From: Microgenomates group bacterium ADurb.Bin219
Lineage (GTDB): Bacteria; Patescibacteriota; Microgenomatia; UM-FILTER-40-11
DNA: 42,804 nucleotides
Direction: 5' to 3'
Assembly: GCA_002069945.1 (NCBI GenBank)
Contig: MWCH01000009.1
Location: 1 to 42,804, forward strand
Part shown: in pieces, positions 1-42,804 of the stretch
Numbering within the stretch: the first letter of the stretch is position 1
Layout of the letters: the number at the start of each line of letters is the position of its first letter
Notes under the pieces: model-generated
Told to the model about the DNA's origin: nothing
What the model saw: the letters and a program-made list of their open reading frames with translations, nothing else
Databases searched by the model: none
Program-made: the position numbers and the translations under genes

Positions 1-185
1 AAGGTTACAGCACCACCGATACCAAGATAAAAAGCGTCAGCCAACTTTTTAAAGAAGAAAAAAATCCCTTCGTCCTGCTAACCAGAGATTGGATTTTAGA
101 AAGAGAAGGGATTAAACCAAACCGCTACCAAATCATAAAGCAAATTGGCGACCGGGTTTTAGTGAAAGGAAACACTAACCGGTAA
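1..185 (+). CDS. 3' end of a membrane glycosyltransferase-like protein (partial)
   Basis: An open frame enters from the left edge (first full codon at 3) and ends in TAA at 183-185, giving 60 residues. The tail reads like the soluble C-terminus of PMT/ArnT-type (GT39/GT83) glycosyltransferases, with a short strand-loop-strand around 'VLLTRDWILEREGI' and a final 'QIGDRVLVK'. No membrane segment is visible because the body of the gene lies outside the window. The family call is from general resemblance only. Nothing follows it on this strand. Confidence 0.45.
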   Translation, partial: GYSTTDTKIKSVSQLFKEEKNPFVLLTRDWILEREGIKPNRYQIIKQIGDRVLVKGNTNR

Positions 186-235
186 GAGTAAGAGTTTATC
201 TTTCTCGTAAGGATATTCTTTTTTTTGTTCCTTAT

Positions 236-532
236 TTATCTTTCCAAAATATCCGACTCGCTTTTCCGCCAAAGCAAAAATAAGAAGACGGCTGAAATTA
301 CAATAAGAAGAACAACCGCCCAATCAAGAAATATTGCCAGTTGAGAATTGGCCGCCGCTCCCAAAACTCTTGCTTGTGTTGTTTCCAAAGCCACTTGACT
401 GTCCGGGGATTCGGAAAAAAGCGGTCTTTTTTGGACAAAATCACCCGCTGTCCGGGTAAAAACAACCAATTCGATCAACAAGACCGGAAAGAAAATCAAA
501 AAAGGAGCTTTCTGACGAAAAAAATCTTTCAT
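236..532 (-). CDS. small two-TM membrane protein, unknown function
   Basis: A 98-residue protein with hydrophobic segments at about residues 10-27 and 68-87, and a polar stretch of about 40 residues between them that would lie outside the membrane if both segments span it. The basic 'MKDFFRQK' start suggests N-in. I recognise no family. It is transcribed away from the kinase gene at 695-1210, with about 160 bp between them. The composition of the polar part and clean flanking stops make it more likely real than a shadow, but it has no visible partner and no clear ribosome-binding site. Confidence 0.5.
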   Translation of the reverse strand: MKDFFRQKAPFLIFFPVLLIELVVFTRTAGDFVQKRPLFSESPDSQVALETTQARVLGAAANSQLAIFLDWAVVLLIVISAVFLFLLWRKSESDILER

Positions 533-694
533 CTTGCTTCATTCTATTGCAAATCATCACCTAAAATCAAGCTTTTGTATATAATACGGTCTTTTCCGAC
601 ATTAGACCTCCGAAGATAGTAATTGATTGTCTTTTTATGTTATCCGTAGCTACTCACTTTTTAATCAGCGCGCATGAAATATTAGTTCAATTTT

Positions 695-1210
695 TTATTC
701 TAAACGTGTTCTAATCTCCTTAAGACATTCTTCCAACGATAATTTTTCCGTATCTAAAACTAAAGCACCGGGGTAAAAGGTTTTTTCCAATTGGTTATAA
801 ATTCTTTCAATAACCTCATCGCCTAACGGCTTGCGGCAACCTTCTTTAATGCCCGGCCTGGTCCTGTCCCTTTCTTGTAAAACGCCAAGTGAACACTTTA
901 TTTGAAAAACTTTTACTTTAATATTTCTCTTTTCGGCCAATTTAACCGCCAAGGGAATAATAAAAGGATCAAAAAAGATTTTTTCCATAACTACGGAAAA
1001 CCCGGCATCAAGTAAATATTCCAAAACCGCCAAAGCACATTTATCAACATATTTCTGTTCCGACAAAGAAGCTTCGCCGGAGAAAAAATCTTTAAAATTA
1101 TCAACTTTCAGCCAGACAATTTTTTTCTTGAAATTTCTAAGTCCTTTGGCAATGGTGGTTTTCCCGCTGGCCGGCGCTCCGCGAATAATTACCAAAAATT
1201 GTTTTGCCAT
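695..1210 (-). CDS. P-loop (AAA_33 / zeta-toxin-like) kinase
   Basis: A 171-residue P-loop protein. Walker A is GAPASGKT at about residues 11-18. After it come a D-N-F substrate/Mg region ('LKVDNFKDFF'), a hydrophobic strand ending 'VVMEKIFFD', and an arginine-bearing lid ('QERDRTRPG'). This is the pattern of small nucleotide/sugar/antibiotic kinases in the AAA_33, gluconate kinase and zeta-toxin group. The substrate cannot be read from sequence. No antitoxin-like gene is adjacent, so a toxin role is not supported. Codon use (GGC, CCG, GCC) matches the core genes, so I place it outside the mobile element. Confidence 0.75.
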   Translation of the reverse strand: MAKQFLVIIRGAPASGKTTIAKGLRNFKKKIVWLKVDNFKDFFSGEASLSEQKYVDKCALAVLEYLLDAGFSVVMEKIFFDPFIIPLAVKLAEKRNIKVKVFQIKCSLGVLQERDRTRPGIKEGCRKPLGDEVIERIYNQLEKTFYPGALVLDTEKLSLEECLKEIRTRLE

Positions 1211-1570
1211 TTTATTTCAACCAAATTTGGGATAGCAGCACTTTTTGAAATGCTAGCATATAGGGTACCGCATATGCCTACATCCCATACCCTATCTTAT
1301 TAACAACTTTCGTACCCTCCGTACCCCTCCCCTCGATTTTACTTTGAAAATCTCATCTTAAATTGGACGGATACTTCTAATAGTATAACTGATCCCGTTT
1401 AATATCCCTAGTCATAGCGGGCATATACGGATAAATATATGTTGGGATATAAACGGCTACTATATATAGTCTATGAGAGTCTACCTATTCAAGGCTAAAT
1501 GTGCAATTGTGAGTCTACATATTTGCACATTTGAGGAAAATGGGCAGTATGGATAATGTATGCTAATGGC
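1211..1570. other. 360-bp intergenic region with inverted and direct repeats
   Basis: No convincing gene in either direction. The stretch is AT-rich and holds the 10-bp inverted repeat listed separately. The octamer GAGTCTAC also occurs twice (1477-1484 and 1511-1518), and AGGGTA/TACCCT are placed as a weak inverted pair around 1262-1293. It separates the kinase gene from the zinc-ribbon gene. Confidence 0.5.
1497..1532. repeat. perfect 10-bp inverted repeat with 16-nt spacer
   Basis: AAATGTGCAA (1497-1506) and TTGCACATTT (1523-1532) are exact reverse complements. There is no T-run on either side, so an intrinsic terminator is unlikely. It lies 38 bp beyond the stop codon of the zinc-ribbon gene (minus strand) and could be a protein-binding site or an RNA hairpin. 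Confidence 0.6.
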
Positions 1571-1879
1571 CTATTCCCTGTAGTAATGTTTACTAATCAG
1601 ATACACCAAAAATATAAATGTTGCTAAACCTAACAACCAATGGAAAAGTCCCAAATAAATTGACGGGATCATTGCCAGAATAACCAATATTCCCGATATA
1701 GTTTTACTGTATTGTGCGTCTTTAATACCCTTACTGACTGCCCTAGCATCTATCGTGCTATTCGATGGGCTAAAAATCTGGCTACTACTCGGAACTTCTA
1801 ACCACTCTCCGCAATGCTTACACTTCTTAGCATCGGCCAAGATTTCCTCTGCACAATAGGGACATTTTATTTTATTCAT
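1571..1879 (-). CDS. zinc-ribbon membrane protein
   Basis: A 102-residue protein. The N-terminal treble-clef/zinc-ribbon has two knuckles, C-P-Y-C (about residues 6-9) and C-K-H-C (about 20-23). A polar linker follows, then two hydrophobic segments (about 61-78 and 80-96) that should anchor it in the membrane with the ribbon in the cytoplasm. The start is supported by a strong Shine-Dalgarno AGGGGGTGA just upstream, unusual in this window. That ribosome-binding site lies inside a structured leader (1880-2021) able to hide it, so regulation at translation or by attenuation is likely. Function unknown; such ribbons often sense or bind nucleic acid or partner proteins. Confidence 0.7.
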   Translation of the reverse strand: MNKIKCPYCAEEILADAKKCKHCGEWLEVPSSSQIFSPSNSTIDARAVSKGIKDAQYSKTISGILVILAMIPSIYLGLFHWLLGLATFIFLVYLISKHYYRE

Positions 1880-2021
1880 TTGTTCACCCCCTGATCGGTT
1901 TTATTAGCGGTGAACCAAAAAGCCCGCCGCTAGCGATGGCTTGCGCCACCTACCAATCTTTCGATTGATAACCGATCAAGGATGCTCTAACGACGAGCTT
2001 TCTGCCCTTGATCGGATTTTT
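1880..2021 (-). promoter_or_regulatory. structured leader RNA with alternative pairings (riboswitch-like)
   Basis: Read on the minus strand toward the zinc-ribbon gene, the order is as follows. P1 is CCGATCAAGG/CCTTGATCGG (plus coordinates 2006-2015 with 1972-1981), with an inner GCTC/GAGC helix. P2 is CAATC-GAAA-GATTG (1954-1967). P3 is GGTGGC-GCAA-GCCATC (1935-1950). Then comes a terminator-like hairpin AAGCC..CGC/GCG..GGCTT with a T-run (1917-1942). Two GNRA tetraloops and a G.U pair favour the minus strand as the RNA. The 3' arm of P1 can instead pair with CCGATCAGGG (1889-1898), which contains part of the Shine-Dalgarno. GTTCACC (1909-1915) can pair with GGTGAAC (1882-1888), also over the ribosome-binding site. 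The P3 and terminator hairpins overlap and exclude each other. The topology loosely recalls c-di-GMP-I riboswitches, but that consensus is not met. Confidence 0.6.
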
Positions 2022-2133
2022 TGCCATGCCTTACAGCGCAAACTATAAAGTTTAGGCAATTTCTAACTAACCCTATTTTACATTATTATCTCGCAAATTC
2101 TCAAGACATTTAGTACAATTAAAGACAATTAGT

Positions 2134-2334
2134 ATGAACCCAGACATTGAAGAGTTGCTGACTATAGATCAGGCAGCAAAAATACTGAAAGTAAACGCAC
2201 AGACATTGCGCAGATGGGACAGGCAAGGCATCCTAAAAGCAGTCCGTGTAGGCACACGGCGAGGTGTGGGAGATAGACGCTATCGCAAGCAGGATATTGA
2301 GGCATATATATCCCGCCATCACAAAAGTAAGTAA
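2134..2334 (+). CDS. excisionase-family MerR-like HTH protein (left end)
   Basis: A 66-residue single-domain DNA-binding protein of the HTH_17/excisionase type. 'LTIDQAAKILKVNAQTLRRWDRQG' is the helix-turn-helix plus the start of the wing, and 'RRYRKQDIEAYI' is the typical C-terminal wing and helix. It is clearly related to the second HTH protein at 12322-12546. It is the first gene of the element and heads a long plus-strand operon. Candidate roles are recombination directionality factor or operon regulator. A TACAAT -10-like box lies at 2114-2119, and there is no Shine-Dalgarno. Confidence 0.8.
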   Translation: MNPDIEELLTIDQAAKILKVNAQTLRRWDRQGILKAVRVGTRRGVGDRRYRKQDIEAYISRHHKSK

Positions 2335-2350
2335 AATTAAAAAGAGAATT

Positions 2351-3346
2351 ATGAAAATAAAAATTGATGAGGCAAAACAATTATCGAATAAGATTCTTCG
2401 GAAAATTGGGTTCTCTGATGGCGATTCTCATTTAATAACACAAAACCTTATTGATGGCGAGTTAACTGGCCGAAAAAGCCATGGTTTTGTGAGACTACCT
2501 GCTATTAAAAGAAATGTAGAGGGTGGAAAACTCAGCACAACGCATGAAGAAATTGAGATCGTTAAGGAAACAAATTCATCATTACTGATCAACGCGAAGA
2601 ATAAGCCTGGTTTTATTGCTATCTATAAATCTCTTGAAAAAGCAATTCCCAAAGCCAAAGAATCAGGAATCGTTGTGGTAGGAATTCAAGATGCGGAATA
2701 CTGCTCAGGTTACATAGGATCATACGCAACACATGCTGCTTCTAATGACTTAATATTCATTGGATTTAACAACTCTCCTGGTGGGTTAGTTCCATACGGA
2801 TCAAAAAAAGAACTTTGGGGTACAGATCCAATTACAGTAGGTATACCCACCAATGACGTCCCCGTCATCTTAGACATGGCCTCATCCAAAATAACATGGG
2901 GTGAGTTGATGGTAGCAAAACAGGAGGGAAGAAAGATTAGAGAGGGAGCAGCTATTGATAAAGACGGAAACCCCACAACGAACCCAGAAGAAGCTATGGC
3001 AGGAGGGTTATTGCCTATCGCCGAACACAAAGGATCGGGCTTAGCGTTCATTGTTGAACTACTAGCTGGTGCTTTAACTGGTTCAAGAGTTGGGCAATCT
3101 GTAAATGGTGGTTGGGGCACTTCATATATTCTTATCAATCCTGCAATTTTCAGGCCAATAGAAAAGTTCAAGAGAGACGTTGAAATTGCAATTAAAGAAC
3201 TGAAAAACGCTCCAAAAGCAGAGGGTATAAATGAAATTTACTATCCAGGTGAACAATCAGAAAAACGAAAGAATGAGAATACTAAATCAGGAGAGATTGA
3301 AATCAATGACAATTTACATACAGCATTACAAGAGATTCTAAAATGA
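2351..3346 (+). CDS. malate/L-lactate dehydrogenase family (Ldh2) oxidoreductase
   Basis: A 331-residue NAD(P)-dependent 2-hydroxyacid dehydrogenase of the Ldh_2 (MdhC/YlbC-like) fold, unrelated to Rossmann-type LDH/MDH. Family landmarks in order are the 'KSHGFVRLP' segment with the conserved His, 'LWGTDPITVGIP', 'ILDMASS' and 'AEHKGSGLAFIVELLAGALTG'. Length is near the usual 330-350. The frame is open upstream to 2264 inside the HTH gene, but the ATG at 2351 fits the family N-terminus and follows AAAGAGAATT. The stop overlaps the next start (ATGA), so it is translationally coupled to the DUF5680 gene. Substrate (malate, lactate, sulfolactate, ureidoglycolate) cannot be told. A metabolic enzyme in second position of a mobile-element operon is unusual. 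Confidence 0.85.
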   Translation: MKIKIDEAKQLSNKILRKIGFSDGDSHLITQNLIDGELTGRKSHGFVRLPAIKRNVEGGKLSTTHEEIEIVKETNSSLLINAKNKPGFIAIYKSLEKAIPKAKESGIVVVGIQDAEYCSGYIGSYATHAASNDLIFIGFNNSPGGLVPYGSKKELWGTDPITVGIPTNDVPVILDMASSKITWGELMVAKQEGRKIREGAAIDKDGNPTTNPEEAMAGGLLPIAEHKGSGLAFIVELLAGALTGSRVGQSVNGGWGTSYILINPAIFRPIEKFKRDVEIAIKELKNAPKAEGINEIYYPGEQSEKRKNENTKSGEIEINDNLHTALQEILK

Positions 3347-3813
3347 ATAAAGAAGCATTAAGACAATTTCTAGTAGATTCAAATAAAGCTGGTTATGCTG
3401 GTGGCGAAGAGAAGAAATGGATTAAAGAACCAAACGGATCGACTACGATACCTTTTGAAAAAGGTGAATGGCGATCCGACGACAATTTCTATGGCGGTGA
3501 ACCTTACGGAGGCAGGATTGTTGTGTTTTATAAGGACAAACCACATTGGATGATGGTTTACTACGGTTGGGTGACTGAAGACGTGGAGACAAACATTGTT
3601 TATGGGATTTTAAGAGGTGCGTTAATGAAAATGCCAGATGATGCACCATTCAGAGGGCCACGAGAATATAAGGAGGGAAAATTCACATACACTAACAAAT
3701 GGATTGGGGATGTGGAGCAGTATTCTGGAGAAGAACAAATAACCCAAGGTGGAAATTTGATATACAAGGCAAATTATATGGGTGGTTTAGTCGATCAAAG
3801 ATCAGGAGTTTAA
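3343..3813 (+). CDS. DUF5680 domain protein, element copy
   Basis: A 156-residue protein made entirely of a DUF5680-type domain. Conserved blocks are 'GYAGGEEKKWIKE', 'GSTTIPFEKGEW', 'GGEPYGGR' and a C-terminal 'GLVDQ'. It aligns without gaps to the chromosomal protein at 36219-36689; my hand count is 103 identical residues of 156. No catalytic motif is recognisable, though the conserved W, Y and G positions suggest a small beta-rich binding fold. It is coupled to the dehydrogenase by an ATGA overlap. DUF5680 domains are elsewhere often fused to HTH regulators (family knowledge), which hints at a sensing role. Confidence 0.8.
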   Translation: MNKEALRQFLVDSNKAGYAGGEEKKWIKEPNGSTTIPFEKGEWRSDDNFYGGEPYGGRIVVFYKDKPHWMMVYYGWVTEDVETNIVYGILRGALMKMPDDAPFRGPREYKEGKFTYTNKWIGDVEQYSGEEQITQGGNLIYKANYMGGLVDQRSGV

Positions 3814-3836
3814 TAATGGAAGAAAAAATATAGATT

Positions 3837-4454
3837 ATGGATAAAACAAAATTGAACGATCTCGTACTCTACTTAACAGGTATGGCTATGAAGCCAGTTT
3901 TAGATGATGAACTATGGAAAACCTATGGCTACAGTAAGCGTCCAAAAAGTGGAAGTGTTTTCCACAAAATGTTGCCAGACAAGTTTGAATTGGAAGATTA
4001 CATAACAAAAGATGTATTAACGATGGGGCTTATCGACATCCTCAATGCTATTAAGAAATCAAATAAATCCTCGGAAGATCAATTGCTTATCGCATTTGGT
4101 GTAGTAGATCAATTTGCTGAAACAACCAAACACATGTTCCCTACTGAAGATTTTGTTGACTATCTACTCTCTTCATATTCAAGTTATGTCAAAAGTGACA
4201 AAGCGAAAATACACGAACCTTGGATAATAAAATCTAAAGACAAATTGAATAAGAAAAATTTTGCTAAATATATGGTGGGAACAATCACCTTATTGGGAAC
4301 AGAAACGCACAATGGAGATTTTTTCTTAGATACATCAATACTGAAAAATACCATCGACAATTCAGTCATAGATGAAAAACTTAAGGTTTCATTACCAGAG
4401 GATAAACATAAAAAATATATAGATTTATTATCAAATCACATTTTTAACTTATGA
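3837..4454 (+). CDS. hypothetical protein, first gene of an unknown four-gene module
   Basis: A 205-residue, mostly helical, lysine-rich soluble protein without signal peptide or membrane segment. I recognise no domain. The middle ('KKSNKSSEDQLLIAFGVVDQFAETT') and the C-terminal 'KKYIDLLSNHIFNL' look like amphipathic helices. It starts 23 nt after the DUF5680 gene and overlaps the next gene by 4 nt (ATGA), so it should be made together with the membrane protein that follows. Base and codon use match the rest of the element. Confidence 0.6.
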   Translation: MDKTKLNDLVLYLTGMAMKPVLDDELWKTYGYSKRPKSGSVFHKMLPDKFELEDYITKDVLTMGLIDILNAIKKSNKSSEDQLLIAFGVVDQFAETTKHMFPTEDFVDYLLSSYSSYVKSDKAKIHEPWIIKSKDKLNKKNFAKYMVGTITLLGTETHNGDFFLDTSILKNTIDNSVIDEKLKVSLPEDKHKKYIDLLSNHIFNL

Positions 4455-5593
4455 AATTTGGAATTAGAACACCATCATTAAAAAGAAGAATTTCCGCTAG
4501 GACATCTTGGAAACGGTATGTCCGTCATAGCTTAGGATTAAAAGCGCCAAGGGGAATGGGAATCCTAACTAACCCAAAGAAAGCCTTATACAACAAGGTG
4601 TACAACAAAACCTCCGTAAGCGTAGATAGGTTGCTTAAAGTACCAAAAAATAATAATGATGCAGGAAATACTACTACCCCTAACGACAAAACGTATCCTG
4701 TGGGCATAGAAACCTCGAACACTGGGAATATTATTAGGAGTTCGAATAAAGCATTAACAGTAACCAGTAAGAATTTTGAAGATCTAAGGAAACAGATCAC
4801 GGATATTTACAACAAGAGAGTTGAACTTATTAAGCAATTGAATTCCGCAAAAACAAAATTGTTTTTACTGACTCTTGTTCACTTTGGTAGCTACTTGGTT
4901 ATTATTGGATTTTTCTACAAGAAAATTGCAGAGACTAGGAAATTGCAGCAAGATGTAGTTAAAAAATTAGAAGAACAAATTGCTGCGACATTTGTCCAAT
5001 TAACATTTGCTGACAAATCCCAATTGGAAAAGAGTTGGCTCAATTGCGTTGATACATTCAAGGAGATGATGAGTAGCGAGAAGATTTGGGATATTACATA
5101 TGCCGAGGGAGTTGATCGGGCAAAAGCCCGTACAATGGCACAGACAGCTACAAAAAGAACACCTCTTCATACTAAGGATAGAGATATTGAGTTTGTTAAA
5201 AGCGATCTTCCCTATTTATTGTTACCTAATGCTAATGGCCCTGATTTATTTTTCTTTCCTACATTTCTTATTTTGTTCAAAGATAATGTAGACTTTGGGA
5301 TTTTTGATATTAGGGATATTAACTTTCGTTTGAAATTGACGGCATACATAGAAGAAGAAAGCGTACCAAAAGATACCGAAATTGTTCAGCATACATGGAA
5401 AAAAACAAATAAGGATGGTTCGAGGGATAAGAGATTTAATAATAACTATCAAATTCCAGTCGTTAAGTATGGAGATATGGGAATAAATTCAGAAAGCGGG
5501 TTGGATGAATCGTTTATGTTTAGTAACTTTGATGCTTTCTCAAATTTTTCCAAAACATTTGAGTTCCACTTTAATCTGTTAATGAAACTATAA
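4451..5593 (+). CDS. membrane-anchored protein of unknown function
   Basis: A 380-residue protein. The very basic N-terminus ('SLKRRISARTSWKRYVRHSLGLK', residues about 9-31, followed by 'APRGMG' and 'NPKKALYNKVYNKT') is a pattern I associate with short phage and island proteins. A single hydrophobic segment at about 137-155 is flanked by charged helices with coiled-coil character (110-135 and 157-180). The C-terminal half is soluble and ends in a conserved-looking block around 'PVVKYGDMGINSESG'. It may be a one-pass membrane protein with a large cytoplasmic or external domain. It is coupled to the genes before (ATGA) and after (2-nt gap). No function can be assigned. Confidence 0.6.
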   Translation: MKFGIRTPSLKRRISARTSWKRYVRHSLGLKAPRGMGILTNPKKALYNKVYNKTSVSVDRLLKVPKNNNDAGNTTTPNDKTYPVGIETSNTGNIIRSSNKALTVTSKNFEDLRKQITDIYNKRVELIKQLNSAKTKLFLLTLVHFGSYLVIIGFFYKKIAETRKLQQDVVKKLEEQIAATFVQLTFADKSQLEKSWLNCVDTFKEMMSSEKIWDITYAEGVDRAKARTMAQTATKRTPLHTKDRDIEFVKSDLPYLLLPNANGPDLFFFPTFLILFKDNVDFGIFDIRDINFRLKLTAYIEEESVPKDTEIVQHTWKKTNKDGSRDKRFNNNYQIPVVKYGDMGINSESGLDESFMFSNFDAFSNFSKTFEFHFNLLMKL

Positions 5594-5595
5594 CT

Positions 5596-6348
5596 ATGTT
5601 CAAGTTGTTTAATACTTCTAAATACAAAAATGAGGAAGAAGCCGTAACGGAATTGATGCGTATTACAAGCATGGGATTTGGAAGCGAGCAAGACTTTAAG
5701 AAAGAAAACATGTTAAAGGTTATTGGTGATATTGAAAATGAATTTCAGAACAGCACAAATCCTAGACTTGCCTATTGGTTAGGTATAGCTTGGAGAAATT
5801 TTACTGCGTGGCATATTCGAGGAGATGAAAGAAAAGAGTATCTAGACATGGCGATAAATTACTTCGATAAAGCATTCTCGCTTTCTAAGACTACTCTTCC
5901 TGTGCAATTGCCATTAGAAAAGAGGCACAATTCTCAGTATTTGGATCAAATAGACATAGCTGGAGAGTTAGGACACATGTTGGTTGAGGATGCTCCAATT
6001 AGAGATCTAGATCGTGCGGAAAAGGTATTAAAGTTTGTTTTTGATAATACCGATGAATACGAACCCAGTCTGTGTTCATACGCTGAACTTTTCTATAAGC
6101 GTGGAGATTATTTGAAATGTGCAGAAATAGGCCTAAACATAAGCAATCGTTGTGCTATTTCGCCCGAATGGAAAGATAGTCCCCCACCGGCTCCATTAGG
6201 AATTGTGGGTAGCGCATATCGAGCCTTTGCTAAACAAGCCAAGAAGAGTGGCAAGAATGAGGTGGCGATTGAATACTTTGAAAAGATGAAAGGATTGAAA
6301 GTTGCTACGGAAAACGACTTAAAGATTTTAGACAAACTTAAGAATTAA
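5596..6348 (+). CDS. TPR-like helical repeat protein
   Basis: A 250-residue all-helical protein. TPR-like pairs are visible at about 55-100 ('RLAYWLGIAWRNFTAW', 'YLDMAINYFDKAFSL'), at about 140-180 ('DRAEKVLKFVFDN', 'AELFYKRGDYLKCAEIGL') and at the end ('GKNEVAIEYFEKMKGL'). TPR arrays are protein-interaction scaffolds. Here the likely partners are the membrane protein two nucleotides upstream and the nuclease-like protein downstream. There is no signal peptide. The family is not recognised beyond the repeat type. Confidence 0.6.
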   Translation: MFKLFNTSKYKNEEEAVTELMRITSMGFGSEQDFKKENMLKVIGDIENEFQNSTNPRLAYWLGIAWRNFTAWHIRGDERKEYLDMAINYFDKAFSLSKTTLPVQLPLEKRHNSQYLDQIDIAGELGHMLVEDAPIRDLDRAEKVLKFVFDNTDEYEPSLCSYAELFYKRGDYLKCAEIGLNISNRCAISPEWKDSPPPAPLGIVGSAYRAFAKQAKKSGKNEVAIEYFEKMKGLKVATENDLKILDKLKN

Positions 6349-6385
6349 ATGTCAAATGGATCATTGGTGATCGAAATCGAACCAT

Positions 6386-7810
6386 ATGTACATGCTTGAG
6401 AAAGCCTATGCGCTTAAAATATCAACTATCCTTGCCAGTTCCTATTACAAAAAGTGGGTAGACTATTTCGAAAAGGTACTTAGGGCAACACGAAGTAAGC
6501 GACACAAAAATAAGAAAGACGTGTTGCTTGCAATGCAATACAAATTGGCACAAGCGGAAACCCAATTTTGGGGGCTACTTAGGGAGGGACGAGAACGGGC
6601 AAAAAAACTGCACGAAAAAAGTCAATTAACTCCAAAAGAAGAAAAGGAGCTAAGAGGATTAGAGGATCATATTCTTATTCATGAACAACTAATAAGAATC
6701 TCTAGGACGATATGCGATGGTATTGCCTGGAGGAATTTGAATTATAATCGTACATTTCTGAATTCGTCTGCTAGAGGTTTTGGTGCGGGAAGTGTTGATG
6801 TAAACAGTAAAGAATTCCGAAGTGAATTTATGTGGGCGCATAGGATTTCTACAGCTTTGGGTAGTTTAGTGATACTTAACGATTTGACTCATTTCTTAAG
6901 AGTTGGAGATTTGACTGAGATCAAAGACGGAGTTGCTTTTGTTCATGAAATCAAAAAATATGGAAAAGATATAAAGAACATGTTTACCCTAAAAAGGGTT
7001 AAAGGTAACGCAAAAATAAGCAATCAGGCCAAAAGATTATTAGAGTTACAAAGAATTGCATTTACCAATAAAGCTAAGATTGGAGGAATTGATATTGGTA
7101 CAAGAATAATGGAATTGGAGCCACGAACCTACATAAAAGAGATAAAACGACTGTTTCGTGAGTCAGAAAGGAAAATGGTTGTATCGGAAGATTTTGATAA
7201 CTGCATTAATATCGAAGTAACCAATTTTAGGGCAATTAAAGATAGCAAGAAACCTGTCGATATTGAAGAATTAAAGAAACTATCACCTAAAGTGAAAACT
7301 AAAGATTTGGTGCTAATTCATAGCAATTGGGATACCTTTTATAGTGATGAAAAAGGCAACTTTGTTAGATCGGCACCTCCCTATTCGATTTTTCCATTTT
7401 CGGCAAAGGACTGCATGTATCTAACATCTGGTTATTTCTTGGTTAAATGCACATTAAACGTAACCAAACTCAAGGAGATTCTAAAGCACCACAATTGGGA
7501 AATCGAAGATCGTACAGAAACCGATCTGGATAAACAAATTGCTGAATTCGAAAAAGATAAAGATAGAATGTTTTCAATTAAAGATGGCCTCTACGCACAT
7601 TCTCCAGACGATCATGGATTGTTCATTATTAGACGTGGCCCATTTAGCGTTGCCCTTGATGCTATGCTCTATGCTCGACTAACAATGGAATATCTTTCCT
7701 TTTCCAGTTTTCTCGATATTCTTGAGTATATGTATGAGGTAGCATCAAAACGACAAAGAAGCGATGCTTATTTCCCGAGATTTAAGAACGAAAATACGTT
7801 ATGGAATTAA
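6386..7810 (+). CDS. large unknown protein with PD-(D/E)XK-like motif
   Basis: A 474-residue soluble protein. The N-terminal part (about 20-110) is basic and helical. At 171-193 stands 'LRVGDLTEIKDGVAFVHEIK', a hydrophobic strand with G-D175, a turn, then E188-x-K190. This D-(12)-ExK arrangement is what PD-(D/E)XK nucleases show around the metal site. The C-terminal region (about 330-474) is a separate domain with no motif I know. ATG at 6386 is used; in-frame M3 is an alternative. It is the fourth gene of the unknown module, and a nuclease effector role would fit the membrane and TPR partners. The motif alone is modest evidence. Confidence 0.55.
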   Translation: MYMLEKAYALKISTILASSYYKKWVDYFEKVLRATRSKRHKNKKDVLLAMQYKLAQAETQFWGLLREGRERAKKLHEKSQLTPKEEKELRGLEDHILIHEQLIRISRTICDGIAWRNLNYNRTFLNSSARGFGAGSVDVNSKEFRSEFMWAHRISTALGSLVILNDLTHFLRVGDLTEIKDGVAFVHEIKKYGKDIKNMFTLKRVKGNAKISNQAKRLLELQRIAFTNKAKIGGIDIGTRIMELEPRTYIKEIKRLFRESERKMVVSEDFDNCINIEVTNFRAIKDSKKPVDIEELKKLSPKVKTKDLVLIHSNWDTFYSDEKGNFVRSAPPYSIFPFSAKDCMYLTSGYFLVKCTLNVTKLKEILKHHNWEIEDRTETDLDKQIAEFEKDKDRMFSIKDGLYAHSPDDHGLFIIRRGPFSVALDAMLYARLTMEYLSFSSFLDILEYMYEVASKRQRSDAYFPRFKNENTLWN

Positions 7811-7819
7811 TATTGAATA

Positions 7820-8797
7820 ATGAATAAAACAATAGCAATTATTGGCGGAATAGTTTTAGGAGTGTTTGTTCTCATGCTTGGTTCTGGCTTATTTTTTATG
7901 AGGGCTATGGACTCCAAAGCAGAAGAGGGATTATTTGTTATTAGTAGGACAAACCAATTGGATACAAATAAAAGACTCCAAGAAAGTGGCTATATCCGTT
8001 CCCCATTAGCTTTAACTTTTGCCAGACTAACAACTTTACGCTTCGGGGAAATCCAACCTGGCGGGTACAAACTTTCAAAAAGCAAGGATGCTCGTAAATT
8101 GATAACCATTTTAACCTCCGAACCACAACTTAAATGGATTACCATCCCAGAGGGGCTACGGAAAGAAGAGATCGGAGAACGATTGGCAAAAGAGATTCAT
8201 TGGGATAATGAAGCGTTGGAAAAATGGAATACAACTTACACAGCGATGGAGTTTGACTATCGTGAGGGTGTGTATTTTCCAGATACCTACCTAATACCTG
8301 TTGGTGAGAATGGTTTAGACACAGCCAAACGAATGATAAACCGATTTAATGAAAGGTTTGCGGGCTATCCAGAGAAGTTTGCAGAACAAAATGTCTTATG
8401 GACATCAGCTCTTAAAATTGCCTCCATCGTTCAGCGTGAGGCGGCAGGCAAAGAAGATATGCCATTAATAGCAGGAATTTTATGGAATCGACTATTAAAC
8501 GATCAACCGCTAGAAATAGATGCGACTATCCAATATGCCAGAGGAAACACGGGTTCGGGATGGTGGGCGCCAATAAAAGCTAGCGACATTGACGACATCG
8601 ACTCACCTTACAACACTTACAAACACAAAGGATTGCCACCTACTCCAATATCCAATCCAGGAATTGATGCTATAGATGCTGTCCTAAACCCAACTGAAAC
8701 CGATTGCTACTATTACTTGCACGACAAAGACAGACAAATCCATTGCGCCAAGACGTTAGAGGAACACGAGGCTAATATCGACAAATATTTGAAATAA
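7820..8797 (+). CDS. endolytic transglycosylase MltG-like (YceG/MltG)
   Basis: A 325-residue protein. It has an N-terminal membrane anchor (about 5-27), a LysM-like/YceG alpha-beta region, and the catalytic-domain signature 'KIASIVQREAAGKEDMPLIA', 'GILWNRL', 'LEIDATIQYARG' and 'SPYNTYKHKGLPPTPISNPG'. MltG cuts nascent glycan strands at the inner membrane. The usual 'ASIVEKE/ASIVERE' block reads 'ASIVQRE' here: the first acidic residue is Gln and the second Glu is kept. Length is normal. It follows the nuclease-like gene by 9 nt, so it belongs to the element operon. Local peptidoglycan opening for DNA transfer is one possible reason to carry it. Confidence 0.85.
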   Translation: MNKTIAIIGGIVLGVFVLMLGSGLFFMRAMDSKAEEGLFVISRTNQLDTNKRLQESGYIRSPLALTFARLTTLRFGEIQPGGYKLSKSKDARKLITILTSEPQLKWITIPEGLRKEEIGERLAKEIHWDNEALEKWNTTYTAMEFDYREGVYFPDTYLIPVGENGLDTAKRMINRFNERFAGYPEKFAEQNVLWTSALKIASIVQREAAGKEDMPLIAGILWNRLLNDQPLEIDATIQYARGNTGSGWWAPIKASDIDDIDSPYNTYKHKGLPPTPISNPGIDAIDAVLNPTETDCYYYLHDKDRQIHCAKTLEEHEANIDKYLK

Positions 8798-8829
8798 AGC
8801 GATTGAAAATCTTGTTGACAGAATAGGTT

Positions 8830-9363
8830 TTACGAACGATCAGGAGCAACGATTCCTTGTATTTGTTTTTGGATAGCCATACTGGTAAAACTGCCATGGT
8901 TTTCTAAACGAAGAATAGGAATACCAGCTTCTGACAATATGCGTTCCAATTCCTCGTCACGAATTTTTCTATCTTCCTCTTGGTGAGATTTATCATCAAG
9001 TTCGATCACCAATTTAGGCGAAATATAGTTTTTATCGCATAGAACAAAGTCAACTGATTTTCTGTTTATGTGACTAAATGCTCCTTGCCAATTTTGCCCT
9101 TGGGTTTTATGACTTACGATAGTCGGCAAATGAACCTGGGCAAATACGTAGTAGTTTTGTCCAACAGCTTCAATAATAGCGTCATAACACTCGTGTTCTG
9201 CTCGAGACATAAAAAAATCTTTTTTAGTGTAACTATACTTGGATAGCGGAGTTTTTCTGCCTAAATTTCTTACAAGTACTGCAATAAAAGCTAAAACAGA
9301 AAATGAGAATACTAATATTAAGATTTGTTGAGGTGAAAAATATTTATCATTATTGAAAATCAA
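8830..9363 (-). CDS. membrane-tethered DUF2726 nuclease-like protein
   Basis: A 177-residue protein with an N-terminal transmembrane helix (about 11-31) and a DUF2726 domain (about 52-170). Landmarks are 'SRAEHECYDAI', 'VDFVLCDKNY', 'LVIELDDKSHQ' and 'PILRLENHG'. DUF2726 is grouped with the PD-(D/E)XK/VSR-like nuclease superfamily; the D of VDF and the E of VIELD are the expected metal ligands. It overlaps the upstream gene by 14 nt, indicating co-expression. It is convergent with the mltG-like gene, 32 nt apart. Confidence 0.75.
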   Translation of the reverse strand: MIFNNDKYFSPQQILILVFSFSVLAFIAVLVRNLGRKTPLSKYSYTKKDFFMSRAEHECYDAIIEAVGQNYYVFAQVHLPTIVSHKTQGQNWQGAFSHINRKSVDFVLCDKNYISPKLVIELDDKSHQEEDRKIRDEELERILSEAGIPILRLENHGSFTSMAIQKQIQGIVAPDRS

Positions 9364-9979
9364 ATGTAGCCAATATTTGATCAGTTAAATCCTTGTTTTC
9401 TTGCGTAGGTGGGATAGTTGATACTGAAAATAGCTTGTCGCCCTTTAGAACAATAGCCATATACCTCGTTTTCTCCCCTAAAACTAGGCCATAGAACCCA
9501 TTGTAGCCGTCAATAGACGTGTCTTTGATACTGCTAGTGTCCATACCTATCTTGTTTTTGTCTAAATCGGCTAGTGTGGCATTTTTATCCATTTGATATA
9601 ACCCGTAAAGCATATACGGATTACTGTCATCTTTGTTTTCGATATAAAAACCTAAAGTTCTGATTCTCCCATTATCATCAGCTATTTCCTTTCGAAACGT
9701 TAGGTTTTGCGGATACTTAAGAGTCAAACCAATCTCGTCGATAGTTTGCTCTTGCCATCCCTCAGTTTGGGAAATTTGTCTTGTAAACGATCTGCCGTCT
9801 GGGGTGTTACATCTCTCTGGGTAGCTTTCTATTACTGGATACCCTGCTGCCGCACACTCCTCAAAACTATTAATAGCCTGTAGATTGTTGGATTTGCCCT
9901 TGAAATACCAGATCAATACTCCAACCACCAACATTGCTAAAAATACTGCGATAAGTTGCCTGTTTCTTCGCATCATCAT
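9350..9979 (-). CDS. exported/membrane-anchored protein of unknown function
   Basis: A 209-residue protein. The basic start is followed by one hydrophobic helix (about 8-25), then a soluble extracytoplasmic domain. The two cysteines in 'FEECAAAGYPVIESYPERC' (about 40-58) look like a disulfide-bonded small module seen in many CPR surface proteins. The rest is a beta-rich domain ending 'TDQILATFDFQ'. Several ATG codons are available at the start (MMM), so the exact start is uncertain by two residues. Operon with the DUF2726 gene (14-nt overlap). Confidence 0.6.
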   Translation of the reverse strand: MMMRRNRQLIAVFLAMLVVGVLIWYFKGKSNNLQAINSFEECAAAGYPVIESYPERCNTPDGRSFTRQISQTEGWQEQTIDEIGLTLKYPQNLTFRKEIADDNGRIRTLGFYIENKDDSNPYMLYGLYQMDKNATLADLDKNKIGMDTSSIKDTSIDGYNGFYGLVLGEKTRYMAIVLKGDKLFSVSTIPPTQENKDLTDQILATFDFQ

Positions 9980-9997
9980 ATGTTCTTATTTTACAAC

Positions 9998-10207
9998 TTA
10001 ACCGTTCTGATATAAATCATTGATGATGCATTTCAGAGCCAGAGCGAAAGGATGGACTAATAAGGGGATTTCAACCTCTTTCTCCGTTTTCTCTCGGGAG
10101 GTTTTAGCATAACTCTTAGCCGAAACTGCCTGTGATAAGACAGAAGGGACGAGGGTGAGTTGCACGGACTTTCCTATCTCGTCGCATACTTTTTTCATTC
10201 TTCCCAA
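9998..10207 (-). CDS. doubtful small ORF, antisense to a structured RNA
   Basis: A 69-codon open frame; it extends in frame to 10240 with only rare starts. The composition (basic N-terminus, 'KCIINDLYQNG' end) is protein-like, but I recognise nothing. The same DNA shows several hairpins and G.U-compensated stems on the plus strand. Either this is a small gene and the hairpins are partly chance, or the frame is a by-product of the RNA gene. I favour the latter weakly. Confidence 0.25.
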   Translation of the reverse strand: MGRMKKVCDEIGKSVQLTLVPSVLSQAVSAKSYAKTSREKTEKEVEIPLLVHPFALALKCIINDLYQNG

Positions 10208-10350
10208 CGTCTTACCAATGTATTCATTTCGTCGCCGTCGCTTCAGTCAGGTGGGCTATCTGCAATCGGTGGTTATAGTGCTTCTCGATCACTGCGGACT
10301 TGCAGGGCTACCCTCGCCTATAGGTATCCTCAGGCCAAAGCCTTGGTATA
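10073..10350 (+). ncRNA. structured RNA, possibly an orphan omegaRNA/tracrRNA-like scaffold
   Basis: Serial hairpins on the plus strand: AACCTC/GAGGTT (10073-10103), GACGAG/CTCGTC (10148-10183), and a long imperfect stem of 10250-10265 with 10300-10312 (CTGCAA/TTGCAG, GGC/GCT, GGT/ACC). Inside the long stem is TAGTG/CACTG (10276-10294), and an AGGC-CAAA-GCCT stem closes at 10325-10350. Non-Watson-Crick positions are mostly G.U on this strand and would be A.C on the other. The series AGGTGGGCT, TGCA, AGTGCTT, ACCCTCG appears in the same order as I remember in the Un1Cas12f1 tracrRNA. No TnpB or Cas12 gene is present. Exact ends are unknown. Confidence 0.4.
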
Positions 10351-10378
10351 TTCTAAATTTTCAAAATTTTCTCTGACG

Positions 10379-10978
10379 TTATTTATTACTTGGGCATTTA
10401 TATGTCATTTTGAATTGCTCGTTGTACATAACTTCTTCTTCGATGGTGAACTCAACACCCCTTTTATGTGCCAATTTGTATTTGTGATACTTGCCCTTAG
10501 GTTCTAAAGTCACACCAATCCCCGAACGGGGTGCAATTTTTGACGGGATGACAAAAATTTCATTCGGTATAAGTGGATTAATCTCGTCGACGTAAACACA
10601 GCATATGTAATAGGCCACATCATGTTTCTTTTTCTTAACTCGAAATGTTAGTTTTCCTTTGTAGTGAGTGCATTTGATATTTACCCTATCCCAATGCCAA
10701 AGGCCGTCGAATTTTGACTTATCGTCTATTTCTCCCAAATCCTTAAATTGTTTTTTGAAATATGGGTGGCCTTGGATATACAACTCGGCAAGTCTGCCCC
10801 ATCCCGAATTATTGTCATAAAGATACATCTTGGGTATTCTGGGGAGCTGGAACCTGCGCATCCAGTTAACAACTGTCACGTTTGTTACTCCGTAGAAACG
10901 TCCAACTTGCCTAGTAGAACCCAACATTTCATAGTCTTGTCTAAGCTGTTCTTTGTTTTTGTAGGGTTTGTTTTTCAT
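10379..10978 (-). CDS. HTH plus PD-(D/E)XK-like nuclease, homing-endonuclease type
   Basis: A 199-residue protein. Residues about 9-48 form a helix-turn-helix ('STRQVGRFYGVTNVTVVNWMRR'). The remainder has the order seen in small restriction-like/homing endonucleases: 'GRLAEL' (Glu), 'FDGLW' (Asp), 'VNIKC' (N-x-K in place of E-x-K), then 'VAYYICCVYVDE' and 'NEIFVIPSK'. The E-to-N change at the catalytic dyad also occurs in relatives I recall, so loss of activity is not certain. It overlaps the DUF5659 gene by 4 nt and is followed directly by the structured RNA region. Likely roles are DNA cleavage in mobility or defence. Confidence 0.55.
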   Translation of the reverse strand: MKNKPYKNKEQLRQDYEMLGSTRQVGRFYGVTNVTVVNWMRRFQLPRIPKMYLYDNNSGWGRLAELYIQGHPYFKKQFKDLGEIDDKSKFDGLWHWDRVNIKCTHYKGKLTFRVKKKKHDVAYYICCVYVDEINPLIPNEIFVIPSKIAPRSGIGVTLEPKGKYHKYKLAHKRGVEFTIEEEVMYNEQFKMTYKCPSNK

Positions 10979-11226
10979 AGGCCTGAATGAATACGAGTCT
11001 TAGCCTCGTTAATATTTTCGACAAAGGTTTTCGCATCAACTTGTAAATTCCTTGCCCAATATCGAGACAAAATTTCTTCCGCTTTGTTATTTGCATCATC
11101 AAATACGAAAATGAAGAACCGCCCCGAGGATTTTTCCAGCCGAATTAGTGGAATCCCTGACGTTTTAAGAACTACGGCTTGATATAGATCGTTGGATTTA
11201 TACTCTCTGGTTTTTTCCATATTCAT
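10975..11226 (-). CDS. DUF5659 domain protein
   Basis: An 83-residue protein matching the DUF5659 pattern: 'EYKSNDLYQAVVLKTSGIPLIRLEK', 'FFIFVFDD', 'AEEILSRYWAR' and 'VDAKTFVENINEAKTRI'. The family is small, of unknown function, and common in phages and islands of CPR and DPANN genomes. Its stop overlaps the next gene's start by 4 nt, and its start lies inside the preceding 64-residue gene, giving a tightly coupled trio. It may be an accessory or nucleic-acid-binding partner of the nuclease-like protein. Confidence 0.75.
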   Translation of the reverse strand: MNMEKTREYKSNDLYQAVVLKTSGIPLIRLEKSSGRFFIFVFDDANNKAEEILSRYWARNLQVDAKTFVENINEAKTRIHSGL

Positions 11227-11392
11227 CTCTTTTCTTTTTCATTTGCATTCCCTTTTTTATTCTTTCCGGGATTATTTCCCGTTGTGTTCTCTCCAAAACG
11301 GAACGAAATAGCGTTTGGTACGCTTCGATAGCGTTATCAACCAAACGATCACGTCTCTCTTTTCTTGTGGGATTAATCGACTGAATTTCCAT
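11198..11392 (-). CDS. small basic protein, unknown
   Basis: A 64-residue, very basic, helical protein ('RKERRDRLVDNAIEAYQ', then 'PERIKKGMQMKKKRDEYGK'). No family is recognised. It overlaps the DUF5659 gene by 29 nt and is first in the minus-strand trio, directly behind the repeated TTTTGGGGAG motifs. The 29-nt overlap is long, so an internal or later start for the DUF5659 gene is possible. Confidence 0.5.
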   Translation of the reverse strand: MEIQSINPTRKERRDRLVDNAIEAYQTLFRSVLERTQREIIPERIKKGMQMKKKRDEYGKNQRV

Positions 11393-11415
11393 TTCAGTCT
11401 TAAATTTACCTGCCG

Positions 11416-11470
11416 TTTTGGGGAGCTGAAAACGTCAATATTAGGGAGTTATCGGAGCAATTTTGGGGAG
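11416..11470. repeat. three direct repeats of TTTTGGGGAG, 22-23 bp apart
   Basis: TTTTGGGGAG at 11416-11425, TATTAGGGAG at 11439-11448 and TTTTGGGGAG at 11461-11470. The 22-23-bp period is about two helical turns, so a protein would bind all three on one face. They fill the gap between the 263-residue gene and the trio starting at 11392, as an operator array would. Confidence 0.6.
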
Positions 11471-11473
11471 TTT

Positions 11474-12265
11474 TTACAATTTAGCGTTTTTATCGATAAA
11501 CATTCCAAACCCGTCTCTCTGCAACATAATTACGGATTTTCTCAAAAATGGTTCTGATTCAACAAATTCCACTAACTTGCCAAATCCTTTTTCGAGACTA
11601 TCGTGGAGCCGGGTAACACCTCGTGAATTCTTAATAATTATGTAGTCTTCTTTTCCATTAGCTTCGTAAAACTGATGTTTTGTCACTATTCCCCCTAAAT
11701 TATCAAACAATAGCTTAAATCTCTTTATAGCTTTCTTTCCTTTAATGGTTATGCTAGCGCCTCTGTAAGTAAAAACTCCTGTTTTGTCATCAAATTGGGG
11801 CGCTTCTCCGCTATACCAACCAACAAACTGCTCCAACTTTTTTCTACTAACCAATACTGCCATATGTTTCGATTCGTTTGGCCCAATGTTGTTATCTGGG
11901 ATATTAAAAAAATATTCAATAACTTGATCTTTACCTATAATTCCCATCTTTTCTGCGACTTCATCAACATTTCCATCGTGGATTATTTCCTGTGGCCTAT
12001 TTCTATACCAAAGTGAATTTTTGCTACTAGTACCTATGTACCACCAACCAACTGTTTTACCCAGTATCATGCCATCCTGTTCCATTAATTTAGGAGTATC
12101 TGTAAATTGATAACCGAACGATAAAGGAATCGACGGATAACCATCAACAATAAATGTGTCCGATTTCTTGATGGCAATATTTACTATTTCCAAATCTTTT
12201 TTGGAAGATGAGGCACGAAGAATATTATTGGCCAAACCAGTTGCGTCATCTATTACATTTTTCAT
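11474..12265 (-). CDS. unknown protein with possible winged-helix C-terminus
   Basis: A 263-residue soluble protein. The N-terminal two thirds are not recognised. The C-terminal part (about 165-262) has the layout of a winged helix: 'TYRGASITIKGKKAIKRFKLLFDNLGG', a helix, then a wing and a closing strand. A DNA-binding regulator is possible, and the repeat array immediately downstream would be a natural target. The gene is divergent from the HTH/recombinase pair, with 56 bp between the start codons. Confidence 0.5.
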   Translation of the reverse strand: MKNVIDDATGLANNILRASSSKKDLEIVNIAIKKSDTFIVDGYPSIPLSFGYQFTDTPKLMEQDGMILGKTVGWWYIGTSSKNSLWYRNRPQEIIHDGNVDEVAEKMGIIGKDQVIEYFFNIPDNNIGPNESKHMAVLVSRKKLEQFVGWYSGEAPQFDDKTGVFTYRGASITIKGKKAIKRFKLLFDNLGGIVTKHQFYEANGKEDYIIIKNSRGVTRLHDSLEKGFGKLVEFVESEPFLRKSVIMLQRDGFGMFIDKNAKL

Positions 12266-12321
12266 TCTGCTTGTTTCTTAAATTTCTTTATGTTAACTTA
12301 GTATAAATTAGTTTTACTTGT

Positions 12322-12546
12322 ATGACAACAGTACCATTTTCACCATCAAATCCCGACACATGGGGTTTGCTATTAACCCTAGAACAAACCGCAAGAATTT
12401 TAGGCGTGAATCCCTGGACACTACGTAAATGGGATGATGATAAAAAATTTGTCGCTGTTCGTGTTGGCTCAAGAAACGACAGGCGTTTTAGGAAACAAGA
12501 CGTATTGGCGTACTTAGAATTAATCGGTATCAAATTTGAAAAATAA
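12322..12546 (+). CDS. excisionase-family MerR-like HTH protein (right end)
   Basis: A 74-residue HTH_17/excisionase-type protein: 'LLTLEQTARILGVNPWTLRKWDDDKK' (HTH) and 'DRRFRKQDVLAYL' (wing/helix). About half of the residues in the core match the left-end paralogue at 2134-2334. It is followed 20 nt later by the large serine recombinase. This HTH-then-recombinase order resembles IS607 TnpA split into two polypeptides. It is the best candidate for the recombination directionality factor. A TATAAA box lies at 12302-12307, 14 nt before the start; the left paralogue has TACAAT at the same distance. Confidence 0.8.
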   Translation: MTTVPFSPSNPDTWGLLLTLEQTARILGVNPWTLRKWDDDKKFVAVRVGSRNDRRFRKQDVLAYLELIGIKFEK

Positions 12547-12566
12547 AAAGATTAACTAAATGTAAT

Positions 12567-14135
12567 ATGGAAAATAAATTTAAGATTCGGGCTGTGGTTT
12601 ACAGCCGTGTAAGCACCCGTGAACAAGCGGATGACAAAGAATCTATTCAAGATCAAATTCGGGTGTGTAAAAAGGCTATCGCAGATCACCAATGGGAATT
12701 AGTAGCCGATCCGTATCAAGACGTTGAAAGTGGCCATTTAATAGAAGAGAGACTAGGTTTTCAAAGAATGATGCAGGATGCATCAGATTACAAATTTGAT
12801 CTAGTTGTCGTTAAAGATTTTGATCGTTTTGCCAGAAACAAGTCGTATGCCACTAAAGCCAGGGATGACTTGAAAAAAATGTTCATCCAAACATACTCCG
12901 TAGCCACACCTGTAGAACCCCGAGATCCCAAACTATACGATCCCACAGACGACGATTTAGGCATCATGGTTGAGGGTTTTAGCGATACGATGGCCGAAAT
13001 TGAAAGGAATAAGATCAGGCGCAGGATGACAATGGGTAAGATGGCAGTGGCTAAATCAGGAAAGATACCCAACAACGTTCCATACGGCTATGTCATCATT
13101 CGTTGGATTGATGAAAAAAACAAAGTTCAAAGACGAATCGAAATTGATAAGGAGAAAGCAAAAATTGTTCGATGGATATTTGATGAATACATCAAGGGTA
13201 GAGGCGCACAAAGTATTGCATTTGAACTAACTACAAAGGAAGTTAAACCACCAAGAGGCCCATATTGGCGAGCGCAAGCCGTCAAATACATGCTACGAAA
13301 CGAAACCTATACAGGCAAGGTGCTATGGGGATGGCGACATGCCGACTATGCCAAAAATAAGCAACGCAAACTAAGGGATCATAAAGGTATTATCCAAAAT
13401 GGGCAACACACTGCCATTATTCCTGAGGAAATATTCAAATTAGCCCAGAAAGAGAAAAAGATACGAGGGAATTCCCAAAAGGGACGGGCAAAAATGAGCC
13501 GTGGCCTACTAACAGGAATAGCTAAATGCATCCGTTGCGGATCGGGTGTTACCTATCTAACCCGTCACCATAAACGTAGCAAAAAGAATCCCAATTGGCA
13601 TGATACGACTACTTATGAATACCTATGTGGTGGCTACAAATATACGGGTATATGCCAACGTAGGATCATGAGTGCAACTAGATTGGAGGAGTTCGTTCTA
13701 AATCAAATTAGGAATCTTGTAAACAATCCTACGGCCCGAGAACGCCTCATTCTGGACAAGAACATCACCATAACCGACAACCTCGAGTCTGACTACAACC
13801 TAGCGGCCAAACACCTATCTGACATCGAAAGACGCCGTGAGAGGGTTAAGGACGCCTATGAGGCAGGTATAGATTCGATAGAGGTGTATGCAGCCAATAT
13901 GAAACGTCTAGAAGAGGAAGAAAATAAATACCATGTGGTAACCGATGAATATAAAACTAAGCTTCAACTGATGAATGAGCGTCGTAAAGAATTGGAGAAA
14001 TTTACTAAATCGTTGGAAGACTTCAATTTCTTATGGGACAGAGCTATTTTAGAAGAGCGAAAACACTTTCTTCGGGCGATTATAAAAGAGATCAGAGCAG
14101 GTAACGGTAAGATTGAGATAGATTGGCGGTTCTAG
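12567..14135 (+). CDS. large serine recombinase (integrase)
   Basis: A 522-residue large serine integrase. The resolvase domain spans about 8-150, with nucleophile S16 in 'YSRVSTREQ', 'VVKDFDRFARN' and the 'AEIERNKIRRRM' helix E. The recombinase domain follows (about 165-270, 'VPYGYVIIRWID', 'YTGKVLWGWR'). A zinc ribbon (about 310-370) has C-x2-C ('CIRCG') and later Cys residues ('YLCGGYKYTGIC'). A coiled-coil C-terminus spans about 400-485. All catalytic landmarks are present, so it should be active. It ends three bases from the secA stop codon, marking the right end of the element. Confidence 0.92.
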   Translation: MENKFKIRAVVYSRVSTREQADDKESIQDQIRVCKKAIADHQWELVADPYQDVESGHLIEERLGFQRMMQDASDYKFDLVVVKDFDRFARNKSYATKARDDLKKMFIQTYSVATPVEPRDPKLYDPTDDDLGIMVEGFSDTMAEIERNKIRRRMTMGKMAVAKSGKIPNNVPYGYVIIRWIDEKNKVQRRIEIDKEKAKIVRWIFDEYIKGRGAQSIAFELTTKEVKPPRGPYWRAQAVKYMLRNETYTGKVLWGWRHADYAKNKQRKLRDHKGIIQNGQHTAIIPEEIFKLAQKEKKIRGNSQKGRAKMSRGLLTGIAKCIRCGSGVTYLTRHHKRSKKNPNWHDTTTYEYLCGGYKYTGICQRRIMSATRLEEFVLNQIRNLVNNPTARERLILDKNITITDNLESDYNLAAKHLSDIERRRERVKDAYEAGIDSIEVYAANMKRLEEEENKYHVVTDEYKTKLQLMNERRKELEKFTKSLEDFNFLWDRAILEERKHFLRAIIKEIRAGNGKIEIDWRF

Positions 14136-14138
14136 TCC

Positions 14139-16967
14139 CTATTTTTTACCAAATCTTCGATTCCACTCATCACGATTAGTCTCATATAAATTATAGGCCT
14201 CACGTTCCTCACTTGTTTGCGGTTCCCTATTTATGTGGCATTTCTTGTATTTTTTTCCGCTCCCGCAAGGACAGGGGTCATTCCTCCCGACTTTCTGGCC
14301 GCTGATAATTGGTACCTGTTTTGCTTGCCGAGCAGGTTGACCGCCTTGTGGGCCAAAAATATCCTTTTTCTCTTCAATAATATTTTTCGGCATTTGCGCT
14401 TGCGGTCTGCCGACCACACCGATCCGGAAAATCTTTCTGACCGCTTCGTATTTTATTTGTTGGACTAGCCTTTCAAACATTTGAAAAGCCTCAGCCTTAT
14501 ATTCAACCAACGGATCCCGTTGGGCATAACCCCTCAAACCGATCCCCTCGCGTAAATTATCAACAGCATCAAGATGATCCATCCAAAGCTTATCAATCGT
14601 TGTTAAATAAACAAATCTTTCCATTTCCCGAACCACATCTTCTCCCAAGGCTTTTTCCTTTTGCCCATAAATGTCGGTAACAATCTTCCGTAATAATTCC
14701 GACATTTTTGACTGTTCACTTATTCCTGATAACTTAGTCTTGATATCATACTGGCTTTTTTCGTCAAAAGGCACAATCTCACAAAGACCCAAAATAATCT
14801 TTTCGTATTCCGACTGGCTATATCCTTCCGGACTATACATCGCCACCAAATTAGAAATTTCATTATCAATCTCTTCAAGAATTTCTGCTTTCAAGTCTTT
14901 TCCGCCGCTGTTTCTTGCTTCTAAATTCTCGCCTCCCGACTCGCTTTCCGCTTCCGTCTTCTCACTTCCATTCTCTAAAATCCTTCTCCTCATTTTGTAA
15001 ATAACCTCTCTTTGTTTATTCATCACGTCGTCATATTCAACCACTCTTTTCCGAACATCAAAATTAAAACCTTCCACTTTAGTCTGGGCTTGTTCAATGG
15101 AGCGGGAAACCATCGGGTGTTCCAAAGGAATATCCTCCGGCATATTAAACCTGGTCATCAAAGAAGCGATTTGGTCGCCGCCGAAAATCCGCATCAAATC
15201 ATCATCTAAAGCCACAAAAAATCTTGAGGAACCGGGATCTCCCTGACGGCCGGATCGGCCACGCAATTGGTTATCAATTCTTCTTGACTCGTGTCTTTCC
15301 GTTCCAATCACATGTAAGCCACCCAACGCCACTACCTCGTCATGTTTCTTTTGCCATTCTCCCAATCTCTTTTTGTACTCCGTCTCCGTCTCTTCGCTCT
15401 GTCTTTTGGGCATCGTTCCACCCAAGATAATATCTACTCCTCGGCCGGCCATATTGGTCGCCACGGTGACGGCGGCTTTTTCTCCGGCTTTGGCGATGAT
15501 CTGGGCTTCTTTTTCGTGATATTTCGCGTTCAGAGTCTGATGGGGAATTCCTTTATGGGTTAAGTAATCGTCAATAATTTCGTTTTTTTCAATTGAAGTG
15601 GTCCCAACCAAAACCGGCTGGCCGCGGCGGAAACATTCTTCAATTTCTTTTCCGATCGCGGCATATTTTGCCCGCTGGTTTTTATAAACAACATCGGCGT
15701 TGTCTTTCCTGACCATCGCCTTATTAGTCGGGATAACAATTGTTTCCAGTTTATAAATTTTTTGAAACTCTTCCGCTTCGGTCGCCGCCGTTCCGGTCAT
15801 CCCGGCTAATTTTTCGTACATCCGGAAATAATTCTGAAAAGAAATTGAGGCTAAGGTTCTGGATTCCTGTTGAATTTGAACGCCTTCTTTGGCTTCAACC
15901 GCCTGGTGAAGTCCTTCCGACCATCTCCGTCCGTGCATCAGCCGGCCGGTAAATTCGTCAACGATAACTACCTGATTGTCTTTAACAATATAATCTTTAT
16001 CCCGAATAAATAAAGTTTTGGCCTTAAGGGCATTTTCGATATGGTGAATTGAATCAAAATCTTTTTCGTAAAGATTTTCCACTCCCAGCATCTTCTCCAC
16101 TTTCCTTAAACCATGTTCCGTCAGGCCGGCCGTCCGGCTCTTTTCGTCTATGGTATAGTCGGTTTCCCGGGAAAGTTTTTGAATCAAAGAAGCGAATTCG
16201 TAATATTTTCTTGTCGGCTCGGTATCGGGAGCCGAAATAATTAAAGGCGTCCTCGCTTCATCAATTAAAATGGAATCAACCTCATCAACGATCGCAAAAT
16301 GATGGGCCGGTTGAACCACCTCTTCCAAACTGACCGCCAGATTATCCCTAAGATAATCAAAACCGAATTCGTTATTCGTTCCGTAAGTAATGTCGGCCAA
16401 ATAAGCATCCTTGCGGGAAACGGGTTTTAAATGGGCAAGGCGTTCATCGGTTTGGTTCTTATCAAAATAGCTTTCGTCGTATAAAAAAGCCTGCTCATGG
16501 ACAATACAGGCCACTTTCAACCCCAAAAAATTTAAAGCACGACCATACCAGCCGCTATCCCGACGGGCCAAATAATCGTTAACGGTTACCACATGAACAC
16601 CTTTTCCCGAAAGGCCGTTCAAATACGCAGTCACTGCCGCGGCTAAAGTTTTTCCCTCACCGGTCTTTTGCTCCGCCACCCGGCCCTTGTGTAGAGTTGC
16701 CGCGGCGAGGAGTTGAACATCAAAAGCTCTTTCGTTAACAATCCGTTTAATCGCCTCTCTGGCTACCGCGAAAGCTTCCGGCAATAGATCGTCCAAAATC
16801 TCGCCTCTTACCAAGCGATTTTTAAATTCGGCTGTTTTCGCCGTTAGTTTTTCGTCCGAAAGTTTTTGAATCTCCGGCTCAAAAGAATTTATCTTTGCCA
16901 CCACCGGCATCAACTTGTCGATTTCCTTTTGGTTCTGGTCAAAAATTTTCCCGAAAAAGTTGAGCAT
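14139..16967 (-). CDS. secA: protein translocase subunit SecA
   Basis: SecA is the ATPase motor that pushes preproteins through SecYEG. Visible features are Walker A 'GEGKTLAAAVTAYL', 'VDEVDSILIDEARTPLIIS' (Walker B region), 'VTVNDYLARRD', the helicase-like 'GRAGRQGDPG'-type segment written here as 'LRGRSGRQGDPGSS', and the C-terminal zinc SEC-C motif 'KVGRNDPCPCGSGKKYKKCH'. About 940 residues, a normal length. Two start codons stand in tandem (16970 and 16967). I use the second because a TATAAT box ends 7 nt before it, matching the leaderless pattern of neighbouring genes. The stop codon lies in the candidate att core of the element. Confidence 0.97.
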   Translation of the reverse strand: MLNFFGKIFDQNQKEIDKLMPVVAKINSFEPEIQKLSDEKLTAKTAEFKNRLVRGEILDDLLPEAFAVAREAIKRIVNERAFDVQLLAAATLHKGRVAEQKTGEGKTLAAAVTAYLNGLSGKGVHVVTVNDYLARRDSGWYGRALNFLGLKVACIVHEQAFLYDESYFDKNQTDERLAHLKPVSRKDAYLADITYGTNNEFGFDYLRDNLAVSLEEVVQPAHHFAIVDEVDSILIDEARTPLIISAPDTEPTRKYYEFASLIQKLSRETDYTIDEKSRTAGLTEHGLRKVEKMLGVENLYEKDFDSIHHIENALKAKTLFIRDKDYIVKDNQVVIVDEFTGRLMHGRRWSEGLHQAVEAKEGVQIQQESRTLASISFQNYFRMYEKLAGMTGTAATEAEEFQKIYKLETIVIPTNKAMVRKDNADVVYKNQRAKYAAIGKEIEECFRRGQPVLVGTTSIEKNEIIDDYLTHKGIPHQTLNAKYHEKEAQIIAKAGEKAAVTVATNMAGRGVDIILGGTMPKRQSEETETEYKKRLGEWQKKHDEVVALGGLHVIGTERHESRRIDNQLRGRSGRQGDPGSSRFFVALDDDLMRIFGGDQIASLMTRFNMPEDIPLEHPMVSRSIEQAQTKVEGFNFDVRKRVVEYDDVMNKQREVIYKMRRRILENGSEKTEAESESGGENLEARNSGGKDLKAEILEEIDNEISNLVAMYSPEGYSQSEYEKIILGLCEIVPFDEKSQYDIKTKLSGISEQSKMSELLRKIVTDIYGQKEKALGEDVVREMERFVYLTTIDKLWMDHLDAVDNLREGIGLRGYAQRDPLVEYKAEAFQMFERLVQQIKYEAVRKIFRIGVVGRPQAQMPKNIIEEKKDIFGPQGGQPARQAKQVPIISGQKVGRNDPCPCGSGKKYKKCHINREPQTSEEREAYNLYETNRDEWNRRFGKK

Positions 16968-16974
16968 CATTTGT

Positions 16975-16980
16975 ATTATA
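16975..16980 (-). promoter_or_regulatory. -10 box of secA, leaderless position
   Basis: A perfect TATAAT on the minus strand, 7 nt before the ATG at 16967, so transcription should begin at or next to that codon. No good -35 is seen. Confidence 0.55.
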
Positions 16981-17031
16981 CCTTAAAAATACCTAGGAAG
17001 GGTCAGACCAAAGCAAGGCGAAAATATTGGA

Positions 17032-17721
17032 TTACCGATCTATTAAATTCTCTGACATCCCGCAAGATATAAATAAATTAAATTCCGTGTTTTTGGCGGC
17101 AACTTTTGGAAAGGTTTTCTTTAATTTTTGTATAAACCCGGCGGTCCTCGTTTTGTGATTGCCGAAATTCAACCGGTTAAAAATAATTAGGCCGTCTTTA
17201 CTTAAAATCTTTTTCAATCCGTTTAAAAACTTTTTGCTCTCCGCTTCTTTTGGAAATTCCTGTCCGCGATATAAGTCAATCAATATTAAATCAAAAAAGT
17301 GATTAGCGACCGGTAATTGGCAATTGGTGATTTTTTGAATGGCATCACCAACAATAATTTTTAATTTCCCGATTTTATCCAAACCAAAATACTTTTTACC
17401 GATTTTAATAACTACCTGGTCAATTTCTATCCCCGTTATCTTTATTCCCGGCCATTTTTCCTCCAAAATCTTTGCTACAGTTCCCGCTCCAAAACCAAGA
17501 ATTAAACAATTTTGCACCTTGCGCTTTGAAGTATGAACCTGAAAAAGCACACTTTTCCATATCTTCTCAACCAAGCCGCCGGATTGACTAATTCCACCAA
17601 CTCTCATTACTGTTTTTCCCGACAATTCTTTGACCACCAAAATTTCGCCATTAAAAGGAGAATTAAATTTTTCCAAAATATCTTTATTGAAAAGTCTTTT
17701 GAAAAATGATTTTAGCTTCAT
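17032..17721 (-). CDS. spermidine-synthase-like SAM-dependent methyltransferase
   Basis: A 229-residue class I Rossmann protein of the spermidine synthase/polyamine aminopropyltransferase-like group. The SAM site is 'LILGFGAGTVAKIL' (about 73-86). 'ITGIEIDQVVIKIGKKYF' follows (acidic residue for the ribose), then 'VGDAIQKI' and 'DLILIDLYRGQEFP'. It lacks the N-terminal beta-barrel extension of true spermidine synthases, so a generic methyltransferase or fused-type homologue is more likely. It is transcribed toward secA, with 61 bp between, and may share transcripts with it only if read-through occurs. Confidence 0.75.
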   Translation of the reverse strand: MKLKSFFKRLFNKDILEKFNSPFNGEILVVKELSGKTVMRVGGISQSGGLVEKIWKSVLFQVHTSKRKVQNCLILGFGAGTVAKILEEKWPGIKITGIEIDQVVIKIGKKYFGLDKIGKLKIIVGDAIQKITNCQLPVANHFFDLILIDLYRGQEFPKEAESKKFLNGLKKILSKDGLIIFNRLNFGNHKTRTAGFIQKLKKTFPKVAAKNTEFNLFISCGMSENLIDR

Positions 17722-17768
17722 AATCTGTTAAAATCCCTATTGGCTATATTGTTAATTCGATATCAAGC

Positions 17769-17785
17769 TAACGAGATAACAATAA
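17769..17785 (+). repeat. copy 1 of a 17-bp intergenic repeat
   Basis: TAACGAGATAACAATAA, in the gap between two divergent genes. It differs by one base from the copy at 21644-21660. Confidence 0.4.
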
Positions 17786-17809
17786 AAAAATTTTTCCTTT
17801 AAAAGCTAT

Positions 17810-19192
17810 ATGCCTAATAATAAAAATATTTTAACACCTTTGACTTTTCTAACTTACACTTTGGGCTGCCGCGTCAACCAGGCGGAAATCGGAACTATCA
17901 GTCATCGGCTGTCTGCTTTCGGTTTTCAAGAAATTCCTCCTGCTCTTTTACTCTCCCGCTCTCCTGCTCTAGTAATAATCAATACTTGCGCCGTTACTTT
18001 AAAGGCCGAAAAGGAAAGCCGTAAGGCAATCCATCACTTTAAACGGCTTTATCCAAAGGCCAAAATTGTCGCCATCGGCTGCGCTGCAAAATTGGTCAAA
18101 GACGCCGATTTAGTTATAAGCAATAAGGAAAAAATGAAAAGTCTAAAAATCATTACGGCAAAATTTGGTTATCAAACGAAAAAATCCGAATCCGACTATT
18201 CGCTTATTCCTAAATCCTATTCCCTAACTTCGTCCGGCCGCTCCCTGGTTAAAATCCAGGAAGGTTGCGACCAATTTTGCAACTATTGTATTGTTCCTTA
18301 CTTGCGCGGCAAACCCAAAAGTACTTTACCGCGGGAAATCATTTGCCAAATTAATAAATTGGTTGACCAAGAGATTAAAGAAATTATTCTTTGCGGTATT
18401 AATTTAAGTCTTTACGGCCTTGATCTAACACCCAAAACAACTCTAACCGCTCTAATTAAAAAAATTTTAAAAGAAACCAAGGCAGAAAGAATTTCCCTCT
18501 CGTCAATTGAACCCGAGTTTCTCTATCAAAACCTTGAATTTGTCGAATTATTTATTAATCAACCTCGTCTTGCAAAATATTTTCATCTGGCTTTACAAAG
18601 CGGCTCTCAAGAAAACCTAAAGCAGATGGGCAGAAAGACCGATTTGAATAAACTATTAAAAACTGTTCGTTTTCTCGGAAATAAATTTCCCGAATTTGCT
18701 TTTAGAGCCGATGTCCTTGTCGGTTTTCCGACCGAAACCGAAGAAAACTTTAAAGAAACTTTGGATTTCATCAATAAAGCGCCCATTACTTTTGCTCACG
18801 TTTTCCCTTTCTCAACAAGACCGGGCACTCCGGCGGAAAAAATGATTAAATCGGGAAAATGGCATGATTTACCAAACAAAATAAAAAAAGAAAGAGTCAA
18901 AAAGATTATGGATCTGACCAAAAGCATTCAAGAGCAAGAGGCAAAAAATTTTATCGGGAAAATCTTACCCTGTTTAATAACCAGAAAAATTTCCGGCGGT
19001 TATGAAGCAATTGCCAATAATTCTTGGGTCGTGCATATCAGCTATCGACCTTCATCTGTCAATCGTCGGATATTAATTGGAAAAGAATTTCCGATCAAAA
19101 TCACCGGTTATTCAAATGGAGTTTGCGCTGGCGAATTTTCTTCTGGTGGCCTGGTGAATTATAAATCTCGTCAAGAACCCGGTTGTCGTTAA
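17810..19192 (+). CDS. mtaB: tRNA t6A37 methylthiotransferase MtaB
   Basis: A 460-residue radical-SAM methylthiotransferase of the MtaB/YqeV branch, which turns t6A37 into ms2t6A37 in ANN-decoding tRNAs. The UPF0004 domain carries Cys in 'TLGCRVNQ' (C20), 'INTCAVT' and 'AIGCAAK'. The radical-SAM cluster is 'EGCDQFCNYC', and 'LQSGS' and 'FRADVLVGFPTETEENF' follow. A short TRAM-like end ('IKITGYSNGVCAGEF') closes the normal protein. About 17 further residues lie in a 92-bp overlap with the convergent nucleotidyltransferase gene and look like a non-homologous tail. TsaD and TsaE, which make the t6A substrate, are encoded in this window. Confidence 0.9.
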   Translation: MPNNKNILTPLTFLTYTLGCRVNQAEIGTISHRLSAFGFQEIPPALLLSRSPALVIINTCAVTLKAEKESRKAIHHFKRLYPKAKIVAIGCAAKLVKDADLVISNKEKMKSLKIITAKFGYQTKKSESDYSLIPKSYSLTSSGRSLVKIQEGCDQFCNYCIVPYLRGKPKSTLPREIICQINKLVDQEIKEIILCGINLSLYGLDLTPKTTLTALIKKILKETKAERISLSSIEPEFLYQNLEFVELFINQPRLAKYFHLALQSGSQENLKQMGRKTDLNKLLKTVRFLGNKFPEFAFRADVLVGFPTETEENFKETLDFINKAPITFAHVFPFSTRPGTPAEKMIKSGKWHDLPNKIKKERVKKIMDLTKSIQEQEAKNFIGKILPCLITRKISGGYEAIANNSWVVHISYRPSSVNRRILIGKEFPIKITGYSNGVCAGEFSSGGLVNYKSRQEPGCR

Positions 19193-19727
19193 CAATTTTT
19201 TTAAGCCTTTGAAAAGTAATATTTTGAATCAGGGCTGTCTCTTCTTCCGAAAAAACGGGTACTTTCTCAAATGATTTTTTTTGAGGATCAAAAATCAATA
19301 AAGTCTCGGTAACTTTTTGCAAAAAAGACGGTTCAAGTGTATGGCGGGTAAAATAAATAACAAAACCAACAGAAGGGTGATCGGAAATTACTTTCAAACT
19401 AATGGGGTTTGTCTCTGCCTGACGGGAGAGAACTTCCGTAACCCGGGAAAAGTCGTCTTTTCCAAAACCAAGGACTTGCCTTAATCTTTCCGGACAATCC
19501 GGGGCTTGTATATAGTTTTCATTCTCAAACTTGATAGCTGCTTCATCGTCAACCAAAACCGCCATATCAATATCTGAAGGATTGTCTTTACCTCTCGCCA
19601 AACTTCCGTAAAGGCCTACCCTTCGGACGTTTTTACCCTGAAGAAGCAATTGGGCAAAACCACAAGCGGTCTTCAACAATTCTTCCCGAGGAGTTTCCGG
19701 AGGTTTTGGCGAAATTTGTTCTGCCAT
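19101..19727 (-). CDS. nucleotidyltransferase (MNT-like) domain protein
   Basis: A 208-residue protein with the Pol-beta-type signature 'GLYGSLARGKDNPSDIDMAVLV' (GS at about 41-42, D-x-D at about 53-55). The remainder (about 75-208) is helical and not recognised. MNT domains transfer nucleotides to small molecules or proteins. Its start overlaps the serS stop by one base (TAATG), making it the last gene of the greA-lysS-HD-serS operon. Its 3' end runs 92 bp into mtaB on the other strand. Confidence 0.75.
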   Translation of the reverse strand: MAEQISPKPPETPREELLKTACGFAQLLLQGKNVRRVGLYGSLARGKDNPSDIDMAVLVDDEAAIKFENENYIQAPDCPERLRQVLGFGKDDFSRVTEVLSRQAETNPISLKVISDHPSVGFVIYFTRHTLEPSFLQKVTETLLIFDPQKKSFEKVPVFSEEETALIQNITFQRLKKIVNDNRVLDEIYNSPGHQKKIRQRKLHLNNR

Positions 19728-21010
19728 TATTTTCTCGGAGAAATTTTGTCTTTTCCCAAATACGGTCTGAGAACTTCGGGAATAATTACCGACCCGTCCC
19801 CCTGTTGGTAATTTTCCAAAATGGCAACGATAGTTCGACCAATAGCAAAAGCAGTGGCATCATTCATGTGAACAAATTCCACTTGACCACTATTTCTTTT
19901 AACTCTTGTATTGAGCCTTCTTGACTGATAATCAGTCATTAAATCGGAAGTGTGGGTCTCCCGATACTTATTTTGCCCCGGTAACCAACATTCAATATCT
20001 ATTTGCCGATAATCCGGACCGCCCATATCTCCGGTAGAAATAGCAACTACCTGATATGGAATTTTTAAAGCTCGCACTAAATATTCCTGGATCCCGACGA
20101 TAAAGTCCTGTTCCTTTAAAGAATTTTCAGGAATAGAAAATGATTCCATTTCCAATTTATCAAATTGATGTACCCGAATAATCCCTTTTGTATCCTGACC
20201 ATAAGACCCAGCCTCCCGTCTAAAAGAAGTAGAGAAACCGACGTATCTAAACGGTAATTCTTTTTCCGGAATTACCTCGTCCATATGCATCGGTCCTAAA
20301 GTGTGTTCGGCGCTGCCGATAAAAGAGAGATTGTCTTTTTCAAAAAAATATCTTTCTTCTTTCGGATAAAGTCTGGCCATTTTATCCATTACTTCTGCTT
20401 TTATTAGCTGGGGAGGAACCACGGGAACAAATGGTTTAGTTGAATAACCTTTTTCTACCTTATCGGCAATCGTTTCCAAAATTGAACCATCGGTTAGGGT
20501 TTTAAAAACTAATTGAACCAGGGCAAATTCGAGTAAAACTGCTTCATTCTTTAAATATCCGAACCGAGAACCGGTAACAATTCCAGCGGTCTTGACATCA
20601 ATTAAGTCCAAATATTCGCCAATTTCTAAATGATCCTTGGGAGCAAAACCAAATTGAGGAATCTCTCCCCATTTTCTTAATACCTTGTTGCCGCTTGAAT
20701 CTTTAGCAACAGGAACATCCGGGTGGGCAGGATTGGGAAGATTCCATAAAATTTCTTTTAATTTTTCCTCAATTTTTTCTAACTCGTCTTCAAATTTTTT
20801 CAATTCAATTTTTAACTCTTTTCCTTTTCCAATATCTTCTTTACCTAGTTTATTTCTTTCTGCACGTAGATTTTCGACTTTTAAAAGTATTTCTTTTTTT
20901 TCTTTGTCGTTTTTTAAGACCTCTTCCACCAAATTAGGATCACCTTTTTTATCAGCAATCGCCTCTTTAAAATATTCCGGGTTTTCTCTAATTTTTTTAA
21001 TATCGATCAT
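19727..21010 (-). CDS. serS: seryl-tRNA synthetase
   Basis: A 427-residue class II synthetase. The N-terminal two-helix coiled-coil arm (about 28-105, 'VENLRAERNKLGKE', 'IELKKFEDELEKIEEKL') reaches the long variable arm of tRNA-Ser. Catalytic motif 2 is 'FRREAGSYGQDTKGIIRVHQFDK', with the ATP/serine loop before it ('GSAEHTLGPMH'). Motif 3 is 'NDATAFAIGRTIVAILENYQ'. Length is standard. Operon: 33 nt after the HD gene, coupled to the nucleotidyltransferase. Confidence 0.97.
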   Translation of the reverse strand: MIDIKKIRENPEYFKEAIADKKGDPNLVEEVLKNDKEKKEILLKVENLRAERNKLGKEDIGKGKELKIELKKFEDELEKIEEKLKEILWNLPNPAHPDVPVAKDSSGNKVLRKWGEIPQFGFAPKDHLEIGEYLDLIDVKTAGIVTGSRFGYLKNEAVLLEFALVQLVFKTLTDGSILETIADKVEKGYSTKPFVPVVPPQLIKAEVMDKMARLYPKEERYFFEKDNLSFIGSAEHTLGPMHMDEVIPEKELPFRYVGFSTSFRREAGSYGQDTKGIIRVHQFDKLEMESFSIPENSLKEQDFIVGIQEYLVRALKIPYQVVAISTGDMGGPDYRQIDIECWLPGQNKYRETHTSDLMTDYQSRRLNTRVKRNSGQVEFVHMNDATAFAIGRTIVAILENYQQGDGSVIIPEVLRPYLGKDKISPRK

Positions 21011-21043
21011 CTTAATTTGTTTAATATTTAAATATATGTTACA

Positions 21044-21637
21044 TCATAATCCCAAATCTGCGCTAATTTTTTGCATTGCTTCTAATGATATTTTAACAAA
21101 TTCTTCCAAACTTAGACCAATTTTTTCCTTGCACGTTTGAATATCTTCTCTCCTGGTGCCTTTAGCAAAAGATTTTTCCTTAAAACGATTTAGGACCGTT
21201 TGAGGAGTAACTTCGGCCAATTTCCTTGAAGGTAAAACCAAAGCGGCCGCCACGATTAAGCCGGTTAACGAATCTCCCATAAAAATGGTCCAATCCATCA
21301 GAGTTTTTGGTTCTGTTTTGGTATTGTGCCAATTATGGGCCGCCATGGCGTAGGCAACATTTTCCGGAATTATGTATCCTTTTTCTTTTGCCCACCGGGT
21401 AATTTGAATGCCTTGTTCTTCCATCGGCACGTTTTCGCAGTAATCGGCGTCGTGGAGCAAACCCGCCATCATCCACTCTTCTTTGGTTCCCCCCAACTCT
21501 TCTCTTGTATAACCTTTCTTTTCCAGCTCATCATAAACCCCGGCCATTAACACTTCCAGGGCCAACATATGCTTAACAATGTTATTGTTGGTGACGTGTT
21601 CTTTTATTAAAGAAAAAGCTTGTTCGCGGGTTATCAT
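21044..21637 (-). CDS. HD-domain hydrolase
   Basis: A 197-residue HD-superfamily metal-dependent phosphohydrolase. The first His is in 'VKHMLALEVLM' (about 22), the H-D pair in 'GLLHDADY' (about 60-61), the later His in 'AMAAHNWHN' and the distal Asp in 'FMGDSLTGL'. This order fits the YedJ/PDE-like 'HDIG-like small HD' family often annotated as HDIG hydrolase. The substrate is unknown. It sits between lysS (23 nt) and serS (33 nt) in one operon. Confidence 0.8.
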   Translation of the reverse strand: MITREQAFSLIKEHVTNNNIVKHMLALEVLMAGVYDELEKKGYTREELGGTKEEWMMAGLLHDADYCENVPMEEQGIQITRWAKEKGYIIPENVAYAMAAHNWHNTKTEPKTLMDWTIFMGDSLTGLIVAAALVLPSRKLAEVTPQTVLNRFKEKSFAKGTRREDIQTCKEKIGLSLEEFVKISLEAMQKISADLGL

Positions 21638-21643
21638 CTAATA

Positions 21644-21660
21644 TAACGAGATAGCAATAA
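21644..21660 (+). repeat. copy 2 of a 17-bp intergenic repeat
   Basis: TAACGAGATAGCAATAA, between lysS and the HD gene. It matches the copy at 17769-17785 at 16 of 17 positions. Confidence 0.4.
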
Positions 21661-23097
21661 TTATTCCTTTTTCATCATCGGAAAGAAGACACATTCGCGG
21701 ATCGGTTTATCCATCAAGAAGCAAAATACTCTTTCGCTCATTCCGAATCCGGCGGTCGGCGGCATTCCGTATTCCAAAGCTTCAACAAAATCTTCGTCAA
21801 TCATCTGGGCCTCTTCGTCTCCCGCCTCTCTTAATTTCTGTTGTTCTTCAAACCTCTGCCTTTGGTCTAAAGGATCGTTCAATTCCGAAAAACCGTTTCC
21901 CAGTTCGGTTCCGCCGGCCATTATCAATAATCTTTCCGCTACCGCCGGATTTTTCTCGCTTCTTTTGGAAAGAGGCGAAATTTCTACCGGCAAGTTTATT
22001 AAAAAACAAGGCTGGATTAAAGTCGGTCTAACGGTTTTCTTGTAAATCAAATCAATCAACCGGCCCTTACCCAAATTTTTTTCCGGTTTTAAACCCAAAT
22101 CCTGCGCTTTTTTAAAAAGCGCTTCTTTTTTTGCCTCAACCGGATTTAACCCGGCCATTTTTGAAAACAATTCGTTAAAATCCAAGCGCGGCCACTTTTG
22201 ACCCCAATCGATTTCCTGACCATCATGAGCGGTTTTTAGCCCTCCGGTGGTTTCTTTAACCAAATAGCGGTAAAAATCTTCCAGGAGAACCATCAGGTCG
22301 TTATAATCCGCGTAGGCCCAATAAAATTCCATCTGGGTATAGTCCTGAAGATGTTCGGCATCAATGCCTTCGTTGCGGAAAATACGGCCGATTTCAAAAA
22401 CTTTTTCGTATCCGCCGACAATCAATCTTTTTAAATGAAGTTCCAAGGAAATCCGCAAATAAAAGTCGGTATCCAAAGTCTGGTGATGGGTAACAAAAGG
22501 CTGGGCATCGGCACCGCCGGGAATCGCTTCCAAAACCGGAGTTTCCACTTCCAAAAAACCTTTTTCCGCCAAATAATTTCTGACCGCCAGCCAAAATTTG
22601 GACTTTTTAACAAACATCTGACGAACCTCGGAATTCATCATCAAATCCAAATATCTTTTTCTCAACCTTGTTTCAATATCAACCAACCCGTGCCATTTTT
22701 CCGGCAACGGAAGAATGGATTTCGTTAAAACCGAAAAATCGGCTACTTTTACCGTAATTTCTCCGGCCTGGGTTTGAAAAACTTCACCCTCAATCCCGAT
22801 AAAATCACCCAAATCAAGCAATTTCAGAAGCCCGTATTTTTTCTCGCCGAGAATATCCCGGGAAAAGAAAAGTTGGATCTTCCCCGATTCGTCAACCAAA
22901 TCGGCAAACATTGAACCGCCGTGGCCCCTCAGCCCCCTTAGGCGACCGGCAATAGTAACTTGCTTTCCAATTGAAGTTTGCGCTTCCAAACAGGTTTCTT
23001 TGCGGGAAAATTTTGAAGGATAGGGATTAATTCCTAAAGATTTTAAGCTTTCCAGCTTTTGAATTTTTGTCTTGCGGAGCTCGTCAATCGGCGCCAT
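21661..23097 (-). CDS. lysS: lysyl-tRNA synthetase, class II
   Basis: A 478-residue LysRS. The N-terminal OB-fold anticodon domain (about 45-140, 'VTIAGRLRGLRGHGGSMFADL') is followed by the class II core: motif 1 'FLEVETPVLEAIPGGADAQPF', motif 2 'FEIGRIFRNEGIDAEHLQDYTQMEFY', and motif 3 near the end ('GFGMSERVFCFLMD'; the usual 'GiDRl' reads 'GMSERV'). It charges tRNA-Lys. Operon with greA (34 nt upstream). A separate OB-less paralogue, EpmA, is at 27937. Confidence 0.95.
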   Translation of the reverse strand: MAPIDELRKTKIQKLESLKSLGINPYPSKFSRKETCLEAQTSIGKQVTIAGRLRGLRGHGGSMFADLVDESGKIQLFFSRDILGEKKYGLLKLLDLGDFIGIEGEVFQTQAGEITVKVADFSVLTKSILPLPEKWHGLVDIETRLRKRYLDLMMNSEVRQMFVKKSKFWLAVRNYLAEKGFLEVETPVLEAIPGGADAQPFVTHHQTLDTDFYLRISLELHLKRLIVGGYEKVFEIGRIFRNEGIDAEHLQDYTQMEFYWAYADYNDLMVLLEDFYRYLVKETTGGLKTAHDGQEIDWGQKWPRLDFNELFSKMAGLNPVEAKKEALFKKAQDLGLKPEKNLGKGRLIDLIYKKTVRPTLIQPCFLINLPVEISPLSKRSEKNPAVAERLLIMAGGTELGNGFSELNDPLDQRQRFEEQQKLREAGDEEAQMIDEDFVEALEYGMPPTAGFGMSERVFCFLMDKPIRECVFFPMMKKE

Positions 23098-23131
23098 TCG
23101 GTTTTATCCTCAAGAAGAGTTTAGCACAGAA

Positions 23132-23602
23132 TCAATCTATTGCCAATACTTTATAGGTAACTTTGCCGACAGGCGCATCAACTTCAACTTCCTCGCCGAT
23201 TTTCTTACCTAAAAGTGCCTGACCCAAAGGTGAAGTTTGAGAGATTTTTTTATTTATCGGGTCGGCTTCCCATTCGCCGACAATACAATATTTTTGATCA
23301 GCTTGACCATTCTTAATGGTTACCGAACAACCAAGGCAAACGGAAGAAGGTTTCCCTTTTTGGGAATCGATTAAAACCGTTGAAGCCAAGGTTGCTTCCA
23401 AACTCTCAATCCGGCTGTCCATAAACTCCAATTCTTCCTTGGCGGTCGCGTAATCGTTATTCTCGCTTAAGTCTCCGGCATTTCTCGCCAAAGCCAATCT
23501 TTCCACCAATTTCGGCCTTTTCTCTTCCGTTAAAATCCTAAGCTCGTTTTCCAGCTTTTCTTTTCCCTCTTTGGTCAATAAATTTTTGTTGTTTGAATTC
23601 AT
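23132..23602 (-). CDS. greA: transcription elongation factor GreA
   Basis: A 156-residue Gre factor that stimulates cleavage of backtracked RNA by RNA polymerase. The N-terminal antiparallel coiled coil has the acidic tip 'NAGDLSENNDYATAKEE' (about 41-57; D and E at the tip are the Mg-recruiting residues). The C-terminal FKBP-like domain ends 'SPLGQALLGKKIGEEVEV'. First gene of the greA-lysS-HD-serS-nucleotidyltransferase operon. It has a Shine-Dalgarno (AAGGAG) and a leader with a terminator-like hairpin, unlike the leaderless neighbours. Confidence 0.96.
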   Translation of the reverse strand: MNSNNKNLLTKEGKEKLENELRILTEEKRPKLVERLALARNAGDLSENNDYATAKEELEFMDSRIESLEATLASTVLIDSQKGKPSSVCLGCSVTIKNGQADQKYCIVGEWEADPINKKISQTSPLGQALLGKKIGEEVEVDAPVGKVTYKVLAID

Positions 23603-23620
23603 AATTAACTCCTTAAAAGC

Positions 23621-23642
23621 AAAAATGCAGCTTGCCAGCTGC
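23621..23642 (-). terminator. terminator-like hairpin in the greA leader (attenuator candidate)
   Basis: On the minus strand, GCAGCT-GGCA-AGCTGC forms a 6-bp stem followed by ATTTTTG. It lies between the promoter and the greA Shine-Dalgarno. Premature termination here would regulate the whole operon. Confidence 0.55.
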
Positions 23643-23657
23643 CGTGCTTACCGAAGA

Positions 23658-23685
23658 ATAATACTACATCCACGCATTTTGTCAA
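23658..23685 (-). promoter_or_regulatory. promoter of the greA operon
   Basis: On the minus strand, TTGACA (23680-23685), 16-nt spacer, TATTAT (23658-23663). The start would be about 50 nt before greA, leaving a leader that contains the hairpin. Confidence 0.7.
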
Positions 23686-23706
23686 TAACCCATAAAAAAT
23701 TGCCGA

Positions 23707-24141
23707 TTATACCTTTTCCGATAAATCCATAAGCTTTAAACCGGTTTCTTTATCGTATTTTTTGAAAATTTTTATCGGCAGAGCCGTCAGGTATAACTCA
23801 GCTGTTCCGGAAATAACTCCTTCCACAAAATGACCTCCAACAACCATCATTTTTTCATCAGCCAGTGTTCCGTGAGCATGAATAACAATGTCATTTTCAA
23901 AAAAGGAAATATTTCCGGTAATATTTGTCAACTCATAGCTTTTTTTAAATTTTTTCTCCAAATATTTCTTTTCGCTAACATTATAATTGGCCAAAATTAC
24001 TCGATCCAAGGCCCCTAATCCGTAAAAAAACCCGCTTTTGATTTTTAATTTCAAGCAAAATTTTTTCAAGCAGGAGAGAATTTCCTCTCCCCGTTCAACC
24101 CGGATAAGAAAATTTGAATTGTCTATTTTTTGATAAAACAT
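23707..24141 (-). CDS. PPC (DUF296) domain protein
   Basis: A 144-residue stand-alone PPC/DUF296 domain. Landmarks are 'GFFYGLGALDRVILANY', 'ITGNISFFEN', 'IHAHGTLADEKMMVVGGHF' (His-rich metal/ligand site) and 'EGVISGTAELYL'. Bacterial PPC proteins form trimers and are thought to bind small ligands or DNA; none has an AT-hook here. Its ATG is only 5 nt past the predicted 3' end of tRNA-Glu on the same strand, so its mRNA is probably released by tRNA 3' processing. Confidence 0.85.
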   Translation of the reverse strand: MFYQKIDNSNFLIRVERGEEILSCLKKFCLKLKIKSGFFYGLGALDRVILANYNVSEKKYLEKKFKKSYELTNITGNISFFENDIVIHAHGTLADEKMMVVGGHFVEGVISGTAELYLTALPIKIFKKYDKETGLKLMDLSEKV

Positions 24142-24146
24142 AATTG

Positions 24147-24218
24147 TGACCCCACTCGGACTCGAACCGAGGTTTACAGGATGAGAACCTGCTGTCCTAG
24201 CCGCTAGACGATGGGGCC
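24147..24218 (-). tRNA. tRNA-Glu (CTC)
   Basis: A 72-nt cloverleaf on the minus strand. Acceptor GGCCCCA/TGGGGTC (one G.U), D-stem GTCT/GGAC, anticodon stem GCAGG/CCTGT with loop TTCTCAT (anticodon CTC at 34-36), T-stem CTCGG/CCGAG with loop TTCGAGT, discriminator A at 24147. CCA is not encoded. It is followed at once by the PPC gene. Confidence 0.95.
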
Positions 24219-24277
24219 GAGCCTAACCAGGCAACCATCAAGCACGTTTGACGTGTCGAAGAGACCCAGACGAAGAA

Positions 24278-24286
24278 ATTATACCA
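24278..24286 (-). promoter_or_regulatory. extended -10 promoter of tRNA-Glu
   Basis: On the minus strand, TGGTATAAT is a perfect extended -10 (TGnTATAAT). The transcript would begin near 24270, giving a precursor with a roughly 50-nt 5' extension that holds the small hairpin CACGT-CAA-ACGTG (24243-24255). Confidence 0.65.
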
Positions 24287-24293
24287 TGCAAGG

Positions 24294-26672
24294 CTACTTA
24301 ATTGCCTCTTTTAAGACTTGATCCAAATCGGAAGCAAAAATAAATTTAATATCTTTTTTGACTTCTTTGGAAACTTCAATCAAATCTTTCCGGTTTTCCT
24401 TGGGCAAAATGACGGTTTTTATTCCCGCCCGATGGGCCGCCAAAACTTTTTCTTTAACGCCGCCTATTTCCAAAACCCGGCCGCGCAAGGTAATCTCGCC
24501 CGTCATCGCCACCTCCCGCCTGACGGGTTTTTTGGTCAAGGCGGAAACCAGAGCAGTGGTAATTGTCACTCCGGCCGAAGGCCCGTCTTTGGGAACAGCT
24601 CCTTCGGGAACATGAACATGAACATCCAAATTCTTGGCAAAATTTTCTTTTAAACCAAGTTGTTGCCAATGACTTTTAACATAGGACATTGCCGCCTGGC
24701 AAGACTCTTTCATGACGTCGCCCAAATGACCGGTCAAAAGAAGCGCTCCTTTTCCCGGCATCAAAGCAACTTCAATAAAAAGAACGTCGCCGCCGGATTC
24801 CGTCCAAGCCAAGCCGGTGCTCATCCCGATTTCGTCTTTCTTTTCCAAAAGGGTAGAGCTGAATTTTTCCGGACCGAGAAATTTCTTTACCTCTAGATTG
24901 CCGATTTTCTTGGCGAATTTCTTTTTTTCCGCCGCCAGTTTTGCGATTTTCCGGCAAACAGCCGCCAAATTTCTCTCCAAATCCCTGACGCCCGCTTCGC
25001 GGGTATAACGCCGGATTATTTCCAAAAGCGCGTTTTTATCAATTTCCAGATTATCAGCCAAGCCATTAACCGCCAATTGTTTTTTCCAAAGATAATTTTT
25101 GGCAATATGATATTTTTCCTCTTCGGTATAGCCGGGAAAGCGGATTATCTCAAACCTATCCCTTAGGGCAGGCGGAATGGTATCCAGCATGTTGCCGGTC
25201 GTAATAAAAAAGACTTCGGAAAGATCAAAAGGCACTTCCAGATAATGATCGGAAAATTCCCGATTCTGTTCCGGATCTAAAGCTTCCAATAAAGCGGAAG
25301 AAGGATCACCCCGGAAATCAATTCCAATTTTATCAATTTCATCAAGCATAAAAACCGGATTTTTGGTTCCCGCGGTTTTGATTCCTTGAATGATTCTTCC
25401 CGGGAGAGCGCCGACGTAAGTCCGGCGATGACCGCGAATTTCGGCCTCGTCCCTTACCCCACCCAAGGAAACTCGCACAAATTTTCTTCCTAACGCCCGG
25501 GCGATTGACTTACCAATAGAGGTTTTCCCGACACCCGGCGGACCGATAAAACAAAGTATTGTCGGTCCCCCCGTATCCTTCCCTCTCTTGCTTTCTTGAT
25601 CTCCTGCTTGCTTACTTTTGGATTTGCTTTTCAGCTTCATTACCGCTAAATATTCCAAAATCCGTTCTTTAATTTTTTCCAAACCGTAATGATCTTCGTT
25701 AAGAACCTTCTCTGCCTCCTTAAGGCTGACATTGTTCGGAGTTTTGGCCGACCAGGGCATTGCCACCAGCCAATCCAGATAGCTCCTTAAATAACCGGAT
25801 TCGGGATTCATCGGCGACATTTTCTTTAATCTCTCCAGCTCTTCATTGGCCTTGTTCAAAACCAATTCAGGCATTCCGGCTCTTTTTATTTTTTCCTTAA
25901 GTTCCCTTATTTCTTTTTCTTCCTCTTCGTCTCCGGAAATCGCTCCCAATTCCTTTTCAATTGTTTTTTTCCTTTCCCGCAAGACCGCTTCTTTCATCCC
26001 TTTATCAAACTTTGCCTGGGTTTTGGAATCAATCGCTCTTTCCAACTCCAAAATTTTGATTTCGTAAGAAAGATGGGAGGCCACCATTTTCAGTCTTTCT
26101 TTAACGGAGAAAGTCTCCAGCAGTTTTTGTTTATCCGGATTTTTAATTTCCAGGATTGCCGCCGTTTCGTCGGCCAAATCTATCTGGGGAATCCCCGACA
26201 TAATTCTCATCAACAAGCTGATATCAATGGTTTTCCCCAAATTAAAAGCTTTTTGCACCTGTTCGGCCAAGTGTTTGGTTAAAGCTCTCATTTCATTGCT
26301 TTCTTCCAAAATTTCCGGGATCTCTACTATTCTGGCGACGAAAAAAGGCTCGGAAGAAACGATTTCTTTAATTTGAACCCGCATTAAACCCTTAACCAAA
26401 GCGTGAATCGCGCCGTCGGTAGGAATAACCTGTTCAATTGAGGCCAAAGTCCCGATTGAATAAAAATCTTTTGCCTCCGGCAATTCAATTTGCGGCTGGC
26501 GTTGGGAAATTAATTTATCGGCTTTAACCGCCGCGGCAACCGCCGCATTGGATTTTGTCCGGCCAAAAGTCAAAGGCGCATGAGTATGGGGAAAAACCAC
26601 CGTATCCTTTAAGGAAACCAAAGGAACGATTCTTTCAGTTTCTTTTTTAGAAAAGTTGGGTAAAATATCCAT
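24294..26672 (-). CDS. lon: ATP-dependent protease Lon (LonA)
   Basis: About 792 residues. The N-terminal LON substrate-binding domain starts 'VPLVSLKDTVVFPH'. A coiled-coil region follows, then the AAA+ module with Walker A 'GPPGVGKTSIGKS' and Walker B 'VFMLDEIDKIG'. The C-terminal serine protease domain has catalytic Ser in 'KDGPSAGVTI' and the Lys later in 'GGVKEKVLAAHRAG'. A longer reading starts at 26708, but the ATG at 26672 lies 7 nt after a -10 box and gives the normal N-terminus, so I prefer it. Single-gene unit; its end abuts the tRNA-Glu promoter. Confidence 0.95.
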   Translation of the reverse strand: MDILPNFSKKETERIVPLVSLKDTVVFPHTHAPLTFGRTKSNAAVAAAVKADKLISQRQPQIELPEAKDFYSIGTLASIEQVIPTDGAIHALVKGLMRVQIKEIVSSEPFFVARIVEIPEILEESNEMRALTKHLAEQVQKAFNLGKTIDISLLMRIMSGIPQIDLADETAAILEIKNPDKQKLLETFSVKERLKMVASHLSYEIKILELERAIDSKTQAKFDKGMKEAVLRERKKTIEKELGAISGDEEEEKEIRELKEKIKRAGMPELVLNKANEELERLKKMSPMNPESGYLRSYLDWLVAMPWSAKTPNNVSLKEAEKVLNEDHYGLEKIKERILEYLAVMKLKSKSKSKQAGDQESKRGKDTGGPTILCFIGPPGVGKTSIGKSIARALGRKFVRVSLGGVRDEAEIRGHRRTYVGALPGRIIQGIKTAGTKNPVFMLDEIDKIGIDFRGDPSSALLEALDPEQNREFSDHYLEVPFDLSEVFFITTGNMLDTIPPALRDRFEIIRFPGYTEEEKYHIAKNYLWKKQLAVNGLADNLEIDKNALLEIIRRYTREAGVRDLERNLAAVCRKIAKLAAEKKKFAKKIGNLEVKKFLGPEKFSSTLLEKKDEIGMSTGLAWTESGGDVLFIEVALMPGKGALLLTGHLGDVMKESCQAAMSYVKSHWQQLGLKENFAKNLDVHVHVPEGAVPKDGPSAGVTITTALVSALTKKPVRREVAMTGEITLRGRVLEIGGVKEKVLAAHRAGIKTVILPKENRKDLIEVSKEVKKDIKFIFASDLDQVLKEAIK

Positions 26673-26679
26673 AATTAGC

Positions 26680-26708
26680 AGTCTATCATTCAAGGTGCTA
26701 AGAGTCAA
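26680..26708 (-). promoter_or_regulatory. promoter of lon, leaderless
   Basis: On the minus strand, TTGACT (26703-26708), 17-nt spacer, TAGACT (26680-26685), then 7 nt to the ATG at 26672. The upstream ATG at 26708 lies inside the promoter. Confidence 0.6.
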
Positions 26709-26721
26709 GAAGCAAAAATAG

Positions 26722-27387
26722 TTATGGGTGAATCACAACTCTGGTTCCCGGATTTTCTTTGGTTGCGCTAACGGAATTTTTTCCCAAGGCAAGCTCCGGA
26801 CCAACCCAATAAAAAAGCTTTTCCGCCGCGATTGTCGGCAAATTAACGCAACCGTGGCTCATCGGCTGACCGAAATTGTTGTGCCAATAGGTCCCGTGTA
26901 AACCAAATCCTTTGTTAAAATACATGGTGTAGGGAACATTGGGTAAATAATAATACGTATTGGTCCCGGGATTGCCGCCTTCCATCTTGGTATATTTAAA
27001 TTTGGACCAGATATTATATTCTCCCGTCGGCGTCGGAAACCATTTTCCGGAAGAAATCGGGGTTTGGAAATAAAGTTTGTCGCCTTCCCACGCCATTAAT
27101 TTTTGCTCCGACAGATCAACTTCAATCCATTTGTTTTCGGAAACCGCTCCCATCACTTTTCGCTCCGGTTCTCCTAATTCGCTTAAAAGCGCGGCAATTC
27201 TTTTTCCGTCGTAATAAGCGATTTGTTCGTTGGGATAAAACTCTCCGTCGGCAGTTTCCGGGTTACTGCAGGGACAGCCGCTTTTTCTGCCGATTTGAGA
27301 AGAAAATTTTTTCGCACCCAAAAACAAAACACTTAAGCCCAAAATAAAAGTAAAAACGGCAAAAATCGGAAATTTAACTTTTTTCAT
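26722..27387 (-). CDS. L,D-transpeptidase (YkuD domain)
   Basis: A 221-residue protein with an N-terminal membrane anchor/signal (about 5-24) and a YkuD catalytic domain (about 85-220). Key segments are 'WIEVDLSEQKLMAWEGD', the first active-site His in 'GFGLHGTYWH', and 'SHGCVNLP' with the nucleophilic Cys. It acts outside the membrane, cross-linking or trimming peptidoglycan. An acidic/cysteine patch after the anchor ('GCPCSNPET') is unusual. Its start overlaps the upstream ICMT-like gene by 14 nt, so the two are co-expressed from the leaderless promoter at 27885. Confidence 0.88.
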   Translation of the reverse strand: MKKVKFPIFAVFTFILGLSVLFLGAKKFSSQIGRKSGCPCSNPETADGEFYPNEQIAYYDGKRIAALLSELGEPERKVMGAVSENKWIEVDLSEQKLMAWEGDKLYFQTPISSGKWFPTPTGEYNIWSKFKYTKMEGGNPGTNTYYYLPNVPYTMYFNKGFGLHGTYWHNNFGQPMSHGCVNLPTIAAEKLFYWVGPELALGKNSVSATKENPGTRVVIHP

Positions 27388-27877
27388 CTGTCCTTTTTAA
27401 TTTAAAAACCTTGGGAAAAAATTTTCCCGTTGTTTGTTGATACTTTAAATACTCTTCCTCAAAAGTTGCCGCCAACTCTTTCTCTTCTTTTTCCACTGCC
27501 CGAGTCCAAATTATCATAACTAAGGGTAAAGATGCAATCGGCAACCAGGTGTGAAAGATTATCGCCAAACCCGGAAGAAGCAAAAATATTTTGGCAAAAT
27601 ATGAAGGATGACGAATCCAGCGATATGGTCCGTTTTTTACCAAAACCCGGCCGCGTTTCTCAAAAGGGAGCGCCATCAAGGACCAGAGGGTTAAAATCAA
27701 AAAGGAAAGCAAAAATAACAAACCGGTAACCAAAGCGACTTCCGAATTGATATTTATTTTCCCCCAGGCAAGATTAAAAGAAATAAAAAAAAGCGGAATT
27801 TCCAAAAGAACGGTCAAAAGAATCCCCGGCGTTCCGGCACCGGTAATTCTTAAAAAACCATCAATAATTTTTTCCAC
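27374..27877 (-). CDS. isoprenylcysteine carboxyl methyltransferase-like membrane protein
   Basis: A 167-residue integral membrane protein with about four TM segments (about 16-35, 46-68, 95-112, 115-125). The PEMT/ICMT signature is 'NGPYRWIRHPSYFAKI', followed near the end by an E-E pair ('EKEEKELAATFEEEYLKYQ'). These enzymes methylate lipids or prenylated groups with SAM; the substrate here is unknown. Start codon is GTG, placed 7 nt after a -10 box. It overlaps the L,D-transpeptidase gene by 14 nt and is divergent from epmA. Confidence 0.8.
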   Translation of the reverse strand: MEKIIDGFLRITGAGTPGILLTVLLEIPLFFISFNLAWGKININSEVALVTGLLFLLSFLILTLWSLMALPFEKRGRVLVKNGPYRWIRHPSYFAKIFLLLPGLAIIFHTWLPIASLPLVMIIWTRAVEKEEKELAATFEEEYLKYQQTTGKFFPKVFKLKRTDEKS

Positions 27878-27884
27878 TAATTAG

Positions 27885-27930
27885 ATTTAATTAATTTTTC
27901 CTTGAAAAGTCAATCGGAGAAAGATAAAAT
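27885..27930. promoter_or_regulatory. back-to-back leaderless promoters for the ICMT-like gene and epmA
   Basis: Plus strand: TTGAAA (27902-27907), 17 nt, TAAAAT (27925-27930), 6 nt, GTG of epmA. Minus strand: TTGACT (27908-27913), 17 nt, TTAAAT (27885-27890), 7 nt, GTG of the methyltransferase. The two -35 boxes touch, so the promoters overlap fully. Confidence 0.65.
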
Positions 27931-27936
27931 CAGGCC

Positions 27937-28932
27937 GTGAGTAAAATCATCGCCAGGGAAAATATTATTGACCTAATCAGAACCTTCTTTAAAAAAGAAG
28001 AATTCACTGAAGTGGAAACCCCGCTTCTGGTTGCCTCGCCGGATCCTGCTCCATACAATGAAGTTTTTGAAACCCGGATTTTTAAAAATACTTCCGCCTA
28101 TTTGGCGCCGTCCCCTGAATTCTTTTTAAAAAAAATTATCGCAAGAGAGAAAATAGACAAAGTTTTTCAAATATGTAAATCTTTCCGCAATCCGGAAGAA
28201 ATTGATCCGCTTCACAATCCGGAATTTACCATTCTTGAATGGTACCGAACGGAAGCAAATTATACCGATTTAATGAAAGATTGCGAAAAATTAATTAATT
28301 TTATTTCTAAAAAATTTTTTCTCCAATATCCAATATCGAATATCCAATATCAAAAAAAAATAATTGATATCACTTCCCCTTGGCCGAGAATCAGTGTTAA
28401 AGAGGCTTTTGGAAAATACGCCAATATTGATTTGGACGAATTTTCGGACTTGGAAAAAGCCAAAGAAATTGCCCAAAAAAAAGGCTATCTCGTTGAAAAA
28501 AAAACTTCCTGGGAACAACTTTACCACCAGATTTTTCTTAACGAAATTGAGCCGAAATTTCCTAAGGATAAACCCCTTATTTTGTTTGACTATCCGGCCC
28601 AGTTAGCCGCTTTGGCCAAACTGAAAGAAAAAGATAAACGCTATACCGAAAGATTTGAGTTTTATATCGGCGGCCTGGAGCTGGGAAACGGCTACTCCGA
28701 GTTAACCGACCCGGTAGAACAGGAAAAAAGATTGAAAGCGGATTTGAAAGAAAGAAAAAAAACGGGCAAAAAAATATTTGATTTCGACCGGGATTTTGTA
28801 AAATCCTTAAAAACAATGCCCGAGACCGCCGGAATTGCCGTTGGCGTTGACCGGCTGATAATGCTTTTTACCGACGCCAAAACAATCCAGGAAGTCATAA
28901 CCTTCCCGACAGGCAAAATTTTTAAAAAATAA
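27937..28932 (+). CDS. epmA: EF-P lysine lysyltransferase EpmA (GenX/PoxA)
   Basis: A 331-residue paralogue of class II LysRS without the OB-fold anticodon domain, as in EpmA. Motif 1 region 'FTEVETPLLVASPDPAPY', motif 2 'FQICKSFRNPEEIDPLHNPEFTILEWY', 'FYIGGLELGNGYSELTD' and motif 3 'AGIAVGVDRLIMLF'. EpmA attaches (beta-)lysine to the tip lysine of EF-P. The efp gene follows directly, and EF-P keeps the target lysine. EpmB, which makes beta-lysine, is not in the window. GTG start, leaderless promoter. Confidence 0.9.
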   Translation: MSKIIARENIIDLIRTFFKKEEFTEVETPLLVASPDPAPYNEVFETRIFKNTSAYLAPSPEFFLKKIIAREKIDKVFQICKSFRNPEEIDPLHNPEFTILEWYRTEANYTDLMKDCEKLINFISKKFFLQYPISNIQYQKKIIDITSPWPRISVKEAFGKYANIDLDEFSDLEKAKEIAQKKGYLVEKKTSWEQLYHQIFLNEIEPKFPKDKPLILFDYPAQLAALAKLKEKDKRYTERFEFYIGGLELGNGYSELTDPVEQEKRLKADLKERKKTGKKIFDFDRDFVKSLKTMPETAGIAVGVDRLIMLFTDAKTIQEVITFPTGKIFKK

Positions 28933-28967
28933 AGATTGGCAATTCCTCGATAAAATCTGTTTACCGC

Positions 28968-28996
28968 TTGAATCTCTTTTTTTGTTGTGGGAAAAT
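28968..28996 (+). promoter_or_regulatory. promoter of efp
   Basis: TTGAAT (28968-28973), 17 nt, GAAAAT (28991-28996), then 9 nt to the ATG at 29006. This is another nearly leaderless arrangement, so efp may be expressed independently of epmA. Confidence 0.45.
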
Positions 28997-29005
28997 CATC
29001 AGGTT

Positions 29006-29563
29006 ATGGCAGACACTTCAATTCTTAAAAAAGGCTTGTGCATTATTTTTAAGGGCGAGCCGCATATCGTCGTTGATAAAACGTTTGTTTCTCCGGGAAA
29101 AGGCTCGGCTTTTTTCCGGACCCGGCTTAAAAATATCAAATCCGGCGCCCTTTTTGACTTTACCTTTAAATCGGGAGAGAAAATTGAAGAAGCGCCCCTG
29201 GTTACCCAGGAGTTCCAATATCTTTACCGCCAGGAAAACGAATATTTTTTTATGAATCCCCGGACTTACGAACAAATTTCCCTGGAGGAAGACATCCTGG
29301 GCAATTTTAAAAATTTTGTTAAAGAAAGCGATCTTTACCAAATTTATACCCTTGAAGATAAAGCCGTCAGTTTAAGAGCGCCGCAAAAAGTGACACTTAA
29401 GGTTGTTGAAGCGGAAAACAGTGTTAAGGGCAATACCGTCACCGGCGCGACCAAAACGGTCAAAGTAGAAACCGGCTATGAACTGCAAGTCCCCCTCTTT
29501 ATTAAAGAAGGGGACTCGATTGTTATCAATACGGAAACCGGAGAATATACCAACCGGGCTTAA
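29006..29563 (+). CDS. efp: elongation factor P
   Basis: A 185-residue EF-P that rescues ribosomes stalled at polyproline. It has an N-terminal KOW-like domain with the tip loop 'FVSPGKGSAFF' (modifiable Lys at residue 32), then two OB folds ending 'GDSIVINTETGEYTNRA'. An upstream in-frame ATG at 28982 would add eight residues not typical of the family and would lie inside the promoter, so 29006 is preferred. The epmA gene ends 73 bp upstream. Confidence 0.95.
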   Translation: MADTSILKKGLCIIFKGEPHIVVDKTFVSPGKGSAFFRTRLKNIKSGALFDFTFKSGEKIEEAPLVTQEFQYLYRQENEYFFMNPRTYEQISLEEDILGNFKNFVKESDLYQIYTLEDKAVSLRAPQKVTLKVVEAENSVKGNTVTGATKTVKVETGYELQVPLFIKEGDSIVINTETGEYTNRA

Positions 29564-29565
29564 AT

Positions 29566-29913
29566 TTAAAACGATTCTTCCTCTCCGGCAAACTCTTCCC
29601 ATTTCTCTTCCAGCATCTCTTTCAACTCGTGAATTTTGTCTTCACCCAACTCTTTGACGACAGAGTATTTTTCCGTTAATTCGTCCACCAATTCTTCGTA
29701 TTTTTCCTTGGTCATCTCCTCGGCCGCTTCAACTCTTTCTTTTAATTCGGCCAAAAGACTTTCGGCAGCCTGTTTAATATCTTCCCTCGTTTCTTCACCG
29801 GATTGGGGAGCTAATAAAATCGCGCCGATACCGCCGATTAAAGCGCCGATGGCACCACCGATGGCCAAAAGTTTTCCTTTTTCCAGCCCTCCGGTTTGTT
29901 GATCATCAGACAT
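29566..29913 (-). CDS. YtxH-like membrane-anchored coiled-coil protein
   Basis: A 115-residue protein. A glycine-rich hydrophobic segment ('LLAIGGAIGALIGGIGAILLAP', about 15-36) is followed by 'QSGEETREDI' and a long acidic/basic coiled coil (about 45-110). This is the YtxH (gas-vesicle/general stress) layout. It is thought to act at the membrane in stress; function is unproven. Convergent with efp, 2 bp apart. A small hairpin CCGAT-TTCT-ATCGG lies in its leader (29934-29947). Confidence 0.75.
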   Translation of the reverse strand: MSDDQQTGGLEKGKLLAIGGAIGALIGGIGAILLAPQSGEETREDIKQAAESLLAELKERVEAAEEMTKEKYEELVDELTEKYSVVKELGEDKIHELKEMLEEKWEEFAGEEESF

Positions 29914-30051
29914 TTTTTTACCCTTGAGCAGTCCCGATAGAAATCGGAAGCCAAAAGGTCTCCTTCTTTTGCTAATAATAATACCTTTTTACCTTAACTG
30001 ATTTTCTCTTTGCCTGTCAAGTTTTAATTTAGTCGAAAAGCCAAGAAGCAA

Positions 30052-30510
30052 TTATTTTCTTTCCGAATCCAAATCTTTTTGACCAAAATTCTCATAAAAT
30101 AGAGCGAACATACCGGTTTTGGTCATCCTTAAAGCACGAATTCTTTTTAAAACCTGAACATAAGCAGAAGTCAAACTTCTATTTAAAAGAAGCGGCAAAC
30201 GGGTTTCCAATTGCCTTATTCTAAAATCAATCGCCTCTGCCCTGGCCATAATTTGACCTTCGGGCGTTCTTTTTTGAAAAGCCGGACAGTCGTCCAGGTT
30301 ATCCCACTCTCCCGATTCAATTCTTTTCCTTAATTCTTCTTCCCCGGAAAAGCTGGAACCTCTTCCGGTATTTTCTCTGGTCGGAATCGGGTTATAATCC
30401 TGAACAACTTCTCCGCTCAGAACTTCCTCGTCCTTTTGTTTCGTTTCGTTCTGTTCGTAAAAAAGTTTTAAGGTCTTGTCGGAAAAAACTGTTCCTGCTT
30501 TTTGTTGCAT
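30052..30510 (-). CDS. unknown cytoplasmic protein
   Basis: A 152-residue hydrophilic protein without signal or membrane segment. The first 60 residues are low-complexity and acidic. The rest (about 75-145) is helical ('AEAIDFRIRQLETRLPLLLNRSLTSAYVQVLKRIRALR'). No family is recognised. TATAAT at 30517-30522 ends 6 nt before the ATG, which supports the gene and suggests a leaderless transcript. Confidence 0.6.
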   Translation of the reverse strand: MQQKAGTVFSDKTLKLFYEQNETKQKDEEVLSGEVVQDYNPIPTRENTGRGSSFSGEEELRKRIESGEWDNLDDCPAFQKRTPEGQIMARAEAIDFRIRQLETRLPLLLNRSLTSAYVQVLKRIRALRMTKTGMFALFYENFGQKDLDSERK

Positions 30511-30516
30511 CGTCTA

Positions 30517-30522
30517 ATTATA
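30517..30522 (-). promoter_or_regulatory. -10 box, leaderless position
   Basis: A perfect TATAAT on the minus strand, 6 nt before the start codon at 30510. Confidence 0.5.
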
Positions 30523-30559
30523 TCCCCAAATTAATTCGGCTTTAAATTTGAGGTGTAAT

Positions 30560-31600
30560 CTAGTATACGTTTTCACCAATCTCCAAACCCGGGATTCGGT
30601 CCAAAGCGTCTATATCTTTAACAAAATCTTTTCTTTTGGCCTTAAAGTAGGCTACTGCTCCAACCATTGCCGCATTGTCAGTAAGCAAAGAACCGGAAAA
30701 GGGAATATGGACGGGAATTTTATCCTTTGTCGCCTCTTCCTTAACCGCCTGTTGGATTTTTTTGCTGGAAATTACTCCGCCACCCAATAAAATCATTTTT
30801 GGTCGATAAATTTCAATTGCCGTTGATAACTTAATCAATAAAGATTTAATTATTGTTTTTTCAAACGAAGCGCAAAAATCCGATAGATCAACTTTAATAT
30901 CGAAAGACGAATCTTGAATAATGGAACGGCAGGCTGTTTTGAGACCGGAGTATGAAAAGTTGAGATCTTTCGAGTTGATCATCGGCACCGGCAGCCGGAA
31001 TTTATCGGGATTTCCTTCGGTCGCCATTTTGGAAATAATCGCACCTCCGGGATAACCCAAACCTAAAAGTTTGGCCACTTTGTCAAAACATTCGCCCACG
31101 GCATCGTCAAGCGTTTGGCCGACCAATTCGTATTTTCCGTAATCCTTCATTAAAACCAACTCGGTATGACCGCCGGAGACTAAAAGTCCCAAGGCAGGAA
31201 ACTGCGGTTTTTCAATTCCGAATTTTCCTTGTGAATCTTCGGCAAAAGCAGATAATAAATGAGCTTCCATGTGATCAACCGCAATCAAAGGCTTATTTAA
31301 ACTGACCGCCATCTCTTTGGCCCGGCTAATCCCCACCTCCAGGGCAATGGCCAATCCCGGTCCGTAGGTAACGGCAATCGCGTCAAGATTTTCCGGCTCC
31401 ACTTTCGCTTGGAAAAGCGCTTCTTTAATCGCCGGCTCCAAATTTTCCCGATGCGCCCGCTTGGCAATTGAGGGCACAACCCCGCCCCATTTTTTATGAA
31501 GCTCAATTTGCGAGGAAACGATATTGGCGACTACCCGTAAATCTTCGGTTATCGCCACCGAAGTTTCGTCACAAGAAGTGTCTATCGATAAAATTAACAT
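30560..31600 (-). CDS. tsaD: tRNA threonylcarbamoyltransferase TsaD
   Basis: A 346-residue TsaD/Kae1 ASKHA-fold protein that transfers threonylcarbamoyl to A37. It starts 'LILSIDTSCDETSVAI'. The Fe-binding HxxxH is in 'VDHMEAHLLSA' (about 109-117), with 'GLLVSGGHTELVLM', 'DAVGECFDKVAKLLGLGYPGG' and 'GGGVISSKKIQQAV'. Length is standard. It is divergent from the HIT gene. Its partner TsaE is 1.2 kb away, and the t6A it makes is the substrate of MtaB. Confidence 0.96.
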   Translation of the reverse strand: MLILSIDTSCDETSVAITEDLRVVANIVSSQIELHKKWGGVVPSIAKRAHRENLEPAIKEALFQAKVEPENLDAIAVTYGPGLAIALEVGISRAKEMAVSLNKPLIAVDHMEAHLLSAFAEDSQGKFGIEKPQFPALGLLVSGGHTELVLMKDYGKYELVGQTLDDAVGECFDKVAKLLGLGYPGGAIISKMATEGNPDKFRLPVPMINSKDLNFSYSGLKTACRSIIQDSSFDIKVDLSDFCASFEKTIIKSLLIKLSTAIEIYRPKMILLGGGVISSKKIQQAVKEEATKDKIPVHIPFSGSLLTDNAAMVGAVAYFKAKRKDFVKDIDALDRIPGLEIGENVY

Positions 31601-31607
31601 CGCCTTG

Positions 31608-31665
31608 ATTTTAACAAACTTAATCGTGTTTTACCATTTACTGTTTACCTTTTACGATTTACAAT
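31608..31665. promoter_or_regulatory. divergent leaderless promoters of tsaD and the HIT gene
   Basis: Minus: TGTTAAAAT extended -10 (TAAAAT at 31608-31613), 7 nt to the tsaD ATG. Plus: TTTACT (31637-31642), 17 nt, TACAAT (31660-31665), 7 nt to the HIT ATG. Confidence 0.55.
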
Positions 31666-31672
31666 ATAGGCA

Positions 31673-31972
31673 ATGTCTGACTGTATTTTTTGTAAAATCG
31701 CCAAAAAAGAAATCCCGGCGGAAATTGTTTGGGAAGACGAAAATTTTATTGCCTTTTCGGATATTAATCCCTTAAGCAAAGGTCATACTTTAATTATTCC
31801 CAAAAAACACTTTCGCTGGGTTTGGGACGTTGAAAATATCGGTAATTATTTTGAAAAAGTCAGAGAAGTAAAAAAGATTCTTGATGAAAAATATCAGCCA
31901 GTTTTTGTGGAATTAAAGGTTTTGGGGATTGACGTTCCCCACGCCCATGTCCATTTGGTTCCCCACTATTAA
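31673..31972 (+). CDS. HIT family nucleotide hydrolase/transferase
   Basis: A 99-residue histidine-triad protein. Zn/structural 'CIFCKIAKKEIPA' at the start, 'INPLSKGHTLIIPKKHF' in the middle, and the catalytic triad 'HAHVHLVPHY' at the very end. The Hint/HinT branch hydrolyses purine nucleoside phosphoramidates or AMP-lysine. It is slightly short for the family (usually 105-115), missing residues after the triad. Confidence 0.9.
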   Translation: MSDCIFCKIAKKEIPAEIVWEDENFIAFSDINPLSKGHTLIIPKKHFRWVWDVENIGNYFEKVREVKKILDEKYQPVFVELKVLGIDVPHAHVHLVPHY

Positions 31973-32019
31973 TATAATAATAAGAGATTGGCTTATAAAG
32001 TTTATTAACAAATTTTTAA

Positions 32020-32739
32020 ATGATAATCGACAAAGAAACTCTCGATAATTCTCGGGAAGAGTTAAAACCGGAAAAAAAAGCTGAACAATTTGAATCAAAA
32101 ACCACTTTTCGCAACGGACGAGAGCGAAATTTAGAAGTTTATTCAGTATTCTTAAACTTTAAGCCAGAAGAAATGGCGGGCAAAACAATTCTGGATATCG
32201 GTTCTGGAGAAAAAGAATTGTTGGCCCGAGAGCTTGCACAATTGAATATCGGAGCGAAAATAATCTCATTAAATCCTGATTATCTTAATTTTCCAGAATT
32301 TAGAAAAGAAATTTTCCAAATCTACCACGGTAATCATGATTTTGCCGGGTCTGTTGGGTCTGTCGGGGCAATCGCCCAAAGGCTCCCTTTCAAAAACGAA
32401 ACCTTTGATGAAGTGTTTGCGAATCATTCGCTTTCAATTTTTGTCCACCCAAGGGAATTCCCCGAAGCCGCAGACTTATGGTCTTTAGAAATAGCCCGAG
32501 TGCTAAAAAAGGGAGGAAAAGCCAGGATATCCCCACTTATGAATGACTTTACGGCTGAATATCAAAATCTTTTTGCGAAGTGGGATAGATTGGGACTAAG
32601 AAGAAAGATTGTGGCGATAAAAACAATTGAACTTTTAGGAGAGCATGAGGAATGGATTGACCAAGAAGGAACGCATACTAAAAAAAGAAACCCCCTAAAA
32701 ATATATTGTTTTACGGTAATATTAGAAAAGCCCCTCTAA
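32020..32739 (+). CDS. class I SAM-dependent methyltransferase
   Basis: A 239-residue protein. The SAM site is 'ILDIGSGEKELLAREL' (about 58-73), an acidic-loop equivalent is 'IISLNPDYLNF', and the later strand is 'LPFKNETFDEVFANHSL' (Methyltransf_11 pattern). A 'VLKKGGKARISP' segment forms the usual strand after the active site. The substrate is unknown. About 47 nt separate it from the HIT gene, so they may be co-transcribed. Confidence 0.75.
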   Translation: MIIDKETLDNSREELKPEKKAEQFESKTTFRNGRERNLEVYSVFLNFKPEEMAGKTILDIGSGEKELLARELAQLNIGAKIISLNPDYLNFPEFRKEIFQIYHGNHDFAGSVGSVGAIAQRLPFKNETFDEVFANHSLSIFVHPREFPEAADLWSLEIARVLKKGGKARISPLMNDFTAEYQNLFAKWDRLGLRRKIVAIKTIELLGEHEEWIDQEGTHTKKRNPLKIYCFTVILEKPL

Positions 32740-32781
32740 CCCGCTGCTGGCCTTAAGAAAATTAAAGGCTTGGGGTGAGTT

Positions 32782-33243
32782 TTATTCTTTAACTAAAATC
32801 CTTATCTTTCTGAAATTTTCCTTTGTCTCACTGATCTTTATCGTGAATACAACAGTTTCTTTATCTGACAGAATCTTTTTTAGTAACCGGCTTGTCTTCT
32901 CCGCCCATTCGATCAATATGACATTTCCGGGTTTGATTGAATCCTCAATCTTTAATTTCCTTACCTCCTCTTCGCTTTCCATCCGCCATAAATCAAAATG
33001 AACGAAATTTCCTTTTACTTTGTCAATTCCAAAAGAAAACTCTCTTTGGATAATAAAACTGGGCGAACGGATGATTTTCTTTATTCCCAAGGCTTCGGCA
33101 ACACCTTTGGCAAAAACGGTTTTGCCGCTGCCCAAATCACCCCGGAGAGTAAAAATCAAACATTTCGCTTTCAATTCACGCCGGTATTTTTTAACCAATC
33201 CGGCAGCAATCAAGCGAGTTTGTTTTTCGGAATCGGAAATCAT
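32782..33243 (-). CDS. tsaE: tRNA t6A biosynthesis ATPase TsaE
   Basis: A 153-residue P-loop protein: Walker A 'LRGDLGSGKTVFAKGVAEALG' (G-x4-GKT at about 35-42), the family motif 'SPSFIIQREF', and 'VHFDLWR' and 'LIEWAEK' (Walker B region). TsaE drives the TsaB-TsaD cycle in t6A synthesis. TsaB and TsaC are not in the window. Leaderless promoter: TATACT (on the minus strand) 7 nt before ATG. Confidence 0.93.
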   Translation of the reverse strand: MISDSEKQTRLIAAGLVKKYRRELKAKCLIFTLRGDLGSGKTVFAKGVAEALGIKKIIRSPSFIIQREFSFGIDKVKGNFVHFDLWRMESEEEVRKLKIEDSIKPGNVILIEWAEKTSRLLKKILSDKETVVFTIKISETKENFRKIRILVKE

Positions 33244-33250
33244 TTTTCAA

Positions 33251-33281
33251 AGTATATCACTTTCTGTAATCCTGTTATAAT
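33251..33281. promoter_or_regulatory. divergent -10 boxes for tsaE and the DUF4258 gene
   Basis: Minus: TATACT (33251-33256), 7 nt to the tsaE ATG. Plus: extended -10 TGTTATAAT (33273-33281), 11 nt to the ATG at 33293. Confidence 0.5.
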
Positions 33282-33292
33282 TTGCTCTATGT

Positions 33293-33652
33293 ATGAATAA
33301 TCGGTTTGGGGGTGTAATTTGGACTAACCATGCCCTTGAAAGGCTAAGGGAAAGAAAAATATCCCAATCCCAAGCCTATCTTGCTTACGATCGACCGGAC
33401 AACAAAAGATATGCCGCCACCAAAGGCGCCTGGGTTTGTACCCGAAAAGTCGGCCCGCAAATTATCGAAGTCGTTGCCAGCCAAAACGAAAGAAAAGAAT
33501 GGGTCATTATGTCCGTTTGGTCAAAACCGGCTTTCGGTTTTACAGCCAAAGAAAACAAAATCGTCTCTTTCGGAGAAAAAATTGTCCAAAAGATCCTGAA
33601 AAGACTTTTTGGTCGTCGGCAGGAAAAATTTAAAAAACCTCTTAACGATTAA
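33293..33652 (+). CDS. DUF4258-like protein
   Basis: A 119-residue protein with the DUF4258/RelE-like layout: 'WTNHALERLRERKISQSQAYLAYDRPD', then beta strands 'GAWVCTRKVGPQIIEVVASQNERKEWVIMSVW'. DUF4258 members resemble mRNA-interferase folds, but no antitoxin gene adjoins it, so a toxin role is open. The last 11 bp overlap the convergent gene. Confidence 0.65.
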   Translation: MNNRFGGVIWTNHALERLRERKISQSQAYLAYDRPDNKRYAATKGAWVCTRKVGPQIIEVVASQNERKEWVIMSVWSKPAFGFTAKENKIVSFGEKIVQKILKRLFGRRQEKFKKPLND

Positions 33653-34328
33653 AAAACTTAAACAGCCAACCGAACAAGCTTCCGGCCTGTTCTTCGTTTC
33701 CGATTCTTTCCTGCAAGGAAGCATTTGCTTCTATCATTGCCTGGATTGCTTCTTCCACTGCTTTTAAATCGGCCTGATTGGTTAACTTGGTCTGCAGTTT
33801 TTCAAGTTGCTGAATTCTGACCCGGTTTTGTTCCAACTGGGCCTTGATATTTTTAATCGCTCCGAAATCGGTGCCGGTCAAAAGACGAGCCAGTTTACCT
33901 TTGGTGTTAAGTTTGTGCAATTGCTCCTGAATCTCTTCCTGGGCCTGATTTTGGGAACGGGCAATTTGCCTGACTTGCTCGCCGATACCGCCGGTTGTCC
34001 TTGCTTGCAGCAATTCCTGGACGTATCTGGCCACCTCGCTCATATTTTCCAGGGCTTTCTCGTTTCTTTGGGTTAAGCCCTCCCCTTGTCCGGAAGAGGT
34101 TCCTTCATTTTCCTGATTCCTGATTTGATTTTGATTTCTTATCTGAGCGCCGGTAACCGCAGGCGTACCGGTTAAGCTCAATTGCAACTGGGTTTGTTGT
34201 TGGGTTTGTTGCCTGTTGCCGTTATTTCGAACTCCGGCTTCGTTATTTTTTCCCAAAACAGCCGGTAAAAATAATGCCGAGAGTAAAAAAACCGGCAAGA
34301 AAAAGAAAAACTTTTTATAAATTCCCAC
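33642..34328 (-). CDS. secreted coiled-coil protein, Q/N-rich
   Basis: A 228-residue protein with a signal peptide or N-terminal anchor (about 6-26, ending 'LPAVLG'). A low-complexity Gln/Asn/Thr-rich linker follows (28-85), then a long helical coiled coil (about 90-215). The C-terminal tail is aromatic ('LFGWLFKFFNR') and may touch the membrane. GTG start with Shine-Dalgarno AAGGAGGT about 10 nt upstream and a TATAAT box before it. Likely a cell-surface structural protein; no family assigned. Confidence 0.65.
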   Translation of the reverse strand: MGIYKKFFFFLPVFLLSALFLPAVLGKNNEAGVRNNGNRQQTQQQTQLQLSLTGTPAVTGAQIRNQNQIRNQENEGTSSGQGEGLTQRNEKALENMSEVARYVQELLQARTTGGIGEQVRQIARSQNQAQEEIQEQLHKLNTKGKLARLLTGTDFGAIKNIKAQLEQNRVRIQQLEKLQTKLTNQADLKAVEEAIQAMIEANASLQERIGNEEQAGSLFGWLFKFFNR

Positions 34329-34451
34329 AATAATTTTACCTCCTTAATTAATTATAGCAGGCAAAAAAAATTTAAAAACACCGGCAAAAAGCGTCCTTTC
34401 TTTAAAACAAAACCCGCTACGTTAACAATGAAGCCGGCGGATTACCTGTTG

Positions 34452-34457
34452 TAAAAT
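34452..34457 (+). promoter_or_regulatory. -10 box of alr, leaderless position
   Basis: TAAAAT, 6 nt before the ATG at 34464. An overlapping TATAAT at 34457-34462 would be too close to be used. Confidence 0.45.
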
Positions 34458-34463
34458 ATAATT

Positions 34464-35594
34464 ATGCCGGTAAGCCTGATAAATCCCTTCCGCCGTAATT
34501 ATGAACCCCTTAACCGAATTGAAATTTCCCGTGAAGCGCTAAGTAACAATTATCAATATCTAAGCCGGCTGAACAAAAACCTGAAAATCGCTCCGGTTCT
34601 TAAAAGCAATGCTTACGGCCACGGAATTAATTTAACGGCAAAGATTTTGGATCGAATTTCAGCACCTTTCTTTTGCGTTGACAGTCTGTTTGAAGCCTAC
34701 CAATTGTCACAAATAAAAATTAAAACTCCGATTTTGGTAATGGGCTATTTTGATCCCTTGAGTTTAAAAACAAAAAGGCTCCCTTTTTCTTTTGCCGTTT
34801 TTACCAAGGAACAACTTTTTTCCATCATCCAAAACCAGCCGCAGGCAAAAATCCATCTTTTTGTTGATACCGGAATGCACCGGGAAGGAATTCCTCTTGC
34901 CGAATTAAAAGATTATTTAACAATTATCGGAAAAAACAACCTTAGCCTGGAAGGATTGATGACTCACCTGGCCCAATCGGATAAACCGGAAGATAAACAG
35001 ACCGAAAATCAATTGAAAATTTTTGGGGAAGCGCGAAAAATTGTTTACCAAATGAACTTTTTTCCAAAATGGTTTCATTTGGGTAATTCCGAAACAATTT
35101 TAAGAATCAAACACTATCGGAATAACGAAATTGGCAATCTGGCTCGATCCGGAATTGCTCTATACGGAATTGATCCTTCAAAGAACAATGACAAATTAAA
35201 ACCGGTCTTAAATTTAAAAACCAAAATCAGCCAAATTAAAGAAATATTGCCAGGAGAAGGGGTCGGTTACGATTTTACTTTCCGGGCCAAAGAGAAAACC
35301 GAAATTGCCGTTTTACCTATCGGCTATGCCGACGGCGTTGATCGAAAACTTTCCAACCTCGGCGCGGTTAAAATCAACCATAAATATTGTCCGATTATCG
35401 GCCGTGTGAGCATGAATATTACCACCATTGACGTAAGCGGAATTAAAAACTTTCAAGTCGGTCAGGAAGTGGTTGTTTTTTCCGATCGGCCGGAAGATAT
35501 TAACTCAATCCGCAACAGCGCCAAAATCGCCAAAACAATTCCTTATGATTTGCTTACCCGCCTAAATCCGACCATCAAAAGGATTATTATTTAA
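34464..35594 (+). CDS. alr: alanine racemase
   Basis: A 376-residue PLP enzyme making D-alanine for peptidoglycan. The PLP lysine is K47 in 'VLKSNAYGHG'. 'FVDTGMHREGIPL', 'THLAQSDKP', the second-base Tyr in 'GEGVGYDFTF', 'VLPIGYADGVDR' and 'IGRVSMNITTIDV' follow in order. Length is standard and all key residues are kept. Convergent with the following nucleotidyltransferase gene (4-bp overlap). Confidence 0.94.
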   Translation: MPVSLINPFRRNYEPLNRIEISREALSNNYQYLSRLNKNLKIAPVLKSNAYGHGINLTAKILDRISAPFFCVDSLFEAYQLSQIKIKTPILVMGYFDPLSLKTKRLPFSFAVFTKEQLFSIIQNQPQAKIHLFVDTGMHREGIPLAELKDYLTIIGKNNLSLEGLMTHLAQSDKPEDKQTENQLKIFGEARKIVYQMNFFPKWFHLGNSETILRIKHYRNNEIGNLARSGIALYGIDPSKNNDKLKPVLNLKTKISQIKEILPGEGVGYDFTFRAKEKTEIAVLPIGYADGVDRKLSNLGAVKINHKYCPIIGRVSMNITTIDVSGIKNFQVGQEVVVFSDRPEDINSIRNSAKIAKTIPYDLLTRLNPTIKRIII

Positions 35595-36034
35595 ACCAGT
35601 GGGCTGCCCTTTCCTTTATCTAGGGAGGAAGAATTTTTCTTTCGGTACTCATCAATCAAATTCAAATCGTCAAGATCTTTAGGCCGCGCCTCCCCGTCTT
35701 TTCGCCAACTTTCTTTAACCCTATAAAGAAAATCGAGGGTAATATATCTTTGGCCGGAGACAATAACCAAATTCTTTTTTAATTTGTCAAAATCATAAGA
35801 TTCACCCAAAACGAACCAATCGGTGCCGATTTCCAACAAACCGTTATCTAAAATCTCATTGTTTCGATTTATTTTTACTTCAAATTGGCCGGTTTTTTGA
35901 AGCTCTTGGTATTTTTCTCCGGTGACAACCAAATCAATATCATTACTTTTTCTGATTTTCAGAGCCTGAAGAATACCGGAACCGATGATAACACAATTTT
36001 CCGGATTTAAATCAAAAATAAGCAATTCTTTCAT
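35591..36034 (-). CDS. nucleotidyltransferase-fold protein
   Basis: A 147-residue protein with a Pol-beta/AbiEii-like start: 'VIIGSGILQALKIRKSNDIDLVV' (GS at about 18-19, D-x-D at about 32-34). The later part ends in 'YRKKNSSSLDKGKG'. Catalytic activity is possible but the third acidic residue is not evident. The start overlaps, as TAATG, the stop of the frameshifted small gene upstream, showing an operon with it. Confidence 0.6.
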   Translation of the reverse strand: MKELLIFDLNPENCVIIGSGILQALKIRKSNDIDLVVTGEKYQELQKTGQFEVKINRNNEILDNGLLEIGTDWFVLGESYDFDKLKKNLVIVSGQRYITLDFLYRVKESWRKDGEARPKDLDDLNLIDEYRKKNSSSLDKGKGSPLV

Positions 36035-36194
36035 TATTTGCTTTCTTTTATCCCCTGCATATTCACCGATATTGGAAAGATTTTTTTTCTAATTTTTTCT
36101 AAAAACAAAAGAACATAACCGTTCCCAAAATTGAAGCGAGACTGCCGATAACTTTTTCGTGTTTCTTCAAGGCGGTTTGTAGTGAGCCGATCAT
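36034..36194 (-). pseudogene. small membrane protein gene with a 1-nt frameshift
   Basis: The frame opens at 36194 ('MIGSLQTALKKHEKVIGSLA'), enters a hydrophobic helix and stops at 36099 after a T5 run. Adding one T restores a frame that ends at 36034-36036, overlapping the next start as TAATG. That coupling suggests the restored frame was real. The first helix resembles the start of SemiSWEET-type transporters, but the restored protein (about 53 residues) is too short for one. Confidence 0.4.
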
Positions 36195-36218
36195 ATCAAC
36201 ATCTTAGCACAACCGTTT

Positions 36219-36689
36219 TCAAATTCCTTTTTTTTGATCGACCAAACCGCCTACGTAATTGGCTTTGTAAACCGGCTTGCCGTTTTGAAAAATCAGTTCT
36301 TCGCCGGAAAATTTGTCAACTTCACCCTGCCAGTTATTTTTATAGATAAATTCTTTTTCTTTGTATTCTTTAGGGCCGCGGAAGGGATAATCTTCCGGCA
36401 TTTGTTTTAAAGCGTTTCTTAATATTCCGTAAACAGAATCGGTCTCAACTTTATCTTCAACTCTGCCGTAGTAAACCATCAGCCAATAAGGTTCGCCTCG
36501 ATAAAAAACAATCGTCCTCCCTCCGTAAGGTTCACCGCCAAAAAAATTATCGTGAGATTTCCACTCTCCTTTCTCAAAAGGAATAGTCGTTGAGCCGTCG
36601 GCTTCCTTTATCCACTTTTTCTCCTCGCCCCCGGCATAACCGACTTTATTGGAATCAATTAAAAATTTTTTAAATGATGTCAAATCCAT
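36219..36689 (-). CDS. DUF5680 domain protein, chromosomal copy
   Basis: A 156-residue protein, gap-free homologue of the element's DUF5680 protein (66% identity by hand count). Blocks 'GYAGGEEKKWIKE', 'GSTTIPFEKGEW', 'GGEPYGGR', 'PFRGP' and 'GGLVDQ' are shared. Shine-Dalgarno-like AAAGGA precedes the ATG. It sits among damaged genes but is itself intact, which suggests selection or recent arrival. Function unknown. Confidence 0.8.
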   Translation of the reverse strand: MDLTSFKKFLIDSNKVGYAGGEEKKWIKEADGSTTIPFEKGEWKSHDNFFGGEPYGGRTIVFYRGEPYWLMVYYGRVEDKVETDSVYGILRNALKQMPEDYPFRGPKEYKEKEFIYKNNWQGEVDKFSGEELIFQNGKPVYKANYVGGLVDQKKGI

Positions 36690-36777
36690 TCCTTTGAATT
36701 TGGATAATAAAGATCAGTCAAATCTCAACCGAGCAGTCAGGCCTGGTACAAATATATTGAGCTAGGCGGTTTTATTA

Positions 36778-37089
36778 TTAATCCTGAATCAATTTGGAAC
36801 GATGGGTGAGAATGTTTCCCCAAGTGATCATGTCTTCTGCCCAAAAAATCGGATTTTTAAGTTCTTTGGCCGCTTCCTTTTCAAGAAGTCTATATTCTTT
36901 TAGAAAAGTATTAAAAGTACCCATAAAAATTTTAGGCAAAGAAGTCGTATCTAAATTCTGGAGGTAAGAAGAAGTGTTTGTTAAAAAAGTGCTTATTCTT
37001 CCTTTTTTGGCATTGTAATCATCGGCCGCCCAGTTTCCTAGCCGATTGAGGTTCATGGCAATATCTAAAATCTTGGCTCGATTATTCAT
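36778..37089 (-). CDS. unknown helical protein
   Basis: A 103-residue protein, mostly helical, no signal or TM: 'ILDIAMNLNRLGNWAADDYNAKKGRISTFL' then 'NTFLKEYRLLEKEAAKEL'. I recognise no family; length and composition recall small helical bundle proteins. It begins 10 nt after the DUF5674 pseudogene, on the same strand, so both were likely one operon. Confidence 0.5.
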   Translation of the reverse strand: MNNRAKILDIAMNLNRLGNWAADDYNAKKGRISTFLTNTSSYLQNLDTTSLPKIFMGTFNTFLKEYRLLEKEAAKELKNPIFWAEDMITWGNILTHRSKLIQD

Positions 37090-37099
37090 ATTAAAAATA

Positions 37100-37427
37100 T
37101 TAAAGAAAGAGCCGCCTGACTATTTTATCAAACTTTTTTCTTATATCCAGAGAAAGAATATCTCGGCTGGGATTTTCTTGGTTAGGTCTCAAGTTTATAA
37201 CTGAATTATAATCAATCTCGTTGGTTTTAAGGTCAAAACCTCCTCCCCACAGATCTTCCTGTTTTGATCCGTTTGTTAGTAATATTTCTTCTTCTTCAAA
37301 ATCTATCGGCTCCTCCTGCAAGTATTCCTTTTTTAACATCAATGACTACTTTAATGTATCCGTCAAAATGTTTACCTAATTCCAAGAGTTGTTTTTTTGT
37401 CACTTTTTCTCTAATTATAGTGTTCAT
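37100..37427 (-). pseudogene. DUF5674 gene with a 1-nt frameshift
   Basis: The true start is ATG at 37427 ('MNTIIREKVTKKQLLELGKH'), and the frame runs to a TGA directly after 'GGADRF'. The family continues in the next frame ('FEEEEILLTNGSKQEDLWGG', 'INLRPNQENPSRDI') to 37100. One extra T in the run at 37298-37301 explains the break. Either a real mutation or a homopolymer sequencing error. DUF5674 is a small protein family of unknown function, common in CPR. Confidence 0.7.
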
Positions 37428-37591
37428 AATTAAAGTTATTCTAACATTTTCGTAATTTATTTGGAATTAAGATTTATGGATAAAGTTCTCTGAATTGAGT
37501 TTGCCGAAGGGCTGGGCTTACGGTTTAAGATCTATTCTAACCTAAATGAAATTTTCTAGAATAATTAACTCATTAGGATCAATTTGGTTTG

Positions 37592-37687
37592 TCAAATATT
37601 CTTGATCAGTTCAACTATCTCCGGAAAAGTTTCTTGGCGAAAATGACCCTTGTCTTTGAATATTAACGTTTTCCCATTCGGACCTTC
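37592..37687 (-). pseudogene. C-terminal remnant of an RBBP9/YdeN-like alpha/beta hydrolase
   Basis: A 31-residue frame without start ('LIFKDKGHFRQETFPEIVEL') matches the end of small serine hydrolases, including the catalytic-His context 'KGHF'. Stops close it on both sides. The rest of the gene is gone. It lies in a 400-bp stretch (37428-37835) that otherwise holds only an inverted repeat. Confidence 0.5.
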
Positions 37688-37704
37688 TTATCCATATAAC
37701 TGAT

Positions 37705-37740
37705 TGTCTCACATCAAGGCTAAATAAGACAAATGAGACA
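37705..37740. repeat. 7-bp perfect inverted repeat
   Basis: TGTCTCA (37705-37711) and TGAGACA (37734-37740) with a 22-nt spacer, followed by GTATAAAA. It could be an operator, but no plus-strand gene follows it. Confidence 0.35.
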
Positions 37741-37835
37741 GTATAAAAAAGGGGCAAGTGATATTGTCTGATATATTTGTAAGTTTTAACAGATTAAGTT
37801 TTGCGGAACGGAAAGAATATTAAGAAATGATTTAC

Positions 37836-38344
37836 TCATTTTACCAGCTCTTTTCTTCGAAAAGGTGTTTTGTCTGAATAAAGATAAATTCCCAAAAGAA
37901 ACAAAAGAGCAGAAGTAACAATTGGTGTCAAAACGGGTCCAACCCAAGGCACAGGAATTAAGAAGAAGACATCAATATCCAAGAGACTATTTGGCCAACC
38001 GACAAAAAGCCGCAAAAACACGTAATAAAAAATATCCCAAATTGAAAAAGCAATCAAAAAAGCCCCGAATCTTTCCTTTAGTTTCTTAGCCGATAATAAG
38101 GCCATCGTGATTAAAATTATTATTGCGCTTGCTTCCCGTAGCAGTTCGACTCTAGTAATAGAACTGTCAGGTAGAATCGAAGAGTCCGGCATAAGAAAAA
38201 AATAAAGCCAAAATTTAAAAGAACTTTTGGCTTAGTCGGCAGATAGCTAACACTAAAACCGAAAAACTGGCGTAAATAAACAACCACTGCTGCTTCCACC
38301 AAGGCAAAGGCAATAGCAAAAACACTAATGATTAAAAGTCGCAA
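37836..38344 (-). pseudogene. multi-pass membrane protein gene with a 1-nt frameshift
   Basis: Two overlapping frames together make one protein. The upstream part (TTG start at 38344, 'IAFALVEAAVVVYLRQFFGF') shifts into the downstream part ('ITRVELLREASAIIILITMA', 'FLIAFSIWDIFYYVFLRLF', 'VPWVGPVLTPIVTS') at the A7 run 38196-38202. One added base there joins them exactly. The product, about 170 residues with four to five TM helices, belongs to a family I recall from CPR and other bacteria without known function. Confidence 0.65.
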
Positions 38345-38359
38345 TATAATTGTCTTTTT

Positions 38360-39580
38360 TTACTCATACCTTAAAGCCTCAATCGGCGAAAGCCGGGAGG
38401 CTCTCCTTGCCGGAGTGATGCCAAAAACTATTCCCACTGTTGCCGAAACGATAAATGCCAGCATTACAGACCATAAGGTGACAGTTGTGGGCATGAACTT
38501 ACTCAGAATCAAAGCTCCTCCTCCACCGAAAATAATACCCGCAATCCCACCACCGACAGATAAAAAAACAGCTTCAATTAAAAACTGAGTCAAGATGACT
38601 TCGGGAGTTGCCCCTAAGGCTTTCCTCAACCCAATCTCCCGCGTTCTTTCAGTCACGGAAACAAGCATGATGTTCATAATGCCGATGCCGCCGACAAGCA
38701 AAGAAATGGCGGCAATGCCGCCAAGAGCAATCGTCAAAGTATCTAAGATAGAAGAAACGGTGGACAAAATTTCTTTTTGGTCTAAAACGGTAAAGTCTTC
38801 CTCCTTAAGACGCCTCTTTAATACCTCCTCAATTAAAGGAACGGTTGGAGAAACTTCATCGCCTGACCTGACCTGAGCGAAGATGAGGCTGATATTGTCC
38901 TGATCAAACTGACGCTGGGCCGTAGTAATCGGCACAAAAACCTTATCATCGGGACTCATACTGCCCTGACCGCCTTTTTCTTCAAGTACCCCCATGATTT
39001 GATAACGGTATTCGCCCAGCTTTACCTTTTCTCCAAGCGGATTTTCCTCTCCGAATAAATCCTCCGCTATTTTATAACCCAATACCGCTACCTTCCTCCC
39101 GCTATTTACCTCTGATTTAGTGAAAAAACCGCCTTTTTCAAACTCTGACTTTCTGATATTGACGTAATTTTCCGTGGTGCCAATCACTTGAGTAATTTTA
39201 GACTCTCCTTTGTATCTGACCGGGCTTGAAGCCATAACCATGGCCACCGAATCTTCAATCTGGGGGATTTTCTCTATTTCCTCCAAATCATCAAGTTCCA
39301 GCTTTGAAGAACTTATGGAAGAAAAAGCGCTACTGGCAGCACCACCGCCTGCCCCCGGCCCAATTTTATCCAAGTCAATGTCTCCGGGAACAACCATAAT
39401 CAGGTTTGAACCCATATCCTGCATTTCACTGGTAATGAAAGTTTTCAAGCCAGAGCCAACGGAGATAAGAAGAATAACCGAAGCGACTCCGATAATTACT
39501 CCTAAAGCAGTCAAAAGAGAGCGGGATTTGTTGGTTTGAAGCGCCTTAAGAGAAACTCTGACTAACTGTCTGATTGGCAT
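38360..39580 (-). CDS. macB: MacB-type ABC transporter permease (FtsX family)
   Basis: A 406-residue permease: TM1 (about 20-43, 'LLTALGVIIGVASVILLISVGSG'), a periplasmic MacB core domain (about 50-270), then three TMs in the FtsX domain (about 285-310, 330-360, 370-395), with the usual 'ERTREIGLRKALGATP' loop. MacB-type pumps work by mechanotransmission on extracytoplasmic substrates such as peptides or lipoproteins. ATPase and adaptor are encoded next to it. Symbol given for the type only. Confidence 0.88.
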   Translation of the reverse strand: MPIRQLVRVSLKALQTNKSRSLLTALGVIIGVASVILLISVGSGLKTFITSEMQDMGSNLIMVVPGDIDLDKIGPGAGGGAASSAFSSISSSKLELDDLEEIEKIPQIEDSVAMVMASSPVRYKGESKITQVIGTTENYVNIRKSEFEKGGFFTKSEVNSGRKVAVLGYKIAEDLFGEENPLGEKVKLGEYRYQIMGVLEEKGGQGSMSPDDKVFVPITTAQRQFDQDNISLIFAQVRSGDEVSPTVPLIEEVLKRRLKEEDFTVLDQKEILSTVSSILDTLTIALGGIAAISLLVGGIGIMNIMLVSVTERTREIGLRKALGATPEVILTQFLIEAVFLSVGGGIAGIIFGGGGALILSKFMPTTVTLWSVMLAFIVSATVGIVFGITPARRASRLSPIEALRYE

Positions 39581-39588
39581 AATGTGTT

Positions 39589-40269
39589 TTAACTGACTAT
39601 CTTACCGTCTTTTAATTTAATCGTTCTTTGTGCCTGAGAAGCAGTGTTTTGGTCGTGGGTGACTAAGACAATTGTTCTGCCCTGCTGGTGGAGTTTTTTG
39701 AAAATCTCCATTACTTCAACACCCGATTTTGAATCCAGGTTTCCCGTCGGTTCATCGGCCAAGATAATCGCCGGATCAGTAACCAAAGCTCTGGCAATTG
39801 CCACCCTTTGCTGTTGTCCGCCCGAAAGTTGATTGGGGTGATGGTCTAACCTTTCTCCCAAACCCACCTTTTCCAGAGCTTCCTTGGCTTTTTTTTGCAC
39901 ATCAGATTCAGCTGTACCGTTGTAAACCAAAGGCAGGCTGGCATTTTCCAATGCAGAAGTCCGGGGCAGAAGATTAAATTGCTGAAAAACAAAACCAATC
40001 TTTTTATTTCTGATGTGAGCTAATTCTCTTTCGGTCATTTTACTGACCTCATGATGCTCTAAAGTTACTTTTCCGCTTGTCGGCACGTCAAGGCAACCGA
40101 TAATATGCATAAGGGTTGATTTTCCGGAACCTGAAGGTCCGATTATCGAAACAAACTCACCCTCCTTAATTGCCAAAGAAACATTGTCTAAGGCTTTGAC
40201 GAAAAGGCCGTCCATCTTATAGATTTTGGAAACATCCTCCAGCTTAAGAACACTATTATTGCCAATCAT
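39589..40269 (-). CDS. ABC transporter ATP-binding protein, MacB/LolD type
   Basis: A 226-residue ATPase. Walker A '[15 protein letters not shown]' (about 40-54), Q-loop in '[18 protein letters not shown]', signature '[15 protein letters not shown]', Walker B '[15 protein letters not shown]', H-loop 'VLVTHDQ'. LolD/MacB-type subfamily. It overlaps the adaptor gene by 4 nt (ATGA) and precedes the permease by 8 nt. Confidence 0.95.
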
Positions 40270-41330
40270 TTTAGGGTTCCTTTCGATAAAGTTATTTCTT
40301 CGCCTTCGGCCAATCCTTCAATAATCTCTACTTGAGAAAGAGTAGTTAAACCGGTTTTGACCCTTCTTTCTTCCATCTTGCCGTCTTTTAAGACATAAAC
40401 AATACTATCGCCATTTTTGGTTTTGATATATTCTTTGGGAACAACCAGCGTATTTTCCTTCTGTTCGATAATGAACTCGGCGTCTCCGCTTAGCCCGACG
40501 GCAAACTCTTTGCCGTTTTGATTAAACTTAATTTCAACCGGGATAGTTACTCCGCCGCCGGCAGTTTTAACTCCTTCTTTCCCAACATAAGAAATTGTTC
40601 CTTCAAAGGTATCATCGGGAAACGAGTCCAAGGAAATCTCTACTTTTTGCCCTACCTTTATTTTTCCATAATCAACCTCATCTACCTGCGCGACAAACTT
40701 TAAGGAAGATAGGTCAATCACTCTGACGTAGCTGGCGGCAAGAGTGGTAGCAATTAAATTTTCTCCTGCCAATAAGCCCGACATCTCAGTAATCACGCCG
40801 TTAATCGGAGAAATCAAGACCGACTCTTGTACCGCCAGGTCAGCAATTTCAACGTCTAAAACACTACTATCTAGGTCAAACTGCGCTTTTTCAAGGACTC
40901 TTTTTTCTTTATCAGTAAGAATTATCTTCTCCAGCGGCTGGCCGTTAATATCATAATTTTCCTGAGTCTGCTCAAAATCCCATCTCCTGTTCATATAAGC
41001 CAAAAGTTTTTTCTTTAAGTTTTTCTCTACCTGGCGCTGATCAAGCGAGGCCAATGATTGCCACTTTCTAACCGTATCGCCTTTTTTAACACCCACCCAA
41101 ACTACTCTGGCGGGAGTAGGAAAACGCAGTGTCGCACTATTTTCAGCCTCAATCTTTCCCGAGGCGGAAACGGTTTCTTTAAGCGTTTTTCGTTCGACTT
41201 TAGCAGTCTTTAACCCCTCTTTTCCTCTAAACGAGGCAGCGAGCGGTCCCCTTGCAACTATTAAACCTAAAAGCAATAACCCTGCCAAGCCAATAATTAA
41301 ATTCTTTTTTTCTTTTAGTTTTTTAAACAT
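40266..41330 (-). CDS. MacA-like periplasmic adaptor (HlyD family)
   Basis: A 354-residue membrane-fusion protein. The N-terminal anchor is about 11-31. The half-lipoyl and barrel segments are 'ENSATLRFPTPARVVWVGVKKGD' and 'LISPINGVITEMSGLLAGENL', a coiled coil lies between them (about 100-150), and a beta-barrel and membrane-proximal domain ends 'VEIIEGLAEGEEITLSKG'. In an organism without an outer membrane the adaptor would deliver substrate outward from MacB. Operon with the two genes downstream; regulator upstream. Confidence 0.88.
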   Translation of the reverse strand: MFKKLKEKKNLIIGLAGLLLLGLIVARGPLAASFRGKEGLKTAKVERKTLKETVSASGKIEAENSATLRFPTPARVVWVGVKKGDTVRKWQSLASLDQRQVEKNLKKKLLAYMNRRWDFEQTQENYDINGQPLEKIILTDKEKRVLEKAQFDLDSSVLDVEIADLAVQESVLISPINGVITEMSGLLAGENLIATTLAASYVRVIDLSSLKFVAQVDEVDYGKIKVGQKVEISLDSFPDDTFEGTISYVGKEGVKTAGGGVTIPVEIKFNQNGKEFAVGLSGDAEFIIEQKENTLVVPKEYIKTKNGDSIVYVLKDGKMEERRVKTGLTTLSQVEIIEGLAEGEEITLSKGTLK

Positions 41331-41345
41331 ATTAACCTCCGATTT

Positions 41346-41927
41346 TTAACTAACCGCTTTCCTGCGAAAAAGCAAGGATGTTAAGTTCTCCGACATTTCC
41401 TTCGGTTTCATATCCTCCGGTAAAAGGGGATTTAAAGCAAAACCTAAAATTGAAGCGGCAAAAACGCTTGCGAATTTCCTCGTTTTTCTGCAGACAAAAT
41501 CAAGTCTACCGACTAATTCACGAATAAACTTAAGCATCTCCATTCTCAAACCAACAATAAACTGAACAATTGGCATCTTCTCATCTTTTGACAAACCAAC
41601 ACTGGTCAGTAAGCCGATTTCCGGGTGTTTCAGGCGAAAATCAAGTAAAGCCTTAACGATATTAAATAAAACATCAAAAGGTGTAAAATTGCCCTTAACC
41701 GCTTTTTTTAATTTTGTTTTTAATTCCTCGCAGGATTCCAACATAAGTTCTTTGCATAAAGCGTCCTTGCTTTCAAAATGATAATATAAGGCGGATTTAC
41801 CCACACCCACTTCTTTGGCAACTTCCTCCATTGAAGTGCCAAAATAACCACGCTGGCTAAAAAGACGACCGGCGGTTTTAAGGATTTTCTTTCTGGTCTG
41901 TGGTTTATTCTTAATCTTTAATGTCAT
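41346..41927 (-). CDS. TetR-family repressor of the efflux operon
   Basis: A 193-residue regulator from ATG at 41927 (a TTG two codons upstream is less likely). The TetR HTH is 'RKKILKTAGRLFSQRGYFGTS', then 'MEEVAKEVGVGKSALYYHFE' and 'SKDALCKELM'. The C-terminal ligand domain is helical with a hydrophobic end ('FAASILGFALNPLLP'). It is followed 15 nt later by the adaptor gene, so it autoregulates the four-gene operon through the palindrome at 41940-41957. Confidence 0.9.
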   Translation of the reverse strand: MTLKIKNKPQTRKKILKTAGRLFSQRGYFGTSMEEVAKEVGVGKSALYYHFESKDALCKELMLESCEELKTKLKKAVKGNFTPFDVLFNIVKALLDFRLKHPEIGLLTSVGLSKDEKMPIVQFIVGLRMEMLKFIRELVGRLDFVCRKTRKFASVFAASILGFALNPLLPEDMKPKEMSENLTSLLFRRKAVS

Positions 41928-41939
41928 TACCAAAATATT

Positions 41940-41957
41940 ACTGACCGCTCGGTCAGT
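41940..41957. promoter_or_regulatory. TetR operator, perfect palindrome
   Basis: ACTGACC-GCTC-GGTCAGT, a 7-bp perfect arm pair lying just downstream of the -10 box, over the predicted start site. A matching half-site GGTCAGTAT recurs at 42014-42022. Confidence 0.8.
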
Positions 41958-41965
41958 ATCAAACT

Positions 41966-41993
41966 ATTTTAACACAGTATTTTTCTTTGTCAA
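41966..41993 (-). promoter_or_regulatory. promoter of the tetR-macAB operon
   Basis: On the minus strand, TTGACA (41988-41993), 16 nt, TAAAAT (41966-41971). The start at about 41959 abuts the operator. Confidence 0.7.
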
Positions 41994-42069
41994 TGAAGTA
42001 ATATCTTGCCTTAGGTCAGTATTATCAGGGAAGACAAATACCGGAAAAGACTGAATAATGAACCCATGA

Positions 42070-42423
42070 TATCATGTCTACTGCCACTGTTCCAGAAGAA
42101 AAAACCCAAATTACCGGGAACCGTACGTTTCGGAAGAAGAACTGGAGAAAAGCCTGGTTAAATTTATTAACTTCATGTATATCGCCCATCCCCATGATTT
42201 GGTTTTAACTGAGAAAATCAGAGGGGGGCTGAATGAATTTAAAAGAATGAGAGAAACCATTTTACTGAATGAAGATATTGATCCGGAAGAAACTCCTTGG
42301 GACATCAGAGACTACGATGTGATTGAGAGTAAAAATATGGAAGAAAAAAGAGAACTGTTCAATCTTTTTAAATTTCCACTCTTCCTGAAAAACGGAAATA
42401 TAACTTCTCTTCGAGCACATTAG
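42070..42423 (+). pseudogene. truncated large serine recombinase, C-terminal part
   Basis: A frame open from the TGA at 42067-42069 to TAG at 42421. It begins in the zinc-ribbon ('YHVYCHCSRRKNPNY') and continues 'REPYVSEEELEKSLVKFI' and 'IRGGLNEFKRMRE', the pattern of CPR-type serine recombinases after the recombinase domain. The catalytic resolvase domain is absent upstream, where the TetR promoter lies. It is a different subfamily from the element integrase at 12567. Confidence 0.6.
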
Positions 42424-42804
42424 CCAAGATATAAGATTATCCGGTTCGAATCCGACTTTATGGATAGAAGAGGGATTCTAACGCTGGCCTCACATCCAAG
42501 AGTCATTTTTTGAAAAAATTTATCATTATAATCGGTAAAATTAGCCTATTTTACAATCTTTTACCGAATAACGAGCGTGCTGTCCGAGAGTTTGGGGTAA
42601 AAAATAGCGTTTTTGAGGGAAATATAAAGCTTTTCAAAGCAGCTCGGTCTCTGGGGTGTCCTACTTGGCTGCATACCATAGAGGCAGTTCGAACATATTT
42701 TAAGACAAATTTTGTTACTATTCCAACACTCGTTTAGTGTAAAGACATCGTGGACACTTCCGGGTAAAATACGATAGTTAAGAAAGGGGGTGTTTAAACG
42801 ATGA
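42424..42804. other. right-edge region: no secure gene, possible start of another element
   Basis: A 75-codon frame at 42510-42737 has no recognisable family. An 8-bp inverted repeat CGGTAAAA/TTTTACCG lies at 42533-42566. At the very end a strong Shine-Dalgarno-like AAAGGGGGTG precedes ATGA at 42801, so a gene begins at the edge. The stretch around 42740-42770 (with GTGGACACTTCCGGG) has the look of an insertion-sequence end, but this cannot be tested here. Confidence 0.3.

Follow-up and report, generated by a model that had tools for sequence, protein, structure and literature searches.

The preQ1-II and SAM-II RNAs are translational riboswitches in which a pseudoknot hides the Shine-Dalgarno sequence. 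Trp-type attenuators follow the strand scheme 1:2 / 2:3 / 3:4, and ToxI, the RNA of type III toxin-antitoxin systems, is a pseudoknotted RNA with a terminator-like end just before a gene. The leader described here lies upstream of a zinc-ribbon gene of Microgenomates group bacterium ADurb.Bin219 (contig MWCH01000009.1; "the window" is the whole stretch of 42,804 nucleotides that was analysed) and belongs to the LOOT RNA family. With preQ1-II and SAM-II it shares the place in a leader, exclusive pairings and, as a predicted output, access to the ribosome-binding site (RBS), but the LOOT family differs in its very diverse targets, its use of a private helix-arm copy as an RBS mask, and a predicted logic that is opposite in different lineages, and the class is known here without a ligand. 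The chain of loop-tail, tail-antitail and anti-SD/SD pairings in the window and in its one full-length homologue resembles the trp scheme, but the predicted output is ribosome access, no leader peptide was seen, and strand 1 is part of a loop within a large, conserved RNA. Like ToxI, LOOT is a pseudoknotted RNA with a terminator-like end just before a gene, but it has no repeats and its downstream proteins are not one toxin family.

From sequence comparison and folding models, we consider it probable that the window element is a LOOT RNA in the zinc-ribbon 5' leader that controls translation in cis through mutually exclusive folds. The LOOT identity, the leader position, the pseudoknot and the start-codon copies come from comparison across loci, in which tail/antitail and anti-SD pairings are enriched more weakly; the fold states and their effect on translation are predictions from folding energies. 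Gene control in Patescibacteria is almost unknown. If this reading is right, a family filed as sRNA would turn out to be a cis-acting switch that is widespread and has both an additional pseudoknot and a three-strand design. Its recurrent place before DNA methyltransferases and nucleases would then offer a handle on when episymbionts use them.

The zinc-ribbon leader is a LOOT RNA

An Rfam scan of the whole window gave two matches only, one tRNA and LOOT RNA (RF03000). The latter covered positions 1935-2058 of the minus strand with 94.4 bits against a gathering score of 46.4 (cmscan) and spanned the full model (1-121 of 121), all hairpins included. The earlier note had found a switch-like leader that it could not match to any known class. 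The sequences it named were all located on the minus strand, its 10-bp P1 is LOOT hairpin 2, and its two hairpins with GNRA loops are LOOT hairpins 3 and 4, so the leader does have a class. The feature also begins further upstream than had been drawn, at a 5' hairpin that was overlooked; with this fifth hairpin added, the whole element extends from 1877 to 2058 on the minus strand. The window element carries both the CCTAAAC/GCATGG hairpin and the GAAA/GNRA hairpins by which membership is recognized, and the single-stranded and loop bases CCTAAAC, GCATGG and GAAA are near-invariant columns across 132 LOOTs. The window leader folds far better than its shuffles (z -6.3). The Rfam model ends at hairpin 4 and covers neither the tail and its pseudoknot nor the antitail, anti-SD and start-site copy (Table 1).

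LOOT RNA is a metagenomic motif of the Weinberg data set, typed "Gene; sRNA" in Rfam (PMC7779021, PMC11701678), and a structure-prediction paper listed an extreme number of cross-covariations, 28, for it (PMC7657543). These may reflect the pseudoknot with the tail. In the searchable literature (the Rfam papers and the one structure-prediction paper) no function is given for LOOT, and the extra helices and a cis role are undescribed; the original LOOT description may hold more.

Table 1. Parts of the LOOT element and the adjacent gene in the window
Feature	Positions	Strand	Basis
LOOT 5' hairpin, CCTAAAC...GCATGG	2022-2058	-	CM alignment; near-invariant columns, 132 LOOTs
Hairpin 2, 5' arm CCGATCAAGG (P1 of the earlier note)	2006-2015	-	CM alignment; covariation
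Hairpin-2 loop strand AAAGCTCGTCGTTAG, pseudoknot 5' strand	1987-2001	-	Pairing with tail, covariation
Local loop hairpin GCTC/GAGC	1984-1998	-	Rfam model; weaker covariation
Hairpin 2, 3' arm CCTTGATCGG; partner is the 5' arm or the RBS copy	1972-1981	-	Covariation; energies
Hairpin 3, GAAA tetraloop	1952-1969	-	CM alignment; near-invariant columns, 132 LOOTs
Hairpin 4, GCAA tetraloop	1935-1950	-	Covariation
Conserved tail CTAGCGGCGGGCTTT, pseudoknot 3' strand; 3' half of the formerly proposed terminator	1919-1933	-	Loop pairing, covariation, hold-out
GTTCACCGCTAA: antitail CCGCTAA overlapping anti-SD GTTCACC	1904-1915	-	Tail pairing; changes in the homologous leader L042
Anti-SD GTTCACC	1909-1915	-	
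RBS copy of the hairpin-2 5' arm, CCGATCAGGG	1889-1898	-	Copy scoring; family-wide copies
Shine-Dalgarno GGGGGTGAAC, including masked GGTGAAC (1882-1888)	1882-1891	-	Sequence
Zinc-ribbon membrane protein gene, 102 aa, two predicted transmembrane segments	1571-1879	-	ORF, hydropathy, Pfam

A pseudoknot between the hairpin-2 loop and the tail

About 200 LOOT loci from Patescibacteria were used for the family comparison. Both-side changes exceeded those in shuffles for hairpin 2 (226 against 101) and for hairpin 4 (143 against 39, with 87.5% of cells paired). The tail, directly 3' of hairpin 4, forms with the hairpin-2 loop a pseudoknot that is 15 bp long in the window (AAAGCTCGTCGTTAG with CTAGCGGCGGGCTTT). 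The loop-tail pairing score was 31.5 within the own locus and 18 across loci, and reached at least 20 in 148 of 154 loci. When 132 sequences were aligned without regard to structure, 88.7% of the pseudoknot cells paired and 270 both-side changes were counted, against 74 +/- 12 after shuffling (0 of 500 shuffles). This signal peaked sharply at slide 0 and was abolished by a slide of one column. The local loop hairpin drawn by Rfam covaried less (58 against 29). Because they share bases, the pseudoknot and the local loop hairpin exclude each other, and covariation backs exclusive pairings both here and between the hairpin-2 arm and the start-site copy. In a hold-out of 49 new LOOT loci, for which the criteria were fixed before testing, the pseudoknot was present in 96%.

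The tail is also complementary to an antitail 10-25 nt further on, and this pairing scored at least 20 in 30% of loci within the own locus against 8% across loci. For several loci of the window's class (L044, L046, L049, L074 and L075) this antitail doubles as the anti-SD; in the window, CCGCTAA and GTTCACC have two bases in common. A general anti-SD hairpin in all loci was considered and rejected: the pairing showed enrichment for the window's class, with 32% in the best 5% of ranks, but was weak elsewhere (12%).

Predicted fold states and access to the start site

These pairings suggest a set of exclusive folds. In the folded state hairpin 2 would be closed and its loop paired with the tail, which would free the antitail/anti-SD to pair with the Shine-Dalgarno sequence, turning translation off. 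In a refolded state the loop would close on itself and the tail would pair with the antitail, so that the anti-SD is disrupted and the Shine-Dalgarno released. In a third pairing the 3' arm of hairpin 2 would bind the copy at the RBS and lock the site again. Candidate triggers would be a ligand, a protein, the ribosome or temperature. The family appears to use two logics: the prediction for folded LOOT is an open start site in loci that carry the copy and a closed one in several anti-SD loci of the window's class.

Computed energies are consistent with such a balance. The note had proposed that the 3' arm of P1 can pair either way, and the two helices are indeed nearly equal, at -15.9 kcal/mol for the 10-bp helix and -15.6 kcal/mol for arm:RBS copy. 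The minimum-energy fold of the window leader combines arm:copy with tail:antitail at -74.2, against -70.9 for the hairpin-2 form, these being model energies that ignore pseudoknots; the pseudoknot duplex alone is worth -21.6. Since the two folds are close in energy, the balance fits what a switch needs. The RBS mask energy in the window is -10.4 kcal/mol. Across loci with a start-site copy, the modelled median cost of opening the RBS was 3.3 kcal/mol with LOOT folded and 13.8 refolded, and the cost changed in the same direction in 20 of 21. The direction was reversed in the five anti-SD loci named above, and loci outside the window's class that lack a copy showed no net predicted change between states.

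The second mask of the earlier note, GTTCACC with GGTGAAC, also held: GTTCAC and GTGAAC are unchanged in L042, the only full-length homologous leader found, where compensating changes have occurred in the arms, the pseudoknot and tail:antitail, the last on both sides. Taken together, the proposed switch layout, the two RBS masks and translational control gained comparative support across the family, except for the ligand-binding sense of the word riboswitch.

A constitutive structure or an RNA thermometer that sets a low expression level without a ligand would be compatible with the diversity of the downstream genes, which share no pathway, and with the window itself, where the Shine-Dalgarno is predicted to be masked in both states, through GTTCACC:GGTGAAC when folded (10.5 kcal/mol) and through arm:copy (13.8 kcal/mol). 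However, the highly conserved unpaired and loop bases and the paired alternative folds exceed what a simple hairpin requires, and we regard this reading as unlikely. For the switch that we favour, with each mask predicted closed in its own state, the ON state would rest only on the tail:antitail fold, which is predicted to break the GTTCACC:GGTGAAC mask.

No support for a conserved local terminator in the tail

The terminator-like hairpin drawn by the earlier note (AAGCC/GGCTT) was not supported by comparison, as it hardly covaried at all (81.7% of cells paired, 80.1% in shuffles). The strong covariation partner of its 3' strand is instead the P1 hairpin loop (88.7% against 75.4%), and a conserved local GC-rich hairpin directly before a U run, as in an intrinsic terminator, was not found. 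This bears on a transcriptional switch, in which the tail and U run would be the 3' half of an intrinsic terminator whose partner is the hairpin-2 loop, with the antitail acting as the antiterminator. The GC-rich tail followed by a U run, the exclusive partner segments and the run of at least five T in the tail region of about half of loci are all as expected of such a device. Many tails nevertheless have the sequence CTTTGTGT, which makes a poor terminator. The local hairpin lacks covariation, and the start-site copies and anti-SD pairing act on translation and not on termination; control of transcription therefore seems improbable.

Distribution and position of LOOT

LOOT was found in 54 of 374 genomes of the window's class, and in 83 of 380 genomes drawn over the phylum. 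For the classes to which two other phylum members belong the counts were 41 of 188 and 52 of 192; the 14 control genomes had none. Here, then, it is almost confined to Patescibacteria, where about 15-27% of the sampled genomes per group carry it, some with up to seven copies. Pattern scans of viral and genome sequences gave mostly chance matches; 11 of 12 filtered candidates resemble LOOT by eye, and six of them, scanned with the Rfam model, were confirmed. One LOOT leader (L310, 2333-2444, minus strand) lies in a contig labelled Bathyarchaeota, with gene and leader resembling the Patescibacteria type, which is probably a binning error. Elsewhere two LOOT RNAs lie on one strand about 240 nt apart (G478:C3:17612-17748 and 17988-18107).

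Of 157 loci in which a neighbour could be called, 148 have the next gene on the LOOT strand, against 597 of 874 (68%) background neighbour pairs, and in the hold-out a same-strand ORF lay in range in 46 of 49. The start codon follows the Rfam end by a median of 57 nt (quartiles 48-67). LOOT thus lies consistently 5' of a same-strand gene, the position of a cis-regulatory RNA switch.

Copies of the hairpin-2 arm at start codons

In many loci the 5' arm of hairpin 2 is repeated just before the start codon of the downstream gene, mostly ending 1-9 nt before the ATG. The copy score was at least 9 in 20 of 147 loci (14%), against 0.04% in the start regions of other loci and 0% in the coding sequence of the same loci. 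Copies recurred in 12 of 46 hold-out loci (26%; 0.34% in controls), giving about one locus in five with a copy and about 80% without. The window's RBS copy scored 8.5 against the 5' arm, and control regions reach at least 8 in 0.14-0.27% of comparisons. Among eight pattern-scan loci read by eye, five had the copy: two are on viral contigs (L163 and L174) and three on other genome contigs. The protein encoded after L174 resembles those at L075, L380 and L433. Joint changes of both arms and the copy are seen in the homologous gene pairs L381/L417, L376/L385 and L362/L427.

Five of the seven LOOTs in genome G702 have five different private copies. The arm sequences matched no other start site in the window's own genome and hardly anything beyond LOOT in eight further genomes, which points to cis pairing, and the idea of trans targets was dropped. 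Arms do recur across otherwise dissimilar LOOTs (CCTTCGCAGG, CCTCGTGAGC, CCGATCAAGG), 45 pairs sharing a 9-mer against 1.9 expected (158 loci); for these recurring arm sequences, too, no trans target was found.

These results bear on whether LOOT is a free-standing, trans-acting small RNA ended by its U-rich tail, with the adjacent gene served by its own promoter. Its Rfam type says as much, and formally that label is the hit to a known non-regulatory RNA that the earlier note had named as counting against a switch. The type is an annotation and not a structural criterion. A TATAAT-like box just 5' of LOOT (50% against 18% in a distal control) and the T runs noted above point the same way. Against it stand the tight same-strand spacing to the start codon, only about 41 nt from the tail, the arm copies at the adjacent start codon and nowhere else in the genome, and the several G702 LOOTs each with a copy of its own. 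Leader position and cis-only pairing thus oppose the label, and we think it very unlikely that LOOT is an independent small RNA.

That the copies are functionless leftovers of duplication or chance is hardly credible, even though the window's copy is missing from L042 and arms recur across loci above expectation, given their frequency over controls (20/147 and 12/46 against 0.04-0.34%), their one fixed position and the joint change of all three strands in homologous loci.

Downstream genes

The zinc-ribbon protein matched Pfam Zn_ribbon_3 (E 9.8e-6; 25.3 bits, just under the 27-bit cut-off) and had no relative among solved structures. Full-length homologues occur in only 2 of 374 class genomes, the window's and G120, a third match being partial. 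The gene at L042, the only other full-length homologue, is 55% identical; the two genomes are from different families, both genes lie behind a LOOT, and gene and leader may travel together. The earlier note had feared for its switch if homologous genes lacked a conserved upstream structure; the outcome went the other way, L042 having LOOT and the same RBS hairpin.

Downstream proteins across the family included zinc-ribbon membrane proteins (7 of 140), N6/N4 DNA methyltransferases of type II/III (5), staphylococcal-nuclease-like proteins (4), DUF4352 (3), YceG (2) and single Dam-type, C5 methylase, GmrSD and Mrr genes, and 119 of 154 had a predicted transmembrane segment. The lack of a shared pathway is unusual for a metabolite riboswitch, and this diversity of targets argues against a simple feedback riboswitch. 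More tentatively, LOOT might be an orphan riboswitch class that senses one common signal and sets the translation of accessory genes (restriction-modification, nucleases, membrane zinc-ribbon proteins), with private arm/start-site addresses preventing cross-talk and on/off logic inverted between lineages; we put this forward as a possibility that is rather doubtful at present.

In the window, a small HTH_17/MerR-type (excisionase-like) gene (2134-2334, plus strand) is divergent from LOOT; behind it come an Ldh_2 dehydrogenase gene (2351-3346) and then a DUF5680 gene (3343-3813). An AAA_33 / zeta-toxin / CPT-like kinase gene lies at 695-1210 (minus strand), and the sole tRNA of the window, tRNA-Glu (CTC), at 24146-24218 (minus strand).
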